Of a stretch of DNA of 64,000 nucleotides, positions 1-64,000 are shown piece after piece (positions within the stretch are counted from its first letter, which is position 1; each line of letters starts with the position of its first letter). This DNA comes from Tsukamurella sp. M9C. Its GTDB lineage: Bacteria > Actinomycetota > Actinomycetes > Mycobacteriales > Mycobacteriaceae. The position numbers and the translations under genes were made by a program. The stretch spans positions 186,001 through 250,000 of the forward strand of contig NZ_JAIULG010000002.1 in the NCBI RefSeq assembly GCF_020169415.1, read 5' to 3'. The notes below the pieces were generated by a model. It saw only the letters and a program-made list of their open reading frames with translations. It searched no databases and was not told the origin of the DNA.

Positions 1-253
1 GGTCGCGGCGGCGGTCGTCACCACGACGGGAGTACCGCTGCGGCTGATCTCCGGCATCGTCGCGACCGTCGCGGGGCTCGGGATCACCGGCCTCGCCGGC
101 TACGACCTCGCGAACGTCGTGAAGCTGACGTCGACGTACTCGTCGATGGTCGACGTCTCGGCCGGCATCGGCCTCTACCTGACCCTGCTCGCGGGCATCG
201 CGATGCTCGGGTTGGGCATCGCGACCCTCGTCCCGGCGCTGACGAAGCGCTAG
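1..253 (+). CDS. C-terminal part of a membrane protein
   Basis: An open frame enters from the left edge (codons start at base 2) and stops at TAG 251-253. The visible 83 residues contain two hydrophobic stretches (around residues 12-35 and 56-80) separated by a polar segment with KLTSTYSS, and end in TLVPALTKR. This looks like the last two membrane helices of a small actinobacterial membrane protein. The family cannot be named from this fragment. Its stop codon shares the palindrome CTAG with the stop of the convergent TetR gene, so the two genes overlap tail to tail by 4 bases. Confidence 0.6.
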   Translation, partial: VAAAVVTTTGVPLRLISGIVATVAGLGITGLAGYDLANVVKLTSTYSSMVDVSAGIGLYLTLLAGIAMLGLGIATLVPALTKR

Positions 254-813
254 GGACGCCGCACGCTCTCCTCGACCAGGTCGAGCACCGCCTCGAGGCC
301 CGCCGTCGGCCGGCCCGAGGCGAGGTGGGTGACTAGCCCGTCGAGCACGAGGTCGAGGTAGCTGAGGATGACGTCGGTCGGCAGGTCGTCGCGCAGCCGG
401 CCGCGCTGCTTCTGCCGCTCCAGGCGGCGCAGCGTGGCCTCGGTGAGCTCGGCGCTGCGCTCGGTCCACTCGGCGCGGAAGTCGCCGTCGTTCTTCAGCC
501 GGCGCGCGATCTCCAGCCGGGTGCCCAGCCAGTCGAAGCGCTCCGGATGGCTGAGCATGTCGCGCATGACCTGCACGAGGCCCTCTTCCGCGGCGATGTC
601 GGCCATCCGCTCGGCGTCCTCGCGGGCGAGCGCCAGGAACAGCGCGTCCTTGTCGCGGAAGTGGTGGAAGATCGCGCCGCGCGAGAGGTCTGTGGCGGCC
701 TCGAGCCGGCGGACGGTGGCCCCGTCGTAGCCGTACTCGGCGAAGCAGGTCCGCGCACCGTCGAGGATCTGGCGGCGCCGCGCGGCGAGGTGATCATCGC
801 TCACCTTGGGCAT
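250..813 (-). CDS. acnR: AcnR, TetR-family repressor of aconitase
   Basis: The product has 187 residues with an N-terminal TetR helix-turn-helix: RRQILDGARTCFAEYGYDGATVRRL, then LSRGAIFHHFRDKDALF. Length and position directly downstream of acn match AcnR of Corynebacterium glutamicum (188 residues) and Rv1474c, which repress the aconitase gene. ATG at 813 is preceded by AGGAG. The predicted target, an imperfect palindrome, lies at 3803-3820 upstream of acn. The 107-base gap to acn holds a strong hairpin, so acn and acnR may be partly uncoupled. Confidence 0.9.
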   Translation of the reverse strand: MPKVSDDHLAARRRQILDGARTCFAEYGYDGATVRRLEAATDLSRGAIFHHFRDKDALFLALAREDAERMADIAAEEGLVQVMRDMLSHPERFDWLGTRLEIARRLKNDGDFRAEWTERSAELTEATLRRLERQKQRGRLRDDLPTDVILSYLDLVLDGLVTHLASGRPTAGLEAVLDLVEESVRRP

Positions 814-863
814 GTGGATGCTCCTGATCGAACGGGGACGGTTACTCGTTTGTCCACTACGCG

Positions 864-900
864 GACGGCGGGCCCGGCCGCTGGGGCCGGACCCGCCGTC
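864..900 (-). terminator. strong hairpin between acn and acnR
   Basis: GACGGCGGG (864-872) pairs with CCCGCCGTC (892-900), and inside it CCGGCC (74-79 of the same line, 874-879) pairs with GGCCGG (885-890), leaving one C/A mismatch and a 5-base loop. The 15 pairs are almost all G-C. It lies 20 bases after the acn stop in the direction of acn transcription. No T tract follows, so it is either a U-less terminator or an mRNA-processing/attenuation hairpin ahead of acnR. Confidence 0.55.
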
Positions 901-920
901 ACTGGTCGAGACTGAAGCGA

Positions 921-4555
<3,635 letters not shown>

Positions 4556-4578
4556 CGCACATTCATTCGAAATTCCAG

Positions 4579-4677
4579 CTGTGTAATTAGCAGCGCCTGT
4601 CCGATTCGAATGCCATTCGACGGACGATGATCCGTGCAGGTCAGCGCGGATCTTTCGGTACTCACACCTGTGTAATT
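4579..4677 (+). repeat. direct repeat CTGTGTAATT in the ripA promoter region
   Basis: The 10-mer CTGTGTAATT occurs at 4579-4588 and again at 4668-4677 in the 241-base, unusually AT-rich gap before ripA. Mycobacterial ripA is controlled by the MtrA response regulator, which binds direct repeats; whether this repeat is such a site is inference. The gap also holds a near-palindrome GTGCCGTACGGTAC at 4707-4720. Confidence 0.35.
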
Positions 4678-4796
4678 TGTGAATCTTGTTTTCTATTGTT
4701 GTGAAAGTGCCGTACGGTACGTCTGAAGCCAATGTTGTGCGTGTTGCCCATGCGCACTCATCGGGTCTGAACGAGTCTTGAGTTGAGGGAGACACC

Positions 4797-6284
4797 TTGA
4801 GGCGTACGGCACACCCCGCCACGAATTTCGCTGCGCGGTCGTTGCTCGCGGCAGTCGCCACCGGTTCGCTGGTGGCCGGCTCCGTCGCAGGCGCGGGATC
4901 GGTCTTCGCCGAGCCCAACGGCCCCGACGCGAATCCCGCCAACGTCGTCGCCGCGCTCGTCGACCGCATCGCCCAGACCGACCAGCGCATCGCGGACCTC
5001 CGCGGCGACGTCGCGACGAAGCGGCAGTCCGTCAACCGCGCCGTCGTCGACCTGCAGTCCGCCCGCGACGCCGCCACCGCGGCGACCGGCGCGATCAAGG
5101 TCTCCGACACCGCGGTCGCGGACTCCGACGCCAAGATCAAGACCGCCCAGGACGCCTTCGACCAGGTGGTCCGTGCCGCGTACGCCCAGGGCAACAGTGC
5201 CGGCGCCCTCGTGAACACGCTCGGCGGGAACGACCCGGGCGATGCCGTCGACCGCGCGACCACGCTGCGGATCGTCGCCGACAAGCAGAAGGTCGCGCTC
5301 GGCGACCTCCGGGCCGCGAAGACCCGCGCCGAGGCCTCCCGTACCGCCGCCCGCGCGGCCAAGGTCCAGGCCGACGCCGCCACGGCCGCCGCGGCCGAGC
5401 GGAAGACGACGGCCGAGGACTCCATCACGCAGACCGTCGCCGCCCTGACGACGCAGCAGCAGGAGCAGACCACGCTCAGCACCCAGCGCGAGCTGGCACA
5501 GCGCGCCCTCGAGCAGGCCAAGCGCGCCGAGGACCGTGCGGCGCAGCAGAAGATCTACGCGCAGTACGTCGTCGACGAGCAGCAGACCCAGCAGATCGCG
5601 GCCCCCGCCGCGCCCGCCGACCAGGCCGCCGCTCCGGCGGCGCAGGCGGCCGCCCCGGCGGCCCCCGCTGCGCAGGCCGGCACCGTCGACACCGCGGATC
5701 CGCTCGCCGCGGCCCGGACCTTCGCCCAGGGCATCGTCGGCCAGGCGTCGTCGCTGTTCAGCAACCCGTTCGGCGCCGTCACCGGCCAGTCCGGCGCTGC
5801 ACAGCAGCCCACCGCCCCGGCCTCGCAGGCGGTGCCCGGCGTCGGGAGCATGAGCGGCGCGCAGATGATCGAGACCGTCATCCAGCGCGGCATGTCCGTC
5901 ATCGGCGTGCAGTACGCCTGGGGCGGCGGTAACGCCTGGGGCGCGACCAAGGGCGTCCGCGACGGCGGCGTCGCCGACAGCTACGGCGACTTCAACCGCA
6001 TCGGCTTCGACTGCTCGGGCCTGATGGCCTACATGTACGCCGCGGTCGGGATCGCGCTGCCCAAGTACTCGGGCTACCAGTACACGACGGGCAACAAGGT
6101 GCCGATCAGCCAGCTCAAGCGCGGCGACATGGTCTTCCGCGGCCCCGGCGGCACCCAGCACGTGGCGATGTACCTCGGCAACAACCAGATCCTCGAGTCG
6201 CCCCAGTCCGGCGGCGCGGTGCGGATCGCCCCCTTCGACGCCTCGACGTTCCTCTCGCAGGGCGTCCGCGTGATCAACAGCTGA
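4797..6284 (+). CDS. ripA: RipA-like NlpC/P60 peptidoglycan endopeptidase
   Basis: Secreted D,L-endopeptidase that cuts peptidoglycan stem peptides during cell separation. TTG 4797 is the start, with AGGGAG six bases upstream. The 495 residues show a signal peptide (about 1-38, ending SVFA), a long coiled coil (about 45-250), an Ala/Pro/Gln-rich linker (about 255-345) and a C-terminal NlpC/P60 domain. Catalytic Cys406 (FDCSGL), His455 (QHVAMY) and Glu467 have the same spacing (49 and 12) as Cys383, His432 and Glu444 of M. tuberculosis RipA. The second endopeptidase gene found next to it in mycobacteria (ripB) is absent; MoxR follows directly. Confidence 0.93.
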   Translation: MRRTAHPATNFAARSLLAAVATGSLVAGSVAGAGSVFAEPNGPDANPANVVAALVDRIAQTDQRIADLRGDVATKRQSVNRAVVDLQSARDAATAATGAIKVSDTAVADSDAKIKTAQDAFDQVVRAAYAQGNSAGALVNTLGGNDPGDAVDRATTLRIVADKQKVALGDLRAAKTRAEASRTAARAAKVQADAATAAAAERKTTAEDSITQTVAALTTQQQEQTTLSTQRELAQRALEQAKRAEDRAAQQKIYAQYVVDEQQTQQIAAPAAPADQAAAPAAQAAAPAAPAAQAGTVDTADPLAAARTFAQGIVGQASSLFSNPFGAVTGQSGAAQQPTAPASQAVPGVGSMSGAQMIETVIQRGMSVIGVQYAWGGGNAWGATKGVRDGGVADSYGDFNRIGFDCSGLMAYMYAAVGIALPKYSGYQYTTGNKVPISQLKRGDMVFRGPGGTQHVAMYLGNNQILESPQSGGAVRIAPFDASTFLSQGVRVINS

Positions 6285-6313
6285 CCGCGCGCGATTCAGT
6301 ACGCTCGTGGGAA

Positions 6314-6330
6314 CGGGCCGCCGCGGCCCG
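6314..6330 (+). other. GC hairpin between ripA and moxR
   Basis: CGGGCC (6314-6319) can pair with GGCCCG (6325-6330) over a 5-base loop, followed by another GGGCCC/GGGCC-rich stretch. It lies in the 99-base gap after ripA. No T run follows, so a terminator role is uncertain. Confidence 0.3.
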
Positions 6331-6383
6331 GGATCGGACGGGCCCGCACGGGCCGGGGGAACGACGACGAAGGGGACTATTGC

Positions 6384-7454
6384 GTGACGCACTCACAGGG
6401 GCAGGACATCGCGTCGAGCGATGAGGTCAAGCTGCTGGAGCGGGCGGTCTACGAGGTCAAGCGCGTGATCGTGGGCCAGGACCAGCTCGTCGAGCGGATC
6501 CTGGTGGGCATGCTCGCCAAGGGCCACGTCCTCCTCGAGGGCGTCCCCGGCGTCGCCAAGACCCTCGCGGTCGAGACCTTCGCCACCGTCGTCGGCGGCT
6601 CGTTCTCCCGCATCCAGTTCACGCCGGACCTGGTCCCCTCCGACCTCGTCGGTACCCGCATCTACCGGCAGGGCAAGGAGCAGTTCGACACCGAGATCGG
6701 ACCGGTCTCCGCGAACTTCCTGCTCGCCGACGAGATCAACCGCGCCCCCGCGAAGGTCCAGTCCGCGCTGCTCGAGGTCATGGCCGAGCGCAAGGTCTCC
6801 ATCGGCGGCAAGACCTACCCGATGCCCGATCCCTTCCTCGTGCTCGCGACGCAGAACCCCATCGAGAACGAGGGCGTCTACCCCCTGCCCGAGGCCCAGC
6901 GTGACCGCTTCCTGTTCAAGGTCGTCGTCGGCTACCCCTCCATCGAGGAGGAGCGGGAGATCGTCTACCGCATGGGCACCATCCCGCCCGTGCCCTCGCA
7001 GGTGCTCGACCCGAGCACCGTGATCCGCCTCCAGCGCGCCGCGAGCGAGGTCTTCGTCCACCACGCGCTCGTCGACTACGTCGTCCGCGTCATCGCCGCG
7101 ACCCGCACCCCGCGCGAGTTCGGCCTCGACGACGTGGCCTCCTGGATCACGTACGGCGCCTCGCCCCGCGCCACCCTCGGCATCGTCGCCGCCGCCCGCG
7201 CCCTCGCGCTGCTCCGCGGCCGCGACTACGTCGTCCCCCAGGACGTCGTCGAGATCATCCCGGACGTGCTGCGCCATCGCCTCGTCATGAGCTACGACGC
7301 CCTCGCCGACGAGGTGACCGCCGACCAGGCGATCAACCGCGTGCTGCAGACCGTCGCGCTGCCGCAGGTCGTCGGGCAGCCCGTCCCGCAGCAGGCCGCG
7401 CCGCCGGCGCCCGCCCCGCAGCAGTACGTGCCCGCGCAGCAGCCGCAGGGCTGA
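6384..7454 (+). CDS. moxR1: MoxR-family AAA+ ATPase
   Basis: The 356-residue chaperone-like ATPase has Walker A GVPGVAKT at residues 53-60, Walker B LLADEIN around 114-119 and sensor 1 ATQNP around 155-159, followed by the lid domain and a Pro/Gln-rich tail. GTG 6384 follows AAGGGGA. It corresponds to Rv1479. MoxR proteins work with the downstream DUF58 and VWA proteins, here placed 2 bases and then 1 base apart, presumably in metal or cofactor insertion or envelope protein maturation; the client is not known from the sequence. Confidence 0.92.
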   Translation: MTHSQGQDIASSDEVKLLERAVYEVKRVIVGQDQLVERILVGMLAKGHVLLEGVPGVAKTLAVETFATVVGGSFSRIQFTPDLVPSDLVGTRIYRQGKEQFDTEIGPVSANFLLADEINRAPAKVQSALLEVMAERKVSIGGKTYPMPDPFLVLATQNPIENEGVYPLPEAQRDRFLFKVVVGYPSIEEEREIVYRMGTIPPVPSQVLDPSTVIRLQRAASEVFVHHALVDYVVRVIAATRTPREFGLDDVASWITYGASPRATLGIVAAARALALLRGRDYVVPQDVVEIIPDVLRHRLVMSYDALADEVTADQAINRVLQTVALPQVVGQPVPQQAAPPAPAPQQYVPAQQPQG

Positions 7455-7456
7455 CG

Positions 7457-8428
7457 ATGCCGGCCACACCCCCCGGCACGCCTCCCGGTCCCGGGCCCCG
7501 GCACAGCCCGCTCCCGAGCTTCGCCGGCGGCGAGGTCGACGAGACCCGCATGCAGGCGTCCCTGAAGATGCTCGAACTGCTGGTGCGCCGCCGGCTCGAC
7601 GGCGTCCTCAAGGGCGATCACCAGGGACTGCTCCCCGGACCGGGCTCCGAGCCGGGGGAGTCGCGCCCGTACACGCCCGGCGACGACGTCCGCCTCATGG
7701 ACTGGTCGGTCACCGCCCGCACGACGCACCCGCACGTGCGGCAGATGATCGCCGACCGCGAGCTGCAGACCTGGATCGTGGTCGACCTGTCCGCGTCGAT
7801 GGACTTCGGTTCCACGGGCGGCACGAAGCGCGACCTCGCCGTCGCCGCGTCCGCCGCCGTCGTGCACCTGGTGAGCGGCGCCGCGAACCGCGTCGGCTGC
7901 CTCGTCACCAACGGCGCGCAGCTGGTGCGCGTGCAGCCCAAGTCCGGCCGCGCGCAGCGGCAGAAGGTGCTCAAGGCCATCGCCACCGCGCCCCGCGCCG
8001 TCGAGGGCACCCGCGGCGACCTGCGCATCGCGCTCGACGCCCTGCGCCGGCCCGAACAGCCCCGCGGCCTCGTCGTGGTGATCAGCGACTTCCTCGGCGA
8101 CGTGGACTACGTCCGCGAGCTCCGCGGCATCGCCGCGCGGCACGAGGTGCTCGCCGTGGAGGTCCTCGATCCGCGCGACGTCGAGCTCCCGGCGGTCGGC
8201 GAGATCGCGCTCCGCGACGCCGAGTCCGGCGCCGTGCGCGAACTGACCGTGACCCCCGAGCTGCAGCAGCGGTTCGCCGCGGCGGCGCAGGAGCACCGCA
8301 AGCAGGTGGCGCGCACCCTGCGCGGCGTCGGCGCGCCCGTCCTCGAACTGCGCACCGACCGCGACTGGCTCGCCGACATCGTGCGGTTCGTCGCCGCACG
8401 TCGACGTGGATTGGCTGGTGCTTCCTGA
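7457..8428 (+). CDS. DUF58 domain protein
   Basis: The 323-residue protein carries the DUF58 signature SRPYTPGDDVRLMDWSVTART, followed by a VWA-like fold with IVVDLSASMDFG. It corresponds to Rv1480. It has no membrane helices and starts with a Pro/Gly-rich segment. It sits between the MoxR ATPase and the membrane VWA protein, with 2-base spacing to moxR, so it should be the cytosolic partner of that complex. Specific function unknown. Confidence 0.88.
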   Translation: MPATPPGTPPGPGPRHSPLPSFAGGEVDETRMQASLKMLELLVRRRLDGVLKGDHQGLLPGPGSEPGESRPYTPGDDVRLMDWSVTARTTHPHVRQMIADRELQTWIVVDLSASMDFGSTGGTKRDLAVAASAAVVHLVSGAANRVGCLVTNGAQLVRVQPKSGRAQRQKVLKAIATAPRAVEGTRGDLRIALDALRRPEQPRGLVVVISDFLGDVDYVRELRGIAARHEVLAVEVLDPRDVELPAVGEIALRDAESGAVRELTVTPELQQRFAAAAQEHRKQVARTLRGVGAPVLELRTDRDWLADIVRFVAARRRGLAGAS

Positions 8429-8429
8429 C

Positions 8430-9413
8430 ATGGGCGGATTGACCTCGCTCGCCACCCCGATCTGGCTGCTCGGCATCCTCGTCGTGCTCGCCATCCTGGC
8501 GGGGTACGTCTACAACGAGCGGCGGCGCAGCAAGCGCGCGCTGAAGTTCGCGAACATGTCGGTGCTCGACTCCGTGGCCCCGCCCGGGCCCAACCGGTGG
8601 CGGCACGTGCCCATCGCGCTGCTGAGCATCGGCCTGATCCTGCTCATGATCGCGCTGTCCGGGCCGCAGGCGATGCGCAAGGTGCCGCGGAGCAAGGCCA
8701 CTGTCGTGCTCGTCGTCGACGTCTCCCTGTCGATGAAGGCCACCGATGTCAGCCCCAACCGCCTCGACGCTGCCAAGGAGGCGGCGAAGAAGTTCGTCGG
8801 CGAGCTGCCGCAGGGCATGAACCTCGGGATCGTCTCCTACGCCGGCACCGCGCAGCTGCTCGTCTCGCCGACCCCGGACCGCTCGCTCGCGACGAACGCG
8901 ATCGATCACCTCGACCTGGCCCAGCGCACCGCGACGGGCGAGGGCATCTACGCGGCGATCCAGTCGATCAAGAACATCCGGGACGTGCTGGGCGGCAAGG
9001 ACGCCGCGCCGCCCGCCCGGATCATCCTCGAGTCCGACGGCAAGCAGACGGTGCCCACCGACCTCGACGACCCGCGCGGCGGTTTCACCGCCGCCCGCAA
9101 GGCCAAGGAGGAGGGGATCCCCATCTCCACCATCTCCTTCGGCACGCCGAACGGCACCGTCGACATCGAGGGACAGAACATCCCCGTCCCCGTCGACGAC
9201 GACTCGCTCCGGAAGATCGCCGAGCTCTCCGGGGGCAACTTCTTCTCGGCGTCCTCGCTGAGCGACCTCAATGAGGCCTACGGCACCCTGCGCGACGAGA
9301 TCGGGTGGGAGATGCAGAAGGGTGACAACTCGCGGATCTGGGTGCTGTGGGGCACGGGCCTGCTGGTGCTCGGCGCCGCGGGCGCAGTGCTGTTCAACCG
9401 GCGTCTGCCGTGA
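8430..9413 (+). CDS. membrane VWA-domain protein (BatA/Rv1481-like)
   Basis: The 327-residue protein has two N-terminal membrane helices (WLLGILVVLAILAGYVY and PIALLSIGLILLMIAL), a VWA domain whose MIDAS starts DVSLSMKATD, and a C-terminal helix (GTGLLVLGAAGAVLF). ATG 8430 is taken as start because it begins right after the DUF58 stop; a GTG at 8406 would overlap that gene by 23 bases. It matches Rv1481 closely in domain order and length. Third member of the moxR operon; probably a metal-dependent adhesion-type scaffold at the membrane. Confidence 0.9.
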   Translation: MGGLTSLATPIWLLGILVVLAILAGYVYNERRRSKRALKFANMSVLDSVAPPGPNRWRHVPIALLSIGLILLMIALSGPQAMRKVPRSKATVVLVVDVSLSMKATDVSPNRLDAAKEAAKKFVGELPQGMNLGIVSYAGTAQLLVSPTPDRSLATNAIDHLDLAQRTATGEGIYAAIQSIKNIRDVLGGKDAAPPARIILESDGKQTVPTDLDDPRGGFTAARKAKEEGIPISTISFGTPNGTVDIEGQNIPVPVDDDSLRKIAELSGGNFFSASSLSDLNEAYGTLRDEIGWEMQKGDNSRIWVLWGTGLLVLGAAGAVLFNRRLP

Positions 9414-10226
<813 letters not shown>

Positions 10227-10308
10227 GCCCGAGACAACAGGCCACTAGGCGCGACCGCGCACCGTCGAACCAGCCACGCAGCACGAACACACTGAAGGAG
10301 GCACGTCC

Positions 10309-11151
10309 GTGACCGGACTGCTCGAAGGCAAGACCATCCTCATCACCGGCATCATCACCGATGCCTCCATCGCCTTCTCGGCCGCCAAGGTGGCCCAGGA
10401 GCAGGGCGCCAAGGTGATCATCACCGGCATCCCGGACCGGCTCCGCCTGATCGACCGCATCGCCAAGCGTCTCCCGCAGGAGGTGCCGCCGGCGATCCCG
10501 CTCGACATCACCGACGAGGAGTACCTCGGCACGCTGGCCGACAAGGTCCGCGAGCTCGCGCCCGAGGGCATCGACGGCGTGCTGCACTCCATCGCCTTCG
10601 CGCCCCGCACCCTCATGGGTCCCGACGCCGTGCCCTTCCTCGAGGGCCCCGGCCCCGACGTGGCGAAGTCCTTCGAGATCTCCGCGTGGAGCTACGCCTC
10701 GCTGGCCCGCGCCGTGCTGCCCGTCATGAACGAGGGCGGCTCCATCGTGGGCATGGACTTCGATCCCCGCACCGCGATGCCCGACTACAACTGGATGGGC
10801 GTGCAGAAGGCCGCCCTCGAGTCGGTCAACCGCTACGTCGCCCGTGAGGTCGGCTACGCCAAGAAGATCCGCTCCAACCTGGTGGCCGCCGGCCCGATCA
10901 AGACCCTGGCCGCCAAGGCGATCTCGGGCACCGCGACCGACGACGCCAAGAAGCTCAACATGCTCAATCAGTACTGGGACGGCGCCTCGCCCATCGGCTG
11001 GAACGTCGACGACCCGGAGGTCGTGGGCAAGAGCATCTGCGCGCTGCTCTCGGATTGGCTGCCCGGCACCACCGGCTCCATCGTCTACGTCGACGGCGGC
11101 GCCAGCCACAACACCTGGTTCCCCGAGGAAATGATCAACGCGCAGTCGTGA
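10309..11151 (+). CDS. inhA: enoyl-ACP reductase, FAS-II
   Basis: NADH-dependent enoyl-ACP reductase, the isoniazid target. The 280 residues start [23 protein letters not shown] (Rossmann fold). Ser94 in VLHSIAF is at the same number as the mycobacterial Ser94 of the NADH pocket, and Tyr160 and Lys167 ([14 protein letters not shown]) correspond to Tyr158 and Lys165, displaced by a two-residue insertion. GTG 10309 follows a near-perfect GAAGGAGG. It ends overlapping hemH by four bases (GTGA). Confidence 0.97.
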
Positions 11152-12161
11152 CCCACGATGCGCTGCTCGTGCTCTCCTTCGGTGGGCCCGAGCACCCCGA
11201 CCACGTACGGCCGTTCCTCGAGAACGTCGTGCGTGGTCGTGGCGTACCACCCGAGCGCCTGGACGCCGTCGAACAGCACTACCAGCGGTTCGGCGGCGTC
11301 TCGCCGATCAACGAGCAGAACCGTGCGCTGATCGCGGCCGTATCGGAGGAGTTCGACCGCCGGGGCCGGGCGCTGCCGGTCTACTTCGGGAATCGGAACT
11401 GGCATCCGATGGTCGAGGACACCGTGCGGCGGATGAAGGACGACGGCGTGCGCGACGCGCTCGTCTTCGCCACCTCCGCCTGGGGCGGCTTCTCGGGTTG
11501 CCGGCAGTACGACGAGGACATCGCCCGCGCCCTCGCGGCCGTGGGACCCGGCGCGCCGCGGCTGACCAAGCTGCCGCAGTTCCACGATCACGAGCTGTTC
11601 CTGGACTGCTTCGCCGACGCGGCGCAGGCCGCCCTGGCGACGGTGCCCTTCGGCTCGCGCCTGGTGTTCACGGCGCACTCGATCCCGGAGGCCGCGGACG
11701 TGAACGCGGGCCCGCCCGGGGTGTCCAACCTCTACTCGCGACAGGTCCGGGACGCGGCCGCGAACGTCGCCGCCCGGCTGGGGATGGATCACGACGTGGT
11801 CTGGCAGTCCCGTTCCGGCCCGCCGCAGGTGCCGTGGCTCGAGCCCGACATCTGCGACCACATCCAGGCGCTGTGGGACGAGCGGGTGCCCGGCGTCGCG
11901 GTCGTGCCCATCGGCTTCATCTCCGACCACCTCGAGGTGATCTGGGACCTCGACACCGAGGCGCGCGATCTCGCGGGGGAGTTGGGCATGCCCTTCGCCC
12001 GCGCCGCGACCCCGATCCACGATCCGCGGTTCGCGGCGATGGTCGCCGACCTCGTCGACGATGCGGATGCGGGCAGGTCCAGCGGGCTCGGCGTCAGCGT
12101 CGACGGCGCCGCGTGCGTCGAGGGCTGCTGCCCGGCAGTGCGGCGCCCGGTTCGCACCTGA
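11148..12161 (+). CDS. hemH: ferrochelatase (coproporphyrin type)
   Basis: Inserts iron into the porphyrin ring; actinobacterial members act on coproporphyrin III (CpfC) in the coproporphyrin-dependent haem pathway. The 337 residues begin [20 protein letters not shown] and include VFTAHSIP with the family histidine, and [15 protein letters not shown]. The C-terminus has the cysteine set ACVEGCCPA, fitting the [2Fe-2S] cluster reported for mycobacterial ferrochelatase. GTG 11148 overlaps the inhA stop, so translation is coupled. It corresponds to Rv1485. Confidence 0.94.
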
Positions 12162-12226
12162 AACCCGCGCTCAGCTGATCCGCGGCGCAGTATTTCGAGC
12201 GTCCCTCATCTGAACGACGGTTTCAG
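12158..12226. repeat. inverted repeat spanning two convergent stop codons
   Basis: CTGAAACC (12158-12165) and GGTTTCAG (12219-12226) are perfect 8-base inverted copies. Each arm contains the stop codon of one of the two convergent genes. The 53-base loop makes a simple terminator unlikely unless folding is assisted; it could still act as a bidirectional end signal. Confidence 0.35.
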
Positions 12227-13005
12227 AATGCTCCGCGCAGTTCGTCGCGGCACACCGCGTTCACGGCGGCCACCCGCGCGGCGCGGACGGTGCGCCACAG
12301 GTCGCGGTAGGCGGCGTCGCCGCCCTGCGCGGAGGCGAGGGTGAGACCGGCGTACGGGTTCTCCGCACCCGCGACCAGCAGGATCGCCTCCACCATCCCG
12401 GCGCTGTCGAGCACGCGGTGCGCCCGCTCGGCGGCACCGAGGGGCAGCCGGTGCGCGCCCAGGTAGCGGGTCAGCTCCATGACGACGCCGCGCGGGTCCG
12501 ACGCGGCGTCGGGCGCGGGCGGCAGGCTGGCCAGCGCGGACGGCGCCTCGCGGACGGCGTCCCGCAGCGCATGCTCGGCGGCGCCGAGGGACACCGGATC
12601 CGGATCGACGAGTGCGGGCTCGTGGAGGAAGGCCTGCCAGCGCATCACATCGGCGGCCTCGGGCGTCGGCACGAGGGCGATCGTGGACGTCGCGCCGTCG
12701 AAGAGCACGACCTCGCCCCGGGCCATCGCCGCTTCCTCCAGGTCGGTGCCCGCGGGGAGGCCCCGCGCATCGCCCGGCGCGGGCAGCAGCAGCCGAACCG
12801 AATGCGGCTCCAGGGCACGGATCTCGGCCAGCAGATCGGGGAGGTCGCCGTCGACCACGGACTGCACCGGCGCCCACTCGCCGAGCGCCTCCAGCAGCTC
12901 GTCCGTGCCCGCCGAGCCCGCCAGCCAGGCCGCAGACCACACCGCGAAGCCCTGGGCGGGCCCCGCGGTGGCGCGGCGGGCGAGGGTGACGACGGGGGAG
13001 CTCAT
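12223..13005 (-). CDS. conserved hypothetical protein (Rv1486c position)
   Basis: The 260-residue, Ala-rich acidic soluble protein has no motif I recognise. Repeated elements such as GEVVLFDGATSTIALVPT and SVRLLLPAPGD suggest an alpha/beta fold. It occupies the position of Rv1486c between hemH and the NfeD gene in mycobacteria. ATG 13005 with AGGA nine bases upstream is preferred over ATG 13011. It converges on hemH. No function is proposed. Confidence 0.6.
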   Translation of the reverse strand: MSSPVVTLARRATAGPAQGFAVWSAAWLAGSAGTDELLEALGEWAPVQSVVDGDLPDLLAEIRALEPHSVRLLLPAPGDARGLPAGTDLEEAAMARGEVVLFDGATSTIALVPTPEAADVMRWQAFLHEPALVDPDPVSLGAAEHALRDAVREAPSALASLPPAPDAASDPRGVVMELTRYLGAHRLPLGAAERAHRVLDSAGMVEAILLVAGAENPYAGLTLASAQGGDAAYRDLWRTVRAARVAAVNAVCRDELRGAF

Positions 13006-13138
13006 GGGCATTCATCCTAGTCGCGGCACCCGCTGGGGTGTGCGCCCCAGCGGCGCGACTCCCGGGATACGGCGTGCCCGCGCCGCTGGAGCCCACATCT
13101 CAGCGCCCACGCCCGCAACGCCGCCATCGCGAGATTTC

Positions 13139-13152
13139 TGAAACATGTTCTA
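13139..13152 (+). promoter_or_regulatory. KstR-type box upstream of the APH/CrtC-like operon
   Basis: TGAAACATGTTCTA fits the KstR consensus TnnAACnnGTTnnA at all eight fixed positions. It lies at -45 to -32 from the predicted leaderless start of the 13184 gene and so covers its -35 region, consistent with repression. Confidence 0.6.
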
Positions 13153-13170
13153 GCAAAGGCCGCGCGGATC

Positions 13171-13176
13171 TACCCT
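13171..13176 (+). promoter_or_regulatory. -10 hexamer (TACCCT) of the 13184 operon
   Basis: TACCCT lies at -13 to -8 before ATG 13184, in line with the other leaderless starts in this window. Confidence 0.5.
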
Positions 13177-13183
13177 GACCGGC

Positions 13184-14302
13184 ATGACCGAATCGGACAC
13201 CTTCGCCGAGCAGGCCCGCCCGGCCTCCTCACAGCGCACCCCGGACGAGGTGCGCGCCCAGTTGCAGCAGTGGTTCGCCGCGCGCGAGCCGGGCGCGGAG
13301 GTGCTCGACCTGCACTTGCCCGAGGGCAACGGCATGTCGAGCGAGACCCTGCTCGCCGCGGTCCGGTTCGGCGACGAGGAGCGGCGCCTCGTCATCCGCG
13401 TGGCGCCCCGGCCGGAGTCCGACCCGGTGTTCCCGACCTACGACCTGCCCGCGCAGTTCGCGGTGATGCGGCACGTCGAGTCGTACGGGGTCGCGGCGCC
13501 GTCGTGCCTGTGGGTGGAGGAGGACCCGGCGGTGATCGGCGCCCCGTTCCTCGTCATGGACCGCGTCGACGGCGACGTCCCGCCCGACGTCATGCCCTAC
13601 ACCTTCGGCGCCTGGCGCCCCGACTCCACCGACGCGGATCTGCGCGAGCTCGCCGACGCCTCGGTCGACGTGATCGCCACGATCCACGCCGTGCCCGCCC
13701 CCGCCGACGGCCTCATTCCGACACCCGAGCCGGGGGAGACCGCGCTCGCCGCGCACCTGCGCCGGCTCCGCGCGTTCTACGACTGGGCGGCGCAGAAGCA
13801 CGGCGGGGCACCGCTGCTGGACCGCGCGCTCGCGTGGGCCGAGGACAACCTCCCGCCGCACGCCGACCAGGTGCTCAACTGGGGCGATGCCCGCATCGGC
13901 AACCTGATGTACGGCGGCCCGGCCGGCAACACGCCCGTCGCCGTGCTCGACTGGGAGATGGCGACCGTCGGACCGTGCGAGCTGGACCTCGGCTGGTTCG
14001 TCTACCTGCACCGCTTCTTCCAGGATCTCGCGGAGCTCGCCGGCCTGCCCGGCCTGCCGGGCTTCCTGCGCCGGCAGGACGTCGAGCGACGGTACGCCGA
14101 CCGGACCGGCCACGTGCCGCGCGACATGGACTTCTACACCGCCTACGCGGCCATCGTGCACGGCGTGATCATGTACCGGATCCAGACCCGGGCCATCGAC
14201 TTCGGCGCCGCCGTCGCGCCGGAGAACCCCGACGACATGATCCTGCACCGTGCCAGCATCGAGAAGTTGCTCGCCGGCACGTACTGGGAGTCCGTCGTAT
14301 GA
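13184..14302 (+). CDS. APH-fold phosphotransferase family protein
   Basis: The 372-residue protein has the aminoglycoside/choline kinase fold. The catalytic loop is LNWGDARIGNLMY with Asp235 and Asn240, and the metal-binding loop is LDWEMA with Asp256; the usual His of the loop (HGD) is Trp here. Proteins of this type in Corynebacteriales sit among acyl-CoA dehydrogenase and lipid genes rather than resistance genes. The stop overlaps the next gene by ATGA. With a KstR-type box upstream, a lipid or sterol-related substrate is more likely than an antibiotic, but this is inference. Confidence 0.78.
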   Translation: MTESDTFAEQARPASSQRTPDEVRAQLQQWFAAREPGAEVLDLHLPEGNGMSSETLLAAVRFGDEERRLVIRVAPRPESDPVFPTYDLPAQFAVMRHVESYGVAAPSCLWVEEDPAVIGAPFLVMDRVDGDVPPDVMPYTFGAWRPDSTDADLRELADASVDVIATIHAVPAPADGLIPTPEPGETALAAHLRRLRAFYDWAAQKHGGAPLLDRALAWAEDNLPPHADQVLNWGDARIGNLMYGGPAGNTPVAVLDWEMATVGPCELDLGWFVYLHRFFQDLAELAGLPGLPGFLRRQDVERRYADRTGHVPRDMDFYTAYAAIVHGVIMYRIQTRAIDFGAAVAPENPDDMILHRASIEKLLAGTYWESVV

Positions 14303-15417
14303 CGCTGTCGCCCTTCGACGACTACCCGATCCACCAGGTCGCGGAGGTGATCCGCCACCCCGCGACGTCGGACCGAAACTTCTACGACCGCTACTACTTC
14401 AACGCCCACAACGGCACCGCCGCCGAGCCCTTCCTCGTGCTCGGCCTCGGCGTCTACCCGAACCTGGGCGTCGTCGACTGCTTCGCCGTCGCCCGGCACG
14501 GCGACGACCAGATCGTCTTCCGCGCCTCCAAGGCCCTCGGCGCCGACCGCGCCGACACGACCGTCGGGCCGATGCGCGTCGAGGTGCTCGACGGGCTACA
14601 CCGCCTGCGCGTCACCCTCGAGCCCGGCGCGGACTACGACCTCGCCTTCGACCTCACGTTCACCGGCACCGGCCCCGCGCACCTCGAGCCGCGGCACTTC
14701 CACCGCCAACTCGAGCGCGTCACCTTCGACACCCAGCGGTTCGTGCAGGTCGGAACCTGGGCGGGCAGTCTCACGGTCGACGGGACCACGTTCGACGCGC
14801 GCACCTGGCGCGGCAACCGCGACCGCTCCTGGGGCGTGCGCCCCGTCGGCGAGGCCGAGCCGCCCGGCCGCCGCGTCACCGAGGCCGGCAACTTCTTCTG
14901 GATCTACTCCGTCCTGACCACCGCCGACGCCGCGATCTGCGTCGTGCTGCAGGAGGATGTCCGGGGCCGCCCCGTCGTCGAGGACGCCACCTGGATCCCG
15001 CACGACGGCTCCGAACCGCGCTGGCTCGGCCACGTCGCGCACGACATCGACTTCGTGCCGGGCACCCGCCAGGCCCGGGCGGCTCGGCTCGTCTTCACGG
15101 GTTCCGACGGTGCCGCGACCACCGTCGACGTGCGCATCACCACCGCGAACCACTTCGGCTTCGGCACCGGCTACGGGCTCGACCAGGACTGGCGCCACGG
15201 CATGTGGCAGGGCGAGGAGAAGGTCGAGGGCCGGCGGTTCCGCGTGTCCGAGCTCGACGTCAACCTCACGATGCTGGTGCCCGTCGAATACCTCGCGACC
15301 TGCACCGTCCGGCATCCCGACGGGCGCACCGAGGAGGGCGAGGGCCTGTTCGAGTTCGGCGCGATCGGGCCGCACACGCGCTACGGCTTCCAGCACTACG
15401 TGGATCCCGCGCCGTAG
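14299..15417 (+). CDS. CrtC/AttH-like protein (DUF7064/7065 type)
   Basis: The 372-residue all-beta protein has no signal peptide. GNRDRSWGVRP in the middle and a second half with FGFGTGYGLDQDWRHGMW and VEYLATCTVRHPDG resemble the double lipocalin-like fold of hydroxyneurosporene synthase (CrtC) and AttH relatives, where a hydrophobic ligand is bound between two beta barrels. It is translationally coupled (ATGA) to the APH-fold kinase, so the two probably act on the same lipid-like molecule. Family assignment is from pattern memory and moderately sure; activity unknown. Confidence 0.6.
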   Translation: MTLSPFDDYPIHQVAEVIRHPATSDRNFYDRYYFNAHNGTAAEPFLVLGLGVYPNLGVVDCFAVARHGDDQIVFRASKALGADRADTTVGPMRVEVLDGLHRLRVTLEPGADYDLAFDLTFTGTGPAHLEPRHFHRQLERVTFDTQRFVQVGTWAGSLTVDGTTFDARTWRGNRDRSWGVRPVGEAEPPGRRVTEAGNFFWIYSVLTTADAAICVVLQEDVRGRPVVEDATWIPHDGSEPRWLGHVAHDIDFVPGTRQARAARLVFTGSDGAATTVDVRITTANHFGFGTGYGLDQDWRHGMWQGEEKVEGRRFRVSELDVNLTMLVPVEYLATCTVRHPDGRTEEGEGLFEFGAIGPHTRYGFQHYVDPAP

Positions 15418-15428
15418 AATCATCCGCC

Positions 15429-16250
15429 GTGGGACACGGCTATGGCGACATCTACGCGGGGCACGCGAGCAAGAAGGCGCGGGTGGTCCCCGAGGTTCCC
15501 GCCGACCACGATCTCGTGGTCGAGGACGCGGCGACCGGCTTCTGCGGGGCCGTCGTAGGCTTCGACAAGAGCTACGACGGCGACTTCGTCAAGCTCGAGG
15601 ACGGCCGCGGCGTCGTCCGCGTCTTCGCGATGCGCCGGGCCGCCTTCCTCATCGACGGGAAGCCCGTCACCCTGGTGAAGCCGCGGGCGAAGGCACCGTC
15701 GGGCCCGCAACGCAGCGCGTCGGGCTCGACCCGCGTCGAGGGCGTCAAGGCCCGCGTCGCGCTGCCCAGCCGGATCTGGGTCGAGGGCATCCACGACGCC
15801 GCGCTCGTCGAGCGCGTCTGGGGCCACGACCTGCGGGTCGAGGGCGTCGTCGTCGAGCAGCTCGAGGGCCTCGACCACCTGGGCGCCCGGCTCGCCGAGT
15901 TCCAGCCCGGCCCCGGCCGCAAGGTGGGCGTGCTCGCCGACCACCTCGTCGAGGGCTCCAAGGAGTCCCGGATGACGCAGTCGCTCGGGAAGTACGTCAT
16001 GGTCACCGGCCACCCGTTCATCGACATCTGGGCCGCGGTGAAGCCCTCGTCCGTGGGCATCGCGGCCTGGCCCGACGTGCCGCGCGGCGAGGACTGGAAG
16101 ACCGGCACCTGCGCGCGCCTCGGCTGGGGCTCGCCGCAGGACGGCTGGCGCCGGGTGCAGGGCGCGGTCACCTCCTTCCGCGACCTCGACGCCTCGCTCA
16201 TCGGCGCCGTCGAGCGGCTCGTGGACTTCGTCACCGATCCCGCTTCCTGA
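15429..16250 (+). CDS. DUF3097 family protein
   Basis: The 273-residue protein is conserved in Actinobacteria. It starts VGHGYGDIYAGHASKKARVVPEVP at GTG 15429 and includes LPSRIWVEGIHDAALVERVWGHDLR and GVLADHLVEGSKESRM, which read like a TOPRIM-type acidic segment. A TAGAAT hexamer (15415-15420) that includes the TAG stop of the preceding gene lies 8 bases before the GTG, suggesting an independent leaderless start. No biochemical role is established. Confidence 0.75.
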   Translation: MGHGYGDIYAGHASKKARVVPEVPADHDLVVEDAATGFCGAVVGFDKSYDGDFVKLEDGRGVVRVFAMRRAAFLIDGKPVTLVKPRAKAPSGPQRSASGSTRVEGVKARVALPSRIWVEGIHDAALVERVWGHDLRVEGVVVEQLEGLDHLGARLAEFQPGPGRKVGVLADHLVEGSKESRMTQSLGKYVMVTGHPFIDIWAAVKPSSVGIAAWPDVPRGEDWKTGTCARLGWGSPQDGWRRVQGAVTSFRDLDASLIGAVERLVDFVTDPAS

Positions 16251-16274
16251 CCGCGGCGCTTGCGGTCGCAGTTA

Positions 16275-16280
16275 TAGAAT
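16275..16280 (+). promoter_or_regulatory. -10 hexamer (TAGAAT) of the TetR gene
   Basis: TAGAAT occupies exactly -12 to -7 before GTG 16287, which fixes that start and implies a leaderless mRNA. Confidence 0.55.
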
Positions 16281-16286
16281 CCGCAG

Positions 16287-16910
16287 GTGGCATCGACCCC
16301 GACGACCAAACCCGACACCCGGCAGCAGATCCTGCGCGCGGCTCTCGACTGGGTCGACGAGGCCGGCCTGACGCGGATCTCGATGGGCGCCCTGGCCAAG
16401 CGCGCCCGCCTGGCGCGGGCGACGCTCTATCAGCACTTCACCGGCAAGGACGCGCTGGTGGAGGCCCTCGTCGCGAGTGAGCTGGACAAGTTCTACCGGC
16501 GGATCCACGACTTCGCCGACGAGATCACCGACAACGACGAGCGGCTGGCGTCCGGCTTCGGCTACGCCTACGCCTACCTGCGGGAGCACCGCGCGCTGCA
16601 GCACGTGCTGGCCTCGAACCCGGCGCTGCTGCTGCCGTACATCACCGGCGATTCGCCGCAGATCCAGCAGGGGCGGCGGTTCTTCCTGGGGGAGATCCGG
16701 CGCGGCGAGTACCGCGACGGCGCCGACGTGCACGCCTTCGCCGACTACTTCGTCCGGCAGCTCCACTCGCTGCTGCTGACCCCGCTGCCGGCCGTCGAGG
16801 GCGTCGTCGACGATGCCGACCACCGGGGCCCGAGCTCGGCGAACGTCGAGGCGGGCCGACGGTACGCCCAGGCCTTCGTGCTCCCGGTGCGCGCGACGAT
16901 CGCTCCCTGA
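16287..16910 (+). CDS. TetR-family regulator
   Basis: The 207-residue protein has an N-terminal HTH (RQQILRAALDWVDEAGLTRISMGALAKRARLARATLYQHFTGKDALVEAL). The C-terminal ligand domain has no further recognisable family. It lies 68 bases before a diiron oxygenase operon whose promoter carries a 21-base palindrome (16934-16954), the most likely operator. The regulator probably responds to the oxygenase substrate. Confidence 0.87.
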   Translation: MASTPTTKPDTRQQILRAALDWVDEAGLTRISMGALAKRARLARATLYQHFTGKDALVEALVASELDKFYRRIHDFADEITDNDERLASGFGYAYAYLREHRALQHVLASNPALLLPYITGDSPQIQQGRRFFLGEIRRGEYRDGADVHAFADYFVRQLHSLLLTPLPAVEGVVDDADHRGPSSANVEAGRRYAQAFVLPVRATIAP

Positions 16911-16933
16911 CACGCCCTGGAGCTGCTCGAATA

Positions 16934-16954
16934 GACAGTTCGTTGCGGACTGTC
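16934..16954 (+). promoter_or_regulatory. palindromic operator of the diiron oxygenase operon
   Basis: Arms GACAGTTCG (16934-16942) and CGGACTGTC (16946-16954) are inverted copies with one mismatch around a 3-base centre. The site spans -45 to -25 of the predicted start at 16979 and includes the likely -35 TTGCGG (16943-16948), which is 18 bases before the -10 TACGTT (16967-16972). The size and symmetry suit a TetR dimer. Confidence 0.6.
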
Positions 16955-16966
16955 CGGCAGTGGTGT

Positions 16967-16972
16967 TACGTT
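16967..16972 (+). promoter_or_regulatory. -10 hexamer (TACGTT) of the diiron oxygenase gene
   Basis: TACGTT is at -12 to -7 before ATG 16979. This supports ATG 16979 over an upstream in-frame start at 16943 that would overlap the operator. Confidence 0.55.
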
Positions 16973-16978
16973 CGCCAC

Positions 16979-17884
16979 ATGACCGATACGACTTCGCCCG
17001 AACGTACCCGCGATGCGGTTGCCGACCGGCTCCTCGGCGGCTCCGTCAAGCGCTCCTACGCGCCGGTCGTCGACATCGACTGGGACGCCCCGATCGACCC
17101 CGACAAGTTCTTCCTGCCGCCGCACATGTGCACCCTCTACGGCACGGACATCTGGAACGGCATGACCCGCGAGCAGCAGATCGCCCTCTCCCGTCAGGAG
17201 ATGGTCAACCTGCTGTCGATGGGCATCTGGTTCGAGAACCTCCTCAACCGCCTCCTGCTCCGCGACCTCCTGTCCAAGGACCCCACCTCGCGCGACGCCT
17301 TCTACTCGCTCACCGAGATGGGCGACGAGTGCCGCCACATGGTGATGTTCGGCAAGGTCATCGACCGCGTCGGCGAGCGCCCCTACCGCCTGCGGGGCTG
17401 GCAGCTCGCCGTCGTGAAGTACGTTCTCGCCCCGGTCATCCGCGGCCAGGCCGTGTGGATCGCCGCCCTCGTCGGCGAGGAGATCTTCGACGCCCAGCAG
17501 CGGCAGATCAAGGACGATCCGGAGCTGCAGCCCATCGTCGCGCGGCTCATGCAGATCCACGTGACCGAGGAGGCGCGGCACATCGGTTACGCCCGCGACG
17601 GCGCGCGCCGCGGCGTGGCCGACCGCACCCGGCTGCAGACGCTGCTCGTCGGGAACCTGCACGCCGGCGCCGCTTTCGGCTTCCGGATGCTGTTCGCCAA
17701 TCCGCGCATGTACGCCCGCGTCGGACTCGACCCGAAGGCCGCCTACCGCGCCGCGATCACCAACCCGCACCACATCAAGGCCAAGCAGGACGGCTTCCGC
17801 GACCTCGGCCGCTTCCTCGATTCCGTCGGGCTCATGGGCCCGCTCGCGCGGTGGTCGTGGAAGAAGGCGGGGTTCCTCGCGTGA
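16979..17884 (+). CDS. AurF-like diiron oxygenase
   Basis: The 301-residue helical protein has ferritin-like iron motifs: EMGDECRHM (Glu113, Glu117 and His120) and a second set in GEEIFDAQQ and EEARHIGYARDG. This pattern matches the AurF/PF11583 family of diiron enzymes, which includes p-aminobenzoate N-oxygenase, although many actinobacterial members have no known substrate. It is coupled by GTGA to a DUF4873 protein and lies downstream of a TetR gene. Substrate unknown. Confidence 0.8.
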   Translation: MTDTTSPERTRDAVADRLLGGSVKRSYAPVVDIDWDAPIDPDKFFLPPHMCTLYGTDIWNGMTREQQIALSRQEMVNLLSMGIWFENLLNRLLLRDLLSKDPTSRDAFYSLTEMGDECRHMVMFGKVIDRVGERPYRLRGWQLAVVKYVLAPVIRGQAVWIAALVGEEIFDAQQRQIKDDPELQPIVARLMQIHVTEEARHIGYARDGARRGVADRTRLQTLLVGNLHAGAAFGFRMLFANPRMYARVGLDPKAAYRAAITNPHHIKAKQDGFRDLGRFLDSVGLMGPLARWSWKKAGFLA

Positions 17885-18645
17885 CGTCGGCGGAGCATCC
17901 GCGGATCGTCGTCATCGGGTCGCGCGTCCCCGGGGTCGACGGTGCCGTCCTGGCACCATCGGACGTGGTGGACCTGAGGTTCCGGCCCGACCGTGACGCG
18001 TGGACGCTGACCACCCCGGCGGGCGTGACGGACTACGACCTCGTGGTGCTCGCGGGAACGACGGCGGCGATCGAGGTTCCCGCGCTGGACCCGCGCGTTG
18101 TGCCGCCCGGCACCGTCGGGCCCGCGGACGCCGAGCGCGCGTACCTGGGCATGCTCGTCGACGGGGTGCCCAACCTGGTGCTGATCGACGGTGCGAAGCT
18201 CCAGCTGGACACGCTGGATGCCTGGCTGCGGTGGATGTACACCGAGGCGGCCACGCGCCTGCTGTCGCGGCCCCCGGTGACCGCCCGCTGGATCCACAAG
18301 GGGCGGCGCGCGCCGTCCCGGCCGGACCGCGACGCGATCGACCTCTCCAACGACCACGTGCGCGACGAGGGCGTCTACGCCGGCGAGGCGGTGCTCCGCT
18401 CCGGCGACTTCGAGGCCGTCTCGCCCGTCCGGCTCGCGGGGCACCTCGAGCCGCTCGACGGCAACTACCACTGGTACGGCACCGTCGACGACCTGGAAAT
18501 CGGTGCGGCGCTGAAGAAGATGCCCCGCGGCAGCGTCACGGTGTCCGTCGGCGGGGGAGAGGCGTCGCCCGCGATGGTCACCGACAAGACGGTGTGGGGC
18601 ACCTACCGCCTGGTCGGCGTCGGCGCGCCGCCGTACCCGCTCTGA
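17881..18645 (+). CDS. DUF4873 domain protein
   Basis: The 254-residue protein starts at GTG 17881, overlapping the diiron oxygenase stop by four bases. The C-terminal half matches DUF4873: AVSPVRLAGHLEPLDGNYHWYGTVDD and VTVSVGGGEASPAMVTDKTVWGTYRLVGVGAPPYPL. That domain is commonly fused to flavin monooxygenases in Corynebacteriales. The N-terminal half (PRIVVIGSRVPGVDG, DYDLVVLAGT) looks like a reduced Rossmann-like domain lacking the full GxGxxG. It is probably an accessory to the diiron enzyme. Confidence 0.7.
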   Translation: MTSAEHPRIVVIGSRVPGVDGAVLAPSDVVDLRFRPDRDAWTLTTPAGVTDYDLVVLAGTTAAIEVPALDPRVVPPGTVGPADAERAYLGMLVDGVPNLVLIDGAKLQLDTLDAWLRWMYTEAATRLLSRPPVTARWIHKGRRAPSRPDRDAIDLSNDHVRDEGVYAGEAVLRSGDFEAVSPVRLAGHLEPLDGNYHWYGTVDDLEIGAALKKMPRGSVTVSVGGGEASPAMVTDKTVWGTYRLVGVGAPPYPL

Positions 18646-18646
18646 C

Positions 18647-19525
18647 TCATCCCTGCTCGGCGGCCGGCCCGGACACGAGGCGACGGATCTCCTCGACGAT
18701 CACCTCCGGGTCGGTCAGTGGGACGTTGTGTCCCGAGTTCGCGGCCACGACGTGCCGTCCGGTCGCGGACGCGGCGGCCCGCCCGGCGTGCGCCTCGTTG
18801 ACCCGCGCGCGCACCGCCTTCCCGAGGCCCGCGCTCTTCGCCCCCGAGATCACGGTGACAGGCAGATCGCCCAGGTCGGGCGCGGCGTCCTGCCACGACT
18901 GCAGCTCCGGGTAGAAGGTCTTCAGCTCCTGCGCCATCGCGTCGATCGCGCGCTGGGTGGTCGCCTCACGCGCGAGGTCGGCGCGCACGTCCGCCGGCAC
19001 TCCGCGGAACAGGAGTCCGCCCAGCAGGCGAAGCGCACCGGTCCGCGCGAGCACGCGGGCGATCGCCGTCGTCAGCGCCACGCGCCGTTCGACGTTCCCG
19101 TGGAACATGTCCTCCGCCGCCTCGTCCGACGGGTCGACCAGGACGAGCCCGACGATCCGGTCCGGACGGCGCGACGCGGCCAGGCGCACGATCACGCCGC
19201 CCAGGCTGTGGCCGACGAGCACGAACCGGGTGTCGTCGCCGTCGGCGAGGCCGTCGAGGAGGTCGTTCAGGTCGTCGGCCATCCGCCCGAAGGTGCGGTC
19301 CGCCGCGTCGGGCTCGCTGCGGCCGAGGCCCGACCGGTCGTACGCCACCGCGGGCGCGAAGACGGACACCGGTGGTTGCGCTGTGCCCCAGGACGACCGG
19401 GTTCCGCCGGCGCCGGCCTCGAAGACCACGACCGGCGCACCGGCCGGACCGTCGAGCTGCGCCGCGTGCAGTCGCCTGCCGTCCCGCGTCGTGAGGTACC
19501 GACTCCGCCCCTGAGTGTGTGCCAT
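18647..19525 (-). CDS. alpha/beta hydrolase
   Basis: The 292-residue protein has the alpha/beta hydrolase core VVFEAGAGGTRSSWG (oxyanion region), VAYDRSGLGRSEP, nucleophile elbow VGHSLGG with the catalytic Ser, LVLVDPSDE, and ANSGHNVPLTDP with the likely catalytic His. ATG 19525 is preceded by TAGCCT at -12 to -7, a leaderless start. It converges on the DUF4873 gene with a 1-base gap. Substrate not predictable; a lipase/esterase or epoxide-hydrolase-like role is possible. Confidence 0.85.
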   Translation of the reverse strand: MAHTQGRSRYLTTRDGRRLHAAQLDGPAGAPVVVFEAGAGGTRSSWGTAQPPVSVFAPAVAYDRSGLGRSEPDAADRTFGRMADDLNDLLDGLADGDDTRFVLVGHSLGGVIVRLAASRRPDRIVGLVLVDPSDEAAEDMFHGNVERRVALTTAIARVLARTGALRLLGGLLFRGVPADVRADLAREATTQRAIDAMAQELKTFYPELQSWQDAAPDLGDLPVTVISGAKSAGLGKAVRARVNEAHAGRAAASATGRHVVAANSGHNVPLTDPEVIVEEIRRLVSGPAAEQG

Positions 19526-19531
19526 GGCCCC

Positions 19532-19537
19532 AGGCTA
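19532..19537 (-). promoter_or_regulatory. -10 hexamer (TAGCCT) of the hydrolase gene
   Basis: Read on the minus strand, TAGCCT lies exactly -12 to -7 before ATG 19525. Confidence 0.5.
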
Positions 19538-19594
19538 GCGCCGCGCACCGACGGGGTTCTCGCCCGTGCTGTCCGATTCTGGCAGGATCGAGGT

Positions 19595-20026
19595 ATGGCA
19601 GCGGCGCTCTGGCTCATCGGCGCGATCCTGCTGGCCGTGGCGGAGACGGCGGCCGGCGAATTCACGCTGCTCATGCTCGGCGGCGGGGCGCTCGTCACCG
19701 CCGGCGCGACGGGCGTGTTCGACCTGCCGCTGTGGGCGCAGGGCGTCGTCTTCGCCGTCTCGTCGGTGCTGCTGCTCCTGCTGGCCCGCCCGCCGCTGCG
19801 GCGGTACGTCGAGAGCAAGCGGGGTGAGGCACCGTCGTACCTGGAATCGCTCCCCGGCATGAAGGCGACTGTGCTGCAGTCCGTCTCGGGCGAGGCGGGC
19901 CGGGTGCTCATCGGCGGGGAGGAATGGTCCGCGCGGACGCCGTACGACGGTGTTCCGATCGCGGTGGGCGTGGAGGTGACCATCGTCGAGATCGACGGCG
20001 CGGTCGCCGTCGTGGTCGACAGCTGA
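19595..20026 (+). CDS. NfeD-like membrane protein
   Basis: The 143-residue protein has three membrane helices (AALWLIGAILLAVAETAAG, LLMLGGGALVTAGAT, LWAQGVVFAVSSVLLLLLA) followed by an OB-fold domain (ATVLQSVSGEAGRVLIGGEEWSART...EVTIVEIDG). It corresponds to Rv1487. ATG 19595 follows GAGG. NfeD proteins pair with SPFH/stomatin proteins, and the SPFH gene begins 25 bases downstream, so the two probably form a membrane microdomain complex. Confidence 0.9.
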   Translation: MAAALWLIGAILLAVAETAAGEFTLLMLGGGALVTAGATGVFDLPLWAQGVVFAVSSVLLLLLARPPLRRYVESKRGEAPSYLESLPGMKATVLQSVSGEAGRVLIGGEEWSARTPYDGVPIAVGVEVTIVEIDGAVAVVVDS

Positions 20027-20051
20027 CCGAAGACCTAGGAGAGGAAGATCC

Positions 20052-21317
20052 ATGGAGGGCATAGGAATCGGACTGGTCGTACTCCTCGTACTGATCCTCG
20101 CGGCGGTGGTCGTGCTGGTGAAGTCGCTGGTGCTCGTCCCGCAGGCGCAGGCCGCGGTGATCGAGCGGCTCGGCCGGTACACGCGCACGGTGTCCGGTCA
20201 GCTGGCGCTGCTGATCCCGTTCGTCGACAAGGTCCGCGCGCGGGTGGACTTGCGCGAGCAGGTGGTCTCCTTCCCGCCCCAGCCGGTGATCACGCAGGAC
20301 AACCTGACCGTGAACATCGACACCGTCGTCTACTTCCAGGTGACCCGGCCCGAGGCCGCGGTCTACGAGATCAGCAACTACGTGGTCGGCGTCGAGCAGA
20401 TCACCACGACCACGCTGCGCAACGTGGTCGGCGGCATGACGCTGGAGGAGACGCTGACCTCGCGCGAGAAGATCAACGGCCAGCTCCGCGGCGTGCTCGA
20501 CGAGGCCACGTCGCGGTGGGGCCTGCGCGTCGCCCGCGTCGAGCTCAAGTCGATCTTCCCGCCCCCGTCGATCCAGGAGTCGATGGAGAAGCAGATGAAG
20601 GCCGACCGCGAGAAGCGCGCCACCATCCTCTCCGCCGAGGGCCACCGGGAGGCCGCGATCAAGTCGGCCGAGGGCGACAAGGCGAGCCGGATCCTGCTGG
20701 CGGAGGGCGAGCGGCAGGCCGCGATCCTCGCCGCGGAGGCCGACCGGCAGGCGGAGATCCTGCGGGCCGAGGGCCGCCGCGCCGCCGCGTACCTGGAGGC
20801 CCAGGGCGAGGCGAAGGCCATCGAGACCACGTTCTCCGCGATCAAGTCGGGGCGTCCGACGCCCGAACTGCTCGCCTACCAGTACCTGCAGACCCTGCCG
20901 GAGATGGCGCAGGGCGACGCGAACAAGGTGTGGGTGGTGCCGAGCGACTTCAACGCCGCCCTCCAGGGCTTCATGCGCAACCTCGGCACGCCCGGATCCG
21001 ATGGGGTCTTCCGGTTCGAGCCCTCCGAGGACGCGCCGGGCACCGCGCCGGACATCGACACCGAGGGCTGGTTCGACACGCCGGAGCCCGTGGCGCCCGT
21101 GGTCGTGACGAAGGACGAGGTGCCCGACGCGCCGATCGCGCCCTCCGCGCCCGCGCCCTCGGCGCAGGAGGCGTCGGCGGAATCCCTCTCGGAGGTCACC
21201 GCACAGTTGCCCAGCGGCCAGTCGGCGAGTCAGCTGGGCCAGGGGCACACGCGCTGGCAGAGCCTCGCGCCGTCCGAGGTGCAGCAGCCGGGACAGGTAC
21301 CGCCGCAGGAGAGCTGA
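20052..21317 (+). CDS. SPFH/Band 7 (stomatin-like) protein
   Basis: The 421-residue protein has an N-terminal membrane helix (GIGLVVLLVLILAAVVVLVKSLVLV), a Band 7 domain (VPQAQAAVIERLGRYTRTVSG... VVYFQVTRPEAAVYEISNYVVGVEQITTTTLRNVVGGMTLEE), a charged coiled coil (KADREKRATILSAEGHREAAIKSAEGDKASR...) and a long acidic, Pro-rich tail. It corresponds to Rv1488. GAGAGGAAG precedes ATG 20052. It likely forms oligomeric membrane scaffolds with the upstream NfeD protein. Confidence 0.92.
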   Translation: MEGIGIGLVVLLVLILAAVVVLVKSLVLVPQAQAAVIERLGRYTRTVSGQLALLIPFVDKVRARVDLREQVVSFPPQPVITQDNLTVNIDTVVYFQVTRPEAAVYEISNYVVGVEQITTTTLRNVVGGMTLEETLTSREKINGQLRGVLDEATSRWGLRVARVELKSIFPPPSIQESMEKQMKADREKRATILSAEGHREAAIKSAEGDKASRILLAEGERQAAILAAEADRQAEILRAEGRRAAAYLEAQGEAKAIETTFSAIKSGRPTPELLAYQYLQTLPEMAQGDANKVWVVPSDFNAALQGFMRNLGTPGSDGVFRFEPSEDAPGTAPDIDTEGWFDTPEPVAPVVVTKDEVPDAPIAPSAPAPSAQEASAESLSEVTAQLPSGQSASQLGQGHTRWQSLAPSEVQQPGQVPPQES

Positions 21318-21346
21318 CACCACGCGGGGTCGGCACCCGGCACTGG

Positions 21347-21952
21347 TCAGCGCCCCAGGGCGACCGCCACGCCGGCGCACGCGACGGCCCACAGCACCGA
21401 GACGAAGGTGCCGATGATGAACTGCTCCGCCGCGCCGGGGTGGCGCAGCTCGGGGTAGCGGGCGAGGCCCTTCGCGGCGACGATGACCGCGAGGCCGCCG
21501 CCGAAGTTCGCGAGCACGCACACCGCGATGGCGGCCCGCTCGAGGATGCCGATCGCCAGGCCGCCGCGCAGGGGTGACGCGGGCGCGGGCTCGTCCGCGG
21601 GGCCGCCACCCCCGGGCTCGTCGTCCGAAGGATCACCGTCGGCGGGCGGGCCCTCCGTGGGCGCGGTGTCGCCGTCGGGCTCGTCCTCGCCGGTCGCTCC
21701 GGCCAGCGTGAACGCGGCGGTGACCAGCGCGCTGCCGCCCGCCATCGCGGCGAGCACAGCGGCGACCCGCACCGCGGCGAGGCCGAAGCCGGTCGCCGCC
21801 GGGGCGGCGAGGGCGACGACGGCCGCCGCCCCGACGAGGACCGCCGGAACCGCGGCCCAGACCATTCCCGCCGGTCCGCGCGCGCCGCTTCGCGACGCGA
21901 GGACGCCGGCCACCGTCGCGGCGAGCAGCAGCGCGATCACGACGGCGATCAT
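21347..21952 (-). CDS. membrane protein partnered with SatD-like regulator
   Basis: The 201-residue protein has about five membrane helices: N-terminal IAVVIALLLAATVAGVLAS, then two in the first half and two in the second, split by an acidic low-complexity loop (about residues 88-125, GEDEPDGDTAPTEGPPADGD...). Its start overlaps the stop of the SatD-like gene (ATGA), so the two are translated together. No transporter family is recognised. It is probably the effector or sensor partner of the regulator. Confidence 0.65.
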   Translation of the reverse strand: MIAVVIALLLAATVAGVLASRSGARGPAGMVWAAVPAVLVGAAAVVALAAPAATGFGLAAVRVAAVLAAMAGGSALVTAAFTLAGATGEDEPDGDTAPTEGPPADGDPSDDEPGGGGPADEPAPASPLRGGLAIGILERAAIAVCVLANFGGGLAVIVAAKGLARYPELRHPGAAEQFIIGTFVSVLWAVACAGVAVALGR

Positions 21953-22548
21953 CGAGCCGCCCCTGCGCCGGGATCGGCCGCGGCCAGCAGTTCGACGGCG
22001 AGGGCGCGGCCCGCCGGCTCCACCGACCAGCCCGCCGCCGCCGCGCGCTGCGACGCCGCCTGCCGCGAGACGCCGAGCTCCGCCGCGGCCGCCGTGATCG
22101 ACATTCCCGTGTTCAGCAAGGCGGTCACCTCCTGTCCCTCCCGTGATCTACGGCCCACGATAAGGCCGAGCACCGACAGGATCGCCTCGGCGCGCGCCGC
22201 CGCGGCCCCGTCGTCGCCCCGGACCTGCAGCGGCACGGCCGTGCCCTTCGCGGCCTCGACCGCTTCGCGTGCCGCCTCGAAGGCGCGTCCGCGGCCCGCC
22301 CGGGTCTGCGCGGGGAGCGGCTGCTCCACGGGGCCGGCACCGATTCCGATGCTCCAGTGCCCGTCGGCGAGGAGCGCGAGGGCGGCGTCGACGGCTACTG
22401 CGGCGTCGTCGGTGACGGCCTGCAGTTCGTCGCCCGCCGTCCGGTCGGGTGCGCGGAGCCAGGCGAGGGGCGCCAAGAGGGCGCGCGCCGCCTCGACTCG
22501 GTCGGAGTCGGAGCGGCTGCCCCGTTGGTCGGCGGTGAGGACGAACAT
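21949..22548 (-). CDS. SatD-like DNA-binding regulator
   Basis: The 199-residue protein begins MFVLTADQRGSRSDSDRVEAARALL and contains AGDELQAV and HWSIGIGAGPVEQPLP, the layout of SatD-family proteins. A C-terminal helix-turn-helix (MSITAAAAELGVSRQAASQRAAAAGW) should bind DNA. Two copies of a GCAAGT/ACTTGC palindrome overlap its own promoter (22552-22569 and 22581-22598), so autorepression is likely. ATG 22548 is preceded by TACACT at -12 to -7 on the minus strand. Confidence 0.7.
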   Translation of the reverse strand: MFVLTADQRGSRSDSDRVEAARALLAPLAWLRAPDRTAGDELQAVTDDAAVAVDAALALLADGHWSIGIGAGPVEQPLPAQTRAGRGRAFEAAREAVEAAKGTAVPLQVRGDDGAAAARAEAILSVLGLIVGRRSREGQEVTALLNTGMSITAAAAELGVSRQAASQRAAAAGWSVEPAGRALAVELLAAADPGAGAAR

Positions 22549-22551
22549 GAC

Positions 22552-22569
22552 GCAAGTGTATGGACTTGC
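22552..22569 (-). promoter_or_regulatory. operator 1 over the SatD-like promoter
   Basis: GCAAGT-N6-ACTTGC with perfect 6-base arms. It covers -4 to -21 of the predicted leaderless start, so it contains the -10 hexamer TACACT (22560 to 22555 on the minus strand). The -35 TTGCGC lies at 22584 to 22579, with an 18-base spacer. Confidence 0.6.
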
Positions 22570-22580
22570 TAAGGTCTAGC

Positions 22581-22598
22581 GCAAGGTTTTTGACTTGC
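22581..22598 (-). promoter_or_regulatory. operator 2 over the SatD-like promoter
   Basis: GCAAGG-N6-ACTTGC has the same 6-6-6 layout as operator 1 with one changed base. It begins 29 bases after operator 1 begins, roughly three helical turns, and touches the -35 element. Confidence 0.55.
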
Positions 22599-22625
22599 CG
22601 GGCAGGCGGCTGCTGCTCGGGCGCC

Positions 22626-23786
22626 TCACGCGGCGAGCTCGGGATGGCGGAGCAGCGAGCCGCTGACGACGGCGCGGGCGAAGGTGCCGCGTGCCGCGGT
22701 GACCCACCCCGCCACCAGGCCGAGGAAGAAGACGACCGCGAGCACGGCGTATCCGGTGGCGCCGGTCGCCGCCGCCATCGCGCTGAAGCCGGTGGCGCAG
22801 GTCCCGACGGGGAAGGTGAAGGACCACCAGGTCAGGGCGTACGGCAGGCCGTCCGCCGTCCCCAGCGCGGTGCGGGCGGTGAGCACGAGCGCGACCGCGG
22901 TCCACATCAGGACGGCGACCGTGACGCTCCAGCCGTAGTCCGTGCCGAAGCGCTGCAGGCCGGCGGCCAGGTCGGGGCCCACGGCGAGGTGCGCGGTGGA
23001 GCCGAGCCCGTTCGCCGCGGTGATCGACTGCCCGAGCGGGCCGAGCACGATCCACGCGGTGGGGATCATCGCCGGCGCCCAGAGGGGGCCGCGAACCAGG
23101 CGGAGGAGCACTGCGGGGAGCACCACCAGCGAGGTGGCGAGAGTGAAGGCGAAACAGGCGTAGCTGAACCACAGCAGCGCGGTGCGCACAGCGCCCTCCG
23201 CCGCGTAGGGCAGCAGCACCGCACCGCCGGCGGCGGTGACCATGGGGGAGACGACGGGCATCAGCCAGCCCGCGAACGCGGCGTCCGAGCGGTAGTGGCC
23301 GCCGCGGACCATCAGCGCGGGGATCAGGAGGGCGAAGAACAGGCCGAGTGCTGTGCCGATCACCCACAGGGTGGTGCCCAGCGCGAGCGCGGCCGTCAAC
23401 CCGATCCAGTCGCGGCCGACGAGCACCGCCCCGATGCCGACGGTGAGGAACGCCATCGCCATGGCGCCGTAGAAGTTGCCGATCACGGGGTCGCGGTGGT
23501 GCCGGCGGGCGAACGCGGGGTACCGGATCCAGTGCGCGACGGTGCCGAAGGTCAGCACGGCGAGCAGGACCGCCGCCAGCACCCACACCGCGGCGGCCGC
23601 GGTGCGGAGGCCGGGCGCGTGGACGGGGAGACCCACTGCAGCGTTGGCGATGATGCCGGTGCCCATGACCGAGGCGAACCAGTTCGGCGTGAGGTTGGAG
23701 AACGCCTCCCACGGGCTGCGGAGGTCGCGCAACAGCCCGGACGGGGCGGGGCCGGCGGCGCGGTCGGCGGTGGTCATCGCGTGCAT
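22626..23786 (-). CDS. TDT-family (TehA/SLAC1-like) transporter
   Basis: The 386-residue protein is predicted to have ten membrane helices. The start of the domain, SPWEAFSNLTPNWFASVMGTGIIANAAVGLP, and DPVIGNFYGAMAMAFLTVGIGAVLVG are characteristic of the tellurite-resistance/dicarboxylate transporter family. Members move organic acids, sulfite, tellurite or anions. It is divergent from a LysR gene 70 bases away, which probably regulates it. ATG 23786 or 23777 could be the start. Confidence 0.8.
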   Translation of the reverse strand: MHAMTTADRAAGPAPSGLLRDLRSPWEAFSNLTPNWFASVMGTGIIANAAVGLPVHAPGLRTAAAAVWVLAAVLLAVLTFGTVAHWIRYPAFARRHHRDPVIGNFYGAMAMAFLTVGIGAVLVGRDWIGLTAALALGTTLWVIGTALGLFFALLIPALMVRGGHYRSDAAFAGWLMPVVSPMVTAAGGAVLLPYAAEGAVRTALLWFSYACFAFTLATSLVVLPAVLLRLVRGPLWAPAMIPTAWIVLGPLGQSITAANGLGSTAHLAVGPDLAAGLQRFGTDYGWSVTVAVLMWTAVALVLTARTALGTADGLPYALTWWSFTFPVGTCATGFSAMAAATGATGYAVLAVVFFLGLVAGWVTAARGTFARAVVSGSLLRHPELAA

Positions 23787-23843
23787 GAGACCACTCTGTT
23801 GCCCGATCGAGGCATCCAGAACCCACAGGGCACCTATTTACCC

Positions 23844-23858
23844 ATAGAATAAGGCTAT
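23844..23858. promoter_or_regulatory. LysR-type inverted repeat at the LysR start
   Basis: ATAG-N7-CTAT contains the LysR motif T-N11-A (T23845 to A23857) and overlaps both the -10 hexamer TAGAAT (23845-23850) and the start codon ATG 23857. The hexamer is at -12 to -7, a leaderless start. It would suit autorepression and control of the divergent transporter. Confidence 0.45.
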
Positions 23859-24786
23859 GGATATGCCGTCGGTGGAATCGCTGCGCCTGCTGGTGGCGGT
23901 TGCGGATCTGGGGTCGATCTCGGCCGCGGCGCGGGAGTGCTCGATCTCCCAGCCGAGCGCCAGCTCCCGCCTGCGCCACCTCGAGCGCCAGCTTCGGCTC
24001 GACCTGCTGGATCGCCGCACCCGGGGCGCCGAACTCACGCCCGAGGGCGCCGCGGTCACCGAGTGGGCGCGGTCGGTGGTGACCGCGATGTCGGCCCTGC
24101 AGACCGGCGCGGAGGCGCTGCGCTTCGACCACACCGTGCGGATCGCCTGCAGCCAGACCATCGCCGAGTACCTCATGCCGGCGTGGCTCGCCCGGCTGCG
24201 CGAGCACACCGACGAGCCCGTGCACCTCACCGTCGGCAATTCCGCCGCCGTGATCGCCGAGGTGCGCGGCCACGTCGCGGACCTGGGCTTCATCGAGGGC
24301 CCGACGGTGCCCGACGACCTCGCCTCGCGGACCGTCCGCACCGACCGGATGGTGCTGGTCGCCGCGCCGGGGGACCGTCTGTCCCGGCGGCGGGACGACC
24401 GCCCCGTGACCGCGGCGGAGCTCGCGGAACTGCCGCTGGTCACCCGCGAACCCGGGGCCGGCACCCGCGACGCGCTCGAGGCCGCGCTGCGGAGGGTGGG
24501 GCTCGAGTCGGACCCGCGATCCATCGCGCTCGGCACGAACGCCGCCGTGAAGATCATGGTCGCCGCGGGCGGCCGGGCCGCCGTGCTCAGCGAACTCGCG
24601 GTGAATGCGGAGCTGCGCGACGGCCGGCTCGTCGAGATCCCCACCGACGGCGTCGACCTGCATCGACGCCTGCGCGCGGTGCGGCGCAAGGACGCCGCAC
24701 CGCGCGAGGTGGTGGATACGTTGCTGGCGGTTGCTAGCGGGCGCGCCGCCGGAACGCCGAGAGCACGCCGAGGATCACCACGGTGA
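23857..24786 (+). CDS. LysR-family regulator
   Basis: The 309-residue protein has the N-terminal winged HTH (SLRLLVAVADLGSISAAARECSISQPSASSRLRHLERQLRLDLLDR) and a periplasmic-binding-like effector domain (VRIACSQTIAEYLMPAWLARL). It is divergent from the TDT transporter, the usual LysR arrangement. Its 3' end overlaps the convergent permease gene by 53 bases, and the last ten or so residues (AGTPRARRGSPR) are encoded in that overlap. Confidence 0.87.
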   Translation: MDMPSVESLRLLVAVADLGSISAAARECSISQPSASSRLRHLERQLRLDLLDRRTRGAELTPEGAAVTEWARSVVTAMSALQTGAEALRFDHTVRIACSQTIAEYLMPAWLARLREHTDEPVHLTVGNSAAVIAEVRGHVADLGFIEGPTVPDDLASRTVRTDRMVLVAAPGDRLSRRRDDRPVTAAELAELPLVTREPGAGTRDALEAALRRVGLESDPRSIALGTNAAVKIMVAAGGRAAVLSELAVNAELRDGRLVEIPTDGVDLHRRLRAVRRKDAAPREVVDTLLAVASGRAAGTPRARRGSPR

Positions 24787-25525
24787 CCAGTACGAGGAAC
24801 ATCGTGTTCGCGGCAGCGCCGAACAGGTCGCCGCGGTCCGACTGGGTGAACACCGTGACGGGCAGGGTCCGCCACGACGCCGGGTAGACCATGATCGTCG
24901 CGCCGAGCTCGCCCATGCACAGCGCCACCGACAGGCCCGCCGCGGCGGCGATCGACGGCAGCAGCAGCGGCAGGCGCACCGTCAGCAGCAGGCGCAGCGG
25001 CGACGCGCCGAGCGAGCCGCCCACCTTGTCCAGCATCGGATCCAGCTGCGAGACCGCCGCCGAGACCATCGAGTAGGCGAAGGCGAAGACCAGGATCGCC
25101 TGCACCAGGATCACGATCGACGGGGTGCCGCCCAGGACGATCGGCGGCGCCGAGAAGGCCACGAGCACGCCCAGGCCGACGACCACCGAGGGCACGGCGA
25201 CGGGCAGGTGGAAGAACGCGTCGATCGCGCCGCGGAGCCGCCCGGGCAGGCTCGGCACCGCCAGCGCCGCCCACGTCCCGGCCACCACCGCGAGCGCGGA
25301 GGCGAGGAGCGCGGTCTGCACCGAGACGCCGATGCTGGCGGCGTTCTCGGGCGTGAAGACGTCGGCGACGTGGTCGGTGGTCAGCGCGGACGGCAGCACC
25401 GAGGTCCAGCTCGCGCTGAACGCCGTGATCACCGTGACGGCGATCGGCGTGATCACCAAAGCCAGCAGGACGACGGCGAAGGCCGCCCAGACGGCGACGC
25501 GGGCCGCCGGGTTACGCACCAGCAT
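24734..25525 (-). CDS. phnV: ABC permease, phosphonate importer (PhnV-like)
   Basis: The 263-residue inner-membrane permease has about six helices and the EAA-type loop SLGASPLRLLLTVRLPLLLPSI. ATG 25525 overlaps the stop of the upstream permease (ATGA). The order binding protein, ATPase, permease, permease and the neighbouring phosphonate-type enzymes point to 2-aminoethylphosphonate or a close relative as substrate; sequence alone would also allow a spermidine/Fe3+-type importer. Confidence 0.78.
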   Translation of the reverse strand: MLVRNPAARVAVWAAFAVVLLALVITPIAVTVITAFSASWTSVLPSALTTDHVADVFTPENAASIGVSVQTALLASALAVVAGTWAALAVPSLPGRLRGAIDAFFHLPVAVPSVVVGLGVLVAFSAPPIVLGGTPSIVILVQAILVFAFAYSMVSAAVSQLDPMLDKVGGSLGASPLRLLLTVRLPLLLPSIAAAAGLSVALCMGELGATIMVYPASWRTLPVTVFTQSDRGDLFGAAANTMFLVLVTVVILGVLSAFRRRAR

Positions 25526-26385
25526 CAGCGGAGTCCCTTCTTCATGAGCAGGCGGTACGCGACGTACGCGCCGATGGAGATGAGCAGCTGCACCGTCGCG
25601 AGCACGGCCGCCGAGGCGAAGTCCTGCCCCACGATTGAGCGGGTGTAGATGAGCATCGGCACGGTGATGACGTCCTTGGCGCCGGTGAACAGCACGATCC
25701 CGAACTCGTTGAGCGTGAGCAGGAACGTGAGCGAGCCCGCGGCGGCCAGCGCCGGCAGCACCGCCGGCAGGATCACGCGGGCGATGATCCGCAGCGGTCC
25801 CGCGCCCAGCGACGACGCGACGTCGATCTGCACCGTCGGGAACTGGCCGAAGGCGGCGAGCATCGGCCGCACCACGAACGGCGTGTAGAAGGCGATCTCC
25901 GCGAGCACCACGCCCCACAGCGACGTGGTGAACGAGCCCGTCGGGACGCCGAGCGCCTGGGCCACGCCGACCGGGCCGAGCAGGACGCCCAGCGCGAGCG
26001 GGATGAGGAAGCTGGGGAACGAGACCACGACCTCGATCAGGCGCGAGACCGCCGCCGCGCCCGGGAAGGGCACGAAGGCCAGCACCAGCGCGAGGAAGGT
26101 GCCCGCGACGAGGCAGCCGGCCGTCGACAGGGCCGCGACCTTCACCGTCGTGCCCAGGGCGCTCAGTACGGCTCCGTCGGTGAGAGTGTCGCGCCAGGTC
26201 GCCAGGCCGGCGGGGCGCTCGGCCTTGTCGGTGAACGTGCGCGCGACGATCCCGACCAGCGGGTACACGACCGCGACGAGGATGAACGCGACCGGCGGCA
26301 GCACCCACACCCAGCGCGGCACCGCGAACGACGGGCCGGCGGGCGGGGCCGGGGGCGCGGGCGGCGCGTCCAGTACGACCGTCAC
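25525..26385 (-). CDS. phnU: ABC permease, phosphonate importer (PhnU-like)
   Basis: The 286-residue permease has a Pro-rich cytoplasmic N-terminus (VTVVLDAPPAPPAPPAG) and about six helices with the loop SSLGAGPLRIIARVILPAVLPAL. GTG 26385 overlaps the ATPase stop (GTGA). It is one half of the transmembrane pore with the PhnV-like protein. Confidence 0.78.
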   Translation of the reverse strand: MTVVLDAPPAPPAPPAGPSFAVPRWVWVLPPVAFILVAVVYPLVGIVARTFTDKAERPAGLATWRDTLTDGAVLSALGTTVKVAALSTAGCLVAGTFLALVLAFVPFPGAAAVSRLIEVVVSFPSFLIPLALGVLLGPVGVAQALGVPTGSFTTSLWGVVLAEIAFYTPFVVRPMLAAFGQFPTVQIDVASSLGAGPLRIIARVILPAVLPALAAAGSLTFLLTLNEFGIVLFTGAKDVITVPMLIYTRSIVGQDFASAAVLATVQLLISIGAYVAYRLLMKKGLR

Positions 26386-27464
26386 CGCGGCACCACCATC
26401 ACGTCGGCGGGGTCGACCTCTACCCACAGCGTCTCGGCCTTGAGCGGCGCCTCGGTGAGCACCGGCACGTCGACGCCGATCGTCTCGCCCGTCTCGGCGA
26501 CGCGCGCCGTCACGTGCCGGACCGCTCCGCGCCACTGCTCCTGCTCGACGGTCACCCGCAGACCGTTCGACGGTGCCGTCCGCGTGAACCGCCAGGCCCA
26601 CGGGCGGACCGCGAGGTGGTGGTCACCGTCGGGCAGCGGACGCGAAGTACGGAGCGCCCCGCCGGGCAGGACGTCGGCGCCGCCGAGGAAGGTCGCGGTG
26701 AACCGTGTCGGCGGGCGGTGGAACAGCTCCTCGGTGGTGCCGATCGCCTCGAGCCGGGCGTCGCGCATGATCGCGACCCGATCGGCCAGGGCGAGGGCCT
26801 CGCTCTGGTCGTGCGTCACGTAGACCATCGCGACGTCGGGCAGCTCGGCGCGCAGGCGCTGCAGCTCGCCGAGCATGTCCTTGCGCATGCCGGCGTCGAG
26901 GGCCGAGAGCGGCTCGTCGAGCAGCACGACGTTCGGCCGGGTGGCCAGCGCGCGGGCGATAGCGACGCGCTGCTGCTGGCCGCCGGACAGCTGCCGCGGC
27001 AGGCGATCCGCGTATTCGGCCATCCCCACCATGCCGAGCACCTCGGCGACGCGGGGAGCGATCTCCGACCGGTCGGCGCCGCGCGAGCGCAGGCCGAAGG
27101 CGACGTTCTTCGCGACCGTCATGTGCGGGAACAGGGCGTAGCTCTGCACCACGATGCCGATGCCGCGCTTGGCGGGGGACAGGCGCGTCACGTCGCGGCC
27201 GTCGATGGTCACGGTGCCCGCGGACACCTGTTCGAAGCCGGCGATCGCCTTGAGGGCGGTGGACTTTCCCGATCCCGACGGCCCCAGCAGCGCGACGGTC
27301 TCGCCGCGCGCGACCTCGAAACTGCAGTCCCGCAGGGCGACCGTGTCGCCGTAGGTGACGCTGACGCTCTCCATTCCGACCGCCACCGTGCGGCGGACCG
27401 TCCGATCCACGGCGTCGTCGTCGAGTCCCTTCGGTGCCCCGACGGTGCGCTTCGGCGCGGTCAC
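26382..27464 (-). CDS. phnT: ABC ATPase, phosphonate importer (PhnT-like)
   Basis: The 360-residue ATPase has Walker A LLGPSGSGKSTALKA, signature LSGGQQQRVAIARAL, Walker B NVVLLDEPLSALD and H-loop VYVTHDQSEALALADR. A C-terminal TOBE-like regulatory domain follows (LPDGDHHLAVRPWAWRF). The class is that of spermidine/Fe/2-AEP importers. GTG 27464 overlaps the binding-protein stop (GTGA). Confidence 0.85.
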   Translation of the reverse strand: MTAPKRTVGAPKGLDDDAVDRTVRRTVAVGMESVSVTYGDTVALRDCSFEVARGETVALLGPSGSGKSTALKAIAGFEQVSAGTVTIDGRDVTRLSPAKRGIGIVVQSYALFPHMTVAKNVAFGLRSRGADRSEIAPRVAEVLGMVGMAEYADRLPRQLSGGQQQRVAIARALATRPNVVLLDEPLSALDAGMRKDMLGELQRLRAELPDVAMVYVTHDQSEALALADRVAIMRDARLEAIGTTEELFHRPPTRFTATFLGGADVLPGGALRTSRPLPDGDHHLAVRPWAWRFTRTAPSNGLRVTVEQEQWRGAVRHVTARVAETGETIGVDVPVLTEAPLKAETLWVEVDPADVMVVPR

Positions 27465-28492
27465 TGACCCGTCGCCTTTTCATAGCTCTTGATGTCCGCG
27501 TCCAGCCCGCCGAGGACCTCGTCCCAGTTCGGGTACCAGATCTCGACGCCGTCGATCGCCTTCTGGAAGGCGTCCCACTGCGGGCCCGACGGGGTGACGT
27601 CGCTGCGGACCGGCGCGCCCCAGGCGCGGGCGGGAACGTTCTGCTGGACGTCCTTGGAGAGCAGGTGCTCCATGAGCTTCTTGCCGTTGGCCGCGTGGGG
27701 CGCCTTGTCGGCGAGGCCCATGTAGTACGGCAGCGGCAGCGTGGTGCGCTTGCCGTTGAAGGTGGGGTAGAAGACCTCGTAGGCGACCTTGTCGGCGGCG
27801 ATGGCGGCGAGCGCCATCTGGACGTCGGAGTTCGCGACGATCAGCTCGCCCTTGGACGTCTTCGGGCCGAGCTTGCCGGTGGACGTCGACGGGCCGACGT
27901 TGTTCGGCTGGAGGTCGGCGAGGTACTTCAGCGCGGCCTCCTTGCCCATCACGTGCTGCAGGAGGAGCAGGAGCGCGGTGCCGTCGCCCGCCTTGCCCGG
28001 CGTCGAGTACTGGATCTTCTGCGTGAACGCCGGGCCGGTGAACTCGGCCCAGTCGGCGGGCTTCGGCTGCGCGGCCGTGTTGCGGATCATCGCGAAGTAG
28101 TTGTTGACCACGGCGACGTAGGTGCCGTCGGCGGCCTTGAGCTGGGCGGGCACCGCGGAGGTGTCGACGTCCGACTTCGTCAACGAGCCCTGCTGCTGGG
28201 CCTGCTGGATGAACGGCGGCAGGGTGACGAGGACGTCGACCTGCGGGTTCGCCTTCTCCTTCTGGGCCCGGGAGACGACCTCACCCGAACCGGCCTCGAC
28301 GAGGGCGACCTTGACGCCGGTGTGCTTGGTGAAGTCCTCGAATTCGGCCTTGTACCAGTCGCCGAGGCCGTCGGCGCTGTAGACGGTGACGGTGTCCGAG
28401 GAACCGGTGCCGCCGCCGGTGCCGCCGCACGCGGCGACCGCGAAGACCGCGGCGACGGCCGTGATCGCGGAGAGGGATCGGGTGATGCGCAT
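27461..28492 (-). CDS. phnS: substrate-binding lipoprotein, phosphonate importer (PhnS-like)
   Basis: The 343-residue periplasmic binding lipoprotein has a signal peptide with lipobox AVAAC (Cys22). The mature domain starts SDTVTVYSADGLGDWYKAEFEDFTKHTGVKVALVEAGSGEVVSR, the pattern of the Fe3+/2-AEP extracellular-binding class, and contains STPGKAGDGTALLLLLQHVMG. It is the first gene of the PhnSTUV-like set. The FAD oxidoreductase ends 66 bases upstream and is read in the same direction. Confidence 0.82.
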   Translation of the reverse strand: MRITRSLSAITAVAAVFAVAACGGTGGGTGSSDTVTVYSADGLGDWYKAEFEDFTKHTGVKVALVEAGSGEVVSRAQKEKANPQVDVLVTLPPFIQQAQQQGSLTKSDVDTSAVPAQLKAADGTYVAVVNNYFAMIRNTAAQPKPADWAEFTGPAFTQKIQYSTPGKAGDGTALLLLLQHVMGKEAALKYLADLQPNNVGPSTSTGKLGPKTSKGELIVANSDVQMALAAIAADKVAYEVFYPTFNGKRTTLPLPYYMGLADKAPHAANGKKLMEHLLSKDVQQNVPARAWGAPVRSDVTPSGPQWDAFQKAIDGVEIWYPNWDEVLGGLDADIKSYEKATGQ

Positions 28493-28558
28493 GGGGGAGT
28501 GCCCTTCGTTCGAGTGGAGCGGAGGTGAGGTGGTGGTGAGACGAGGTGTTCGGTCGGG

Positions 28559-29665
28559 TCAGTTCGGGAAGTGCCGGCGGGCGAGGCCGTGGGCGATGGT
28601 CATGCCGACGCCGGAGGTCACGATGCGCACGCTGAGGCGCTCCTCCGGCTCGGCGACGAGGTAGGGGTGCAGGGGGCTGGAGGCGTAGACGCCCTGCCAG
28701 CGCTCGATGATGCGCAGCCGGTCGACGCCGAGGACGCGGGCGGTCTCGGCGCGGAGGGTCTCGGTGACGGCCTCGTCCAGGAAGGGCTCGACGGTGCGCT
28801 CGGTGTGGTGCGAGTCGCCGATGAGCAGGGTGCCGTCGGGGCGCTGGGTGAACATGACGTTCGCGTCGATGGCCAGCAGGTCGGGCCGGTCGGCCTCCAT
28901 CCGGGTGCGGAGCGCTGCGGCGCTGGTGGTCTCGGCGAACGCGGGGTAGCGCAGCAGCGAGGTCGCGGTGAGGACGGCGGGCGTGACGACCGCGCCGGGG
29001 TCGGCGGCGCGGGCCATCTGCAGGGCGCACCGCTCGACGCGGTGCTCCTCCGCAAGGTGGGGGTACAGGTGGTCGAGGTCGTGCCCGACGCAGACGATCA
29101 CCCGCTGCGCCGCGATGGGGCCGCGGCTGGTGTGGGCGCGGGTGCCGTCGAAGCCGAGGTAGGCGGTGCCGAACCGGACCTCGGCGCCGTCCTGCGCATC
29201 GACCCAGGCGGCCAGTCGCGCGACGGTGACCCGGGGGTCCACCCGCAGGTCCGCCAGGAGTGCGGCGCCGCCCACGACGTCGTCGGCGCCCCCGCCGGGA
29301 AGTTCGGAGCGGACCTCGTCGGCGGTGCGCAGTGCGACCTCACCGGGCCGGGCGGCGGCGAGTTCCTCGAGGACGGCGAGCTCGGTGGCGTGGCGGGCGA
29401 CCGCCAGGCCGCCGGTGGCGCGGGCACCGAGCCCGGCGCGGCCGTCCAGGTCGAGCCAGCGTTCGCGGGCGAGGTGTGCGAGCTCAGCGAGGTCGCCCGT
29501 CTGTCCGGTGACGCAGGCGTGGCCGAAGTTGCGGATCGAGGCGCCCACGGCGCGGCTGTCGCGCTCGACGACGGTGACCGTGAGGCCCCGATCGAGGGCC
29601 TCGACGGCGTGCGCCAGACCGACGACGCCGGCGCCGACGACGAGGACGTCCGTTGCGGTGTTCAT
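28559..29665 (-). CDS. FAD-dependent amine oxidoreductase of the phosphonate locus
   Basis: The 368-residue DAO-fold flavoprotein begins TDVLVVGAGVVGLAHAVEALDRG with GxGxxG at residues 11-16. It matches the FAD oxidoreductase clade found beside phosphonatase-like hydrolases and phosphonate transporters (TIGR03364, HpnW). That family is proposed to oxidatively deaminate an aminophosphonate such as an N-methylated or 1-hydroxylated 2-aminoethylphosphonate, giving the aldehyde for the hydrolase. No PhnW transaminase is present here, so this enzyme likely takes its place. Confidence 0.78.
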   Translation of the reverse strand: MNTATDVLVVGAGVVGLAHAVEALDRGLTVTVVERDSRAVGASIRNFGHACVTGQTGDLAELAHLARERWLDLDGRAGLGARATGGLAVARHATELAVLEELAAARPGEVALRTADEVRSELPGGGADDVVGGAALLADLRVDPRVTVARLAAWVDAQDGAEVRFGTAYLGFDGTRAHTSRGPIAAQRVIVCVGHDLDHLYPHLAEEHRVERCALQMARAADPGAVVTPAVLTATSLLRYPAFAETTSAAALRTRMEADRPDLLAIDANVMFTQRPDGTLLIGDSHHTERTVEPFLDEAVTETLRAETARVLGVDRLRIIERWQGVYASSPLHPYLVAEPEERLSVRIVTSGVGMTIAHGLARRHFPN

Positions 29666-29717
29666 GGCTCTCAGCGTGGCCTCCCGACGCCTCGCTTGGC
29701 AAGCCTGATCGGAGGAT

Positions 29718-29729
29718 GTCTATACAAGT
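29718..29729. promoter_or_regulatory. GntR operator half, left (GTCTATAC / TATACAAGT)
   Basis: GTCTATAC (29718-29725) fits the HutC-subfamily GntR consensus GTnTAnAC. TATACAAGT (29721-29729) is an exact inverted copy of ACTTGTATA at 29803-29811. It lies 53 bases upstream of the FAD oxidoreductase start. Confidence 0.5.
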
Positions 29730-29802
29730 TGGTTCGATGTACACCCAGGTAAGGCGGTCGTTCATCTGCCGTTCATCGTGCGTGCAGGTGAGCAACGCTT
29801 TC

Positions 29803-29813
29803 ACTTGTATACT
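29803..29813. promoter_or_regulatory. GntR operator half, right, over the gntR -10
   Basis: ACTTGTATA (29803-29811) is the inverted partner of TATACAAGT at 29721-29729. TATACT (29808-29813) forms the -10 hexamer at -13 to -8 of GTG 29821. Binding here would block the regulator gene, and together with the left site could control both divergent promoters. Confidence 0.5.
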
Positions 29814-29820
29814 CAATGAC

Positions 29821-30594
29821 GTGGTCGCAGCTCAGCCTCTCCATCAACGTCTCGCCGCGGAGTTCCGTGCGCGCATCTCCTCCGGTCGCTGGCCGGAGGG
29901 GGAGCAGGCACCCAGCGAGGCGCTCCTCTGTGAGGAGTTCGGCACCTCGCGCGGGCCGGTCCGCCAGGCGCTGGCCACTCTCCGCGCGGAGGGACTGATC
30001 GTCGGCGGCCAGGGCCGCTCGCCGATCGTCCGCCGCAACGTGCCCAGTCACAGCGCCAGCGCCCTCGGGTCGTTCACCGCCTGGGCCCGCGAACAGGGCC
30101 GCGAACCCGGACAGCGCACCACTCTGCAGGCCCGCGTGCCCGCGACGCCGGACCTCGCCGAACGGCTTCAGATCGAACCCGGTGAGCCGGTGCTCGAGCT
30201 CCGTCGCGTGCGGACGCTCGACGGCGCTCCGGCGCTGTGCGAGACCATGTTCTTCGTCTGGGCGCTGGGCAAGCGCCTCATGGAGTTCGACCCCGACTCC
30301 GGTTCGGTGAACCGCTTCCTGCTCGACGCGGGCGCCGACCTGTACGCCTCCACCCACCAGATCGACGCCGTTGCCGCGACCGCCGAGGACGCGGCGCAGC
30401 TCGGCCTGTCCGAGGGTGCCCCGCTGCTGCGGGTGCGCCGCACCACCACCGACGCCGCCGGCGACGTCGTCGAATACTCCGAGGACCGCTACGTCCCCGG
30501 CGTGACCACCGTGATCGTCGAGAACCGACTCTTCGCAGCGCCCACCGCGAACCCGCCCGCGCTGCGATCCGTACCCGTCAGGAGAGACGCATGA
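29821..30594 (+). CDS. GntR-family (HutC/UTRA) regulator of the phosphonate locus
   Basis: The 257-residue protein has an N-terminal winged HTH (LHQRLAAEFRARISSGRWPEGEQAPSEALLCEEFGTSRGPVRQALATLRAEGLI) and a UTRA ligand domain (ARVPATPDLAERLQIEPGEPVLELRRVRTLDGAPALCETMFF). GTG 29821 was chosen because the HTH homology begins there and a -10 lies just upstream; a longer frame runs through the promoter. It is divergent from the oxidoreductase/transporter genes and coupled (ATGA) to the phosphonatase-like gene. Confidence 0.85.
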   Translation: MVAAQPLHQRLAAEFRARISSGRWPEGEQAPSEALLCEEFGTSRGPVRQALATLRAEGLIVGGQGRSPIVRRNVPSHSASALGSFTAWAREQGREPGQRTTLQARVPATPDLAERLQIEPGEPVLELRRVRTLDGAPALCETMFFVWALGKRLMEFDPDSGSVNRFLLDAGADLYASTHQIDAVAATAEDAAQLGLSEGAPLLRVRRTTTDAAGDVVEYSEDRYVPGVTTVIVENRLFAAPTANPPALRSVPVRRDA

Positions 30595-31292
30595 CCGAAT
30601 CCGACCGCACCATCGAGCTCGTCGCGCTGGACATGGCCGGCACCACGATCGACGACGGCGGCGCCGTCTACGAGGCGCTGCGCGGCGCCGTCGAGGACGG
30701 CGGGGCCACCGTCGCGCAGGCCGACCTGCAGGTGTGGATGGGCACCGACAAGGTGGAGGCGATCACCAACCTGCTCCGCCTCGGCGGCGTCGAGCCCACC
30801 CCCGAGCGCGTGGACGCCGGCTTCGCCCGGTTCCGGGAGCGCCTGCAGTCCGCTTACTCGTCGACCCCGCCGACCGCGATCGACGGCGTGCCCGGCGCCC
30901 TCGCCGAGCTCCGGGGCCGGGGGATCAAGGTGGCCCTCACCACCGGGTTCGACGATGCCGTCGCCCTCCCGCTCCTCGCCGCGCTCGGCTGGAAGATCGG
31001 CGACGGTGCCGACGCGGTCGTCGATGCCGTGGTCACCACCTCCGACGTCGCCGCCGGCCGCCCGGCGCCGTACATGATCCACCGCGCGATGGAGCGGACC
31101 GGCGTCCGCGACGTGCGCCGCGTGCTCGCCGCCGGCGATACGGCCGTCGACGTGCAGGCGGCGAACAATGCCGGTGCCGTCTCCGTGGGAGTGCTCACAG
31201 GCAAGGCCGACCCGCAGGTGCTCGCCGACGCGGGCGCCGACCACGTGCTCGACGGCGTCGTCGACATTCCAGGGCTCCTCGTCACGCCCTAG
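30591..31292 (+). CDS. phosphonatase-like HAD hydrolase
   Basis: The 233-residue HAD enzyme is of the PhnX-like clade (TIGR03351). Diagnostic features are visible: nucleophile loop DMAGT with Asp14 instead of the usual DxDxT, a cap-domain lysine (Lys54 in MGTDKVEAI) that can form a Schiff base with the aldehyde, and Arg157 (AAGRPAPYMIH) in place of the usual motif III lysine. It should cleave the C-P bond of phosphonoacetaldehyde or its 1-hydroxy form, releasing phosphate. ATG 30591 overlaps the GntR stop. Confidence 0.85.
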   Translation: MTESDRTIELVALDMAGTTIDDGGAVYEALRGAVEDGGATVAQADLQVWMGTDKVEAITNLLRLGGVEPTPERVDAGFARFRERLQSAYSSTPPTAIDGVPGALAELRGRGIKVALTTGFDDAVALPLLAALGWKIGDGADAVVDAVVTTSDVAAGRPAPYMIHRAMERTGVRDVRRVLAAGDTAVDVQAANNAGAVSVGVLTGKADPQVLADAGADHVLDGVVDIPGLLVTP

Positions 31293-31421
31293 TCGAGCCG
31301 GTGCAGTTCCCTGCGATCAGCATCGCGTGAGATGACGGGCCCGGGCGCCCAGACGGACACCTAGCCCCGCCGGTTCACCAGTTCGGTGAGCGTGATCCTG
31401 AGAGAGGTCCGGGTTCCGGAG

Positions 31422-31670
31422 TCAGCGTCGCTCCGGCGTTGGATCGGAGAGTCCGCGACGATTGATCACCTGCAGATCTTCTTCACGCACGGTGACAACC
31501 GCCAGGGTTTCGTGGTCGGCATTCGTGAACTCGACCTCGTAGGAAGCGGGCGCGTCCTCGGGCGGGTACTGCGTGTAATCCATCACGACGGTGCCCTCGG
31601 CTCCCACGGGCAAGGCGTGCTCCTGCAGGGCGCGAACCAGTCGCACGATGTCGAATTCTTCGGGCTTCAT
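31422..31670 (-). CDS. DUF4926 small protein
   Basis: The 82-residue protein MKPEEFDIVRLVRALQEHALP..GAEGTVVMDY...YEVEFTNADHETLAVVTVREEDLQVI matches the DUF4926 pattern, a small SH3-like beta fold seen next to toxins and mobile genes. ATG 31670 follows GGGAGGTG at eight bases. An upstream ATG at 31688 has TATCCT at -12 to -7 and could be a leaderless alternative adding six residues. No partner toxin lies beside it here. Confidence 0.7.
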   Translation of the reverse strand: MKPEEFDIVRLVRALQEHALPVGAEGTVVMDYTQYPPEDAPASYEVEFTNADHETLAVVTVREEDLQVINRRGLSDPTPERR

Positions 31671-31859
31671 TGCGCTGACACCTCCCATCTCGACAGGATA
31701 GAGGCACGCGTCGTACGACTCCGCCTTCGTTTCGACCCTGCGCACGCGCCACGCCGCCGGCCTTGCGATCGGTGCCGCCATCGGATCAACGGAAGACGGG
31801 CTCGTCAGCATTCGCCGGGGCGCCGTTGACCGGTGCGAGATCGACTTCGATGCAATGAC

Positions 31860-33641
31860 CTAGAACGGTGGCGGCTGGAGGGGTGCGGTGTCGTCGTACT
31901 CCTCGCCGGCCGACTCGGCGCAAGCATGTTCGTGTTCCCGTTGCCGGACTTCGGATTCGACCTTCTGTCGTTCGTGGTTCCGGTGGCGCAGGAGCTGGTT
32001 CTCCGCGCGGAGGGCGCGGCGGGCTTTCGCGCGTCGTTTCGCGGCGGTGGTGAGTCCGTCGGGGTTCTTGGGTTTCGGCGGCGCGGGTTCGGGGACGTCC
32101 CAGATGATCCGTTCGAGCCCCGGCAGGAGGTCGCGGGCGGTTCCGGGTGGGACGGTGTGCACTCCTCCCGCGGGGTGTCGCCATTCGACGGTGCCGTCGA
32201 GTAGGAGGTCGGAGAGCCAGCCGGTCTCCGTCTTGATGCGGTGGTGGAAACCGCACAGCGGTACCAGGTTCCCTGGTGAACCATGGCCGGCGACGGTGGT
32301 GGCTCCGCCTTCGGTGGGCTGATGGTGGTCGTACTCGGTGACGTGGTCGGCCTGGCAGCGGTCCGACGGCGTGCTGCAGCCGGGGAAGACGCAGGTGGGG
32401 TAGGTCAGGCGCATGACCAGTAGCTGGTACCAGGTGGGCCGGTAGCCCCCGGCGCCGCGGGCGTGGACCTCCCCGGTCGCCGGGTTGCGGCGACCGACGA
32501 CCCGCCACTGCGTCTCCATCGCGGCGATCATCTCCCGCGCCTGTTCGACGGTGACCGGGCCGGTGATGCCAGGATCCCCGGTGAGGATCACTGCCCCGCG
32601 GCCCGCATCGATGCCGCTGCTGTCGGGATCGCCCGCGTCGACCTCGGCGTCGGGGTCCGGCGTGAACAGATCGGGATCGGGTTCGGGCGGAGCCGCATCG
32701 TGATCGTGCGCGTCAGCGGCGTCGGCCGTGCCACTGGCCATGGCATCGGCGAGGTCGGATTCGTTGAGGACGATCACTGCCAGGGCCCGGATCTCCTGCG
32801 ACACCGCACCGGTGCGCGGACGAGCTTGACGCAGGTCGCAGGATTCCTTGCCGCACAGGCATGCCAGGGCCTCGTAGCCCTCGGCCAGGGCGACGAGCGC
32901 GGCGACCTGCCGCTGCCCCAGGGTGCGGCCGTCGTCCCGGCACACCGACTGCGCCACCGGACCGATGAGCGCGGACAACCGCAACGCCTCGTGCTTCGGC
33001 ATCACCGCCTCCAGATCGACCAAGCCGTCCGCGCGGGTATGGAACTCGAGCCGCTCCCGCGGCGGCGCCGGAGGTGTTTCCCGCGCCGCTGCGGGATCGA
33101 GCCGGACCAGGACACCTTTCGCCGCGTCCGTCACCGCCCGCACCGACAGCGACTGCCCGCTGCGGGCGGTGAGCCAGGCCGTGATCCTTTCGTCGAAAGC
33201 CAGCGCGACGTCCTCGTCGACAACGGCCGCGGATGCGCGTAGCACCTCCCGTACCACCGCCGGGCTCACCACCCCGGCCGCGAACAACTCGAACACCCGC
33301 GGGCAGCGCTCCCGCAGATCCAACCCACGATGCACCGCCGATCCGGCAGCCGTCCGCCCGATCCCGAGGGCGGCGCCGACCTCCGCGACCAACTCATCCC
33401 AATCGTCGACGAACCGACGCGACGTTTCCTCCCGCACCCGCCGAGCATCATCCCGCAGGTCGTAGAGCCTGGTCAGCACCGCCGCCCGCTCCGCCTCCAA
33501 CCGGTTCTGCTCCACCGTCAGCCGCCGCAACCGCGTCACCGCGCCGGCCGCGCTGAGCCCGGACACCGCGCCGTCGAACACCGCGGGCAGCGGGGTGGCA
33601 ACTCGCCTCCCCAGTGCGAACGCATCGTCCGAATAGCTCAT
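31860..33641 (-). CDS. 13E12-repeat (DUF222) HNH endonuclease family protein
   Basis: The 593-residue protein has an N-terminal DUF222 domain (helical, about residues 25-270), a variable acidic Asp/Pro-rich linker (about 300-350) and a C-terminal HNH nuclease domain: CVFPGC, DHVTEYDHHQPTEGGATT, NLVPLCGFHHRIKTET. A basic coiled tail (AAKRRAKARRALRAENQLLRHRNHERQK) follows. Such multi-copy genes are widespread in Corynebacteriales and of unknown role, perhaps mobile. ATG 33641 has TAGAAT at -13 to -8 upstream. Confidence 0.88.
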   Translation of the reverse strand: MSYSDDAFALGRRVATPLPAVFDGAVSGLSAAGAVTRLRRLTVEQNRLEAERAAVLTRLYDLRDDARRVREETSRRFVDDWDELVAEVGAALGIGRTAAGSAVHRGLDLRERCPRVFELFAAGVVSPAVVREVLRASAAVVDEDVALAFDERITAWLTARSGQSLSVRAVTDAAKGVLVRLDPAAARETPPAPPRERLEFHTRADGLVDLEAVMPKHEALRLSALIGPVAQSVCRDDGRTLGQRQVAALVALAEGYEALACLCGKESCDLRQARPRTGAVSQEIRALAVIVLNESDLADAMASGTADAADAHDHDAAPPEPDPDLFTPDPDAEVDAGDPDSSGIDAGRGAVILTGDPGITGPVTVEQAREMIAAMETQWRVVGRRNPATGEVHARGAGGYRPTWYQLLVMRLTYPTCVFPGCSTPSDRCQADHVTEYDHHQPTEGGATTVAGHGSPGNLVPLCGFHHRIKTETGWLSDLLLDGTVEWRHPAGGVHTVPPGTARDLLPGLERIIWDVPEPAPPKPKNPDGLTTAAKRRAKARRALRAENQLLRHRNHERQKVESEVRQREHEHACAESAGEEYDDTAPLQPPPF

Positions 33642-33648
33642 ACCTTCT

Positions 33649-33654
33649 ATTCTA
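33649..33654 (-). promoter_or_regulatory. -10 hexamer (TAGAAT) of the DUF222 gene
   Basis: On the minus strand TAGAAT is at -13 to -8 before ATG 33641, a leaderless start. Confidence 0.5.
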
Positions 33655-33769
33655 GGAGCCTACATCGAACGAAGATAGGTCTTGACACCATCTTTCTAGG
33701 CTGACATCGCACACTGGCAATTCGCGCCAGTGCGGTCGATGCAAGTTCAATTCCTTGCGGATATGACGA

Positions 33770-34459
33770 TCAAGCCTCCGGACTTGCGGGCATGCGAGCG
33801 TCGAGGAGTAGTCCAGCGATCCCGGTGGCCATGAGTGCGCCGCTGATCACGACGAGCCACGGGGAGGACTCCCCGGTCAGCGCGTCGCCCAGCAGCACGA
33901 CCGCGATGGTGCCGGGCGCGAGGCCCGCCACCGTCGCGCCGAAGTACGGCCAGAAGGGCACCGGGGACAGCGCCGAGGCGTAGTTGACGAGGGAGAACGG
34001 CGCGGCCGCGATGAGCCGCAGCGACCCGACGGCCAGCCACCCTCGCGCCCGGAGCCGGGCCGCGATCGGCGCGTAGGCGCGGTGCTCGCGGGCGCGGGCG
34101 ATCACGCGCGACGGGTGGCGCCGGTCGATCTCCCGGACGCCGAGGAAGGCGATCGAGGCCGCGACGATCGACGCCGCCATGCAGACCGCGATGCCGACGA
34201 CCGGCCCGAACAGGAAGCCCGCCGAGACGGTGAACACGGTGCGGGGGATCGGGAACACCGTGATCACGGCGTGCGCCACGAAGAACAGGGCGAGGAACCA
34301 CGGGCCGGTCGAATCCGCCCAGGCCCGAATGGTGGCCGCGCCGGGGTGCGGGAGGAGCATGCCGAGCGCGACGAGTCCGAGGATCACGGCACCGCCGACG
34401 ACCGCCCGGACCACCAGTCCGCGGTCGCCGGGCCGGATCCGAGAGTCGTTGGCACCCAC
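33770..34459 (-). CDS. TVP38/TMEM64-family membrane protein
   Basis: The 229-residue protein has about five membrane helices. The VTT-domain core is visible: ITVFPIPRTVFTVSAGFLFGPVVGIAVCMAASIVAASIAFLGVREIDRRHPSRVI and SLRLIAAAPFSLVNYASALSPVPFWPYFGATVAGLAPGTIAVVLLG. These DedA-superfamily proteins are linked to lipid scrambling. GTG 34459 has TAGGGT at -12 to -7. It is divergent from mutA. Confidence 0.88.
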   Translation of the reverse strand: MGANDSRIRPGDRGLVVRAVVGGAVILGLVALGMLLPHPGAATIRAWADSTGPWFLALFFVAHAVITVFPIPRTVFTVSAGFLFGPVVGIAVCMAASIVAASIAFLGVREIDRRHPSRVIARAREHRAYAPIAARLRARGWLAVGSLRLIAAAPFSLVNYASALSPVPFWPYFGATVAGLAPGTIAVVLLGDALTGESSPWLVVISGALMATGIAGLLLDARMPASPEA

Positions 34460-34465
34460 GGGACG

Positions 34466-34471
34466 ACCCTA
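34466..34471 (-). promoter_or_regulatory. -10 hexamer (TAGGGT) of the TVP38 gene
   Basis: TAGGGT on the minus strand is exactly -12 to -7 before GTG 34459. Confidence 0.5.
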
Positions 34472-34579
34472 CTGGGGCGTAGCAACAGCAATCGGTTAAC
34501 GTGGGTTCTCGGCCGCCGATGTGACGCGACGGTCGGTGCGCGGTCGTGCGTGTGCGCGGCCACAGGCGAGGAGGCCCAC

Positions 34580-36373
34580 GTGGTGGACAGTCCCTTTCAG
34601 GCATGGCGCGAGTCCGTGGGCGCCGTGCTCGCGAAGTCGCGCGGCGGCACGCCGCCCGAGGACCCGATCGCCGCGCTGACCACCCTCACCGAGGACGACG
34701 GCGTGCAGATCGCACCCCTGTACTCGCAGCGCGACGAGCTCCCGGAGGCCCCGCTGCCCGGCGCCTTCCCCTTCGTTCGCGGCGGCAACCCCACCCCGGA
34801 TGTCCGCCTGGGTTGGAAGGTTGCCGAGCGGTTCGACGCGACCACCGACTCCGCCGACGTGCTCGGCGCCCTGGAGTCCGGCGCGAGCGCCCTCTGGTTC
34901 ACCCGCCCCGACCCGGCGCCGCTCCTCGACGGCGTCTACCCGGACATGGCGCCGATCCTGCTCACCGCCGGCGGCCGGGCCGCCGAGGCCGCGGCGCAGG
35001 TGTACGCCGCGCTGGACAAGGCCGCGGAGTCCGACGCCTACCGCGCCGACCTGGTCCGCGTCAGCCTCGGCGCAGCCCCGCTGACCTCGCAGGTGGTCGG
35101 CCGCGCCGACGTCTCCCTCGACGAGGCCGTCGAGCTGGCCCGCGCCGCCGACGCCCGCACCGAGGACGTCCGCGCCCTCGTCGCCGACGGTGCCGACCTG
35201 CACAACGCCGGCGCAACCGCCGCCCAGGAGCTGGGCCTGACGGCCGCCGCCGCCCTCGATCAGGTGCGCGCCCTCACCGCGGCCGGCCTGACCACCGCTG
35301 CTGCGCTGAACCAGCTCACGATCCGCCTGGCCGCCACCGACGACCAGTTCCTCACCCTCGCCAAGATCCGCGCCTGGCGCACCGTCTGGGCCCGCGTCGC
35401 GCAGCACCTCGGCGCACCCGAGGCCGGCAACGCGCCCGTGCACGCCGTCACCTCGCTCGCCGCGACCACGCAGCGCGACCCCTGGGTGAACCTGCTCCGC
35501 ACCACCGTCGCCGCCTTCGGCGCCGGCCTCGGCGGCGCGGACTACGTCACCACCCTCGACTACGACGAGGCCCTGCCCGGCGGTATCGAGGGCTACTCGC
35601 CCGCCTTCGCCCGGCGCATCGCCCGGAACACGCAGCTGCTGCTCCTCGAGGAGTCGAATCTCGGCCGGGTCGTCGACCCCGGCGCCGGCTCGTGGCACGT
35701 CGAGTCCCTCACCGACGACCTCGCCCGCGCGGCGTGGGGCGTCTTCCAGTCCGCCGAGGCCGCGGGTGGCTTCGCCCGGGGCGCCGCGGAGGAGACCGTC
35801 GCGACACAGCTGGGAGACTCCGCCGACCGCCGCGACGCCGCCGTCGCACGACGCGCGCGCAAGCTCACCGGCGTCAACGAGTTCCCGAACCTCGCCGAGC
35901 CGCCGATCGCCCCGTCGGCGGCGACCAACGGCCCCGTCGTGCGGTCGTACGCCGCGCCGTTCGAGTCCCTGCGCGCCCGGTCCGACGCGTTCCTGCGTGA
36001 GCACGGCGTCCGCCCCCGGATCCGGATGGTGACCATCGGCACCGTCGCGCAGTACAACGGCCGGTCCACGTTCCTGACGAACCTGCTCGCCTCCGGCGGC
36101 ATCGAGACCGTCCTGGACGCGGCCGAGCAGGCCGCCGGCGCCGCCACGCTCGACGGTTCGCCGGGCGCGCGGATAGCCGCCCTGGCCGGATCCGACCCCG
36201 GTTACGCCGAGGAGGGCGAGGCCCTGGCCCGCTCGCTGCGCGAGGAGGGCGCCCTCGTGCTGCTCGCGGGCGCGCCGGGCACCGTCGACGACGGCCTGAT
36301 CGACATCTACCTGCACGCGAAGATCGACGCGGCCGCCGCGCTCGACGATCTGCTGACCCGGCTGGGGGCCTGA
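34580..36373 (+). CDS. mutA: methylmalonyl-CoA mutase small (beta) subunit
   Basis: The 597-residue non-catalytic subunit pairs with MutB. The TIM-barrel half is present ([79 protein letters not shown]). The C-terminal cobalamin-like domain ([32 protein letters not shown]) lacks DxHxxG, as expected for this subunit. GTG 34580 or 34583 both fit GAGGAGG at 34568-34574. It is one base from mutB and corresponds to Rv1492. Confidence 0.95.
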
Positions 36374-36374
36374 G

Positions 36375-38614
<2,240 letters not shown>

Positions 38615-38618
<4 letters not shown>

Positions 38619-39598
38619 TCACCGTCGCCGAACTCGCGGACGGGGTCCGGGCCGACAAGCGCGCCGTGCTGGCGCGCGCCATCACCCTCGTCGAGTCCCG
38701 GCGCCCCGACCACCAGGCCCTCGCGCAGGAGCTGCTGCTCGAGGTGACGCCGGGGCCGGACGCGCCGATCGCTACCCGGGTGGGGATCACCGGCGTGCCC
38801 GGGGTGGGGAAGTCGACCACCATCGAGGCGCTGGGCAACCACCTGATCTCGTTGGGGCACAAGGTCGCCGTGCTCGCGGTGGACCCGTCGTCCACCCGCA
38901 GCGGCGGCTCCATCCTGGGCGACAAGACCCGCATGGGCACCCTCGCCGTCAACCCGCGTGCGTACATCCGGCCCTCGCCCACCTCGGGCACGCTCGGCGG
39001 CGTCGCGAAGGCCACGCGCGAGACCATGGTGCTCATGGAGGCCGCCGGCTTCGACGTGATCCTGGTCGAGACCGTCGGCGTCGGGCAGTCCGAGGTCACC
39101 GTCGCGAACATGGTCGACACCTTCACCTTCCTCACCCTCGCGCGCACCGGCGACCAGCTGCAGGGCATCAAGAAGGGCGTGCTCGAGCTCGCCGACGTGG
39201 TGGCCGTCAACAAGGCCGACGGGGACCACGTGGTCGAGGCGCGCGTCGCCGCCCGCGAGCTGTCGAGCGCGCTGCGCCTGATCCACCCGCGCGGCTCCCT
39301 GTGGCGCCCGCCCGTGCTCACGCAGAGCGCCGTCGAGGGCACCGGCATCCCCGAGTTCTGGGACGCCGTCCTGCGGCACCGCAGCACGCTGCAGGAGGCG
39401 GGGGAGTTCGACCGTCGCCGACGGCAGCAGCAGGTGGACTGGACCTGGACGATGGTCCGGGACGCGATCCTCGGCCGCGTCGAGCACTCCGACGGTGTGC
39501 GGTCCGTCCGGTCCGAGGTCGAGGCCTCCGTGCAGGACGGCTCGCTGACGCCGGCCCTCGCCGCGCAGCGCATCCTCGACGCCTTCGACGGGCACTGA
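38615..39598 (+). CDS. meaB: MeaB/ArgK G-protein chaperone of methylmalonyl-CoA mutase
   Basis: The 327-residue P-loop GTPase guards cofactor loading of MutAB. Visible motifs: Walker [15 protein letters not shown]-type Walker B segment [31 protein letters not shown] and the base-recognition motif NKAD. GTG 38615 overlaps the mutB stop. It is the third gene of the mut operon and corresponds to Rv1496. Confidence 0.95.
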
Positions 39599-39612
39599 CC
39601 GGTACGGACGCC

Positions 39613-40011
39613 GTGCCCGAGCTCACGCCGCAGGAGGACGCGAACCGTCGGCTCCTGCGGGCGCGGGACGCGATGGACCGGCGCTACGCGGAGCCGCTCG
39701 ACGTCGCGGCGGTCGCGCGGATCGCCCTCATGTCGCCCGCCCACTTCTCCCGGGAGTTCGCCGCCGCCTTCGGTGAGACGCCGCACCGGTACCTGCAGCG
39801 GCGCCGGATCGAGCGGGCCATGGCGCGGCTGCCCGACACCGACCGCGCGATCACCGAGATCGCCTACGAGGTCGGCTTCGGCTCGTCCGGCACGTTCAGC
39901 CGGACCTTCCGCGCGATCGTCGGGCGCTCGCCGTCGGAGTACCGGCGCGACGTGGCGCCGGTGCGCGCCCCGGGCTGCGTCGTGCGGGCGTGGACCCGTC
40001 CCGCGCACTGA
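39613..40011 (+). CDS. AraC-type HTH regulator, single domain
   Basis: The 132-residue protein is essentially only the double-HTH AraC domain: LLRARDAMDRRYAEPLDVAAVARIALMSPAHFSREFAAAFGETPHRYLQRRRIERAMARL, then ITEIAYEVGFGSSGTFSRTFRAIVGRSPSEYRRD. GTG 39613 is the most plausible start, 14 bases after meaB. It lacks an effector domain. It probably regulates the following glyoxalase-like gene 48 bases downstream, an arrangement common for such stand-alone AraC domains with VOC proteins. Confidence 0.82.
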   Translation: MPELTPQEDANRRLLRARDAMDRRYAEPLDVAAVARIALMSPAHFSREFAAAFGETPHRYLQRRRIERAMARLPDTDRAITEIAYEVGFGSSGTFSRTFRAIVGRSPSEYRRDVAPVRAPGCVVRAWTRPAH

Positions 40012-40046
40012 GCAGTTTCGGATAAGCGGAGCCCGCGCGGGCTTCG

Positions 40047-40052
40047 TAGGCT
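40047..40052 (+). promoter_or_regulatory. -10 hexamer (TAGGCT) of the VOC gene
   Basis: TAGGCT lies at -13 to -8 before ATG 40060, consistent with a leaderless mRNA. Confidence 0.45.
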
Positions 40053-40059
40053 CAGTCGC

Positions 40060-40518
40060 ATGTTCACCTCGATCGCCATCACCTCCGTCTTCGTCCTCGA
40101 CCAGGACGAGGCCCTCGACTTCTACGTCGGCAAACTGGGTTTCGAAGTCCACGACGACGTCGACATGGGTTTCATGCGCTGGCTCACCATCGCCCTGCCG
40201 TCGGACCCCCAGCGCGAACTGGTGCTGGAGGTCCCCGGCGTGGGCGGCGGGAGCCCGGAGACCACCGCCGCGCAGCGGGATCTGTTGACCAAGGGCGCGC
40301 TCGGCGTGGCCTGCATCCTCAACACCGACGACTGCCGCGGCGTCTTCGAGAAGCTGAGCGCGCAGGGCGTCGAGTTCACCGAGGAGCCGCAGGAGCAGCC
40401 CTACGGCATCGACTGCGCGCTGCGGGACCCGTTCGGTAACCACATCCGGATCACCCAGCGCAAGCAGGGCCCCGTCGAGGTCACGCAGGCCGACGTGGAC
40501 CGCTGGTCCGGAGCGTGA
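40060..40518 (+). CDS. VOC-family (glyoxalase-like) protein
   Basis: The 152-residue protein has paired beta-alpha-beta-beta-beta VOC modules: TSIAITSVFVLDQDEALDFYVGKLGFEVHDDVDMGFMRWLTIALP and the C-terminal LRDPFGNHIRITQ, with GxxxDPxGN signature. The metal-type Glu/His are partly present. It may be a dioxygenase-like, glyoxalase-like or antibiotic-binding protein; the neighbour AraC-type regulator suggests an inducible function. No specific substrate. Confidence 0.82.
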   Translation: MFTSIAITSVFVLDQDEALDFYVGKLGFEVHDDVDMGFMRWLTIALPSDPQRELVLEVPGVGGGSPETTAAQRDLLTKGALGVACILNTDDCRGVFEKLSAQGVEFTEEPQEQPYGIDCALRDPFGNHIRITQRKQGPVEVTQADVDRWSGA

Positions 40519-40545
40519 CCGGCTGATCCGTGCCACGATGGGGCC

Positions 40546-41013
40546 ATGTCGGCACTGGTGATCTGCGCGTCCAAGCACCACGGCAACACCCGGAAGGTGG
40601 CCGATCGGATCGGCGGGGTCCTGAACGCCCCGGTTCTCGCGCCGGGGGAGGTGACGGCGGAGCAGATCGACGCGGCCGACCTGGTCGGCTTCGGCTCGGG
40701 CGTGTACTGGATGGCCTTCGACCCCGCGCTACTCCGTCTCGTTCGCAGCCTCCCGGCGAAGCCGCGCGGAACGGCTTTCGTCTACGCCACCAGCGGCCTG
40801 CCGGAGACGCCGCTGCGCCGGTACACCCGCACGCTCGCGGACCTCCTCACCGACGCCGGCTTCCGGCTCGCGCCCGACCTGTTCCACTGCCGCGGACTCG
40901 ACACGATGGGACCGTTCGGCCTGGTCGGCGGCGTGAACAAGGGGCGTCCCAGCGCGGCCGACCTCGCGGACGCCGAGGACTTCGCGCGCGGGCTGCAGGA
41001 TTTGCGGGGATAA
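40546..41013 (+). CDS. flavodoxin-like protein
   Basis: The 155-residue protein has the flavodoxin phosphate loop ASKHHGNTRKVA (about residues 8-19), SGVYWMAFDPALLRLV and TSGLPETPLRRYTRTL, typical of FMN-binding flavodoxin-fold proteins. Electron partner unknown. It lies 60 bases upstream of the ThDP enzyme operon and reads in the same direction. A CRP-type site separates the two, so they are probably different transcription units. Confidence 0.78.
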   Translation: MSALVICASKHHGNTRKVADRIGGVLNAPVLAPGEVTAEQIDAADLVGFGSGVYWMAFDPALLRLVRSLPAKPRGTAFVYATSGLPETPLRRYTRTLADLLTDAGFRLAPDLFHCRGLDTMGPFGLVGGVNKGRPSAADLADAEDFARGLQDLRG

Positions 41014-41037
41014 TCGGACGGCGTTCGCCTGGTCGGT

Positions 41038-41053
41038 TGTGATTGCGATCACA
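41038..41053 (+). promoter_or_regulatory. CRP/GlxR site over the ThDP-KAS III promoter
   Basis: TGTGATTGCGATCACA is a perfect match to the CRP-family consensus TGTGA-N6-TCACA, with 7-base perfect arms. It spans -35 to -20 relative to the predicted leaderless start at GTG 41073 (-10 TACTGT at 41060-41065). In Corynebacteriales this site is bound by GlxR/Rv3676-type cAMP receptor proteins. Its place over the -35 suggests repression. Confidence 0.65.
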
Positions 41054-41059
41054 CCGGCC

Positions 41060-41065
41060 TACTGT
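41060..41065 (+). promoter_or_regulatory. -10 hexamer (TACTGT) of the ThDP enzyme operon
   Basis: TACTGT is at -13 to -8 before GTG 41073, the same hexamer and spacing as at 3895. It decides the start among TTG 41043, GTG 41064 and GTG 41073. Confidence 0.5.
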
Positions 41066-41072
41066 GAGGCTT

Positions 41073-42719
41073 GTGGCTTCAACGGTCGCCGACGAGATTG
41101 CAAATGCTTTGTATGCGTACGGTTTTCGCCACGCATACGGTATTCATGGTGCCAACTCCGAGGACCTCTTCGCCGCCCTGCTCCGGAGCGACGCGGACCA
41201 CCGCCTCACGGTGACCATCGCCAAGCACGAGTTCGGTGCCGGCGCCATGGCCGACGGTGCGGCGCGCATGACCGGGCGGCCCGGCTGCCTGATCGCCACC
41301 TCCGGCGGCGCGGCGATGAACTGCGTTCCCGCCCTGGCCGAGGCGTATCAGTCCCGCTCGCCGGTGCTCGCGCTCATCGGCAGCCCGCCGATCGCCGCCG
41401 AGGGCCGCGGTGCCTTCCAAGACATGTGTGCGGCGCCGCGCACCGTGGACGTCCTCGCCGTCCTCCGCGGAGTGACCGGCTTCGCCGCGAAGGTCTCCGG
41501 ACCGGAGGATCTCGCCCCCGCGCTGGACGGCGCCTTCGCGGCGCTGGAGCAGGGACTGCCCGCAGCGCTCCTCCTGCCCAAGGACGTCCAGCTCGCCGAC
41601 TGCCCCGCATCGGCGGCGCGCGCGCCGATCCCACCCGGGCCGGAGGTGCCGTCGGACGAGGTGGTGCGCCTCGTCGGCGCCGCCCGCAAGCCCCTGATCC
41701 TGCTCGGCGAGGCCGCGTCCCGGGCCCGGCTCGCCGGCCCCGTCGCGGCGCTGGCGGCGGCCACGGGCGCCGTGATCGCGGTCGGCCCCAACGGGCGCGA
41801 CGCCGCGCCCCGGACCGGCGTCGTGGGCGTCGCGGGCGTCATGGGGCATCCCTCGGTGCCACGGGTCGCGGCCGAGGCGGACCTCATCCTGGCCCTGGGC
41901 ACCGAGCTCGACCTCATGGACCGCACGGGCCTCGACGCCGCGATGGACGTCACCTGCACGGTGCACGTCGCAGCGGAGCCGCCGCTGCGCGAGGTGACGG
42001 TCCACGAGCCCGCCCGCGACCTCGCCGCCTACGCGAGGGCCCTCACGGACGCCGTCGTCACGCGCCCGCGCTCCCCGTGGACCGCCGCGGCGCCCGTCCC
42101 GATCACCGTGCCGCGGAACGAGTCCGGGTTGCTCACCTGCGCCGATGCCGTGGACGCGCTGGCCGCCGCGATCCCCGCCGAAGCCCTCGTCTTCGCCGAT
42201 GCCGGCAACGCCGGGGCCGCCGCGGTGCACCGGCTCCCGCTCGGCACCGGCGACCGCTTCCTCGTCGCGCTGGGCATGGGCGGCATGGGGCACGGGATCG
42301 CGGCGGGGATCGGCGCCGCGATCGCGACCGGCCGGCCCACGGTGATCCTCGCCGGCGACGGCGCCTTCTACATGCACGGCATGGAGATCCACACCGCGAT
42401 CGAGGCGCGGGCGCCCGTCCTGCTGGTGGTGCTCAACAACGACGCCCACGGCATGTGCGTGGCGCGCGAGGGGAAGTTCTTCCCCGACCTCCCCAGCATC
42501 AACCGGTTCCGGCCCAGCCGGATCGCCGACGGCCTCGCCGCCATGTTCCCCACCCTGCCCGTCAGCTCGGCCACCACGCCCGACGGTGCGCGGTCCGCCG
42601 CGGCCGAGCTCCTGGCCGTCACGGGCCGCGGACCGTCGTGCCTGGAGATCGGGACCGACCCCGCGGAGATCCCGCCGTTCGCAGCGCTGCTGCCCGATAC
42701 CGCGAAGGAGCGGCAATGA
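41073..42719 (+). CDS. acetolactate-synthase-like ThDP enzyme
   Basis: The 548-residue thiamine-diphosphate enzyme has three domains. The Pyr domain carries Glu53 (AKHEFGAGAMADG) that activates the cofactor; a central nucleotide-like domain follows (RKPLILLGEAASRARLAGPVAALAAATG); the PP domain has the ThDP/Mg motif GDGAFYMHG (GDG 428-430) ending in NND near 455. This is the acetolactate synthase/benzoylformate decarboxylase superfamily. It is not a housekeeping IlvB by neighbours: it is coupled by ATGA to an SRPBCC-like gene and then a KAS III. An acyloin- or alpha-hydroxyketone-forming carboligase is the likely role; substrates unknown. Confidence 0.85.
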   Translation: MASTVADEIANALYAYGFRHAYGIHGANSEDLFAALLRSDADHRLTVTIAKHEFGAGAMADGAARMTGRPGCLIATSGGAAMNCVPALAEAYQSRSPVLALIGSPPIAAEGRGAFQDMCAAPRTVDVLAVLRGVTGFAAKVSGPEDLAPALDGAFAALEQGLPAALLLPKDVQLADCPASAARAPIPPGPEVPSDEVVRLVGAARKPLILLGEAASRARLAGPVAALAAATGAVIAVGPNGRDAAPRTGVVGVAGVMGHPSVPRVAAEADLILALGTELDLMDRTGLDAAMDVTCTVHVAAEPPLREVTVHEPARDLAAYARALTDAVVTRPRSPWTAAAPVPITVPRNESGLLTCADAVDALAAAIPAEALVFADAGNAGAAAVHRLPLGTGDRFLVALGMGGMGHGIAAGIGAAIATGRPTVILAGDGAFYMHGMEIHTAIEARAPVLLVVLNNDAHGMCVAREGKFFPDLPSINRFRPSRIADGLAAMFPTLPVSSATTPDGARSAAAELLAVTGRGPSCLEIGTDPAEIPPFAALLPDTAKERQ

Positions 42720-43348
42720 TCCCGGTGATCGACATCGAAGGAACCATCCGGATCGAGAGTCACCCGCGCCCGGTGGCGCAGCCGATCCTCGTCGACCGCA
42801 TGCGCTCGGTGTACCCGCACCAGCAGATCTACGGCGACTTCTGCCCCGTGCAGTCCTACGTCAACGCCCCGCCCGACGATCTCTACGACTGGCTCTCCGA
42901 CACCCGCTCCCTCGAGGAGTGGACCTACAGCCTGCGCGGCTTCCGCGAGACCGACGAGGCCGGCCTGTGGGTCGCGCGCGACATGCTCGGCGCCGACACC
43001 GAGATCTACACGCGCACCGTCGCCCACCCGGACGCCCGGACCGTCGACTACCACTGCGCCTGGGACCAGGGGAAGCATCTCTGGATGATCTACCTGATGC
43101 GGATCGTCGACGCGCAGCTCGTGCTGAACAAGCCCGGCTCCGTGGTGCTGTGGGTCAACTGCCACCACCCCTTCTACGACGAGAACCCGTACCCCGAGAC
43201 GGCGCCGCCCGAGCGGCCCGTGTGGGTCGGCGACCTGTGGGACACGTTCGGAGCCGGGCACCAGATGGAACTCGAGAACCTCAAGGCGATCGCCGAACAC
43301 CGGCACGCGCACGGCGAGCCGATCAAGCCCGAATGGATGACGTCGTGA
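42716..43348 (+). CDS. SRPBCC-like protein of the ThDP/KAS III operon
   Basis: The 210-residue protein has VQSYVNAPPDDLYDWLSDTRSLEEWTYSLRGFRET, the opening of START/SRPBCC (polyketide cyclase-like) ligand-binding folds, and later TRTVAHPDARTVDYHCAWDQGKHLWMIYLMRIVDAQ. The C-terminal end (FGAGHQMELENLKAIAEHRHAHGE) is a long helix as in that fold. It is coupled at both ends (ATGA before, overlap after), so it probably binds or shapes an intermediate between the carboligase and the ketosynthase. Confidence 0.65.
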   Translation: MIPVIDIEGTIRIESHPRPVAQPILVDRMRSVYPHQQIYGDFCPVQSYVNAPPDDLYDWLSDTRSLEEWTYSLRGFRETDEAGLWVARDMLGADTEIYTRTVAHPDARTVDYHCAWDQGKHLWMIYLMRIVDAQLVLNKPGSVVLWVNCHHPFYDENPYPETAPPERPVWVGDLWDTFGAGHQMELENLKAIAEHRHAHGEPIKPEWMTS

Positions 43349-44370
43349 CCGCCCCGCTCGTGAACCCGCGGATCGTCGGGCTGACCTCGTACCTGCCCGA
43401 GAACCGGGTGCCCGCCGAGTACTTCCGCGAGTTCGCCGACGCCGACAGCCGCACGCTCACCGCCAATCCGATGTTCGCGCCGCCCGCGTACCGGCATCAC
43501 GCCGCGGCGGGGGAATCCAACGTCGACCTGATGTGCGCGGCGATCGACCGGCTCCGCGAGCAGGTCGGGGACGAGGCCCTGCAGGTCGACGTGGTCCTGA
43601 GCCACTCGCAGCTGCCGGACCTGCCGGTCGTCGGCTGCGGCGGCGACGTCGTGCGCCGGCTCGGCACCCGGCCCTCACTGGTCCTGGACATCCACAACGG
43701 CGGCTGCGCAGCCTTCCTGCTCATGCTGCACCTCGCCCGCACGATGTTCACCGCCGGGACCGCGCAATCGGCCCTGCTCCTCACCGCCACGAACGCGGCC
43801 GGGAACGTCTTCACCCAGGACCGGGTGCGGAACCTGCCGCAGGCCGCCATCCCGGGCGACGGTGCCGCCGCCGCCCTCGTCGTCGCCGACCCGCAGGCCG
43901 GAGGGCTGGAGGTCCGGGAGGTGGTGTGCGCGCAGCACAGCGAGTACGCGGGCGACATGACCGCCGCCGTTGAGCCGTCGCGCAAGTACTGGGAGGCGGG
44001 CGAGGGACAGCTGCACGTGGGCTTCACCGAGGCCAAGATCGCGAAGGTCCTCGCCCGCGGAAACCGGCTCGTGCCCGAGGTCGCGCTCGCCGCCGCGGCG
44101 TCGGGAGGCCTGCGCGGCCCCGACGTCGGGCACCTCGTCACCAATCAGCCCAACCGGACGTTCCTCCGCAACTGGCGCGAGGCGCTCGAGCTCCCGCCGG
44201 AGCGGCACCCCGACACCTTCGACGAGTGCGGCAACCTCTTCGCCGTCGGCGTCCCGCACACCTTCGCCACCGCCCGCGCGGACGGGCGGATCGGCACGGG
44301 GGAGGACGTGGTCCTCGCGGCCTTCGCGCACGCCGGCGACTTCGCGGCCGGGGCGCTGCTGCGCACCTAG
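43333..44370 (+). CDS. KAS III (FabH-like) enzyme with His-to-Asn change
   Basis: The 345-residue thiolase-fold protein starts at ATG 43333 (GTG 43345, overlapping the previous stop by GTGA, is an alternative). The nucleophile is Cys125 in DIHNGGCAAFLLML. FabH uses Cys-His-Asn; here the segment equivalent to PHQAN reads TNQPN, so the catalytic His is Asn271, while Asn301 (ECGNLFAVGVP) is kept at the same 30-residue spacing as E. coli His244-Asn274. Decarboxylative condensation may be impaired, and acyl transfer to a hydroxyl or amine is a possible alternative. Last gene of the operon. Confidence 0.82.
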   Translation: MDDVVTAPLVNPRIVGLTSYLPENRVPAEYFREFADADSRTLTANPMFAPPAYRHHAAAGESNVDLMCAAIDRLREQVGDEALQVDVVLSHSQLPDLPVVGCGGDVVRRLGTRPSLVLDIHNGGCAAFLLMLHLARTMFTAGTAQSALLLTATNAAGNVFTQDRVRNLPQAAIPGDGAAAALVVADPQAGGLEVREVVCAQHSEYAGDMTAAVEPSRKYWEAGEGQLHVGFTEAKIAKVLARGNRLVPEVALAAAASGGLRGPDVGHLVTNQPNRTFLRNWREALELPPERHPDTFDECGNLFAVGVPHTFATARADGRIGTGEDVVLAAFAHAGDFAAGALLRT

Positions 44371-44411
44371 CCGGTTCGGGCCGGCCGTCCGGGGCCGGTC
44401 GTTCGGGCTAG
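44367..44411. terminator. bidirectional hairpin spanning two convergent stops
   Basis: CTAGCC (44367-44372) pairs with GGCTAG (44406-44411), and CCGGCC (44381-44386) with GGCCGG (44393-44398) over a 6-base loop. The outer arms contain both stop codons, TAG of the KAS III gene and that of the convergent esterase. The symmetric structure would end both transcripts; no T tract is present. Confidence 0.5.
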
Positions 44412-45661
44412 CCCCGAAGGCCCAGGCGGCCGCCGAGCCAGTCGAGTTCGGCGGTCAGCCCGCCCGACCACACGGTGAAGTCGTGCCCGCCCCGGATCCA
44501 TCGGGTGCGCACCGTCATCCCGGCTCCCGCGGCGGCGACGGCCACCCGTTTCGCGGCGGCGGTCGATGCGGCGTCGTCGGTGCCTGCGACGAGCACGCCC
44601 GCGCTGTCCGGGAAGCGCCGCAGCGACAGCTGGGTGAGCGGGTCCGCCCGCGCGTACGCACCGCGATCACCGGCGAAGGCGTCCCGGACGGTGGCCTCGC
44701 GCCCTCCTCCCAGGTCCGGCTCCGCGTCGGGCGAGAGCGCCAGGAACGTCCGGAAGACCTCCGGGAACCGGGTCGCCAGTTGCAGCGCGCAGGTGCCGCC
44801 GTAGGAGTAGCCGCCGACCGCCCACGCCTGCGGGGCGGCATCCACCGCCAGGTTCTGGCGCACCCACGCGGGCACGTCCTCGGCGAGATAGGTCGCCGCC
44901 CGGGCGCGCCGGGTGTCGGCGCAGAGCGGGTTCGCGAACTGCCCGCCCGTCGCGTCCGGCACCACCACGACCGGCGCGACGCCGCCCCGCCGCTGCGCAT
45001 AGGAGTCCATCGTCCGGGCCAGCTTCCCGCCCGAGAACCAGTCCCGCGGCGAGCCCGGCTGCCCGTGCAGGAGCATCAGCACCGGCAGCCGCTCGCGCGC
45101 ACCGGACAGGTACGCCGGCGGTAGGTAGACCAGCGCCGGGCGGGCCGCGAACCGGGAGCGGGTGGGCGGCACCGTCGCCCGTACGACCACGCCGCGCTCG
45201 GCGGTCGTGCCGGGGGAGGGACGGGGCACCGTCGCCGGGTAGTCGACGGGCAGCAGGTCCTCCACCGACGGGTACGCCGAGTACAGCGAGTTCACCTGGC
45301 CGGCGCCCATCAGGACCACCAGGCCGACCGCCGCGGTGCTCAGCGCCGTGGACCGCCACGACGGTGCCCGAGTCACCCGCACCCCGGCGAGCAGCAGGGC
45401 GAGCACGCCGAGGGCGACCCACAGCAGCACCAGCGGGTCGAGGCGGTCGGGGAACGGCTTCCACACGAACTCGACCAGGTAGTCCACGAGCGCGGTCACG
45501 CCGAGCGCGGCGGCCACGCAGGCGAGGACGGTGCGCGCGGACCCGCTGCGACGGGTCGCGGAGATCAGGCCGGCGAGCGCGGCCGCTCCGGCGAGGAGCA
45601 GGAGGAGTGGTACCGGACCGGCCGTGAGCTGCAGGTTCCGCAGGGGGCTCACCGGCCGCAC
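44408..45661 (-). CDS. membrane-anchored esterase (PF00756 type)
   Basis: The 417-residue protein has four N-terminal membrane helices (LLLLLAGAAALAGLISA, VLACVAAALGVTALVDYLV, PLVLLWVALGVLALLLAGV, STAAVGLVVLMGAGQV) and an extracytoplasmic esterase domain: RLPVLMLLHGQPGSPRDWF, nucleophile elbow GGYSYGGTCALQL, and GGHDFTVW with the likely His. PF00756 includes the mycolyltransferases (antigen 85) and enterochelin-type esterases; the membrane-anchored form with four helices is a known corynebacterial variant. Actual substrate unknown. Confidence 0.82.
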   Translation of the reverse strand: MRPVSPLRNLQLTAGPVPLLLLLAGAAALAGLISATRRSGSARTVLACVAAALGVTALVDYLVEFVWKPFPDRLDPLVLLWVALGVLALLLAGVRVTRAPSWRSTALSTAAVGLVVLMGAGQVNSLYSAYPSVEDLLPVDYPATVPRPSPGTTAERGVVVRATVPPTRSRFAARPALVYLPPAYLSGARERLPVLMLLHGQPGSPRDWFSGGKLARTMDSYAQRRGGVAPVVVVPDATGGQFANPLCADTRRARAATYLAEDVPAWVRQNLAVDAAPQAWAVGGYSYGGTCALQLATRFPEVFRTFLALSPDAEPDLGGGREATVRDAFAGDRGAYARADPLTQLSLRRFPDSAGVLVAGTDDAASTAAAKRVAVAAAGAGMTVRTRWIRGGHDFTVWSGGLTAELDWLGGRLGLRG

Positions 45662-45738
45662 TCCCGTCCTCGCACGCGCCCAGAATAAGTGCGGCCCCTA
45701 AGACGGACCTGTGGGAAAGGGCGGCATTCGCGGCGTTC

Positions 45739-45744
45739 TACGCT
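45739..45744 (+). promoter_or_regulatory. -10 hexamer (TACGCT) of trpB2
   Basis: TACGCT lies at -13 to -8 before ATG 45752, a leaderless start. Confidence 0.5.
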
Positions 45745-45751
45745 GTGAGCC

Positions 45752-47050
45752 ATGACACTCTCGGACGCCGCCGCGCACCAGGACATCACGACCGTCGAGG
45801 TCCCCACCCACTGGTACAACCTGGCCGCGGAACTGGACACGCCCATCCCGCCGCACCTGCACCCCGGCACCAAGGAGCCCGTGCAGCCCGAGGACCTGGC
45901 GCCGCTGTTCGCTTCGGGCCTCATCGCGCAGGAGGCGTCCACCGAGGCGTACCACGAGATCCCCGAGCCGGTCCGCGAGATCCTCGCGATGTGGCGCCCG
46001 TCGCCGCTGATCCGGGCCCGGAAGTTCGAGCAGGCGCTCGGCACCACCTGCCGCATCTACGTCAAGTACGAGGGCGTGAGCCCGGTCGGTTCGCACAAGA
46101 CGAATTCGGCCGTCGCGCAGGCGTACTACAACTCCGTGGACGGCGTGACGAAGCTGACCACGGAGACCGGCGCCGGCCAGTGGGGCAGCGCCCTCTCCTT
46201 CGCAGGTGCCCAGTTCGGCATCGACGTCGAGGTCTGGCAGGTGCGCGCCTCTTACGACTCGAAGCCCTACCGCGGCCACCTCATGCGCACCTACGGCGGC
46301 ACCGTGCACCCGAGCCCGTCGGAGCTCACCGAGTCCGGCCGCGCGATGCTGGCGAAGGATCCGGACACCACCGGTAGCCTCGGGATGGCCGTCTCGGAGG
46401 CCGTCGAGGTCGCCGCCCAGGATCCCGACGCCCGGTACGCGCTCGGCAGCGTGCTCAACCACGTGGTGCTGCACCAGTCGGTCATCGGCCTCGAGGCCGT
46501 CGAGCAGCTGAACCTGCACGAGAAGGGTGCCGACGTCGTCTTCGGCTGCGCCGGAGGCGGATCCAACCTCGCCGGCCTCGCCTTCCCGTTCCTGCGGGAG
46601 AAGATCCACGGCCGGCAGGACCCGCGCATCGTCGCCGCCGAGCCCGTGGCGTGCCCGTCGATCACGAAGGGCGAGTACCGCTACGACCACGGCGACGTCG
46701 CCGGCCTCACTCCGCTGCTGAAGATGCACACCCTGGGGATGGACTTCGTCCCGGACCCGATCCACGCGGGCGGCCTGCGCTATCACGGGATGTCGCCGGC
46801 GCTCAGCCACACGGTGGAGCTGGGGCTCGTCGAGGGCATCGCGATCGAGCAGAACGACGCCTTCGCCGCGGGCGTGCTGTTCGCGCGGACCCAGGGCATC
46901 GTCCCCGCCCCGGAGTCGACGCACGCGATCGCCGCCGCCGCGGACTACGCCCGGGAGCACTCCGACGAGGTGCTCGTCATCGGCCTCTCGGGCCACGGCC
47001 AGCTCGATCTGCCCGCCTACGCGGAGTACCTCGCGGGCGGTCTGGCCTGA
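45752..47050 (+). CDS. trpB2: TrpB2-type tryptophan synthase beta chain
   Basis: The 432-residue PLP enzyme has the internal aldimine lysine in SPVGSHKTNSAVAQAYY, catalytic Glu in LTTETGAGQWGSAL and the phosphate-binding GCAGGGSNLAGLAFP. N-terminal PTHWYNLAAELDTPIPPHLHPGTKEPV and the overall length mark the TrpB2 subgroup, which is not paired with TrpA. No trpA or other trp gene is near. It may serve indole salvage or act on a related serine-derived substrate. Confidence 0.92.
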   Translation: MTLSDAAAHQDITTVEVPTHWYNLAAELDTPIPPHLHPGTKEPVQPEDLAPLFASGLIAQEASTEAYHEIPEPVREILAMWRPSPLIRARKFEQALGTTCRIYVKYEGVSPVGSHKTNSAVAQAYYNSVDGVTKLTTETGAGQWGSALSFAGAQFGIDVEVWQVRASYDSKPYRGHLMRTYGGTVHPSPSELTESGRAMLAKDPDTTGSLGMAVSEAVEVAAQDPDARYALGSVLNHVVLHQSVIGLEAVEQLNLHEKGADVVFGCAGGGSNLAGLAFPFLREKIHGRQDPRIVAAEPVACPSITKGEYRYDHGDVAGLTPLLKMHTLGMDFVPDPIHAGGLRYHGMSPALSHTVELGLVEGIAIEQNDAFAAGVLFARTQGIVPAPESTHAIAAAADYAREHSDEVLVIGLSGHGQLDLPAYAEYLAGGLA

Positions 47051-47060
47051 CGGTGCGCCG

Positions 47061-47438
47061 CTACGCCTCCGGGGGCGCCGCGGGCGAGCCCAGGGACCGG
47101 CGGATCTCGTCGAGCTTCGCCTTCGCCGCCTTCTCCCGCTCCTCGAAGGCGCGGGCGGCGTCCCGCCCGGCGGAGGTGCCGTGCGCGAGCTCCTCGGCGC
47201 CGAGCGCGGTGGTCGTGCGGCGCTCGATCTTCTCCCGCACGTGGTCGAAGGTGGGAACGCCGGCGGTGGTGTAGCCGGTGACCTGCTCGTATGACGGTGC
47301 GACCGGCCCGCTCGGCGGGAGGTCGACGAACTCGGCCTCGATCGGCTCCGACGCTCCGGGAGCCGGTTCGGTGGCGGCCGGTTCGGTGGGCGTCGGCTCG
47401 GGGGCCGGGGGCTGCGCGGGGTCGCCGGGGTGCGTCAT
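47061..47438 (-). CDS. small Pro/Ala-rich conserved protein
   Basis: The 125-residue protein has a disordered Pro/Thr/Glu-rich first half (PAPEPTPTEPAATEPAPGASEPIEAEF) and a charged helical second half (TFDHVREKIERRTTTALGAEELAHGTSAGRDAARAFEEREKAAKAKLDEIRRSL). I do not recognise a family with confidence. ATG 47438 has TACCCT at -12 to -7, so it has its own leaderless promoter. It converges on trpB2 with 10 bases between. Confidence 0.55.
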   Translation of the reverse strand: MTHPGDPAQPPAPEPTPTEPAATEPAPGASEPIEAEFVDLPPSGPVAPSYEQVTGYTTAGVPTFDHVREKIERRTTTALGAEELAHGTSAGRDAARAFEEREKAAKAKLDEIRRSLGSPAAPPEA

Positions 47439-47444
47439 GCCCCC

Positions 47445-47450
47445 AGGGTA
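47445..47450 (-). promoter_or_regulatory. -10 hexamer (TACCCT) of the small Pro-rich gene
   Basis: TACCCT read on the minus strand is exactly -12 to -7 before ATG 47438. Confidence 0.5.
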
Positions 47451-47490
47451 GCGCCGGACGGCGGGCGGGCGGCCCCATCGACCCCGGTCG

Positions 47491-50022
47491 TCAGGCGTCC
47501 TCGCCGCCCCGCACCGCCCACTGTCGCAGGTGGTCCAGGTCCACCGCCCGGGACCACAGGAAGCCCTGCGCGAAGTGGGCGCCGGCGGCGGCGAGCGCCG
47601 TGGACTCCGCGGGGCACTCGATGCCCTCCGCGATGACGTCGAGATCGAGGGCCCGGGCCATGGCGACCGCGGCGTCCAGCATGGCCTCGAGTTGCGGATC
47701 GTCGTGGCCCGTCGAGGCGGTGACCACGGACCGGTCGATCTTCACCAGCGCCAGGTTCAGGTCCCGCAGCTGCGCGAGGCTCGACCAGCCTGTGCCGAAG
47801 TCGTCCAACGCGATCCGGATGCCGAGCTCGATGAGGCGGTGCGTGGCGGCCAGGACGTGCCGTTCAGGGACGACCCGCTCGTTGATCTCGAGGATCAGCC
47901 GCGCCGGGTCCAGTCCCGACCGGGTCAGCGCGGTCTCGATGACGTGCGGCAACTGCGGGTCCGCGAGGTCCTCCGACGCCAGGTTCACCGAGACCCAGCC
48001 CAGTTCCGGTGCCACGGCGAAATCGGCGCAGGCACGGTCCAGCACGATCCGCGCCAGGTCGGGGAGCATGCCCAGGGCCTCCAGATGCGGGAGGAAGCCC
48101 GCCGGAGCCAGCTCGTCGCCGTCGGGGCCGGGCATCCGGGCCAGGGCCTCCGCGCCCACCATCGCGCCGGTCGCGAGGTCCACGACCGGCTGATAGCGGA
48201 CGATCACGTCGCCACGGCCGATCACCGACCGGATGTGGGTCGCGAGCGCCACCCGTTCCTGCTGCGGGGCGTGCAGCCCGACGGAGTGCTGCACGATGCG
48301 GTTGCGCCCGTCGCGCTTGGCCTGGAGCAGCGCCAGGTCGCCGTCGATCAGCAGCTGCGTGATGCCGTCGTCTGCGGCCCCCGATTCGACGAGGCCGATC
48401 GAACAGGTGACGGTCAGCTGCAGGCCGTCGACCTCCACGGGCTTCGCCATGGCGGCCCGGACCCGTTCCGCCCAGTCCGGTGTCCGTCGAGCCGCATCCA
48501 CCCGGGGGCGCAGCACGACGAATTCGTCGCCGCCGAGGCGGGCGACGAGGTCCGTGGGCAGGCTCGCCGACTGCAGTCGTCGGGCGACGACCTGCAGCAC
48601 CTGGTCGCCGAGCTTGTGGCCGAGGGAGTCGTTGATCCGCTTGAAGGAGTCGAGGTCGATCCAGAGCACGGCGAGGGCCCCGCCGTCGGCACGCCGCTGT
48701 TCGACGACCTCCGTGGCGCGCTCGATGAACCCCGCCCGGCCGAGCAGCCCGGTGAGGTCGTCGTGGTCGGCACGCCAGCGCAGGCGGCGGTTGAGCTCCC
48801 GGATCTCGGACTCGGCGCGGCGCCGCTCGGTGACGTCGGTGTGCGTGCCGATCAGGCGCGTCGGCAGCCCGTCGGGCCCGGTCTCCATCGCGCGCCCGCG
48901 GTCGTGGATCCAGCGCCAGCTGCCGTCCTTGGTCCGCATGCGGTGCTCGACCGAGAACTCGGCGGTCTCGCCGCGCACCACGCCCTGGACCAGGGCCCAG
49001 GACCGCTGGTAGTCGTCGGGGTGCACGAGCTCGGCCCAGTCCGCGACGGTCTCGCCCACGTCCTCGGCCGAGTAGCCGAGCATCGCCTTCCACTGCTGCG
49101 AGTAGAAGACGGTGCCCGAGCGAACGTTCCAGTCCCAGATGCCGTCGCCGGCACCGTCGATCGCGAACTGCCAGCGCGCCTCCGCGTGGCGGAGCAGGGC
49201 CTGGTCGCGTCGCGCCGCGGTGATGTCGCGCGAGATGCCGATCAGGCCCACCACCTTCCCGTCGGCGTCCCAGTACGGTGCCTTGTTCGAGAGGTAGGTG
49301 CGGAGCTCGCCGTCGACCTCGGGGTACTCCTCGACCTCGTGGCCGATGCCGGACCGCATGATCTCCTCGTCCGTGCCCATGAGGGTCTCCGCGATGGCGG
49401 GGAAGACGACCGTGTCGTCGGAGCCGATCGCCAGGACCGGGGAGATCCCGGCGAGTTCGGCGACGGCGGAGTTGATGTACTGATACCGGCCCTGGCGGTC
49501 CTTGATGTAGACGAGGTCAGGCGCGGCGTCGATGACGGCCTGGAGCAGTCCCGCGACTCGCTCCGAGTGGTGCGCCGATTCCACGGCGCGCTCCTCGAGC
49601 CGGCGCTGGGCGTCGCTCATCGCCCGGACGGACGCGACGCGTTCCGAGATGTCGCGGGTGAGGCCCGCGATGTACCGGCGACCGTCGATCTCGTGGAAGA
49701 AGAGATGGGCCTCGATGGGGAAGGTGCTGCCGTCCTTGCGGCGATGCATCGCGGGGATCACCTGCATCGTGCCCGCCAGCGCGAGCTCCCAGTTGTGGCG
49801 CGCCTCGCTGACCGTGACCTGCACGATGTCCAGGGCGTTCATGCGCAGGAGCTCGGCGCGGGTGTAGCCCGTACTCGTGCAGGCGGCGTCGTTGACCGCG
49901 ACCAGCCTGCCGTCCTCGTCGTGGACGAAGAAGCCGTCGAGGGACCGGTCGATGAAGGCGCGTGCCAGGTCCGAGGACGGCACGCCGGATCCCGCGGCCT
50001 GCGGGAACGGCGTGTCGCTCAC
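47491..50022 (-). CDS. PAS-PAS-PAS-GGDEF-EAL cyclic-di-GMP protein
   Basis: The 843-residue protein has three PAS domains (about 20-130, 155-275, 285-400), a diguanylate cyclase domain with intact GGDEF at 497-501 and a phosphodiesterase domain with EAL at 625-627. EAL catalytic elements are complete: NLASEDL, EINERV, LDDFGTGWSSL, KIDRSVV, EGIE. The inhibitory I-site upstream of GGDEF (RxxD) reads LPTD and is therefore lost. Both activities may be present and switched by PAS ligands. GTG 50022 overlaps the oxidoreductase stop (GTGA), placing it at the end of a permease-dehydrogenase operon. No membrane segment. Confidence 0.92.
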   Translation of the reverse strand: MSDTPFPQAAGSGVPSSDLARAFIDRSLDGFFVHDEDGRLVAVNDAACTSTGYTRAELLRMNALDIVQVTVSEARHNWELALAGTMQVIPAMHRRKDGSTFPIEAHLFFHEIDGRRYIAGLTRDISERVASVRAMSDAQRRLEERAVESAHHSERVAGLLQAVIDAAPDLVYIKDRQGRYQYINSAVAELAGISPVLAIGSDDTVVFPAIAETLMGTDEEIMRSGIGHEVEEYPEVDGELRTYLSNKAPYWDADGKVVGLIGISRDITAARRDQALLRHAEARWQFAIDGAGDGIWDWNVRSGTVFYSQQWKAMLGYSAEDVGETVADWAELVHPDDYQRSWALVQGVVRGETAEFSVEHRMRTKDGSWRWIHDRGRAMETGPDGLPTRLIGTHTDVTERRRAESEIRELNRRLRWRADHDDLTGLLGRAGFIERATEVVEQRRADGGALAVLWIDLDSFKRINDSLGHKLGDQVLQVVARRLQSASLPTDLVARLGGDEFVVLRPRVDAARRTPDWAERVRAAMAKPVEVDGLQLTVTCSIGLVESGAADDGITQLLIDGDLALLQAKRDGRNRIVQHSVGLHAPQQERVALATHIRSVIGRGDVIVRYQPVVDLATGAMVGAEALARMPGPDGDELAPAGFLPHLEALGMLPDLARIVLDRACADFAVAPELGWVSVNLASEDLADPQLPHVIETALTRSGLDPARLILEINERVVPERHVLAATHRLIELGIRIALDDFGTGWSSLAQLRDLNLALVKIDRSVVTASTGHDDPQLEAMLDAAVAMARALDLDVIAEGIECPAESTALAAAGAHFAQGFLWSRAVDLDHLRQWAVRGGEDA

Positions 50023-50897
50023 TGGGCGGTGGGTGCGGTGGCAGCCTGAATGAGAGCGATCACACGTTGCAGGTCCAGCCCGCGGCACACTCCGAGGGGA
50101 TGGTCGACACCCGCGGCGATCGACGCGAGGAACTCGTCGAGCAGGACGCGGAAGCACTCGATCGCCGAGGTGCCGCGATTGTCGAGCACGACCGCGCCGC
50201 GCGCGGAGTGTGCGGCCACCCGCACGATGGTCGGCTCGACCGGAGTGCGCAGCGACAGCGACGCGGTCGACGCCGTGCCTCCGGCGTGGGCCAGTTGCGC
50301 GGTCCACGTGTCGCTGGCGGGGTCGTACCGCGCGGCGTCCACCCCGGTGATCGGCCCCGCGACTGCGTCGAGAAGATCGAGGACGTGCGGGCCGACGTCG
50401 AAGAGTGCGCCTTGCTCCTGTCGCCAGGCCGACGCGGCGAATCTACCGGCGAGTGCGGCGCCGGAGAGCCACTGGGCCTCGGCCGCGATGGGCTCGAGCT
50501 CGGCTGCTCGGGCGAGGAACTCCCTCGTCTCCGGCGCGAACCGGCGAGTGAAGGCGATGATCGACCGCACGCCTGCGGCCTCAACGGTCTCCGTCAGAGC
50601 TACTGCGCCCTCGACGTCGAATGCGATGGGCTTGTCGAGCACGAGGTGCTTCCCGGCCCGCGCCGCCTCCGCCGCGAGCGGGGCCTGCACGTTCGGTGGC
50701 ACCGCGAAGGAGACCGCGTCAACGGCGTCGAACAGCTCAGCGGGCGAGGCGAACGCCCGCGGGAAGACCTCCGCCGCGGCCGCGGGATCGCGGGCCCAGC
50801 CGCCCACGAAATCGATGTCCTGGTGCGCCGCGAGTGCCGGCGCGTGCGTCTCCCGCGCCCAGGGGCCGGCTCCGACCAGACCGATACGCATCGTCAT
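50019..50897 (-). CDS. Gfo/Idh/MocA-family oxidoreductase
   Basis: The 292-residue NAD(P)-binding protein begins MRIGLVGAGPWARETHAPALAAHQDIDFVGGWARD and carries DKPIAFD (the family's EKP-like catalytic segment with Lys) and GPHVLDLLDAV. These enzymes usually oxidise sugars or cyclitols. It is coupled by ATGA to the upstream amino-acid permease and by GTGA to the c-di-GMP protein, an unusual trio. The alternative start ATG 50891 gives MRIGL. Confidence 0.88.
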   Translation of the reverse strand: MTMRIGLVGAGPWARETHAPALAAHQDIDFVGGWARDPAAAAEVFPRAFASPAELFDAVDAVSFAVPPNVQAPLAAEAARAGKHLVLDKPIAFDVEGAVALTETVEAAGVRSIIAFTRRFAPETREFLARAAELEPIAAEAQWLSGAALAGRFAASAWRQEQGALFDVGPHVLDLLDAVAGPITGVDAARYDPASDTWTAQLAHAGGTASTASLSLRTPVEPTIVRVAAHSARGAVVLDNRGTSAIECFRVLLDEFLASIAAGVDHPLGVCRGLDLQRVIALIQAATAPTAQ

Positions 50898-52357
50898 TCG
50901 TCAGAGTCTGCCACGGCGGCCTCCCTGCCCAACACGGAGTGGCGCCGACCGTAGAGGAGGTAGATGGCGACCCCGAGCGCGAACCAGACGAGGAAGCGCA
51001 GCCAGGTCGCGACCGCGAGATTGAGCATGAGGTAGACGCAGGCCAGCCCGGACAGGACGGGGATGGCGGGGGAGAAGGGAACCTTGAACGGGCGCTTCAG
51101 ATCCGGCTTGGTGCGACGCAGGATCGGCACCGCGAGCGAGACCAGGAGGAAGGCGAAGAGCGCGCCGATGCTGACCATCTCGGACAGCGCCTCGATCGGG
51201 ATGAAACCGCCCATGAGGGCGCAGACGATCACGATGATCACGGTGAGCCGAGTCGGGGTGCCGAACTTCGGCGAGACCTTCGCGACCGACGGCGGGATGA
51301 GGCCGTCACGGCCCATGGCGTAGCCGATCCGGCCCATCGTCACCAGCTCGACGAGGATCACCGAGGTGAGTCCGGCGACCGCGGCGATCGCCACGAGGTC
51401 GCCGGCCCAGGACGCGCCGACCACGTCGAAGGCCTTGGACAGCGGGGCGCTGGAGTCGATGTCGGTGTACTTGACCATGCCGGTCAGCACCACCGAAACG
51501 AGGACGTAGAGCAAGGTGCAGGCGAGGAGCGTCCCGATCAGTGCGCGCGGCATGTCGCGCTCGGGCCGGCGGGACTCCTCGCCGAGGTTGGCGACCGCCT
51601 CGAAGCCGGTGTAGGCGAAGAAGACGACCGCGGCGGCGGTGAGGATGCCCGCGACGCCGAAGTGCGACGGCGCCCCGCCGAGGATGGTCTCGATGAGCGG
51701 CCGGTCCAGAGCGTCGCCGCCCGACTCCGCCGGCACCGAGTCGGGGATGAAGGGCACGAGGTTCGAGCGGGTGATGAAGAAGGCGCCGACGATCACCACG
51801 AAGACCGAGATCGCGACCTTGACCAGCACCAGCAGGTTGGTCACCCGGGCGGATTCCCGGATGCCGACGGTGGCGACCACGCCGAGGACGACGATGACCA
51901 GGATCGCGCCGATGTTGACCGGCGCCTCCTCGGTGAACCACTCGGGCGGTAGCCCGAACAGGTCCGCCAGGTAGCCGGACCAGCTGCGGGACACGACCGC
52001 GGCACCGAGCCCGAACTCGAGCAGCAGGTCCCAGCCGATGATCCAGGCGAAGACCTCGCCGATGGTCGCGTAGGCGTAGGTGTACGCACTGCCGGCCGTC
52101 GGGACCGCGGACGCCAACTCGGCGTAGCAGAGGGCCGCGAAAAGACTGACCACGCCGGCCACGATGAAGGAGATCGCGATCCCGGGACCGGCGTTCACCT
52201 TGGCCTGTACGCCGGTCAGGGTGAAGATGCCGGTCCCGATCACGATGCCGACGCCGAAGCCGATGAGGTCGATGAGCCGCAGATCGCGGCGGAGTCCGCC
52301 CTCGGCGGCCCCGTCGGCCTTGATCCTGGCGAGAGGTTTGGTCCGCAGGATGTCCAT
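50894..52357 (-). CDS. APC-family amino acid permease
   Basis: The 487-residue permease has about twelve helices with the APC signatures LIDLIGFGVGIVIGTGIFTLTGVQAKVNAGPGIAISFIVAGVVSLFAALCYAELASAVP and FFAYTGFEAVANLGEESRRPERDMPRALIGTLL. It resembles the cationic-amino-acid (YfnA/CAT-like) subgroup with 12-14 helices. ATG 52357 has TAGCGT at -14 to -9, and that hexamer includes the stop of the flavin monooxygenase upstream. First gene of a three-gene operon. Confidence 0.9.
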   Translation of the reverse strand: MDILRTKPLARIKADGAAEGGLRRDLRLIDLIGFGVGIVIGTGIFTLTGVQAKVNAGPGIAISFIVAGVVSLFAALCYAELASAVPTAGSAYTYAYATIGEVFAWIIGWDLLLEFGLGAAVVSRSWSGYLADLFGLPPEWFTEEAPVNIGAILVIVVLGVVATVGIRESARVTNLLVLVKVAISVFVVIVGAFFITRSNLVPFIPDSVPAESGGDALDRPLIETILGGAPSHFGVAGILTAAAVVFFAYTGFEAVANLGEESRRPERDMPRALIGTLLACTLLYVLVSVVLTGMVKYTDIDSSAPLSKAFDVVGASWAGDLVAIAAVAGLTSVILVELVTMGRIGYAMGRDGLIPPSVAKVSPKFGTPTRLTVIIVIVCALMGGFIPIEALSEMVSIGALFAFLLVSLAVPILRRTKPDLKRPFKVPFSPAIPVLSGLACVYLMLNLAVATWLRFLVWFALGVAIYLLYGRRHSVLGREAAVADSDE

Positions 52358-52368
52358 TCCGCGGGACG

Positions 52369-53673
52369 CTACACCCGTTCGTACGCCTCCGCAGTGGTCT
52401 TGGCGTCCTCGATGAAGCGCTCGACATCGGCCTCCGTGCGGAAGTCGAGGATCGGCGCGGGCTCGGAAAGGAGCCCGAACAGCGCGGCGCCCACGGCGTC
52501 ATCGGCGACCGCGCCCGCGAACAGCAGGCCCGCGGCGAAGGCGTAGTCCGGATCGCCCAGGAACAGGCGGGTGACCTCGGCCGCGGCGTGACCGCGCTCC
52601 TCCCAGTGCCGGTCGAACTGGTCCGTGATCCATTCGGCGGTGAAGTCCGAGCCGCGCGCCTCGATGGCCTTGACCAGCGCCGCCACCTGGATCAGCCCGG
52701 TCTGCGCGCCCTGCCCGGCGATCGGGTCGAAGGCGATCGCGGAGTCGCCGAGCGCGAGGACGGGGCGGCCGCCGCGGGTGTGGCCGACGCCCTGCCGCAC
52801 GGTCGGGGTGACGGCGCCGCGCAGCCACGAATGCTTGTCCTCGTCGATGACGCGGAGCTTCTCGATGTCGGGCAGGTCGTCGGGGAAGTAGTCGCGGTAG
52901 ACGCTGACCACCACCTCGAGGGCGCTCTGCGCGTCGGTCACCTCGCCGAACCGCTGCACCCAGTCACCGTCGGGCTTGGCGAACCCGAGCACGCTCCACG
53001 TCGCGCCCGCGTCCTTGTGCCAGTACGGCCCGATCCAGATCTCGCCGTGGTCGGTGTGCAGGTTGAAGACGTTGTGCTTGCCCGCGCCGTGCCCGCGCGC
53101 CGTGAAGACGTCGTCGCCGTGACCGAGCCCGGTGAACGCGGCGGCCAGGAGGTGCCGCTGGGGCGAGCGGTAGACGGTGCGCGCCTCGTCGACCGGGAAG
53201 AGGCCCGACAGGCCGCCCTTGCCGGTGGAGATCAGCGTGAGATCGTGCGCAGCGGCGATGGCGTCGAGGTTCTCGGGGGTGACGGTCTCGACCTGGAAGT
53301 CGCCGCCGGCCTGCTCGAACAGGCGGATCCGGTCGTAGGCGCGCAGGCGCACGTCGATACCGGCGGCGGTGTAGGTGAAGTCCGGGTCGAAGGCGAGCAC
53401 CTGCTCCAGTGCGCCCGGCGCACCGGTGTTGAGGCGGGTGTTCATGCCGGTCGAGAGCGGGGCGTCGGGATAGAGCTCCTCGACGAGGGTGTGGTCGACG
53501 TCCCGGGAGTGGCCGAAGAGGACGGCGGTGCCGGTCGCGGGGACCTCGTCGCGCAGCTGCTCGGCCGTGCGGTCGCTGTAGAGGTCGACAGGGTGGCCGG
53601 CGCGGGCGAGGACGAGCGCGGCGGTGGCTCCCACCACTCCGGCGCCGATGATGGCGATGCGTGCCTGGGTCAT
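52369..53673 (-). CDS. StyA-like FAD monooxygenase
   Basis: The 434-residue flavoprotein begins ARIAIIGAGVVGATAALVLARAGHPVDLYSDRT (GxGxxG) and has LALGDSAIAFDPIAGQGAQTGL, typical of group E styrene/indole monooxygenases, which use FADH2 from a separate reductase to epoxidise alkenes. It is 36 bases downstream of the SfnB-like monooxygenase gene and ends 11 bases before the APC permease start. No obvious flavin reductase is adjacent. Substrate unknown. Confidence 0.78.
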   Translation of the reverse strand: MTQARIAIIGAGVVGATAALVLARAGHPVDLYSDRTAEQLRDEVPATGTAVLFGHSRDVDHTLVEELYPDAPLSTGMNTRLNTGAPGALEQVLAFDPDFTYTAAGIDVRLRAYDRIRLFEQAGGDFQVETVTPENLDAIAAAHDLTLISTGKGGLSGLFPVDEARTVYRSPQRHLLAAAFTGLGHGDDVFTARGHGAGKHNVFNLHTDHGEIWIGPYWHKDAGATWSVLGFAKPDGDWVQRFGEVTDAQSALEVVVSVYRDYFPDDLPDIEKLRVIDEDKHSWLRGAVTPTVRQGVGHTRGGRPVLALGDSAIAFDPIAGQGAQTGLIQVAALVKAIEARGSDFTAEWITDQFDRHWEERGHAAAEVTRLFLGDPDYAFAAGLLFAGAVADDAVGAALFGLLSEPAPILDFRTEADVERFIEDAKTTAEAYERV

Positions 53674-53709
53674 GGTCGTGCCTTTCGGTGGTCGGACATG
53701 GGGGTGGGA

Positions 53710-54924
53710 CTAGGAGGTGGAGGCGGTGCGGGCGCCCGCGTTCCACGCGTAGGGCAGGTCGGCGCCGTTGAGCAGGAGATCGCCGATGGCGCGGGCCTTC
53801 TGGATCGCGGGATTGTGCACCGCCAGGGTGCGGGCGTTGCGCCAGTGCCGGTCGAGGCGCAGGTCGGCGTCGACGATCGACGCGCCGCCCACCTCGAACA
53901 GCTCGGTGGTGGCCTTGAGGACCGTGTCGATGACGGCGAGCTGCGCGTGCGCGGCGGCCAGCTCGGCCTCCGGCACCAGGTCCTCGTGCACCCGACGGTC
54001 CGCCAGGACGTCGTCGAGCACGTCGGCGACGGCGAGCACGGACTGTTTCGCGGACCACGCGGCGCTGGAGAGCCGGCCGATCACCTGCTGCACGAGCGGA
54101 TCGTGGCGCTGCAGGTCGGCGGCGGCGTGCGAGAACGTGCGGGTGCGGGCCTGCACCCAGGCGACGGTGTCGTCGGTGGCGCGCTGCGCGATGCCGGCGA
54201 GGCCCGCGAGCTGCACCAGCTGCAGGTAGGAGGTCGCGTACGTGGCGCCCGGCGCGCCGTAGCCGGGGCCGAGCAGCCGGTCCGCGGGGACGGCGACGTC
54301 GGTGAAGACGGTGGTGCCGCTCGCGGTGAGGCGCTGCCCGAAGCCGTTCCAGTCGTCCACCCGCTCGACGCCCGGCGCGTCCGCGTCGACGAGGACGCCG
54401 ACGCGCTCGCCGTCGAGGTCGGCGGCCACCAGGATCTCGTCGGCGTAGAGCGAGCCGGTCGAGTAGAACTTGGTGCCGGTGAGGCGGTAGCCGCCGTCGG
54501 TGCTCGCGGTGAGCTTGGTGGCGTAGCCCCCGACGGAGCCCGCGCCGGGCTCGGTGATCGCGTTCCCGACGACGGTGCCGTCGGCCGCGGCCCGTAGCCA
54601 CGCGTCGCCCGCGGGGGTGTTCGCGAGCCGTTGGTCCTCGACGAAGTTGACGTGCACGCGCAGCGCCTGCGGGATGTTGGAGTCGGCGGCCGCCAGGTTG
54701 ATGAGCTGCCGGAAGAACTGCCGCAGCGTCACGCCGCCGCCGCCGAGCTCCTGCGGTACGCGCAGGGCGGTGAAACCCGCCTCCTTGAGCCGCGCGATCG
54801 GCTCGTGCACGAGCTCGCGGTCGCGCTCGCGGGCGACGGCGCCCTCCGCGATCCGGGCGTACACGGGGCCGAGGTTCGCGTCGAGCTCGGCGTCGGTCTT
54901 CGGGGGCGTCAGCGAGGTGGTCAT
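53710..54924 (-). CDS. SfnB/DszC-like flavin-dependent monooxygenase
   Basis: The 404-residue acyl-CoA-dehydrogenase-fold protein matches the SfnB/DszC group: LKEAGFTALRVPQELGGGGVTLRQFFRQLINLAAADSNIPQALRVHVNFVEDQ, AITEPGAGSVGGYATKL and TGTKFYSTGSLYADEILVAADLDG. Such enzymes use reduced flavin to oxidise organosulfur compounds or aromatics. ATG 54924 is the start; longer frames run into the promoter. A palindrome CCGTGAA/TTCACGG lies 50 bases upstream. It leads a two-gene unit with the StyA-like enzyme. Confidence 0.83.
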   Translation of the reverse strand: MTTSLTPPKTDAELDANLGPVYARIAEGAVARERDRELVHEPIARLKEAGFTALRVPQELGGGGVTLRQFFRQLINLAAADSNIPQALRVHVNFVEDQRLANTPAGDAWLRAAADGTVVGNAITEPGAGSVGGYATKLTASTDGGYRLTGTKFYSTGSLYADEILVAADLDGERVGVLVDADAPGVERVDDWNGFGQRLTASGTTVFTDVAVPADRLLGPGYGAPGATYATSYLQLVQLAGLAGIAQRATDDTVAWVQARTRTFSHAAADLQRHDPLVQQVIGRLSSAAWSAKQSVLAVADVLDDVLADRRVHEDLVPEAELAAAHAQLAVIDTVLKATTELFEVGGASIVDADLRLDRHWRNARTLAVHNPAIQKARAIGDLLLNGADLPYAWNAGARTASTS

Positions 54925-54973
54925 GGCCGACAACTGTGGTCTGCGAACGATCTGCTGGCGAGGATTCCCCGCG

Positions 54974-54992
54974 CCGTGAACGTTATTCACGG
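54974..54992 (-). promoter_or_regulatory. palindromic operator upstream of the SfnB/StyA-like operon
   Basis: CCGTGAA (54974-54980) and TTCACGG (54986-54992) are perfect 7-base inverted arms around CGTTA. It lies 50-68 bases before ATG 54924 in the divergent region with fadD. A dedicated regulator gene is not adjacent in the window. Confidence 0.5.
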
Positions 54993-55036
54993 ATGATCGT
55001 GGGGTGTTTCGCGTCCGATTCCGCCCCGCGATGCGG

Positions 55037-55050
55037 TAGAACCTGTTACA
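55037..55050 (+). promoter_or_regulatory. KstR-type box 1 upstream of fadD
   Basis: TAGAACCTGTTACA fits TnnAACnnGTTnnA at all fixed positions, 57 bases before ATG 55107. Confidence 0.6.
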
Positions 55051-55052
55051 AC

Positions 55053-55066
55053 TAGAACACGTTCTG
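55053..55066 (+). promoter_or_regulatory. KstR-type box 2 upstream of fadD
   Basis: TAGAACACGTTCTG fits the consensus at seven of eight fixed positions, and AGAAC/GTTCT arms are perfect. It starts 16 bases after box 1, so the two sites would be occupied on nearly the same helix face. Confidence 0.6.
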
Positions 55067-55106
55067 CTGAGCTGAAGCGCTTCGCAGGTCAGGAACAGGA
55101 GTGCGC

Positions 55107-56738
55107 ATGAAGTTCAACCTCGCCGATGTCTTCGAGGCGGTCGTCGACGCGGTTCCGGAACGGATCCTGCTGAGTTTCGAGGGCGATCAGACCTCGTACG
55201 CGGAGATGGACGGGCAGGCGAACCAGGTGGCGCACCTGTTCGCCGCGAACGGTATCGGCGCGTACGACCACGTCGCGCTGTTCCTCAAGAACAGCGTCGA
55301 GCACGTGCAATCGCTGCTGGCGCTCATCAAGATCCGCGCGGTGCCGGTCAACGTCAACTACCGGTACACCGCGACCGAGCTCGAGTACATCTTCACCAAC
55401 TCCGACGCGCGCGGGATCATCGTCGAGCTGCCGGAGCACCAGCGCACGCTCGCCGGACTGATCCCGGCGCTGCCCGAGCTGCGGACCGTGTTCGTGATCG
55501 GCGAGGCCGATCCGGCCCTCACCGCCGCGGTCGACGGTGCCGAGGGCGTCGCCCTGGTGCCCTTCGCCGACGCTGCGGCCCAGTCGACGGCGCGCGACTT
55601 CGAGGAGCGCACCGGCGAGGAGCACTACATCATCTACACCGGCGGCACCACCGGCTACCCGAAGGGCGTCGTGTGGCAGCACGACGACTTCTTCCGCAAG
55701 CCGCTCTCCGCCGGCGTGCCCTACGGCGGCGAGCCGCGGCAGAACCTCGACGAGGTGGGCGAGGGGGCGAAGCAGTTCCCGCCGCTCGCCTTCCTCGTGG
55801 CCGCGCCGCTCATGCACGGCGCCGCCGCCTACTCCCTGTTCACGTTCTTCGTGCTCGGCTCCCGGATCATCCTCGAGCGGGACTTCAAGGCCGAGCAGAT
55901 CGTCCGGAACATCAAGCGCGACCAGACGCAGACGATCCTCATCGTGGGCGATGCGATGGGCATCCCGCTGGTCGAGGAGATGGAGAAGCAGAAGGACACC
56001 GCGGACTTCTCGTCGCTGTTCTCGATCACGTCGGGCGGTGCGATCTGGTCCAAGCACGTCCGCGACCGGATGGCCGCGATCAAGCCCGAGCTGATCCTGC
56101 GCGACAACTTCGGCGCCTCCGAGTCCGGCAACGACGGGGTGATGACGCTCGACGAGAACGGCAACCTGCACGCGCCGCCCACCGACAAGATGATGGTGGT
56201 CGACGAGTCCTTCGAGCAGATCACCGAGACCGGCCAGGTGGGGTACATCGCCCGCGTCGGCAACGTGCCGCTGGGCTACTACAACGATCCCGAGAAGTCG
56301 GCGCGCACCTTCCCGACGCTGCCCGACGGGCGCCGGATCTCCGTGCTCGGCGACATGGGCTACCCGGCCGAGGACGGCGGCATCGTCTTCCTCGGACGCG
56401 GCAGCCAGTGCATCAACACGGGTGGCGAGAAGGTCTACGCCGAAGAGGTCGAGGCCACCCTGCACGGACACCCCGCGATCGCCGACGCCCTCGTCGTGCC
56501 CGTGCCGGACGCCCGCTACGGGCAGCGCGTCGCGGCGGTCATCTCCGTCGCGGCGGGCCAGGAGCGCCCTTCGATCGAGGACGTGCAGACCTTCGCCCGC
56601 GGCGAGCTCGCCGGCTACAAGGTGCCCCGCACCGTCGTCTTCGTCGACGAGGTCAAGCGCACCCCGGCGGGCAAGGCGGACTACCGCTGGGCCAAGACCA
56701 CCGCCGAGGACGCCGCGGAATCGGAGCAACCCGCGTAG
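55107..56738 (+). CDS. FadD19-like fatty acyl/steroid-CoA ligase
   Basis: The 543-residue ANL-superfamily ligase has the ATP loop IIYTGGTTGYPKGVVWQHDD, FGASESGN, GDMGYPAEDGGIVFLGRGSQCINTGGEKVYAEEVE and C-terminal FVDEVKRTPAGKADYRWAK. Its layout closely follows mycobacterial FadD19, which activates C26-oxidised sterol side chains. Two KstR-type boxes upstream support a link to steroid or branched-chain lipid catabolism. ATG 55107 follows AGGAACAGGAG; the GTG at 55101 is less likely. Confidence 0.88.
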   Translation: MKFNLADVFEAVVDAVPERILLSFEGDQTSYAEMDGQANQVAHLFAANGIGAYDHVALFLKNSVEHVQSLLALIKIRAVPVNVNYRYTATELEYIFTNSDARGIIVELPEHQRTLAGLIPALPELRTVFVIGEADPALTAAVDGAEGVALVPFADAAAQSTARDFEERTGEEHYIIYTGGTTGYPKGVVWQHDDFFRKPLSAGVPYGGEPRQNLDEVGEGAKQFPPLAFLVAAPLMHGAAAYSLFTFFVLGSRIILERDFKAEQIVRNIKRDQTQTILIVGDAMGIPLVEEMEKQKDTADFSSLFSITSGGAIWSKHVRDRMAAIKPELILRDNFGASESGNDGVMTLDENGNLHAPPTDKMMVVDESFEQITETGQVGYIARVGNVPLGYYNDPEKSARTFPTLPDGRRISVLGDMGYPAEDGGIVFLGRGSQCINTGGEKVYAEEVEATLHGHPAIADALVVPVPDARYGQRVAAVISVAAGQERPSIEDVQTFARGELAGYKVPRTVVFVDEVKRTPAGKADYRWAKTTAEDAAESEQPA

Positions 56739-56831
56739 GACGGGTTGCCGCCGAGCGGGCCTTGTTCTACGAGCGACTCTCCGATTCCGTCCGATACGGA
56801 CAGTGCGCCGAACACGCTCGCGGATCACTGG

Positions 56832-57254
56832 TCAGCCCGTGAACTCCCACGGGTTGACCAGTGGCACGCCAGTGGGCTCGAAATGCTTGGTGTTGCGGGT
56901 GACAACGGTCAGACCGTGCATGATCGCGGTGCCTGCGATGATGGAGTCGTTCCCAGGTAGAGGGTCCGGCGATCGAAGCTGGGCACTCAGGCGAGCGATC
57001 AGGCGATCCACCGGAATCGTACGTTCTGCGAACCTGGCGAGAACGTCGTCGTCGAACCACTTCCGTAGAACCGCGCCTGCTGGGGCGTCCGTGCGTTCCT
57101 TCTTGACGATTCCGCGTTCGATCTCCATCACCGTGAGCACGCTGATGAAGTGGCGCGAAGCGTCCTGCCCCTGCGCCCACCTCACGACACGCGGATCCGC
57201 GAGGGCCGGGCGGCGCAGTTCGCTGAGGACATTGGTGTCGAGGAGGTAGCTCAC
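56832..57254 (-). CDS. vapC: VapC-like PIN-domain toxin
   Basis: The 140-residue ribonuclease has the PIN acidic residues in LLDTNVLSELRRP, a central Glu (VMEIERGIVKK), LPGNDSIIAGTAIMHGLTVVTRNTKHFE. GTG 57254 overlaps the antitoxin stop (GTGA). Such toxins cut tRNA or rRNA when the antitoxin is lost. No genes of a mobile element lie nearby. Confidence 0.88.
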   Translation of the reverse strand: MSYLLDTNVLSELRRPALADPRVVRWAQGQDASRHFISVLTVMEIERGIVKKERTDAPAGAVLRKWFDDDVLARFAERTIPVDRLIARLSAQLRSPDPLPGNDSIIAGTAIMHGLTVVTRNTKHFEPTGVPLVNPWEFTG

Positions 57255-57526
57255 GATAAGTCGACTTCGCGGGGCGTCCAATCGATGAGGCCCGTCTCGA
57301 ACTCGAGGTCCAGGTCGGGATCCACCGGTCCTTTCATCGCGAGGGCGTCAGCTAGGTTCATCGGCGGCTCCTCCCGACGCCGATAAGCCGCAATCGACAT
57401 CAACACGTACGCGGGTTCCCCTCGGTCGGTGATGAACACCGGCGCCTCATCAGCGGCCCGCTTCGCCGCGCTGACGTCACGGTTGAAGTCGCGGGCGGAT
57501 ATCGACCTGTTCACCATGTCAGTCAC
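57251..57526 (-). CDS. Phd/YefM-type antitoxin
   Basis: The 91-residue protein has an N-terminal Phd/YefM DNA-binding domain (NRSISARDFNRDVSAAKRAADEAPVFITDRGEPAYVLMSIAAYRRR) and an acidic toxin-binding tail (PVDPDLDLEFETGLIDWTPREVD). GTG 57526 follows AGGAGGTG; ATG 57517 is possible. The palindrome 12 bases upstream (57538-57557) should be its autorepression site. Confidence 0.85.
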   Translation of the reverse strand: MTDMVNRSISARDFNRDVSAAKRAADEAPVFITDRGEPAYVLMSIAAYRRREEPPMNLADALAMKGPVDPDLDLEFETGLIDWTPREVDLS

Positions 57527-57537
57527 CGCGCACCTCC

Positions 57538-57557
57538 TGGTAGGTAAGTGCCTACCA
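57538..57557 (-). promoter_or_regulatory. toxin-antitoxin operator
   Basis: TGGTAGG-N6-CCTACCA has perfect 7-base arms and lies directly upstream of the antitoxin ribosome-binding site, the normal position for Phd/YefM autorepression. Confidence 0.6.
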
Positions 57558-57582
57558 AGCTACGCTCGACGAAGCCCGTTAG

Positions 57583-58200
57583 CTACTGGGTTGCCAACCA
57601 GTCCAGGTATGCGGCGCCGCGGGGCGAGAGCTCGTAGCCGACCTCGTGGCTGATGGTCAGGCCCATCCCCTTGAGCTTGCGGATGTCGGCCTTCATGGGC
57701 AGCAGCTCGACGCCGCGTTCGGCGGCGAGCTCCTTGGAGACGACGTGCGGGTGGTCGCGGATCCACTCCAGGATGTCGCGGGTCCACGGCCCGGTCTCGC
57801 GGGCGTCGAGCCGCGCGAGGCGCTTCGCGATGGCCGCGAGCTCGGCGTCGTCCGGGAGTTCCTCCCGCAGGGCGAGGCGCGGGTCCTCGCCGGCCCATTC
57901 CAGGTGGACGCGGTAGACGTGCTCGCCGCCCCGCGCGGAGCGCTCTCGGCGAGGCGCGTCGGGGTCGCGGGGCGTCAGCAGCTTCCGGAGTGCGGCGGCG
58001 TCCTTGACGCCCGCCGCCCGCGCCGCGCGATCGGAGATCTTCTCCACGTCCGGCACGCGAGTGACGCGGGTGAACCGCAGCACGCCTGCCGGGGTGAGCT
58101 GGGTGCCGCCGACCTTCACGCGCGGGGTGTCCCAGCGGCGGTACTGTGTGGTGACGCGGCCGTCGCGGACGCCCTCGGCGATCGCCTTCGGAATGAGCAT
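57583..58200 (-). CDS. ASCH-like domain protein with C-terminal winged helix
   Basis: The 205-residue protein begins MLIPKAIAEGVRDGRVTTQYRRWDTPRVKVGGTQLTPAGVLRFTRVTRV, the ASCH-type PUA-like RNA-binding fold, and ends in a winged-helix-like segment (WIRDHPHVVSKELAAERGVELLPMKADIRKLKGMGLTISHEVGYELSPRGAAYLDWL). The family is common in Actinobacteria and may bind RNA or modified DNA; function unproven. Confidence 0.72.
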   Translation of the reverse strand: MLIPKAIAEGVRDGRVTTQYRRWDTPRVKVGGTQLTPAGVLRFTRVTRVPDVEKISDRAARAAGVKDAAALRKLLTPRDPDAPRRERSARGGEHVYRVHLEWAGEDPRLALREELPDDAELAAIAKRLARLDARETGPWTRDILEWIRDHPHVVSKELAAERGVELLPMKADIRKLKGMGLTISHEVGYELSPRGAAYLDWLATQ

Positions 58201-58204
58201 GGCT

Positions 58205-58678
58205 TCAGTCTGCGCGCCGCGCGACGACGTCGCGACAGATCTCCATGTGTCCGGTGTGCTGGGTCAGCTCGCGGAGCATGTGCGTCAGCACCCACTCCGG
58301 CGTCGCGGTGGCGGCGTTGCGCCGCGTGGTGCCGGTGGCACCGGGATTGCGGATCCCGGTGGCGGCCACCGCGGCCCACCGCGGCAGGTCGTCGCGCAGC
58401 TTCGCGACGATCGTCCGGGCCCGGTCGACGGTGCCGGTCGCGTGGAACTCCGACGACCGGTCGCGGGGAATGTCCTCGCCGGCCATGAGCGAGCCGCCCC
58501 AGTAGCCCACCGCCCCGCCGACGTGCGTCACGAGGGCGAACACCGAATTCACCCCGGGGACCGGCGGAACGGCGTTGACGGTCGTGTCGTCGAGATCGTC
58601 GAGTACGCGGTCGATCGTGTCCAGGGTCTCCGCGGCGACGTCGAGGAACGCCGCGATCTGCGCCTCAGTCGCGGCCAC
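58205..58678 (-). CDS. DinB/mycothiol-dependent MDMPI-like protein
   Basis: The 157-residue four-helix protein has the metal-type histidines NSVFALVTHVGGAVGYW and HMLRELTQHTGHMEICRDVV, as in the DinB/DUF664 superfamily of mycothiol-dependent enzymes. GTG 58678 lies inside the 3' end of the nucleoside hydrolase gene (14-base overlap), so the two are coupled. Substrate unknown. Confidence 0.78.
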   Translation of the reverse strand: MAATEAQIAAFLDVAAETLDTIDRVLDDLDDTTVNAVPPVPGVNSVFALVTHVGGAVGYWGGSLMAGEDIPRDRSSEFHATGTVDRARTIVAKLRDDLPRWAAVAATGIRNPGATGTTRRNAATATPEWVLTHMLRELTQHTGHMEICRDVVARRAD

Positions 58679-59702
58679 GGGCCAGCCCTGCGATCGAGTC
58701 GAGGAGGTCGTCGAAGAAGGCCGCCTGGTCGGTGGCGACGGCGACCTGCGCCGTGTCGGGGCGGTTCCACGCGCCGTGCACGTCCGCGACCGTCGTGCCC
58801 CGGGTCAGCGAACCGGTGAGCTCCACGTCCACGGGGTAGGCGCGGGTCTCCACGATCGACGGGTCGAGCGCGACGGCCGCGGCGAACGGATCGTGCATGT
58901 GCGCGATGTAGCCGAGGTCGTGATCGCGGTGGAACTCGAAGTAGAACCGCACGGCGTCCGAGGTGGCCCGGACCACGGGATTGCTCGCGGCCGACCGCGT
59001 CCCGTCGGCGTCCTCGGGGGCGAGGCACTCGGCCGGGGCGCTCCCGGCGGCGTCGGCGAGGCGCAGCAGGTGGTCCGGCGTGAGCTCGATGGTCTCGGTG
59101 AGGTCGAGGGGGCACAGGATCGGCAACGGGGTGCCGGTGCCGTCGAGTTCGCCGTAGGCGCGCAGCACCTCCCACAGCGATTCGGGATCGACTGCGACGT
59201 TCCACTCCGAGGTGGGCGTCGTGTTGCCGGGGTGCCAGAAGACGCCGCCCATGATGACGAGGCGGCGCAGGCGGGTGAGGATCCCCGGGTCGTCGCGCAC
59301 GGCGAGCGCGAGGTTGGTGCACGGCCCGGTCACGAGGGCGACCACCTCGCCGGGGTGGGCGCGGGTCAGGTCGGACCAGGCTTGCGGGCCCGAGATCTCC
59401 GACGGTCCGCGGGTCGGCGTCGGCAGCTCGGCGTAGCCGACGCCGAACGGGCCGTGGGTCTCCTCGGTGGTCATCAGCGGCGTCGACAGCGGCGCGTCGG
59501 AACCGGGGAAGACCTCGATGTCGGTGCGGCCCAGCAGCTCCAGCCAGCCCAGGTTGTTCTCCACGACCTGCGGCGCGGGCACGTTGCCGGCCGTGGACAC
59601 GATGCCGAGCAGGTCCACTCCGGGCTTGCTCAGCAGGTACAGCAGGGCCAGGGAGTCGTCGACGCCCGTGTCGCAGTCGAACAGGACCTTCGTTTCCGCC
59701 AC
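58665..59702 (-). CDS. inosine-uridine preferring nucleoside hydrolase family
   Basis: The 345-residue protein begins TKVLFDCDTGVDDSLALLYLL, carrying the Ca2+-binding DxDxGxDD motif, and has LVTGPCTNLALAVRDDPGIL and VIMGGVFW, all family markers. It cleaves ribonucleosides to base and ribose. GTG 59702 has TAGGGT at -13 to -8, a leaderless start. Followed by the coupled DinB-like gene. Confidence 0.9.
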   Translation of the reverse strand: MAETKVLFDCDTGVDDSLALLYLLSKPGVDLLGIVSTAGNVPAPQVVENNLGWLELLGRTDIEVFPGSDAPLSTPLMTTEETHGPFGVGYAELPTPTRGPSEISGPQAWSDLTRAHPGEVVALVTGPCTNLALAVRDDPGILTRLRRLVIMGGVFWHPGNTTPTSEWNVAVDPESLWEVLRAYGELDGTGTPLPILCPLDLTETIELTPDHLLRLADAAGSAPAECLAPEDADGTRSAASNPVVRATSDAVRFYFEFHRDHDLGYIAHMHDPFAAAVALDPSIVETRAYPVDVELTGSLTRGTTVADVHGAWNRPDTAQVAVATDQAAFFDDLLDSIAGLARGRD

Positions 59703-59709
59703 GCCGTCG

Positions 59710-59715
59710 ACCCTA
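59710..59715 (-). promoter_or_regulatory. -10 hexamer (TAGGGT) of the nucleoside hydrolase gene
   Basis: On the minus strand TAGGGT is at -13 to -8 before GTG 59702. Confidence 0.5.
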
Positions 59716-59758
59716 GCGCCCGCCGCTGACGGGTTTCACCGCGGCGGCGGGCCGGCCG

Positions 59759-61225
59759 TCACCACGGCGAGGGCTTGTAGTCCTTGAGGAAGCAGCCGTA
59801 GAGGTCGACGCCGTTCTCGCCCTGGACGATCGGGTCGTAGACGCGGGCGGCACCGTCGACCAGGTCGAGCGGGGCCCGGAAGCCCTCGTCGGCGAGCCGC
59901 ATCTTGGTGTGGTGCGGCCGCTCGTCGGTGATCCAGCCCGTGTCGACGGCGGTCATCAGAATGCCGTCCTGCTCCAGCATCTCGCCGCTGGAGGTGCGGG
60001 TGAGCATGTTGAGCGCCGCCTTGGCCATGTTGGTGTGCGGGTGGCCGGGGCCCTTGTAGCCGCGGCCGAACTGGCCCTCCATGGCCGAGACGTTCACGAC
60101 GTACTTGCGCCGCGCGGGCGACGCGGCCAGTGCGGGGCGCAGCTTCGAGATGAGGATGAACGGCGCCACGGAGTTGCACAGCTGCACCTCGAGCAGCTCG
60201 AGGGGCTCGACCTCCTCGACGGTCTGCACCCACGAGTTGGTGTGCACGAGGTCGGGCAGGAGCCCGCCGGCGTCGATGGCGGTGCCATCCTCGATGCGTG
60301 CGGCCGACGACGAGCCGCCGCGCAGCGCCAGCGCGGTGAGCGCCGCGGGGTCGAGCGCGGCCAGATCGCCGGAGACGCCGCCGGTGTGCCCGTCGAGGGC
60401 CTCCGTGAGCGCGGCGGGGTGCGCGGAGCTGGCCCGGCCGAACCGGATGATCCGGTTCGCGAGCTCGGGCGGCACGTCGCCCGCCTCGGATTCGACCAGC
60501 GCCGAGTAGGCGCCGGGGGAGCGGCGCACCGTCTGCGCGGCGTTGTTGATGATGATGTCGAGCGGGCCCCGCGCCGCGACGGCGTCGGCGAGGGCGCTGA
60601 CCTGCGACGGGTCGCGCAGGTCGATCCCGACGATGTGGAGCCGGTCGAGCCACTCGGCGCTGTCGGCGAGGGCGGCGAAGCGGCGGGCCGCGTCCGTGGG
60701 AAACCGGGTGGTGATGGTGAGGTCGGCGCCGTCGCGCAGCAGGCGCAGCGCGATGTACATGCCGATCTTGGCGCGCCCGCCGGTGAGCAGGGCGCGGCGG
60801 CCGGTGAGGTCGGTGGTGGCGTCGCGCTTGCCGTGGCTGAAGGCGGCGCACTCCGGGCACAGCTGGTGGTAGAAGGCGTCGATCCGCGTGTACGGCTGCT
60901 TGCAGATGTAGCAGCTCTGCGGGCGCAGCAGCTCGCCCGCGCTGTCGCCGACGGTGGGCGTGGTCAGCAGGATTCCGGCCGTCTCGTCGTCGATGCGTTC
61001 GGCGTTGCCGGTGGCGGTGCGTTCGAGGACGTCGCGGTCGGCGTCCTTGACCTTGGCGCGGGCGGATTTGCGGCGCTCGCGCTTGAGCAGCTTGAACATG
61101 TGCCCGACGGCGCGCTGCACCTCGACGGACTGCGGATCGCCGTCGTCGAGGTGCGCGGCGGCCTCGAGCACGCGGTGGAACGCGGCGAGGTCGTCCGCTG
61201 AGATCGGGGCGGTGGTATCGGGCAT
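59759..61225 (-). CDS. SDR oxidoreductase with N-terminal zinc-ribbon
   Basis: The 488-residue protein has an N-terminal helical region, a four-cysteine zinc ribbon (Cys105, Cys108, Cys123, Cys126 in CYICKQP and CPECAAF) and a C-terminal SDR Rossmann domain (TGGRAKIG at 148-155, NNAA, NVSAMEGQ). The expected active-site Tyr of YxxxK is not present: the segment reads PHTNMAKAAL, with Thr at the Tyr position. An acidic/Ser-rich insertion sits in the middle of the SDR. The family is conserved but uncharacterised. ATG 61225. Confidence 0.8.
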   Translation of the reverse strand: MPDTTAPISADDLAAFHRVLEAAAHLDDGDPQSVEVQRAVGHMFKLLKRERRKSARAKVKDADRDVLERTATGNAERIDDETAGILLTTPTVGDSAGELLRPQSCYICKQPYTRIDAFYHQLCPECAAFSHGKRDATTDLTGRRALLTGGRAKIGMYIALRLLRDGADLTITTRFPTDAARRFAALADSAEWLDRLHIVGIDLRDPSQVSALADAVAARGPLDIIINNAAQTVRRSPGAYSALVESEAGDVPPELANRIIRFGRASSAHPAALTEALDGHTGGVSGDLAALDPAALTALALRGGSSSAARIEDGTAIDAGGLLPDLVHTNSWVQTVEEVEPLELLEVQLCNSVAPFILISKLRPALAASPARRKYVVNVSAMEGQFGRGYKGPGHPHTNMAKAALNMLTRTSSGEMLEQDGILMTAVDTGWITDERPHHTKMRLADEGFRAPLDLVDGAARVYDPIVQGENGVDLYGCFLKDYKPSPW

Positions 61226-61240
61226 GGGGACGATTGTCCC

Positions 61241-61972
61241 TCATCGCCCGAGGGGCACCGTCGCCTCGTGCGCCGTGAGGTCGACCACGACCGCGTCCTC
61301 GGACCAGCGGATGTCGGTGATCGTCAGCGCGTCGACGGCCGCCGGCACGATCCGCGCCCGCAGCGCGGTGATCCAGGAGTCGATCGCCCAGGCTATCGGG
61401 ATCGGCACGGGCACGACGCTGACCGGCATCGACAGGTCCGTGGCGCGCAACGCGACCCGGCCGTCCCGCACCGACACCGCCACGACGACCCGTACGTCCA
61501 CGCCGAGGCCGAAGGCGACGGGCAGCCCGACGGTGACCGACACCGAGCGGCGGCGCGGGAGCAGCGTGAGGGAACGGACCACGATGGCCGCGTCGTCGGC
61601 CTCCTCGCGGGCGGTGTCCACGAGGTGCCGCATCCAGGACAGTCGCAGCTCGGCGGTCGCGTCGAGGGATCCGACGGTCACCGCCTCGTCTCCCGGCACC
61701 ACGTCCGTCGCGTCGGCGGTGAGCAGCAGGACCCGCGGGTCGGCCGCGGCGTGGTGGGTGTCGACGTGCAGCCTCGGGATCCGACGGTGCCGTGCGAGCG
61801 GCACCAGCATCGGACGGGAGCCGAGGGTGACCGTCGGCACGGCGCCGAGCGGGTCGGTGGCGGCGCGGCGGATCTCCGCCCGCACCCGAGTGCGGGCCCA
61901 GGCCTCCGTGGCGACCAGCGCGAGAGCGAGGAGCAGCACGACCGCGATCGCGGTCGCGACGGACGTCGGCAT
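61241..61972 (-). CDS. LmeA-like (DUF2993) lipid-binding protein
   Basis: The 243-residue protein has an N-terminal membrane anchor (VATAIAVVLLLALALVATEAWA) and a beta-rich extracytoplasmic domain ending DALTITDIRWSEDAVVVDLTAHEATVPL, as in the DUF2993 family that includes mycobacterial LmeA (lipomannan elongation). It lies 15 bases after the SDR start in the same direction. It probably binds phospholipid or mannolipid at the inner membrane. Confidence 0.7.
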   Translation of the reverse strand: MPTSVATAIAVVLLLALALVATEAWARTRVRAEIRRAATDPLGAVPTVTLGSRPMLVPLARHRRIPRLHVDTHHAAADPRVLLLTADATDVVPGDEAVTVGSLDATAELRLSWMRHLVDTAREEADDAAIVVRSLTLLPRRRSVSVTVGLPVAFGLGVDVRVVVAVSVRDGRVALRATDLSMPVSVVPVPIPIAWAIDSWITALRARIVPAAVDALTITDIRWSEDAVVVDLTAHEATVPLGR

Positions 61973-62084
61973 CCGGTCTCCCTCCCTCGTACCGGGTCAT
62001 TATGCGTGGCCCGCCGACGGGGCGGTCGGCGGCAGGTGCGCGCTTGCGCCGCGCACGCCCGGGCGGTCGTGATCTACTCGACCG

Positions 62085-62609
62085 ATGGCGACGATCCAGA
62101 TCTGCGTGATGGGAGTATCCGGCTCGGGGAAGTCGACGGTAGGCGCCGAATTGGCCTCCCGCCTGGGCCGGAGCTTCGCCGACGGTGACGATTTCCACAG
62201 TGAGGCGAACCGCGCCAAGATGGGCGCGGGGCAGCCGCTGACCGACGAGGACCGGTGGCCGTGGCTCGCCACGATCGGCGCCTACCTGCGCGACGAGATG
62301 ATCGCGGAACGCCCCACGGTGGTGGCGTGTTCCGCGCTCAAGCGGGTGTACCGGGACCGGATCCGCGCCGCGGGCGCGTCCGTCTACTTCGTCTTCCTCA
62401 CCGGCAACGAGGAGCTGCTGCAGGAGCGCATGAGCAGCCGCGCGGGGCACTTCATGAAGGCCGGGATGCTCGCCTCCCAGCTCGCCATCCTGGAGCCGCT
62501 GGACCCCGACGAGTTCGGCGTCACGGTGAACGTGACCGGCGACGTCCCGCAGATCATCACCGAGGCCCTCGCCGATTTCGCCGCGACGGAGGTCCCCGGC
62601 ATCGCCTGA
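62085..62609 (+). CDS. gntK: gluconokinase
   Basis: The 174-residue P-loop kinase has Walker A GVSGSGKST (10-18), DGDDFHSEANRAKM (substrate site) and CSALKRVYRDRIR, characteristic of GntK, which phosphorylates gluconate to 6-phosphogluconate for the pentose phosphate pathway. No gluconate transporter is adjacent. It converges on the flavin oxidoreductase, 3 bases apart. Confidence 0.93.
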   Translation: MATIQICVMGVSGSGKSTVGAELASRLGRSFADGDDFHSEANRAKMGAGQPLTDEDRWPWLATIGAYLRDEMIAERPTVVACSALKRVYRDRIRAAGASVYFVFLTGNEELLQERMSSRAGHFMKAGMLASQLAILEPLDPDEFGVTVNVTGDVPQIITEALADFAATEVPGIA

Positions 62610-62612
62610 CGC

Positions 62613-63785
62613 TCAGCGGGCTTCCGCGTCGGCGACCGGGCAGCGGGTGCGGCTGTAGATCGTGGGCATGCAGAGGTTGCAGTGAGTGCAGCGGTCGGGT
62701 TCGGCCGGGTCGTCCTGCATGCGCCGGACCAGGTCCGGGGTGCGGAGCAGGCCGCGCCCCATCGCCACGAACTCGAAGCCCTCGGCCATCGCCCGGTCCA
62801 CCGCGGTCCGCTCGGCGATCCCGCCGAGGAGGACGAGCGGCATGTCCAGGGCCGCACGGAACCGCCGGGCGAGCTCGAGCAGGTAGGCGGGGCGGTACGG
62901 GTACTCCCGCAGGAAGACGGGGCCGGCGGCACGCAGCCCGGCCCGGAGCGCCGGGCTGGGGAACGCGGCGGCGAACTCGCGGCGCGGCGGCGTGCCGTGG
63001 AACAGGTACATCGGGTTGAGCAGCGAGCTCCCGGCGGTGAGTTCGAGGGCGTCGAGGGTGCCGTCGGCTTCGAGCCAGCGGGCCGTGCGCAGGGCGTCGT
63101 CGGGGCTGAGGCCGCCGGGCACCCCGTCGGTCATGTTGAGCTTGGCGGTCACCGCAAGGCGCCCGCCGACGGCGTCGCGCACCGCCTCCGCGACCTCTCG
63201 CGCGAGCCGGGCGCGGGCCGCGAGGTCTCCGCCGTAGGCGTCGCGACGGCGGTTGAGCAGCGGGCTGAGGAAAGCGCTGATCAGGTAGTTGTGGCCGAAG
63301 TGGAGCTCCACGGCGTCGAACCCGGCCTCCTCGGCGAGGAGAGCGGCGTCGGCGTGCGCCCGGACCAGCGTGCGGATGTGCGTCGCGTCCGGACGGAGGG
63401 TCGGGCGCAGCGCGAGCGGGCTGATCATCCTGCTGGGCGTCACCGGGCGCCGGTGCTGAGCCCCATCGGCGACGGGCCCCGCGTGCCCCAGCTGCGCCGA
63501 GACCGCGGCGCCCTCGGCGTGCACGGCGTCGGTGAGCCGGCGCAGGCCCGGGATCGCCTCGGGCCGCATCCAGAGCTGACGGCGCTCGGTGCGGCCCTCT
63601 GGCGCGACGGCGCAGTAGGCCACCGTCGTCATGCCGACGCCGCCCCGGGCGAACTCGGCGTGGAAGTCGATCAGGTCGTCGGTCACGAGCGCGTCGGGGG
63701 TGCGGCCCTCGAAGGTCGCGGCCTTGAGGATCCGGTTGCGCAGGTCGACGGGGCCGAGCCGGGCCGGGACGAAGGCGTCCTCCAT
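62613..63785 (-). CDS. NADH:flavin oxidoreductase (Old Yellow Enzyme family)
   Basis: The protein has 390 residues from ATG 63785 (MEDAFVPARLGPVDLRNRILKAATFEG, the usual OYE opening). Key residues: HFGHNYLISAFLSPLLNRRRDAYGGD, with FMN-site motifs. The C-terminus has a cysteine cluster CTHCNLCMPTIYSRTRC, reminiscent of the 4Fe-4S site of 2,4-dienoyl-CoA reductase, but the pyridine-nucleotide domain is absent. ATG 63812 overlapping the upstream gene (ATGA) is an alternative start. A KstR-type palindrome lies between the two starts. Confidence 0.83.
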   Translation of the reverse strand: MEDAFVPARLGPVDLRNRILKAATFEGRTPDALVTDDLIDFHAEFARGGVGMTTVAYCAVAPEGRTERRQLWMRPEAIPGLRRLTDAVHAEGAAVSAQLGHAGPVADGAQHRRPVTPSRMISPLALRPTLRPDATHIRTLVRAHADAALLAEEAGFDAVELHFGHNYLISAFLSPLLNRRRDAYGGDLAARARLAREVAEAVRDAVGGRLAVTAKLNMTDGVPGGLSPDDALRTARWLEADGTLDALELTAGSSLLNPMYLFHGTPPRREFAAAFPSPALRAGLRAAGPVFLREYPYRPAYLLELARRFRAALDMPLVLLGGIAERTAVDRAMAEGFEFVAMGRGLLRTPDLVRRMQDDPAEPDRCTHCNLCMPTIYSRTRCPVADAEAR

Positions 63786-63793
63786 CCCCGGAT

Positions 63794-63807
63794 TAGAACA
63801 TGTTCTG
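63794..63807 (-). promoter_or_regulatory. KstR-type palindrome at the OYE start
   Basis: TAGAACATGTTCTG contains the perfect 12-base palindrome AGAACATGTTCT and fits the KstR consensus at seven of eight fixed positions. It lies 9 bases upstream of ATG 63785. Confidence 0.5.
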
Positions 63808-63808
63808 G

Positions 63809-64000
63809 TCATTCGCGGGTGGCGATCGCGGCGGTCAGGCCCCCGAAGGCGAGCACCGCGGCACCGCCGAGCGCGACGGTGCTCAGCCCGCCGCCCAACA
63901 GGGCGTCCAGCGGCGCACCCAGGCTCGCGCCGCCGAAGATCGCCACGGTGTAGAGCGACGCGGCGGCGCCGATCGCCGGCGCACCGAGCCGGGTCACCTC
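63809..64000 (-). CDS. C-terminal part of a membrane transporter (MFS-like)
   Basis: The frame continues past the right edge; only the last 63 residues are seen: two hydrophobic helices (LGAPAIGAAASLYTVAIFGGASLGAP and LSTVALGGAAVLAFGGLTAAIATRE). This resembles the last two helices of a major facilitator transporter, but the family is not certain. The stop overlaps an ATG of the OYE gene. Confidence 0.5.
   Translation of the reverse strand, partial: EVTRLGAPAIGAAASLYTVAIFGGASLGAPLDALLGGGLSTVALGGAAVLAFGGLTAAIATRE

Follow-up and report, generated by a model that had tools for sequence, protein, structure and literature searches.

Architecture of the Tsukamurella operon

The window, a 64-kb stretch of Tsukamurella DNA, carries three same-direction open reading frames (genes A, B and C) at positions 41073–44370, free of internal stops, overlapping at their ends and preceded by two putative regulatory elements.

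41037–41065, + strand: promoter-like element (−35 TTGTGA at 41037–41042, 17 bp spacer, −10 TACTGT at 41060–41065)
41038–41053, no strand assigned: perfect CRP/GlxR-type palindrome TGTGATTGCGATCACA, overlapping the −35
41073–42719, + strand: gene A, ThDP-dependent carboligase, CqsB3/NzsH-like (548 aa; Pfam TPP_enzyme N/M/C)
42716–43348, + strand: gene B, putative SRPBCC carbazole synthase, CqsB2/NzsI-like (210 aa; PDB 6ipv, Foldseek)
43333–44370, + strand: gene C, KAS III-like condensing enzyme, CqsB1/NzsJ-like (345 aa from ATG; Pfam ACP_syn_III, ACP_syn_III_C)

Genes A and B share 4 nt (ATGA), and B and C share 16 nt (4 nt if C starts at GTG 43345); third-position GC is 0.93–0.96 in all three, and the codon-position GC pattern is typical of coding sequence. 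The original prediction had described three genes overlapping by 4–16 bases and encoding a ThDP enzyme, an SRPBCC-like protein and a KAS III, with no ACP, KS-AT or polyketide gene around them. The open reading frames are intact and Pfam supports the families of A and C; likewise, no ACP, KS-AT or PKS gene adjoins the operon in the window, and mabA-inhA-like genes lie ~30 kb away. An esterase gene at 44408–45661 was rejected as a pathway member because it is encoded on the opposite strand and several cassettes lack it as a neighbour. A flavodoxin-like gene (40546–41013) sits directly upstream of the cassette in most Tsukamurella.

Only 7 nt separate the −10 of the promoter-like element from GTG 41073, which makes a leaderless transcript probable; a downstream CCTAC-GTG box and the GTG start of A are kept across the aligned Tsukamurella upstream regions. 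The palindrome is the sole match in the window at ≤1 mismatch (chance mean 0.71); of 13 upstream regions from the Tsukamurella lineage, 10 have it at the same position with 0–1 mismatch, a pattern that suggests CRP-type control of the Tsukamurella operon.

Homology and conserved residues of the encoded proteins

No Pfam family matched B; its residues 24–201 match CqsB2 (PDB 6ipv), the carbazole synthase of carquinostatin biosynthesis, with E=1.6e-48 and no other significant PDB match, and Foldseek placed 6ipv at rank 1 (5.4e-18), some ten orders of magnitude ahead. Four of the five proposed catalytic residues are retained: CqsB2 Y144, Y172, H206 and E209 align with Y126, Y154, H182 and E185 of B, each conserved in 95–97 of 97 relatives, and the fifth, E105, is conservatively replaced by D89. 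By sequence, B is thus a homologue of CqsB2, and the trio as a whole corresponds to CqsB3/CqsB2/CqsB1 (NzsH/NzsI/NzsJ). Furthermore, among the three proteins B has diverged least (on average 25% between pairs, compared with 39% for C and 48% for A), which argues for catalysis by B and not mere holding. The SRPBCC protein had been expected to hold or cyclise its substrate; its homology to CqsB2 and its catalytic residues favour cyclisation and speak against simple holding.

These properties also bear on the xenocyloin analogy drawn earlier. In xenocyloin biosynthesis (XclA–E) an acetolactate-synthase-like ThDP enzyme makes an indole acyloin and works alongside KAS-type proteins; that pathway is not known to close a ring. 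Were the Tsukamurella operon to follow it, A would make an acyloin, C would acylate that acyloin and B would only hold the substrate, an arrangement with which the acylating KAS-type enzymes XclB and XclC, as they are cited in PMC4425429, are consistent. An indole acyloin from A is expected in either pathway. B, highly conserved and homologous to a carbazole synthase, keeps the catalytic residues, which makes the xenocyloin-like scheme very improbable. Given the homology of B to CqsB2, acylation of the xenocyloin type, on O or C and with no ring closed, was rejected as the main reading; the analogy survives for the ThDP step and fails for the remainder.

Gene A has the catalytic Glu53 and the GDG...NN ThDP motif, both kept in its relatives, and scores 152.8 bits against the acetolactate synthase (IlvB) model, whose cut-off is 538; on these grounds it is a ThDP carboligase distinct from the housekeeping acetolactate synthase, an identity with which the original prediction had reckoned as a possible objection. 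Membership in the scytonemin families was likewise rejected (A against NCBIfam ScyA, 98.7 bits, cut-off 1020; B against ScyC, a weak match of 19.9 bits, cut-off 400).

Gene C has a KAS III fold and is only remotely similar to FabH, scoring far below the FabH cut-off. Its predicted active-site triad is Cys125-Asn271-Asn301; the nucleophilic Cys125 is present in 97 of 97 relatives, whereas Asn271 replaces the catalytic His in 94 of 97. Two Streptomycetaceae-type, CqsB-like copies (L113 and L139) retain that His, and the mycolic clade accordingly differs from them at two sites, with Asn in place of His in C and Asp in place of Glu in B. With these two copies, and not authentic CqsB1 or NzsJ, as the reference, the Asn appears to mark a variant and not an exclusion from the carbazole cassette, and the mechanism or substrate of C may differ from that of CqsB1.

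Co-inheritance and putative regulation across mycolic bacteria

Among the loci of the best 80 relatives, 79 contain A, B and C side by side, far more than chance would give, and genomes of the genus, searched separately, also yielded all three together. The linkage holds across several genera with differing gene neighbourhoods, the divergences of the three genes are correlated (r 0.75–0.89), and one Tsukamurella species without the cassette shows an empty site. The co-occurrence of the three families called for by the original prediction is therefore present, and its suggestion that the trio forms a small natural-product pathway of mycolic bacteria is supported by this conserved linkage, which shows the genes to be inherited together. 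A distantly resembles acetolactate synthases, as C does FabH, and the trio might be chance neighbours of housekeeping type (paralogues of IlvB and FabH around an orphan SRPBCC protein), but the co-occurrence in varied surroundings, the overlapping genes, the empty site and the scores of A and C far below the IlvB and FabH cut-offs leave this a negligible prospect; housekeeping IlvB/FabH paralogues are refuted by conserved linkage and scores together.

Of 401 family genomes, 151 carry the cassette, in most cases together with a fourth gene, D, which encodes an aminotransferase of the HisC/PRK03321 type in 71 of the 80 loci. A HisC-type aminotransferase is also found within the carbazole clusters, where it is annotated for the NzsD homologue chlCz1 (PMC10100901), and CqsB7 fills the aminotransferase role in the carquinostatin pathway (PMC7466098); gene D of most relatives thus matches an enzyme of the known clusters. 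No clustered aminotransferase stands beside the window cassette or the eight named Tsukamurella cassettes, and the genome under study carries HisC-like homologues at other sites (best 36% identity). Tailoring genes (prenyltransferase, P450) are not among the widely conserved cassette neighbours. Gene B was found in 15 of 16 Tsukamurella-genus genomes searched, the present one included, as a single copy in each of the 15 apart from one poor assembly in which the match is split, which makes it the sole carbazole-synthase candidate there.

Mycobacterial and Nocardia operons often adjoin sigL-rslA, a redox-sensing sigma/anti-sigma pair. In these genera a SigL-type promoter motif, TGAAC[CT]-N16-CGT, stands before A in every one of the 19 loci where rslA lies immediately upstream, and within those 19 loci 35 of 38 motif copies precede sigL or A. 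Because no usable SigL consensus was found in the literature, the motif was anchored on its occurrence before sigL itself. It lies ahead of the operon in 28 of 30 Mycobacterium and 14 of 16 Nocardia loci, compared with 0 of 22 in Tsukamurella, Gordonia and Williamsia. Such a SigL-type promoter would suit a lipid antioxidant made upon oxidation, within the regulon of a redox-sensing sigma factor.

Proposed pathway, product and comparison with known systems

Reconstitutions of CqsB1/2/3 and of NzsJ/I/H convert indole-3-pyruvate, pyruvate and an acyl thioester to a carbazole (PMC7466098). Given the genes observed in the window, their homology, the retention of most catalytic residues, their co-inheritance and an intact cassette in T. 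pseudospumae, we consider it likely that the operon specifies a minimal core pathway to carbazole alkaloids whose Tsukamurella product is probably a lipocarbazole-type, membrane-anchored antioxidant. Taking substrates and step order by homology, tryptophan would be converted to indole-3-pyruvate by a trans-acting aromatic aminotransferase. C would carry an acyl group on Cys125 and perform a decarboxylative condensation with its acid partner to give an unstable indolyl diketone, which B would bind, closing and aromatising ring A to a 1-alkyl-2-methyl-3-oxygenated carbazole. With no dedicated ACP present, primary lipid metabolism probably supplies the acyl group as a long chain. The CqsB/Nzs precedent thereby displaces the earlier proposal that the KAS III acylates a finished acyloin, placing decarboxylative C–C bond formation before ring closure by the SRPBCC protein. 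Points against the carbazole reading are the Asn for the catalytic His in C, the Asp for E105 in B and the lack of an adjoining aminotransferase in the window.

Tsukamurella pseudospumae is the species from which lipocarbazoles were isolated (Schneider et al. 2009, as cited in PMC7466098). The producing strain is Acta 1857; in T. pseudospumae JCM 13375 (locus L036), A, B and C are open and full length. As the species is both the lipocarbazole source and a holder of an intact cassette, lipocarbazoles appear the best product guess; we found no lipocarbazole gene cluster in the open-access literature.

A mono-oxygenated (3-hydroxy) carbazole requires a hydride donor (PMC7466098), a further point against the carbazole reading, and no reductase is linked to the cassette. 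The flavodoxin-like gene upstream is a weak candidate, since it is retained in a Tsukamurella without the cassette and so is not strictly linked. B might instead add water, not hydride, at C4, yielding a di-oxygenated carbazole (a 3,4-catechol or ortho-quinone in the style of carquinostatin or carbazoquinocin). The missing reductase, the four retained catalytic residues and the ortho-quinone formed by characterised CqsB2 without cofactors (PMC7466098) agree with such a product; we nevertheless regard it as unlikely, as the genus's known carbazoles, in the account cited from PMC7466098, are 3-oxygenated lipocarbazoles, and two mycolic-clade signature changes (Asp89 in B, Asn271 in C) separate the cassette from CqsB-type copies.

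The same chemistry could also act on phenylpyruvate or 4-hydroxyphenylpyruvate to build a different fused ring. The ThDP superfamily can be promiscuous, and HisC/PRK03321-type aminotransferases can use several aromatic amino acids. This outcome is nonetheless quite improbable, given the narrow range reported for NzsH (indole-3-pyruvate and 2-oxobutyrate; PMC7466098), the carbazoles known as the genus's product and the closeness of B to a carbazole synthase.

The product class and chemistry of the trio, at first described as uncharacterised, have precedents in the homologous trios reconstituted for carquinostatin and neocarazostatin (PMC7466098), to which B is tied as a CqsB2 homologue; we judge the core chemistry to be known and the mycolic-clade variant of the pathway to be new. 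Carbazole-synthase operons, so far described from some Streptomyces, a myxobacterium and a cyanobacterium (review PMC7466098), are also widespread in mycobacteria, Nocardia, Gordonia and Tsukamurella, where hundreds of genomes carry them. Lipocarbazoles gain a candidate gene set small enough for one-step expression, and the operon offers a direct test of the review's open question, the origin of mono-oxygenated carbazoles (PMC7466098). More tentatively, at somewhat below even chances, we propose that long-chain carbazoles are a widespread, overlooked class of antioxidants in the membranes of mycolic-acid bacteria, and that the cassette of three or four genes behind them, with a Cys-Asn-Asn KAS III-like site, is switched on by redox-sensing SigL/RslA in many mycobacteria and Nocardia, under other control in Tsukamurella and Gordonia, and absent from the corresponding sigL-rslA slot of M. 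tuberculosis.

Among known systems, CqsB3/CqsB2/CqsB1 of carquinostatin A (Streptomyces exfoliatus) comprise the same three protein families, and B retains the Tyr, Tyr, His and Glu of crystallised CqsB2. The CqsB-like copies L113 and L139 are ordered KAS-B-ThDP and the Tsukamurella operon A-B-C, with Asp at the position of E105 and Asn in C where those copies have His; unlike carquinostatin, it lacks an adjoining dedicated ACP, KAS III, prenyltransferase and isomerase. NzsH/NzsI/NzsJ of neocarazostatin and chlCz2/5/3 of chlocarbazomycin likewise form a ThDP, SRPBCC and KAS III-like trio, in clusters that bear ACP and tailoring genes, whereas the Tsukamurella operon has three genes only. Scytonemin ScyA/ScyC also pair a ThDP carboligase acting on indole-3-pyruvate with a subsequent cyclase, in a core step without KAS III, and XclA–E of xenocyloin share, by description, an acetolactate-synthase-like ThDP enzyme and KAS-type proteins. 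The lipocarbazoles of T. pseudospumae Acta 1857 come from the same genus, in which JCM 13375 holds the cassette, and this would link compound and genes.

Identity of the three-gene operon

When compared with all PDB sequences, the SRPBCC protein of the operon (B) returned a single significant match, CqsB2 (6ipv/6ipw; E=1.6e-48, residues 24-201), the enzyme that serves as carbazole synthase in the carquinostatin A pathway of Streptomyces exfoliatus (PMC7466098). A fold search with its predicted structure (mean pLDDT 72) likewise placed 6ipv first (5.4e-18), with abscisic-acid receptors and TcmN aromatase/cyclase far behind. C was modelled as a KAS III (pLDDT 84), its fold neighbours including FabH and PqsD.

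Genes of the cassette (window coordinates)
41073-42719, + strand: A, ThDP enzyme by Pfam, GTG start
42716-43348, + strand: B, matched by no Pfam model
43333-44370 (ATG 43333) or from GTG 43345, + strand: C, KAS III-like by Pfam

Codon-position GC of all three genes is as in real genes. A and B overlap by 4 bases (ATGA), and B and C by 16 (ATG 43333) or 4 (GTG 43345), in agreement with the overlapping frames and coordinates of the original prediction. A is also distinct, as predicted, from a housekeeping IlvB, since its top NCBIfam score (acetolactate synthase, 152.8 bits) falls far below the cut-off of 538. A, B and C are thus members of the CqsB3/NzsH, CqsB2/NzsI and CqsB1/NzsJ families, respectively. 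Kobayashi and Kuzuyama (PMC7466098) review the corresponding pathway: CqsB3/NzsH, a ThDP enzyme, couples indole-3-pyruvate with pyruvate; CqsB1/NzsJ, which is KAS III-like, performs decarboxylative condensation of that product with an acyl thioester; and CqsB2/NzsI carries out ring closure and aromatisation. The earlier view that the product class was unknown therefore gave way, as B matches a carbazole synthase whose core chemistry is already described.

Distribution, linkage and loss

A genome scan with the B alignment recovered 493 relatives, of which the best 80 were examined for genus and gene order. These 80 belong to Tsukamurella, Gordonia, Nocardia, Mycobacterium, Mycolicibacterium, Williamsia and Antrihabitans, plus a few loosely named assemblies. 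The predicted co-inheritance of the three families in mycolic bacteria was upheld: 71 of the 80 loci read A-B-C-D (D being a HisC/PRK03321-type aminotransferase), eight named Tsukamurella carry A-B-C without D, and one lacks A. B occurs in 151/401 genomes of the family (16/31 genera) and in 28/395 of a class-wide sample, 24 of them from the same family. A, B and C diverge in a correlated way (r 0.75-0.89), B being the most conserved. By comparison with named relatives, the window belongs to Tsukamurella (its B is 99% identical to that of T. ocularis).

Other genes of the window
40546-41013: flavodoxin-like gene, the immediate upstream neighbour of A in most Tsukamurella
45752-47050: TrpB-like gene (NF009057), two genes downstream of the cassette, kept in most Tsukamurella
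52369-53673, - strand: StyA-like styrene/indole monooxygenase, adjoining an amino-acid permease, ~8 kb from the cassette
56832-57526, - strand: PIN-domain toxin and Phd/YefM antitoxin pair

Lying near a tryptophan-consuming pathway, the TrpB-like gene possibly provides a local tryptophan supply, or its position is coincidence. In Tsukamurella genome G011, all three cassette genes and the esterase are missing, and the flavodoxin-like and TrpB-like genes stand ~145 bp apart; the flavodoxin-like gene is retained in the cassette-less species (L146). Decaying cassettes were seen in L028 (G037, 7563-10071; internal deletion of B and C) and L027 (G023; in-frame TAG in B, at 8789-9397). Several apparent frameshifts in the cassette and neighbours of Tsukamurella sp. 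PLM1 (L040) are likely sequencing errors, since that genome is scored 83% complete. A rearranged carbazole cassette on a Nocardia sp. NBC_01327 plasmid (L114, 2995-12379) has B and A on one strand and the KAS and aminotransferase genes on the opposite strand, a roadblock/GTPase signalling operon lying in between.

Genome G648, of the same class and another family, carries two cassettes, one of the mycolic type (L138), which falls among Nocardia in trees of B and of C, and one that is CqsB-like (L139); this pairing suggests horizontal transfer. The cassette of CAJCHX010000662.1 (L045), named Acidobacteriaceae bacterium, groups with Tsukamurella; the public name looks wrong, because another collection classes the contig in the window's genus.

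Upstream control

Control elements upstream of A (window coordinates)
+ strand, TTGTGA-17 bp-TACTGT: promoter-like sequence, with GTG 41073 7 nt on
41038-41053: perfect palindrome TGTGATTGCGATCACA, overlapping the -35

So short a distance from TACTGT to the start codon suggests that the cassette mRNA is leaderless in Tsukamurella. The palindrome, the sole such site in the 64-kb window, is found again at that position, with 0-1 mismatch, in 10/13 Tsukamurella-lineage upstream regions; it resembles a CRP/GlxR site, and its overlap with the -35 suggests repression. Gordonia and two divergent Tsukamurella-lineage genomes encode a two-component system beside the cassette, in place of a sigma/anti-sigma pair.

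The M. triplex locus (L075) runs secY, adk, map, ECF sigma, zinc-finger anti-sigma, A, B, C, D, MarR. The cassette-adjoining sigma factor, queried with a Nocardia copy, best matched M. tuberculosis SigL (6dv9, E=4.4e-30), for which the affinity of RslA falls upon oxidation (PMC2877774). TGAAC[CT]-N16-CGT precedes A in 19/19 loci with rslA just upstream, and 35/38 of its copies in these loci precede A or sigL (shuffled sequence yields 0.09 for each locus and strand). When the spacing is relaxed slightly, A is preceded by the motif in 28 of 30 Mycobacterium loci, 14 of 16 Nocardia, 5 of 8 Mycolicibacterium and the single Antrihabitans locus, loci distant from sigL included, and in none of the 22 loci of Tsukamurella, Gordonia and Williamsia; because the loci are related, they do not count as independent observations. 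From this pattern, SigL control of carbazole synthesis is strongly predicted in the motif-carrying genera. SigL-type promoters lie upstream of A in L050, L051, L055, L060, L063, L074, L075 and others, and in Mycobacterium, Nocardia and Antrihabitans promoter and operon often occupy the slot between rslA and a MarR gene. In M. tuberculosis the MarR gene rv0737 directly follows sigL-rslA (PMC13002591), and that particular slot therefore does not contain the operon.

Product and comparison with known carbazole cassettes

The antioxidant lipocarbazoles, 3-oxygenated carbazoles, were isolated from strain Acta 1857 of T. pseudospumae (Schneider et al., cited in PMC7466098). In strain JCM 13375 of that species, the cassette is present and the reading frames of A, B and C are all intact; lipocarbazoles are therefore a well-motivated candidate product. 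The machinery for mono-oxygenated carbazoles is still to be identified, according to the review (PMC7466098); our search, mostly of open-access literature, found no paper tying these mycolic-bacteria operons to carbazoles. Under the scheme proposed for CqsB2, formation of a 3-hydroxy product would require a hydride where CqsB2 uses water, and no obvious hydride-supplying gene is linked to the cassette. The operon is real and exceeds the original prediction in its known product class, broad distribution and regulatory link, falling short of it in that the core chemistry had already been described.

The residues proposed for CqsB2 catalysis, Y144, Y172, H206, E209 and E105, align with Y126, Y154, H182, E185 and D89 of B; the first four are each kept in 95-97 of 97 relatives, and the E105 position is Asp in 95/97. 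In C, Cys125 (97/97) and Asn301 (96/97) are kept, and the catalytic His position is Asn271 in 94/97. The Embleya locus L113 and the second G648 copy (L139), which resemble the CqsB genes in both order and sequence, retain the Glu in B and the His in C. As Asp and Asn replace these residues, the mycolic-clade cassette is a variant of the known one, and the two changes may bear on the acyl donor or on oxygenation at C4.
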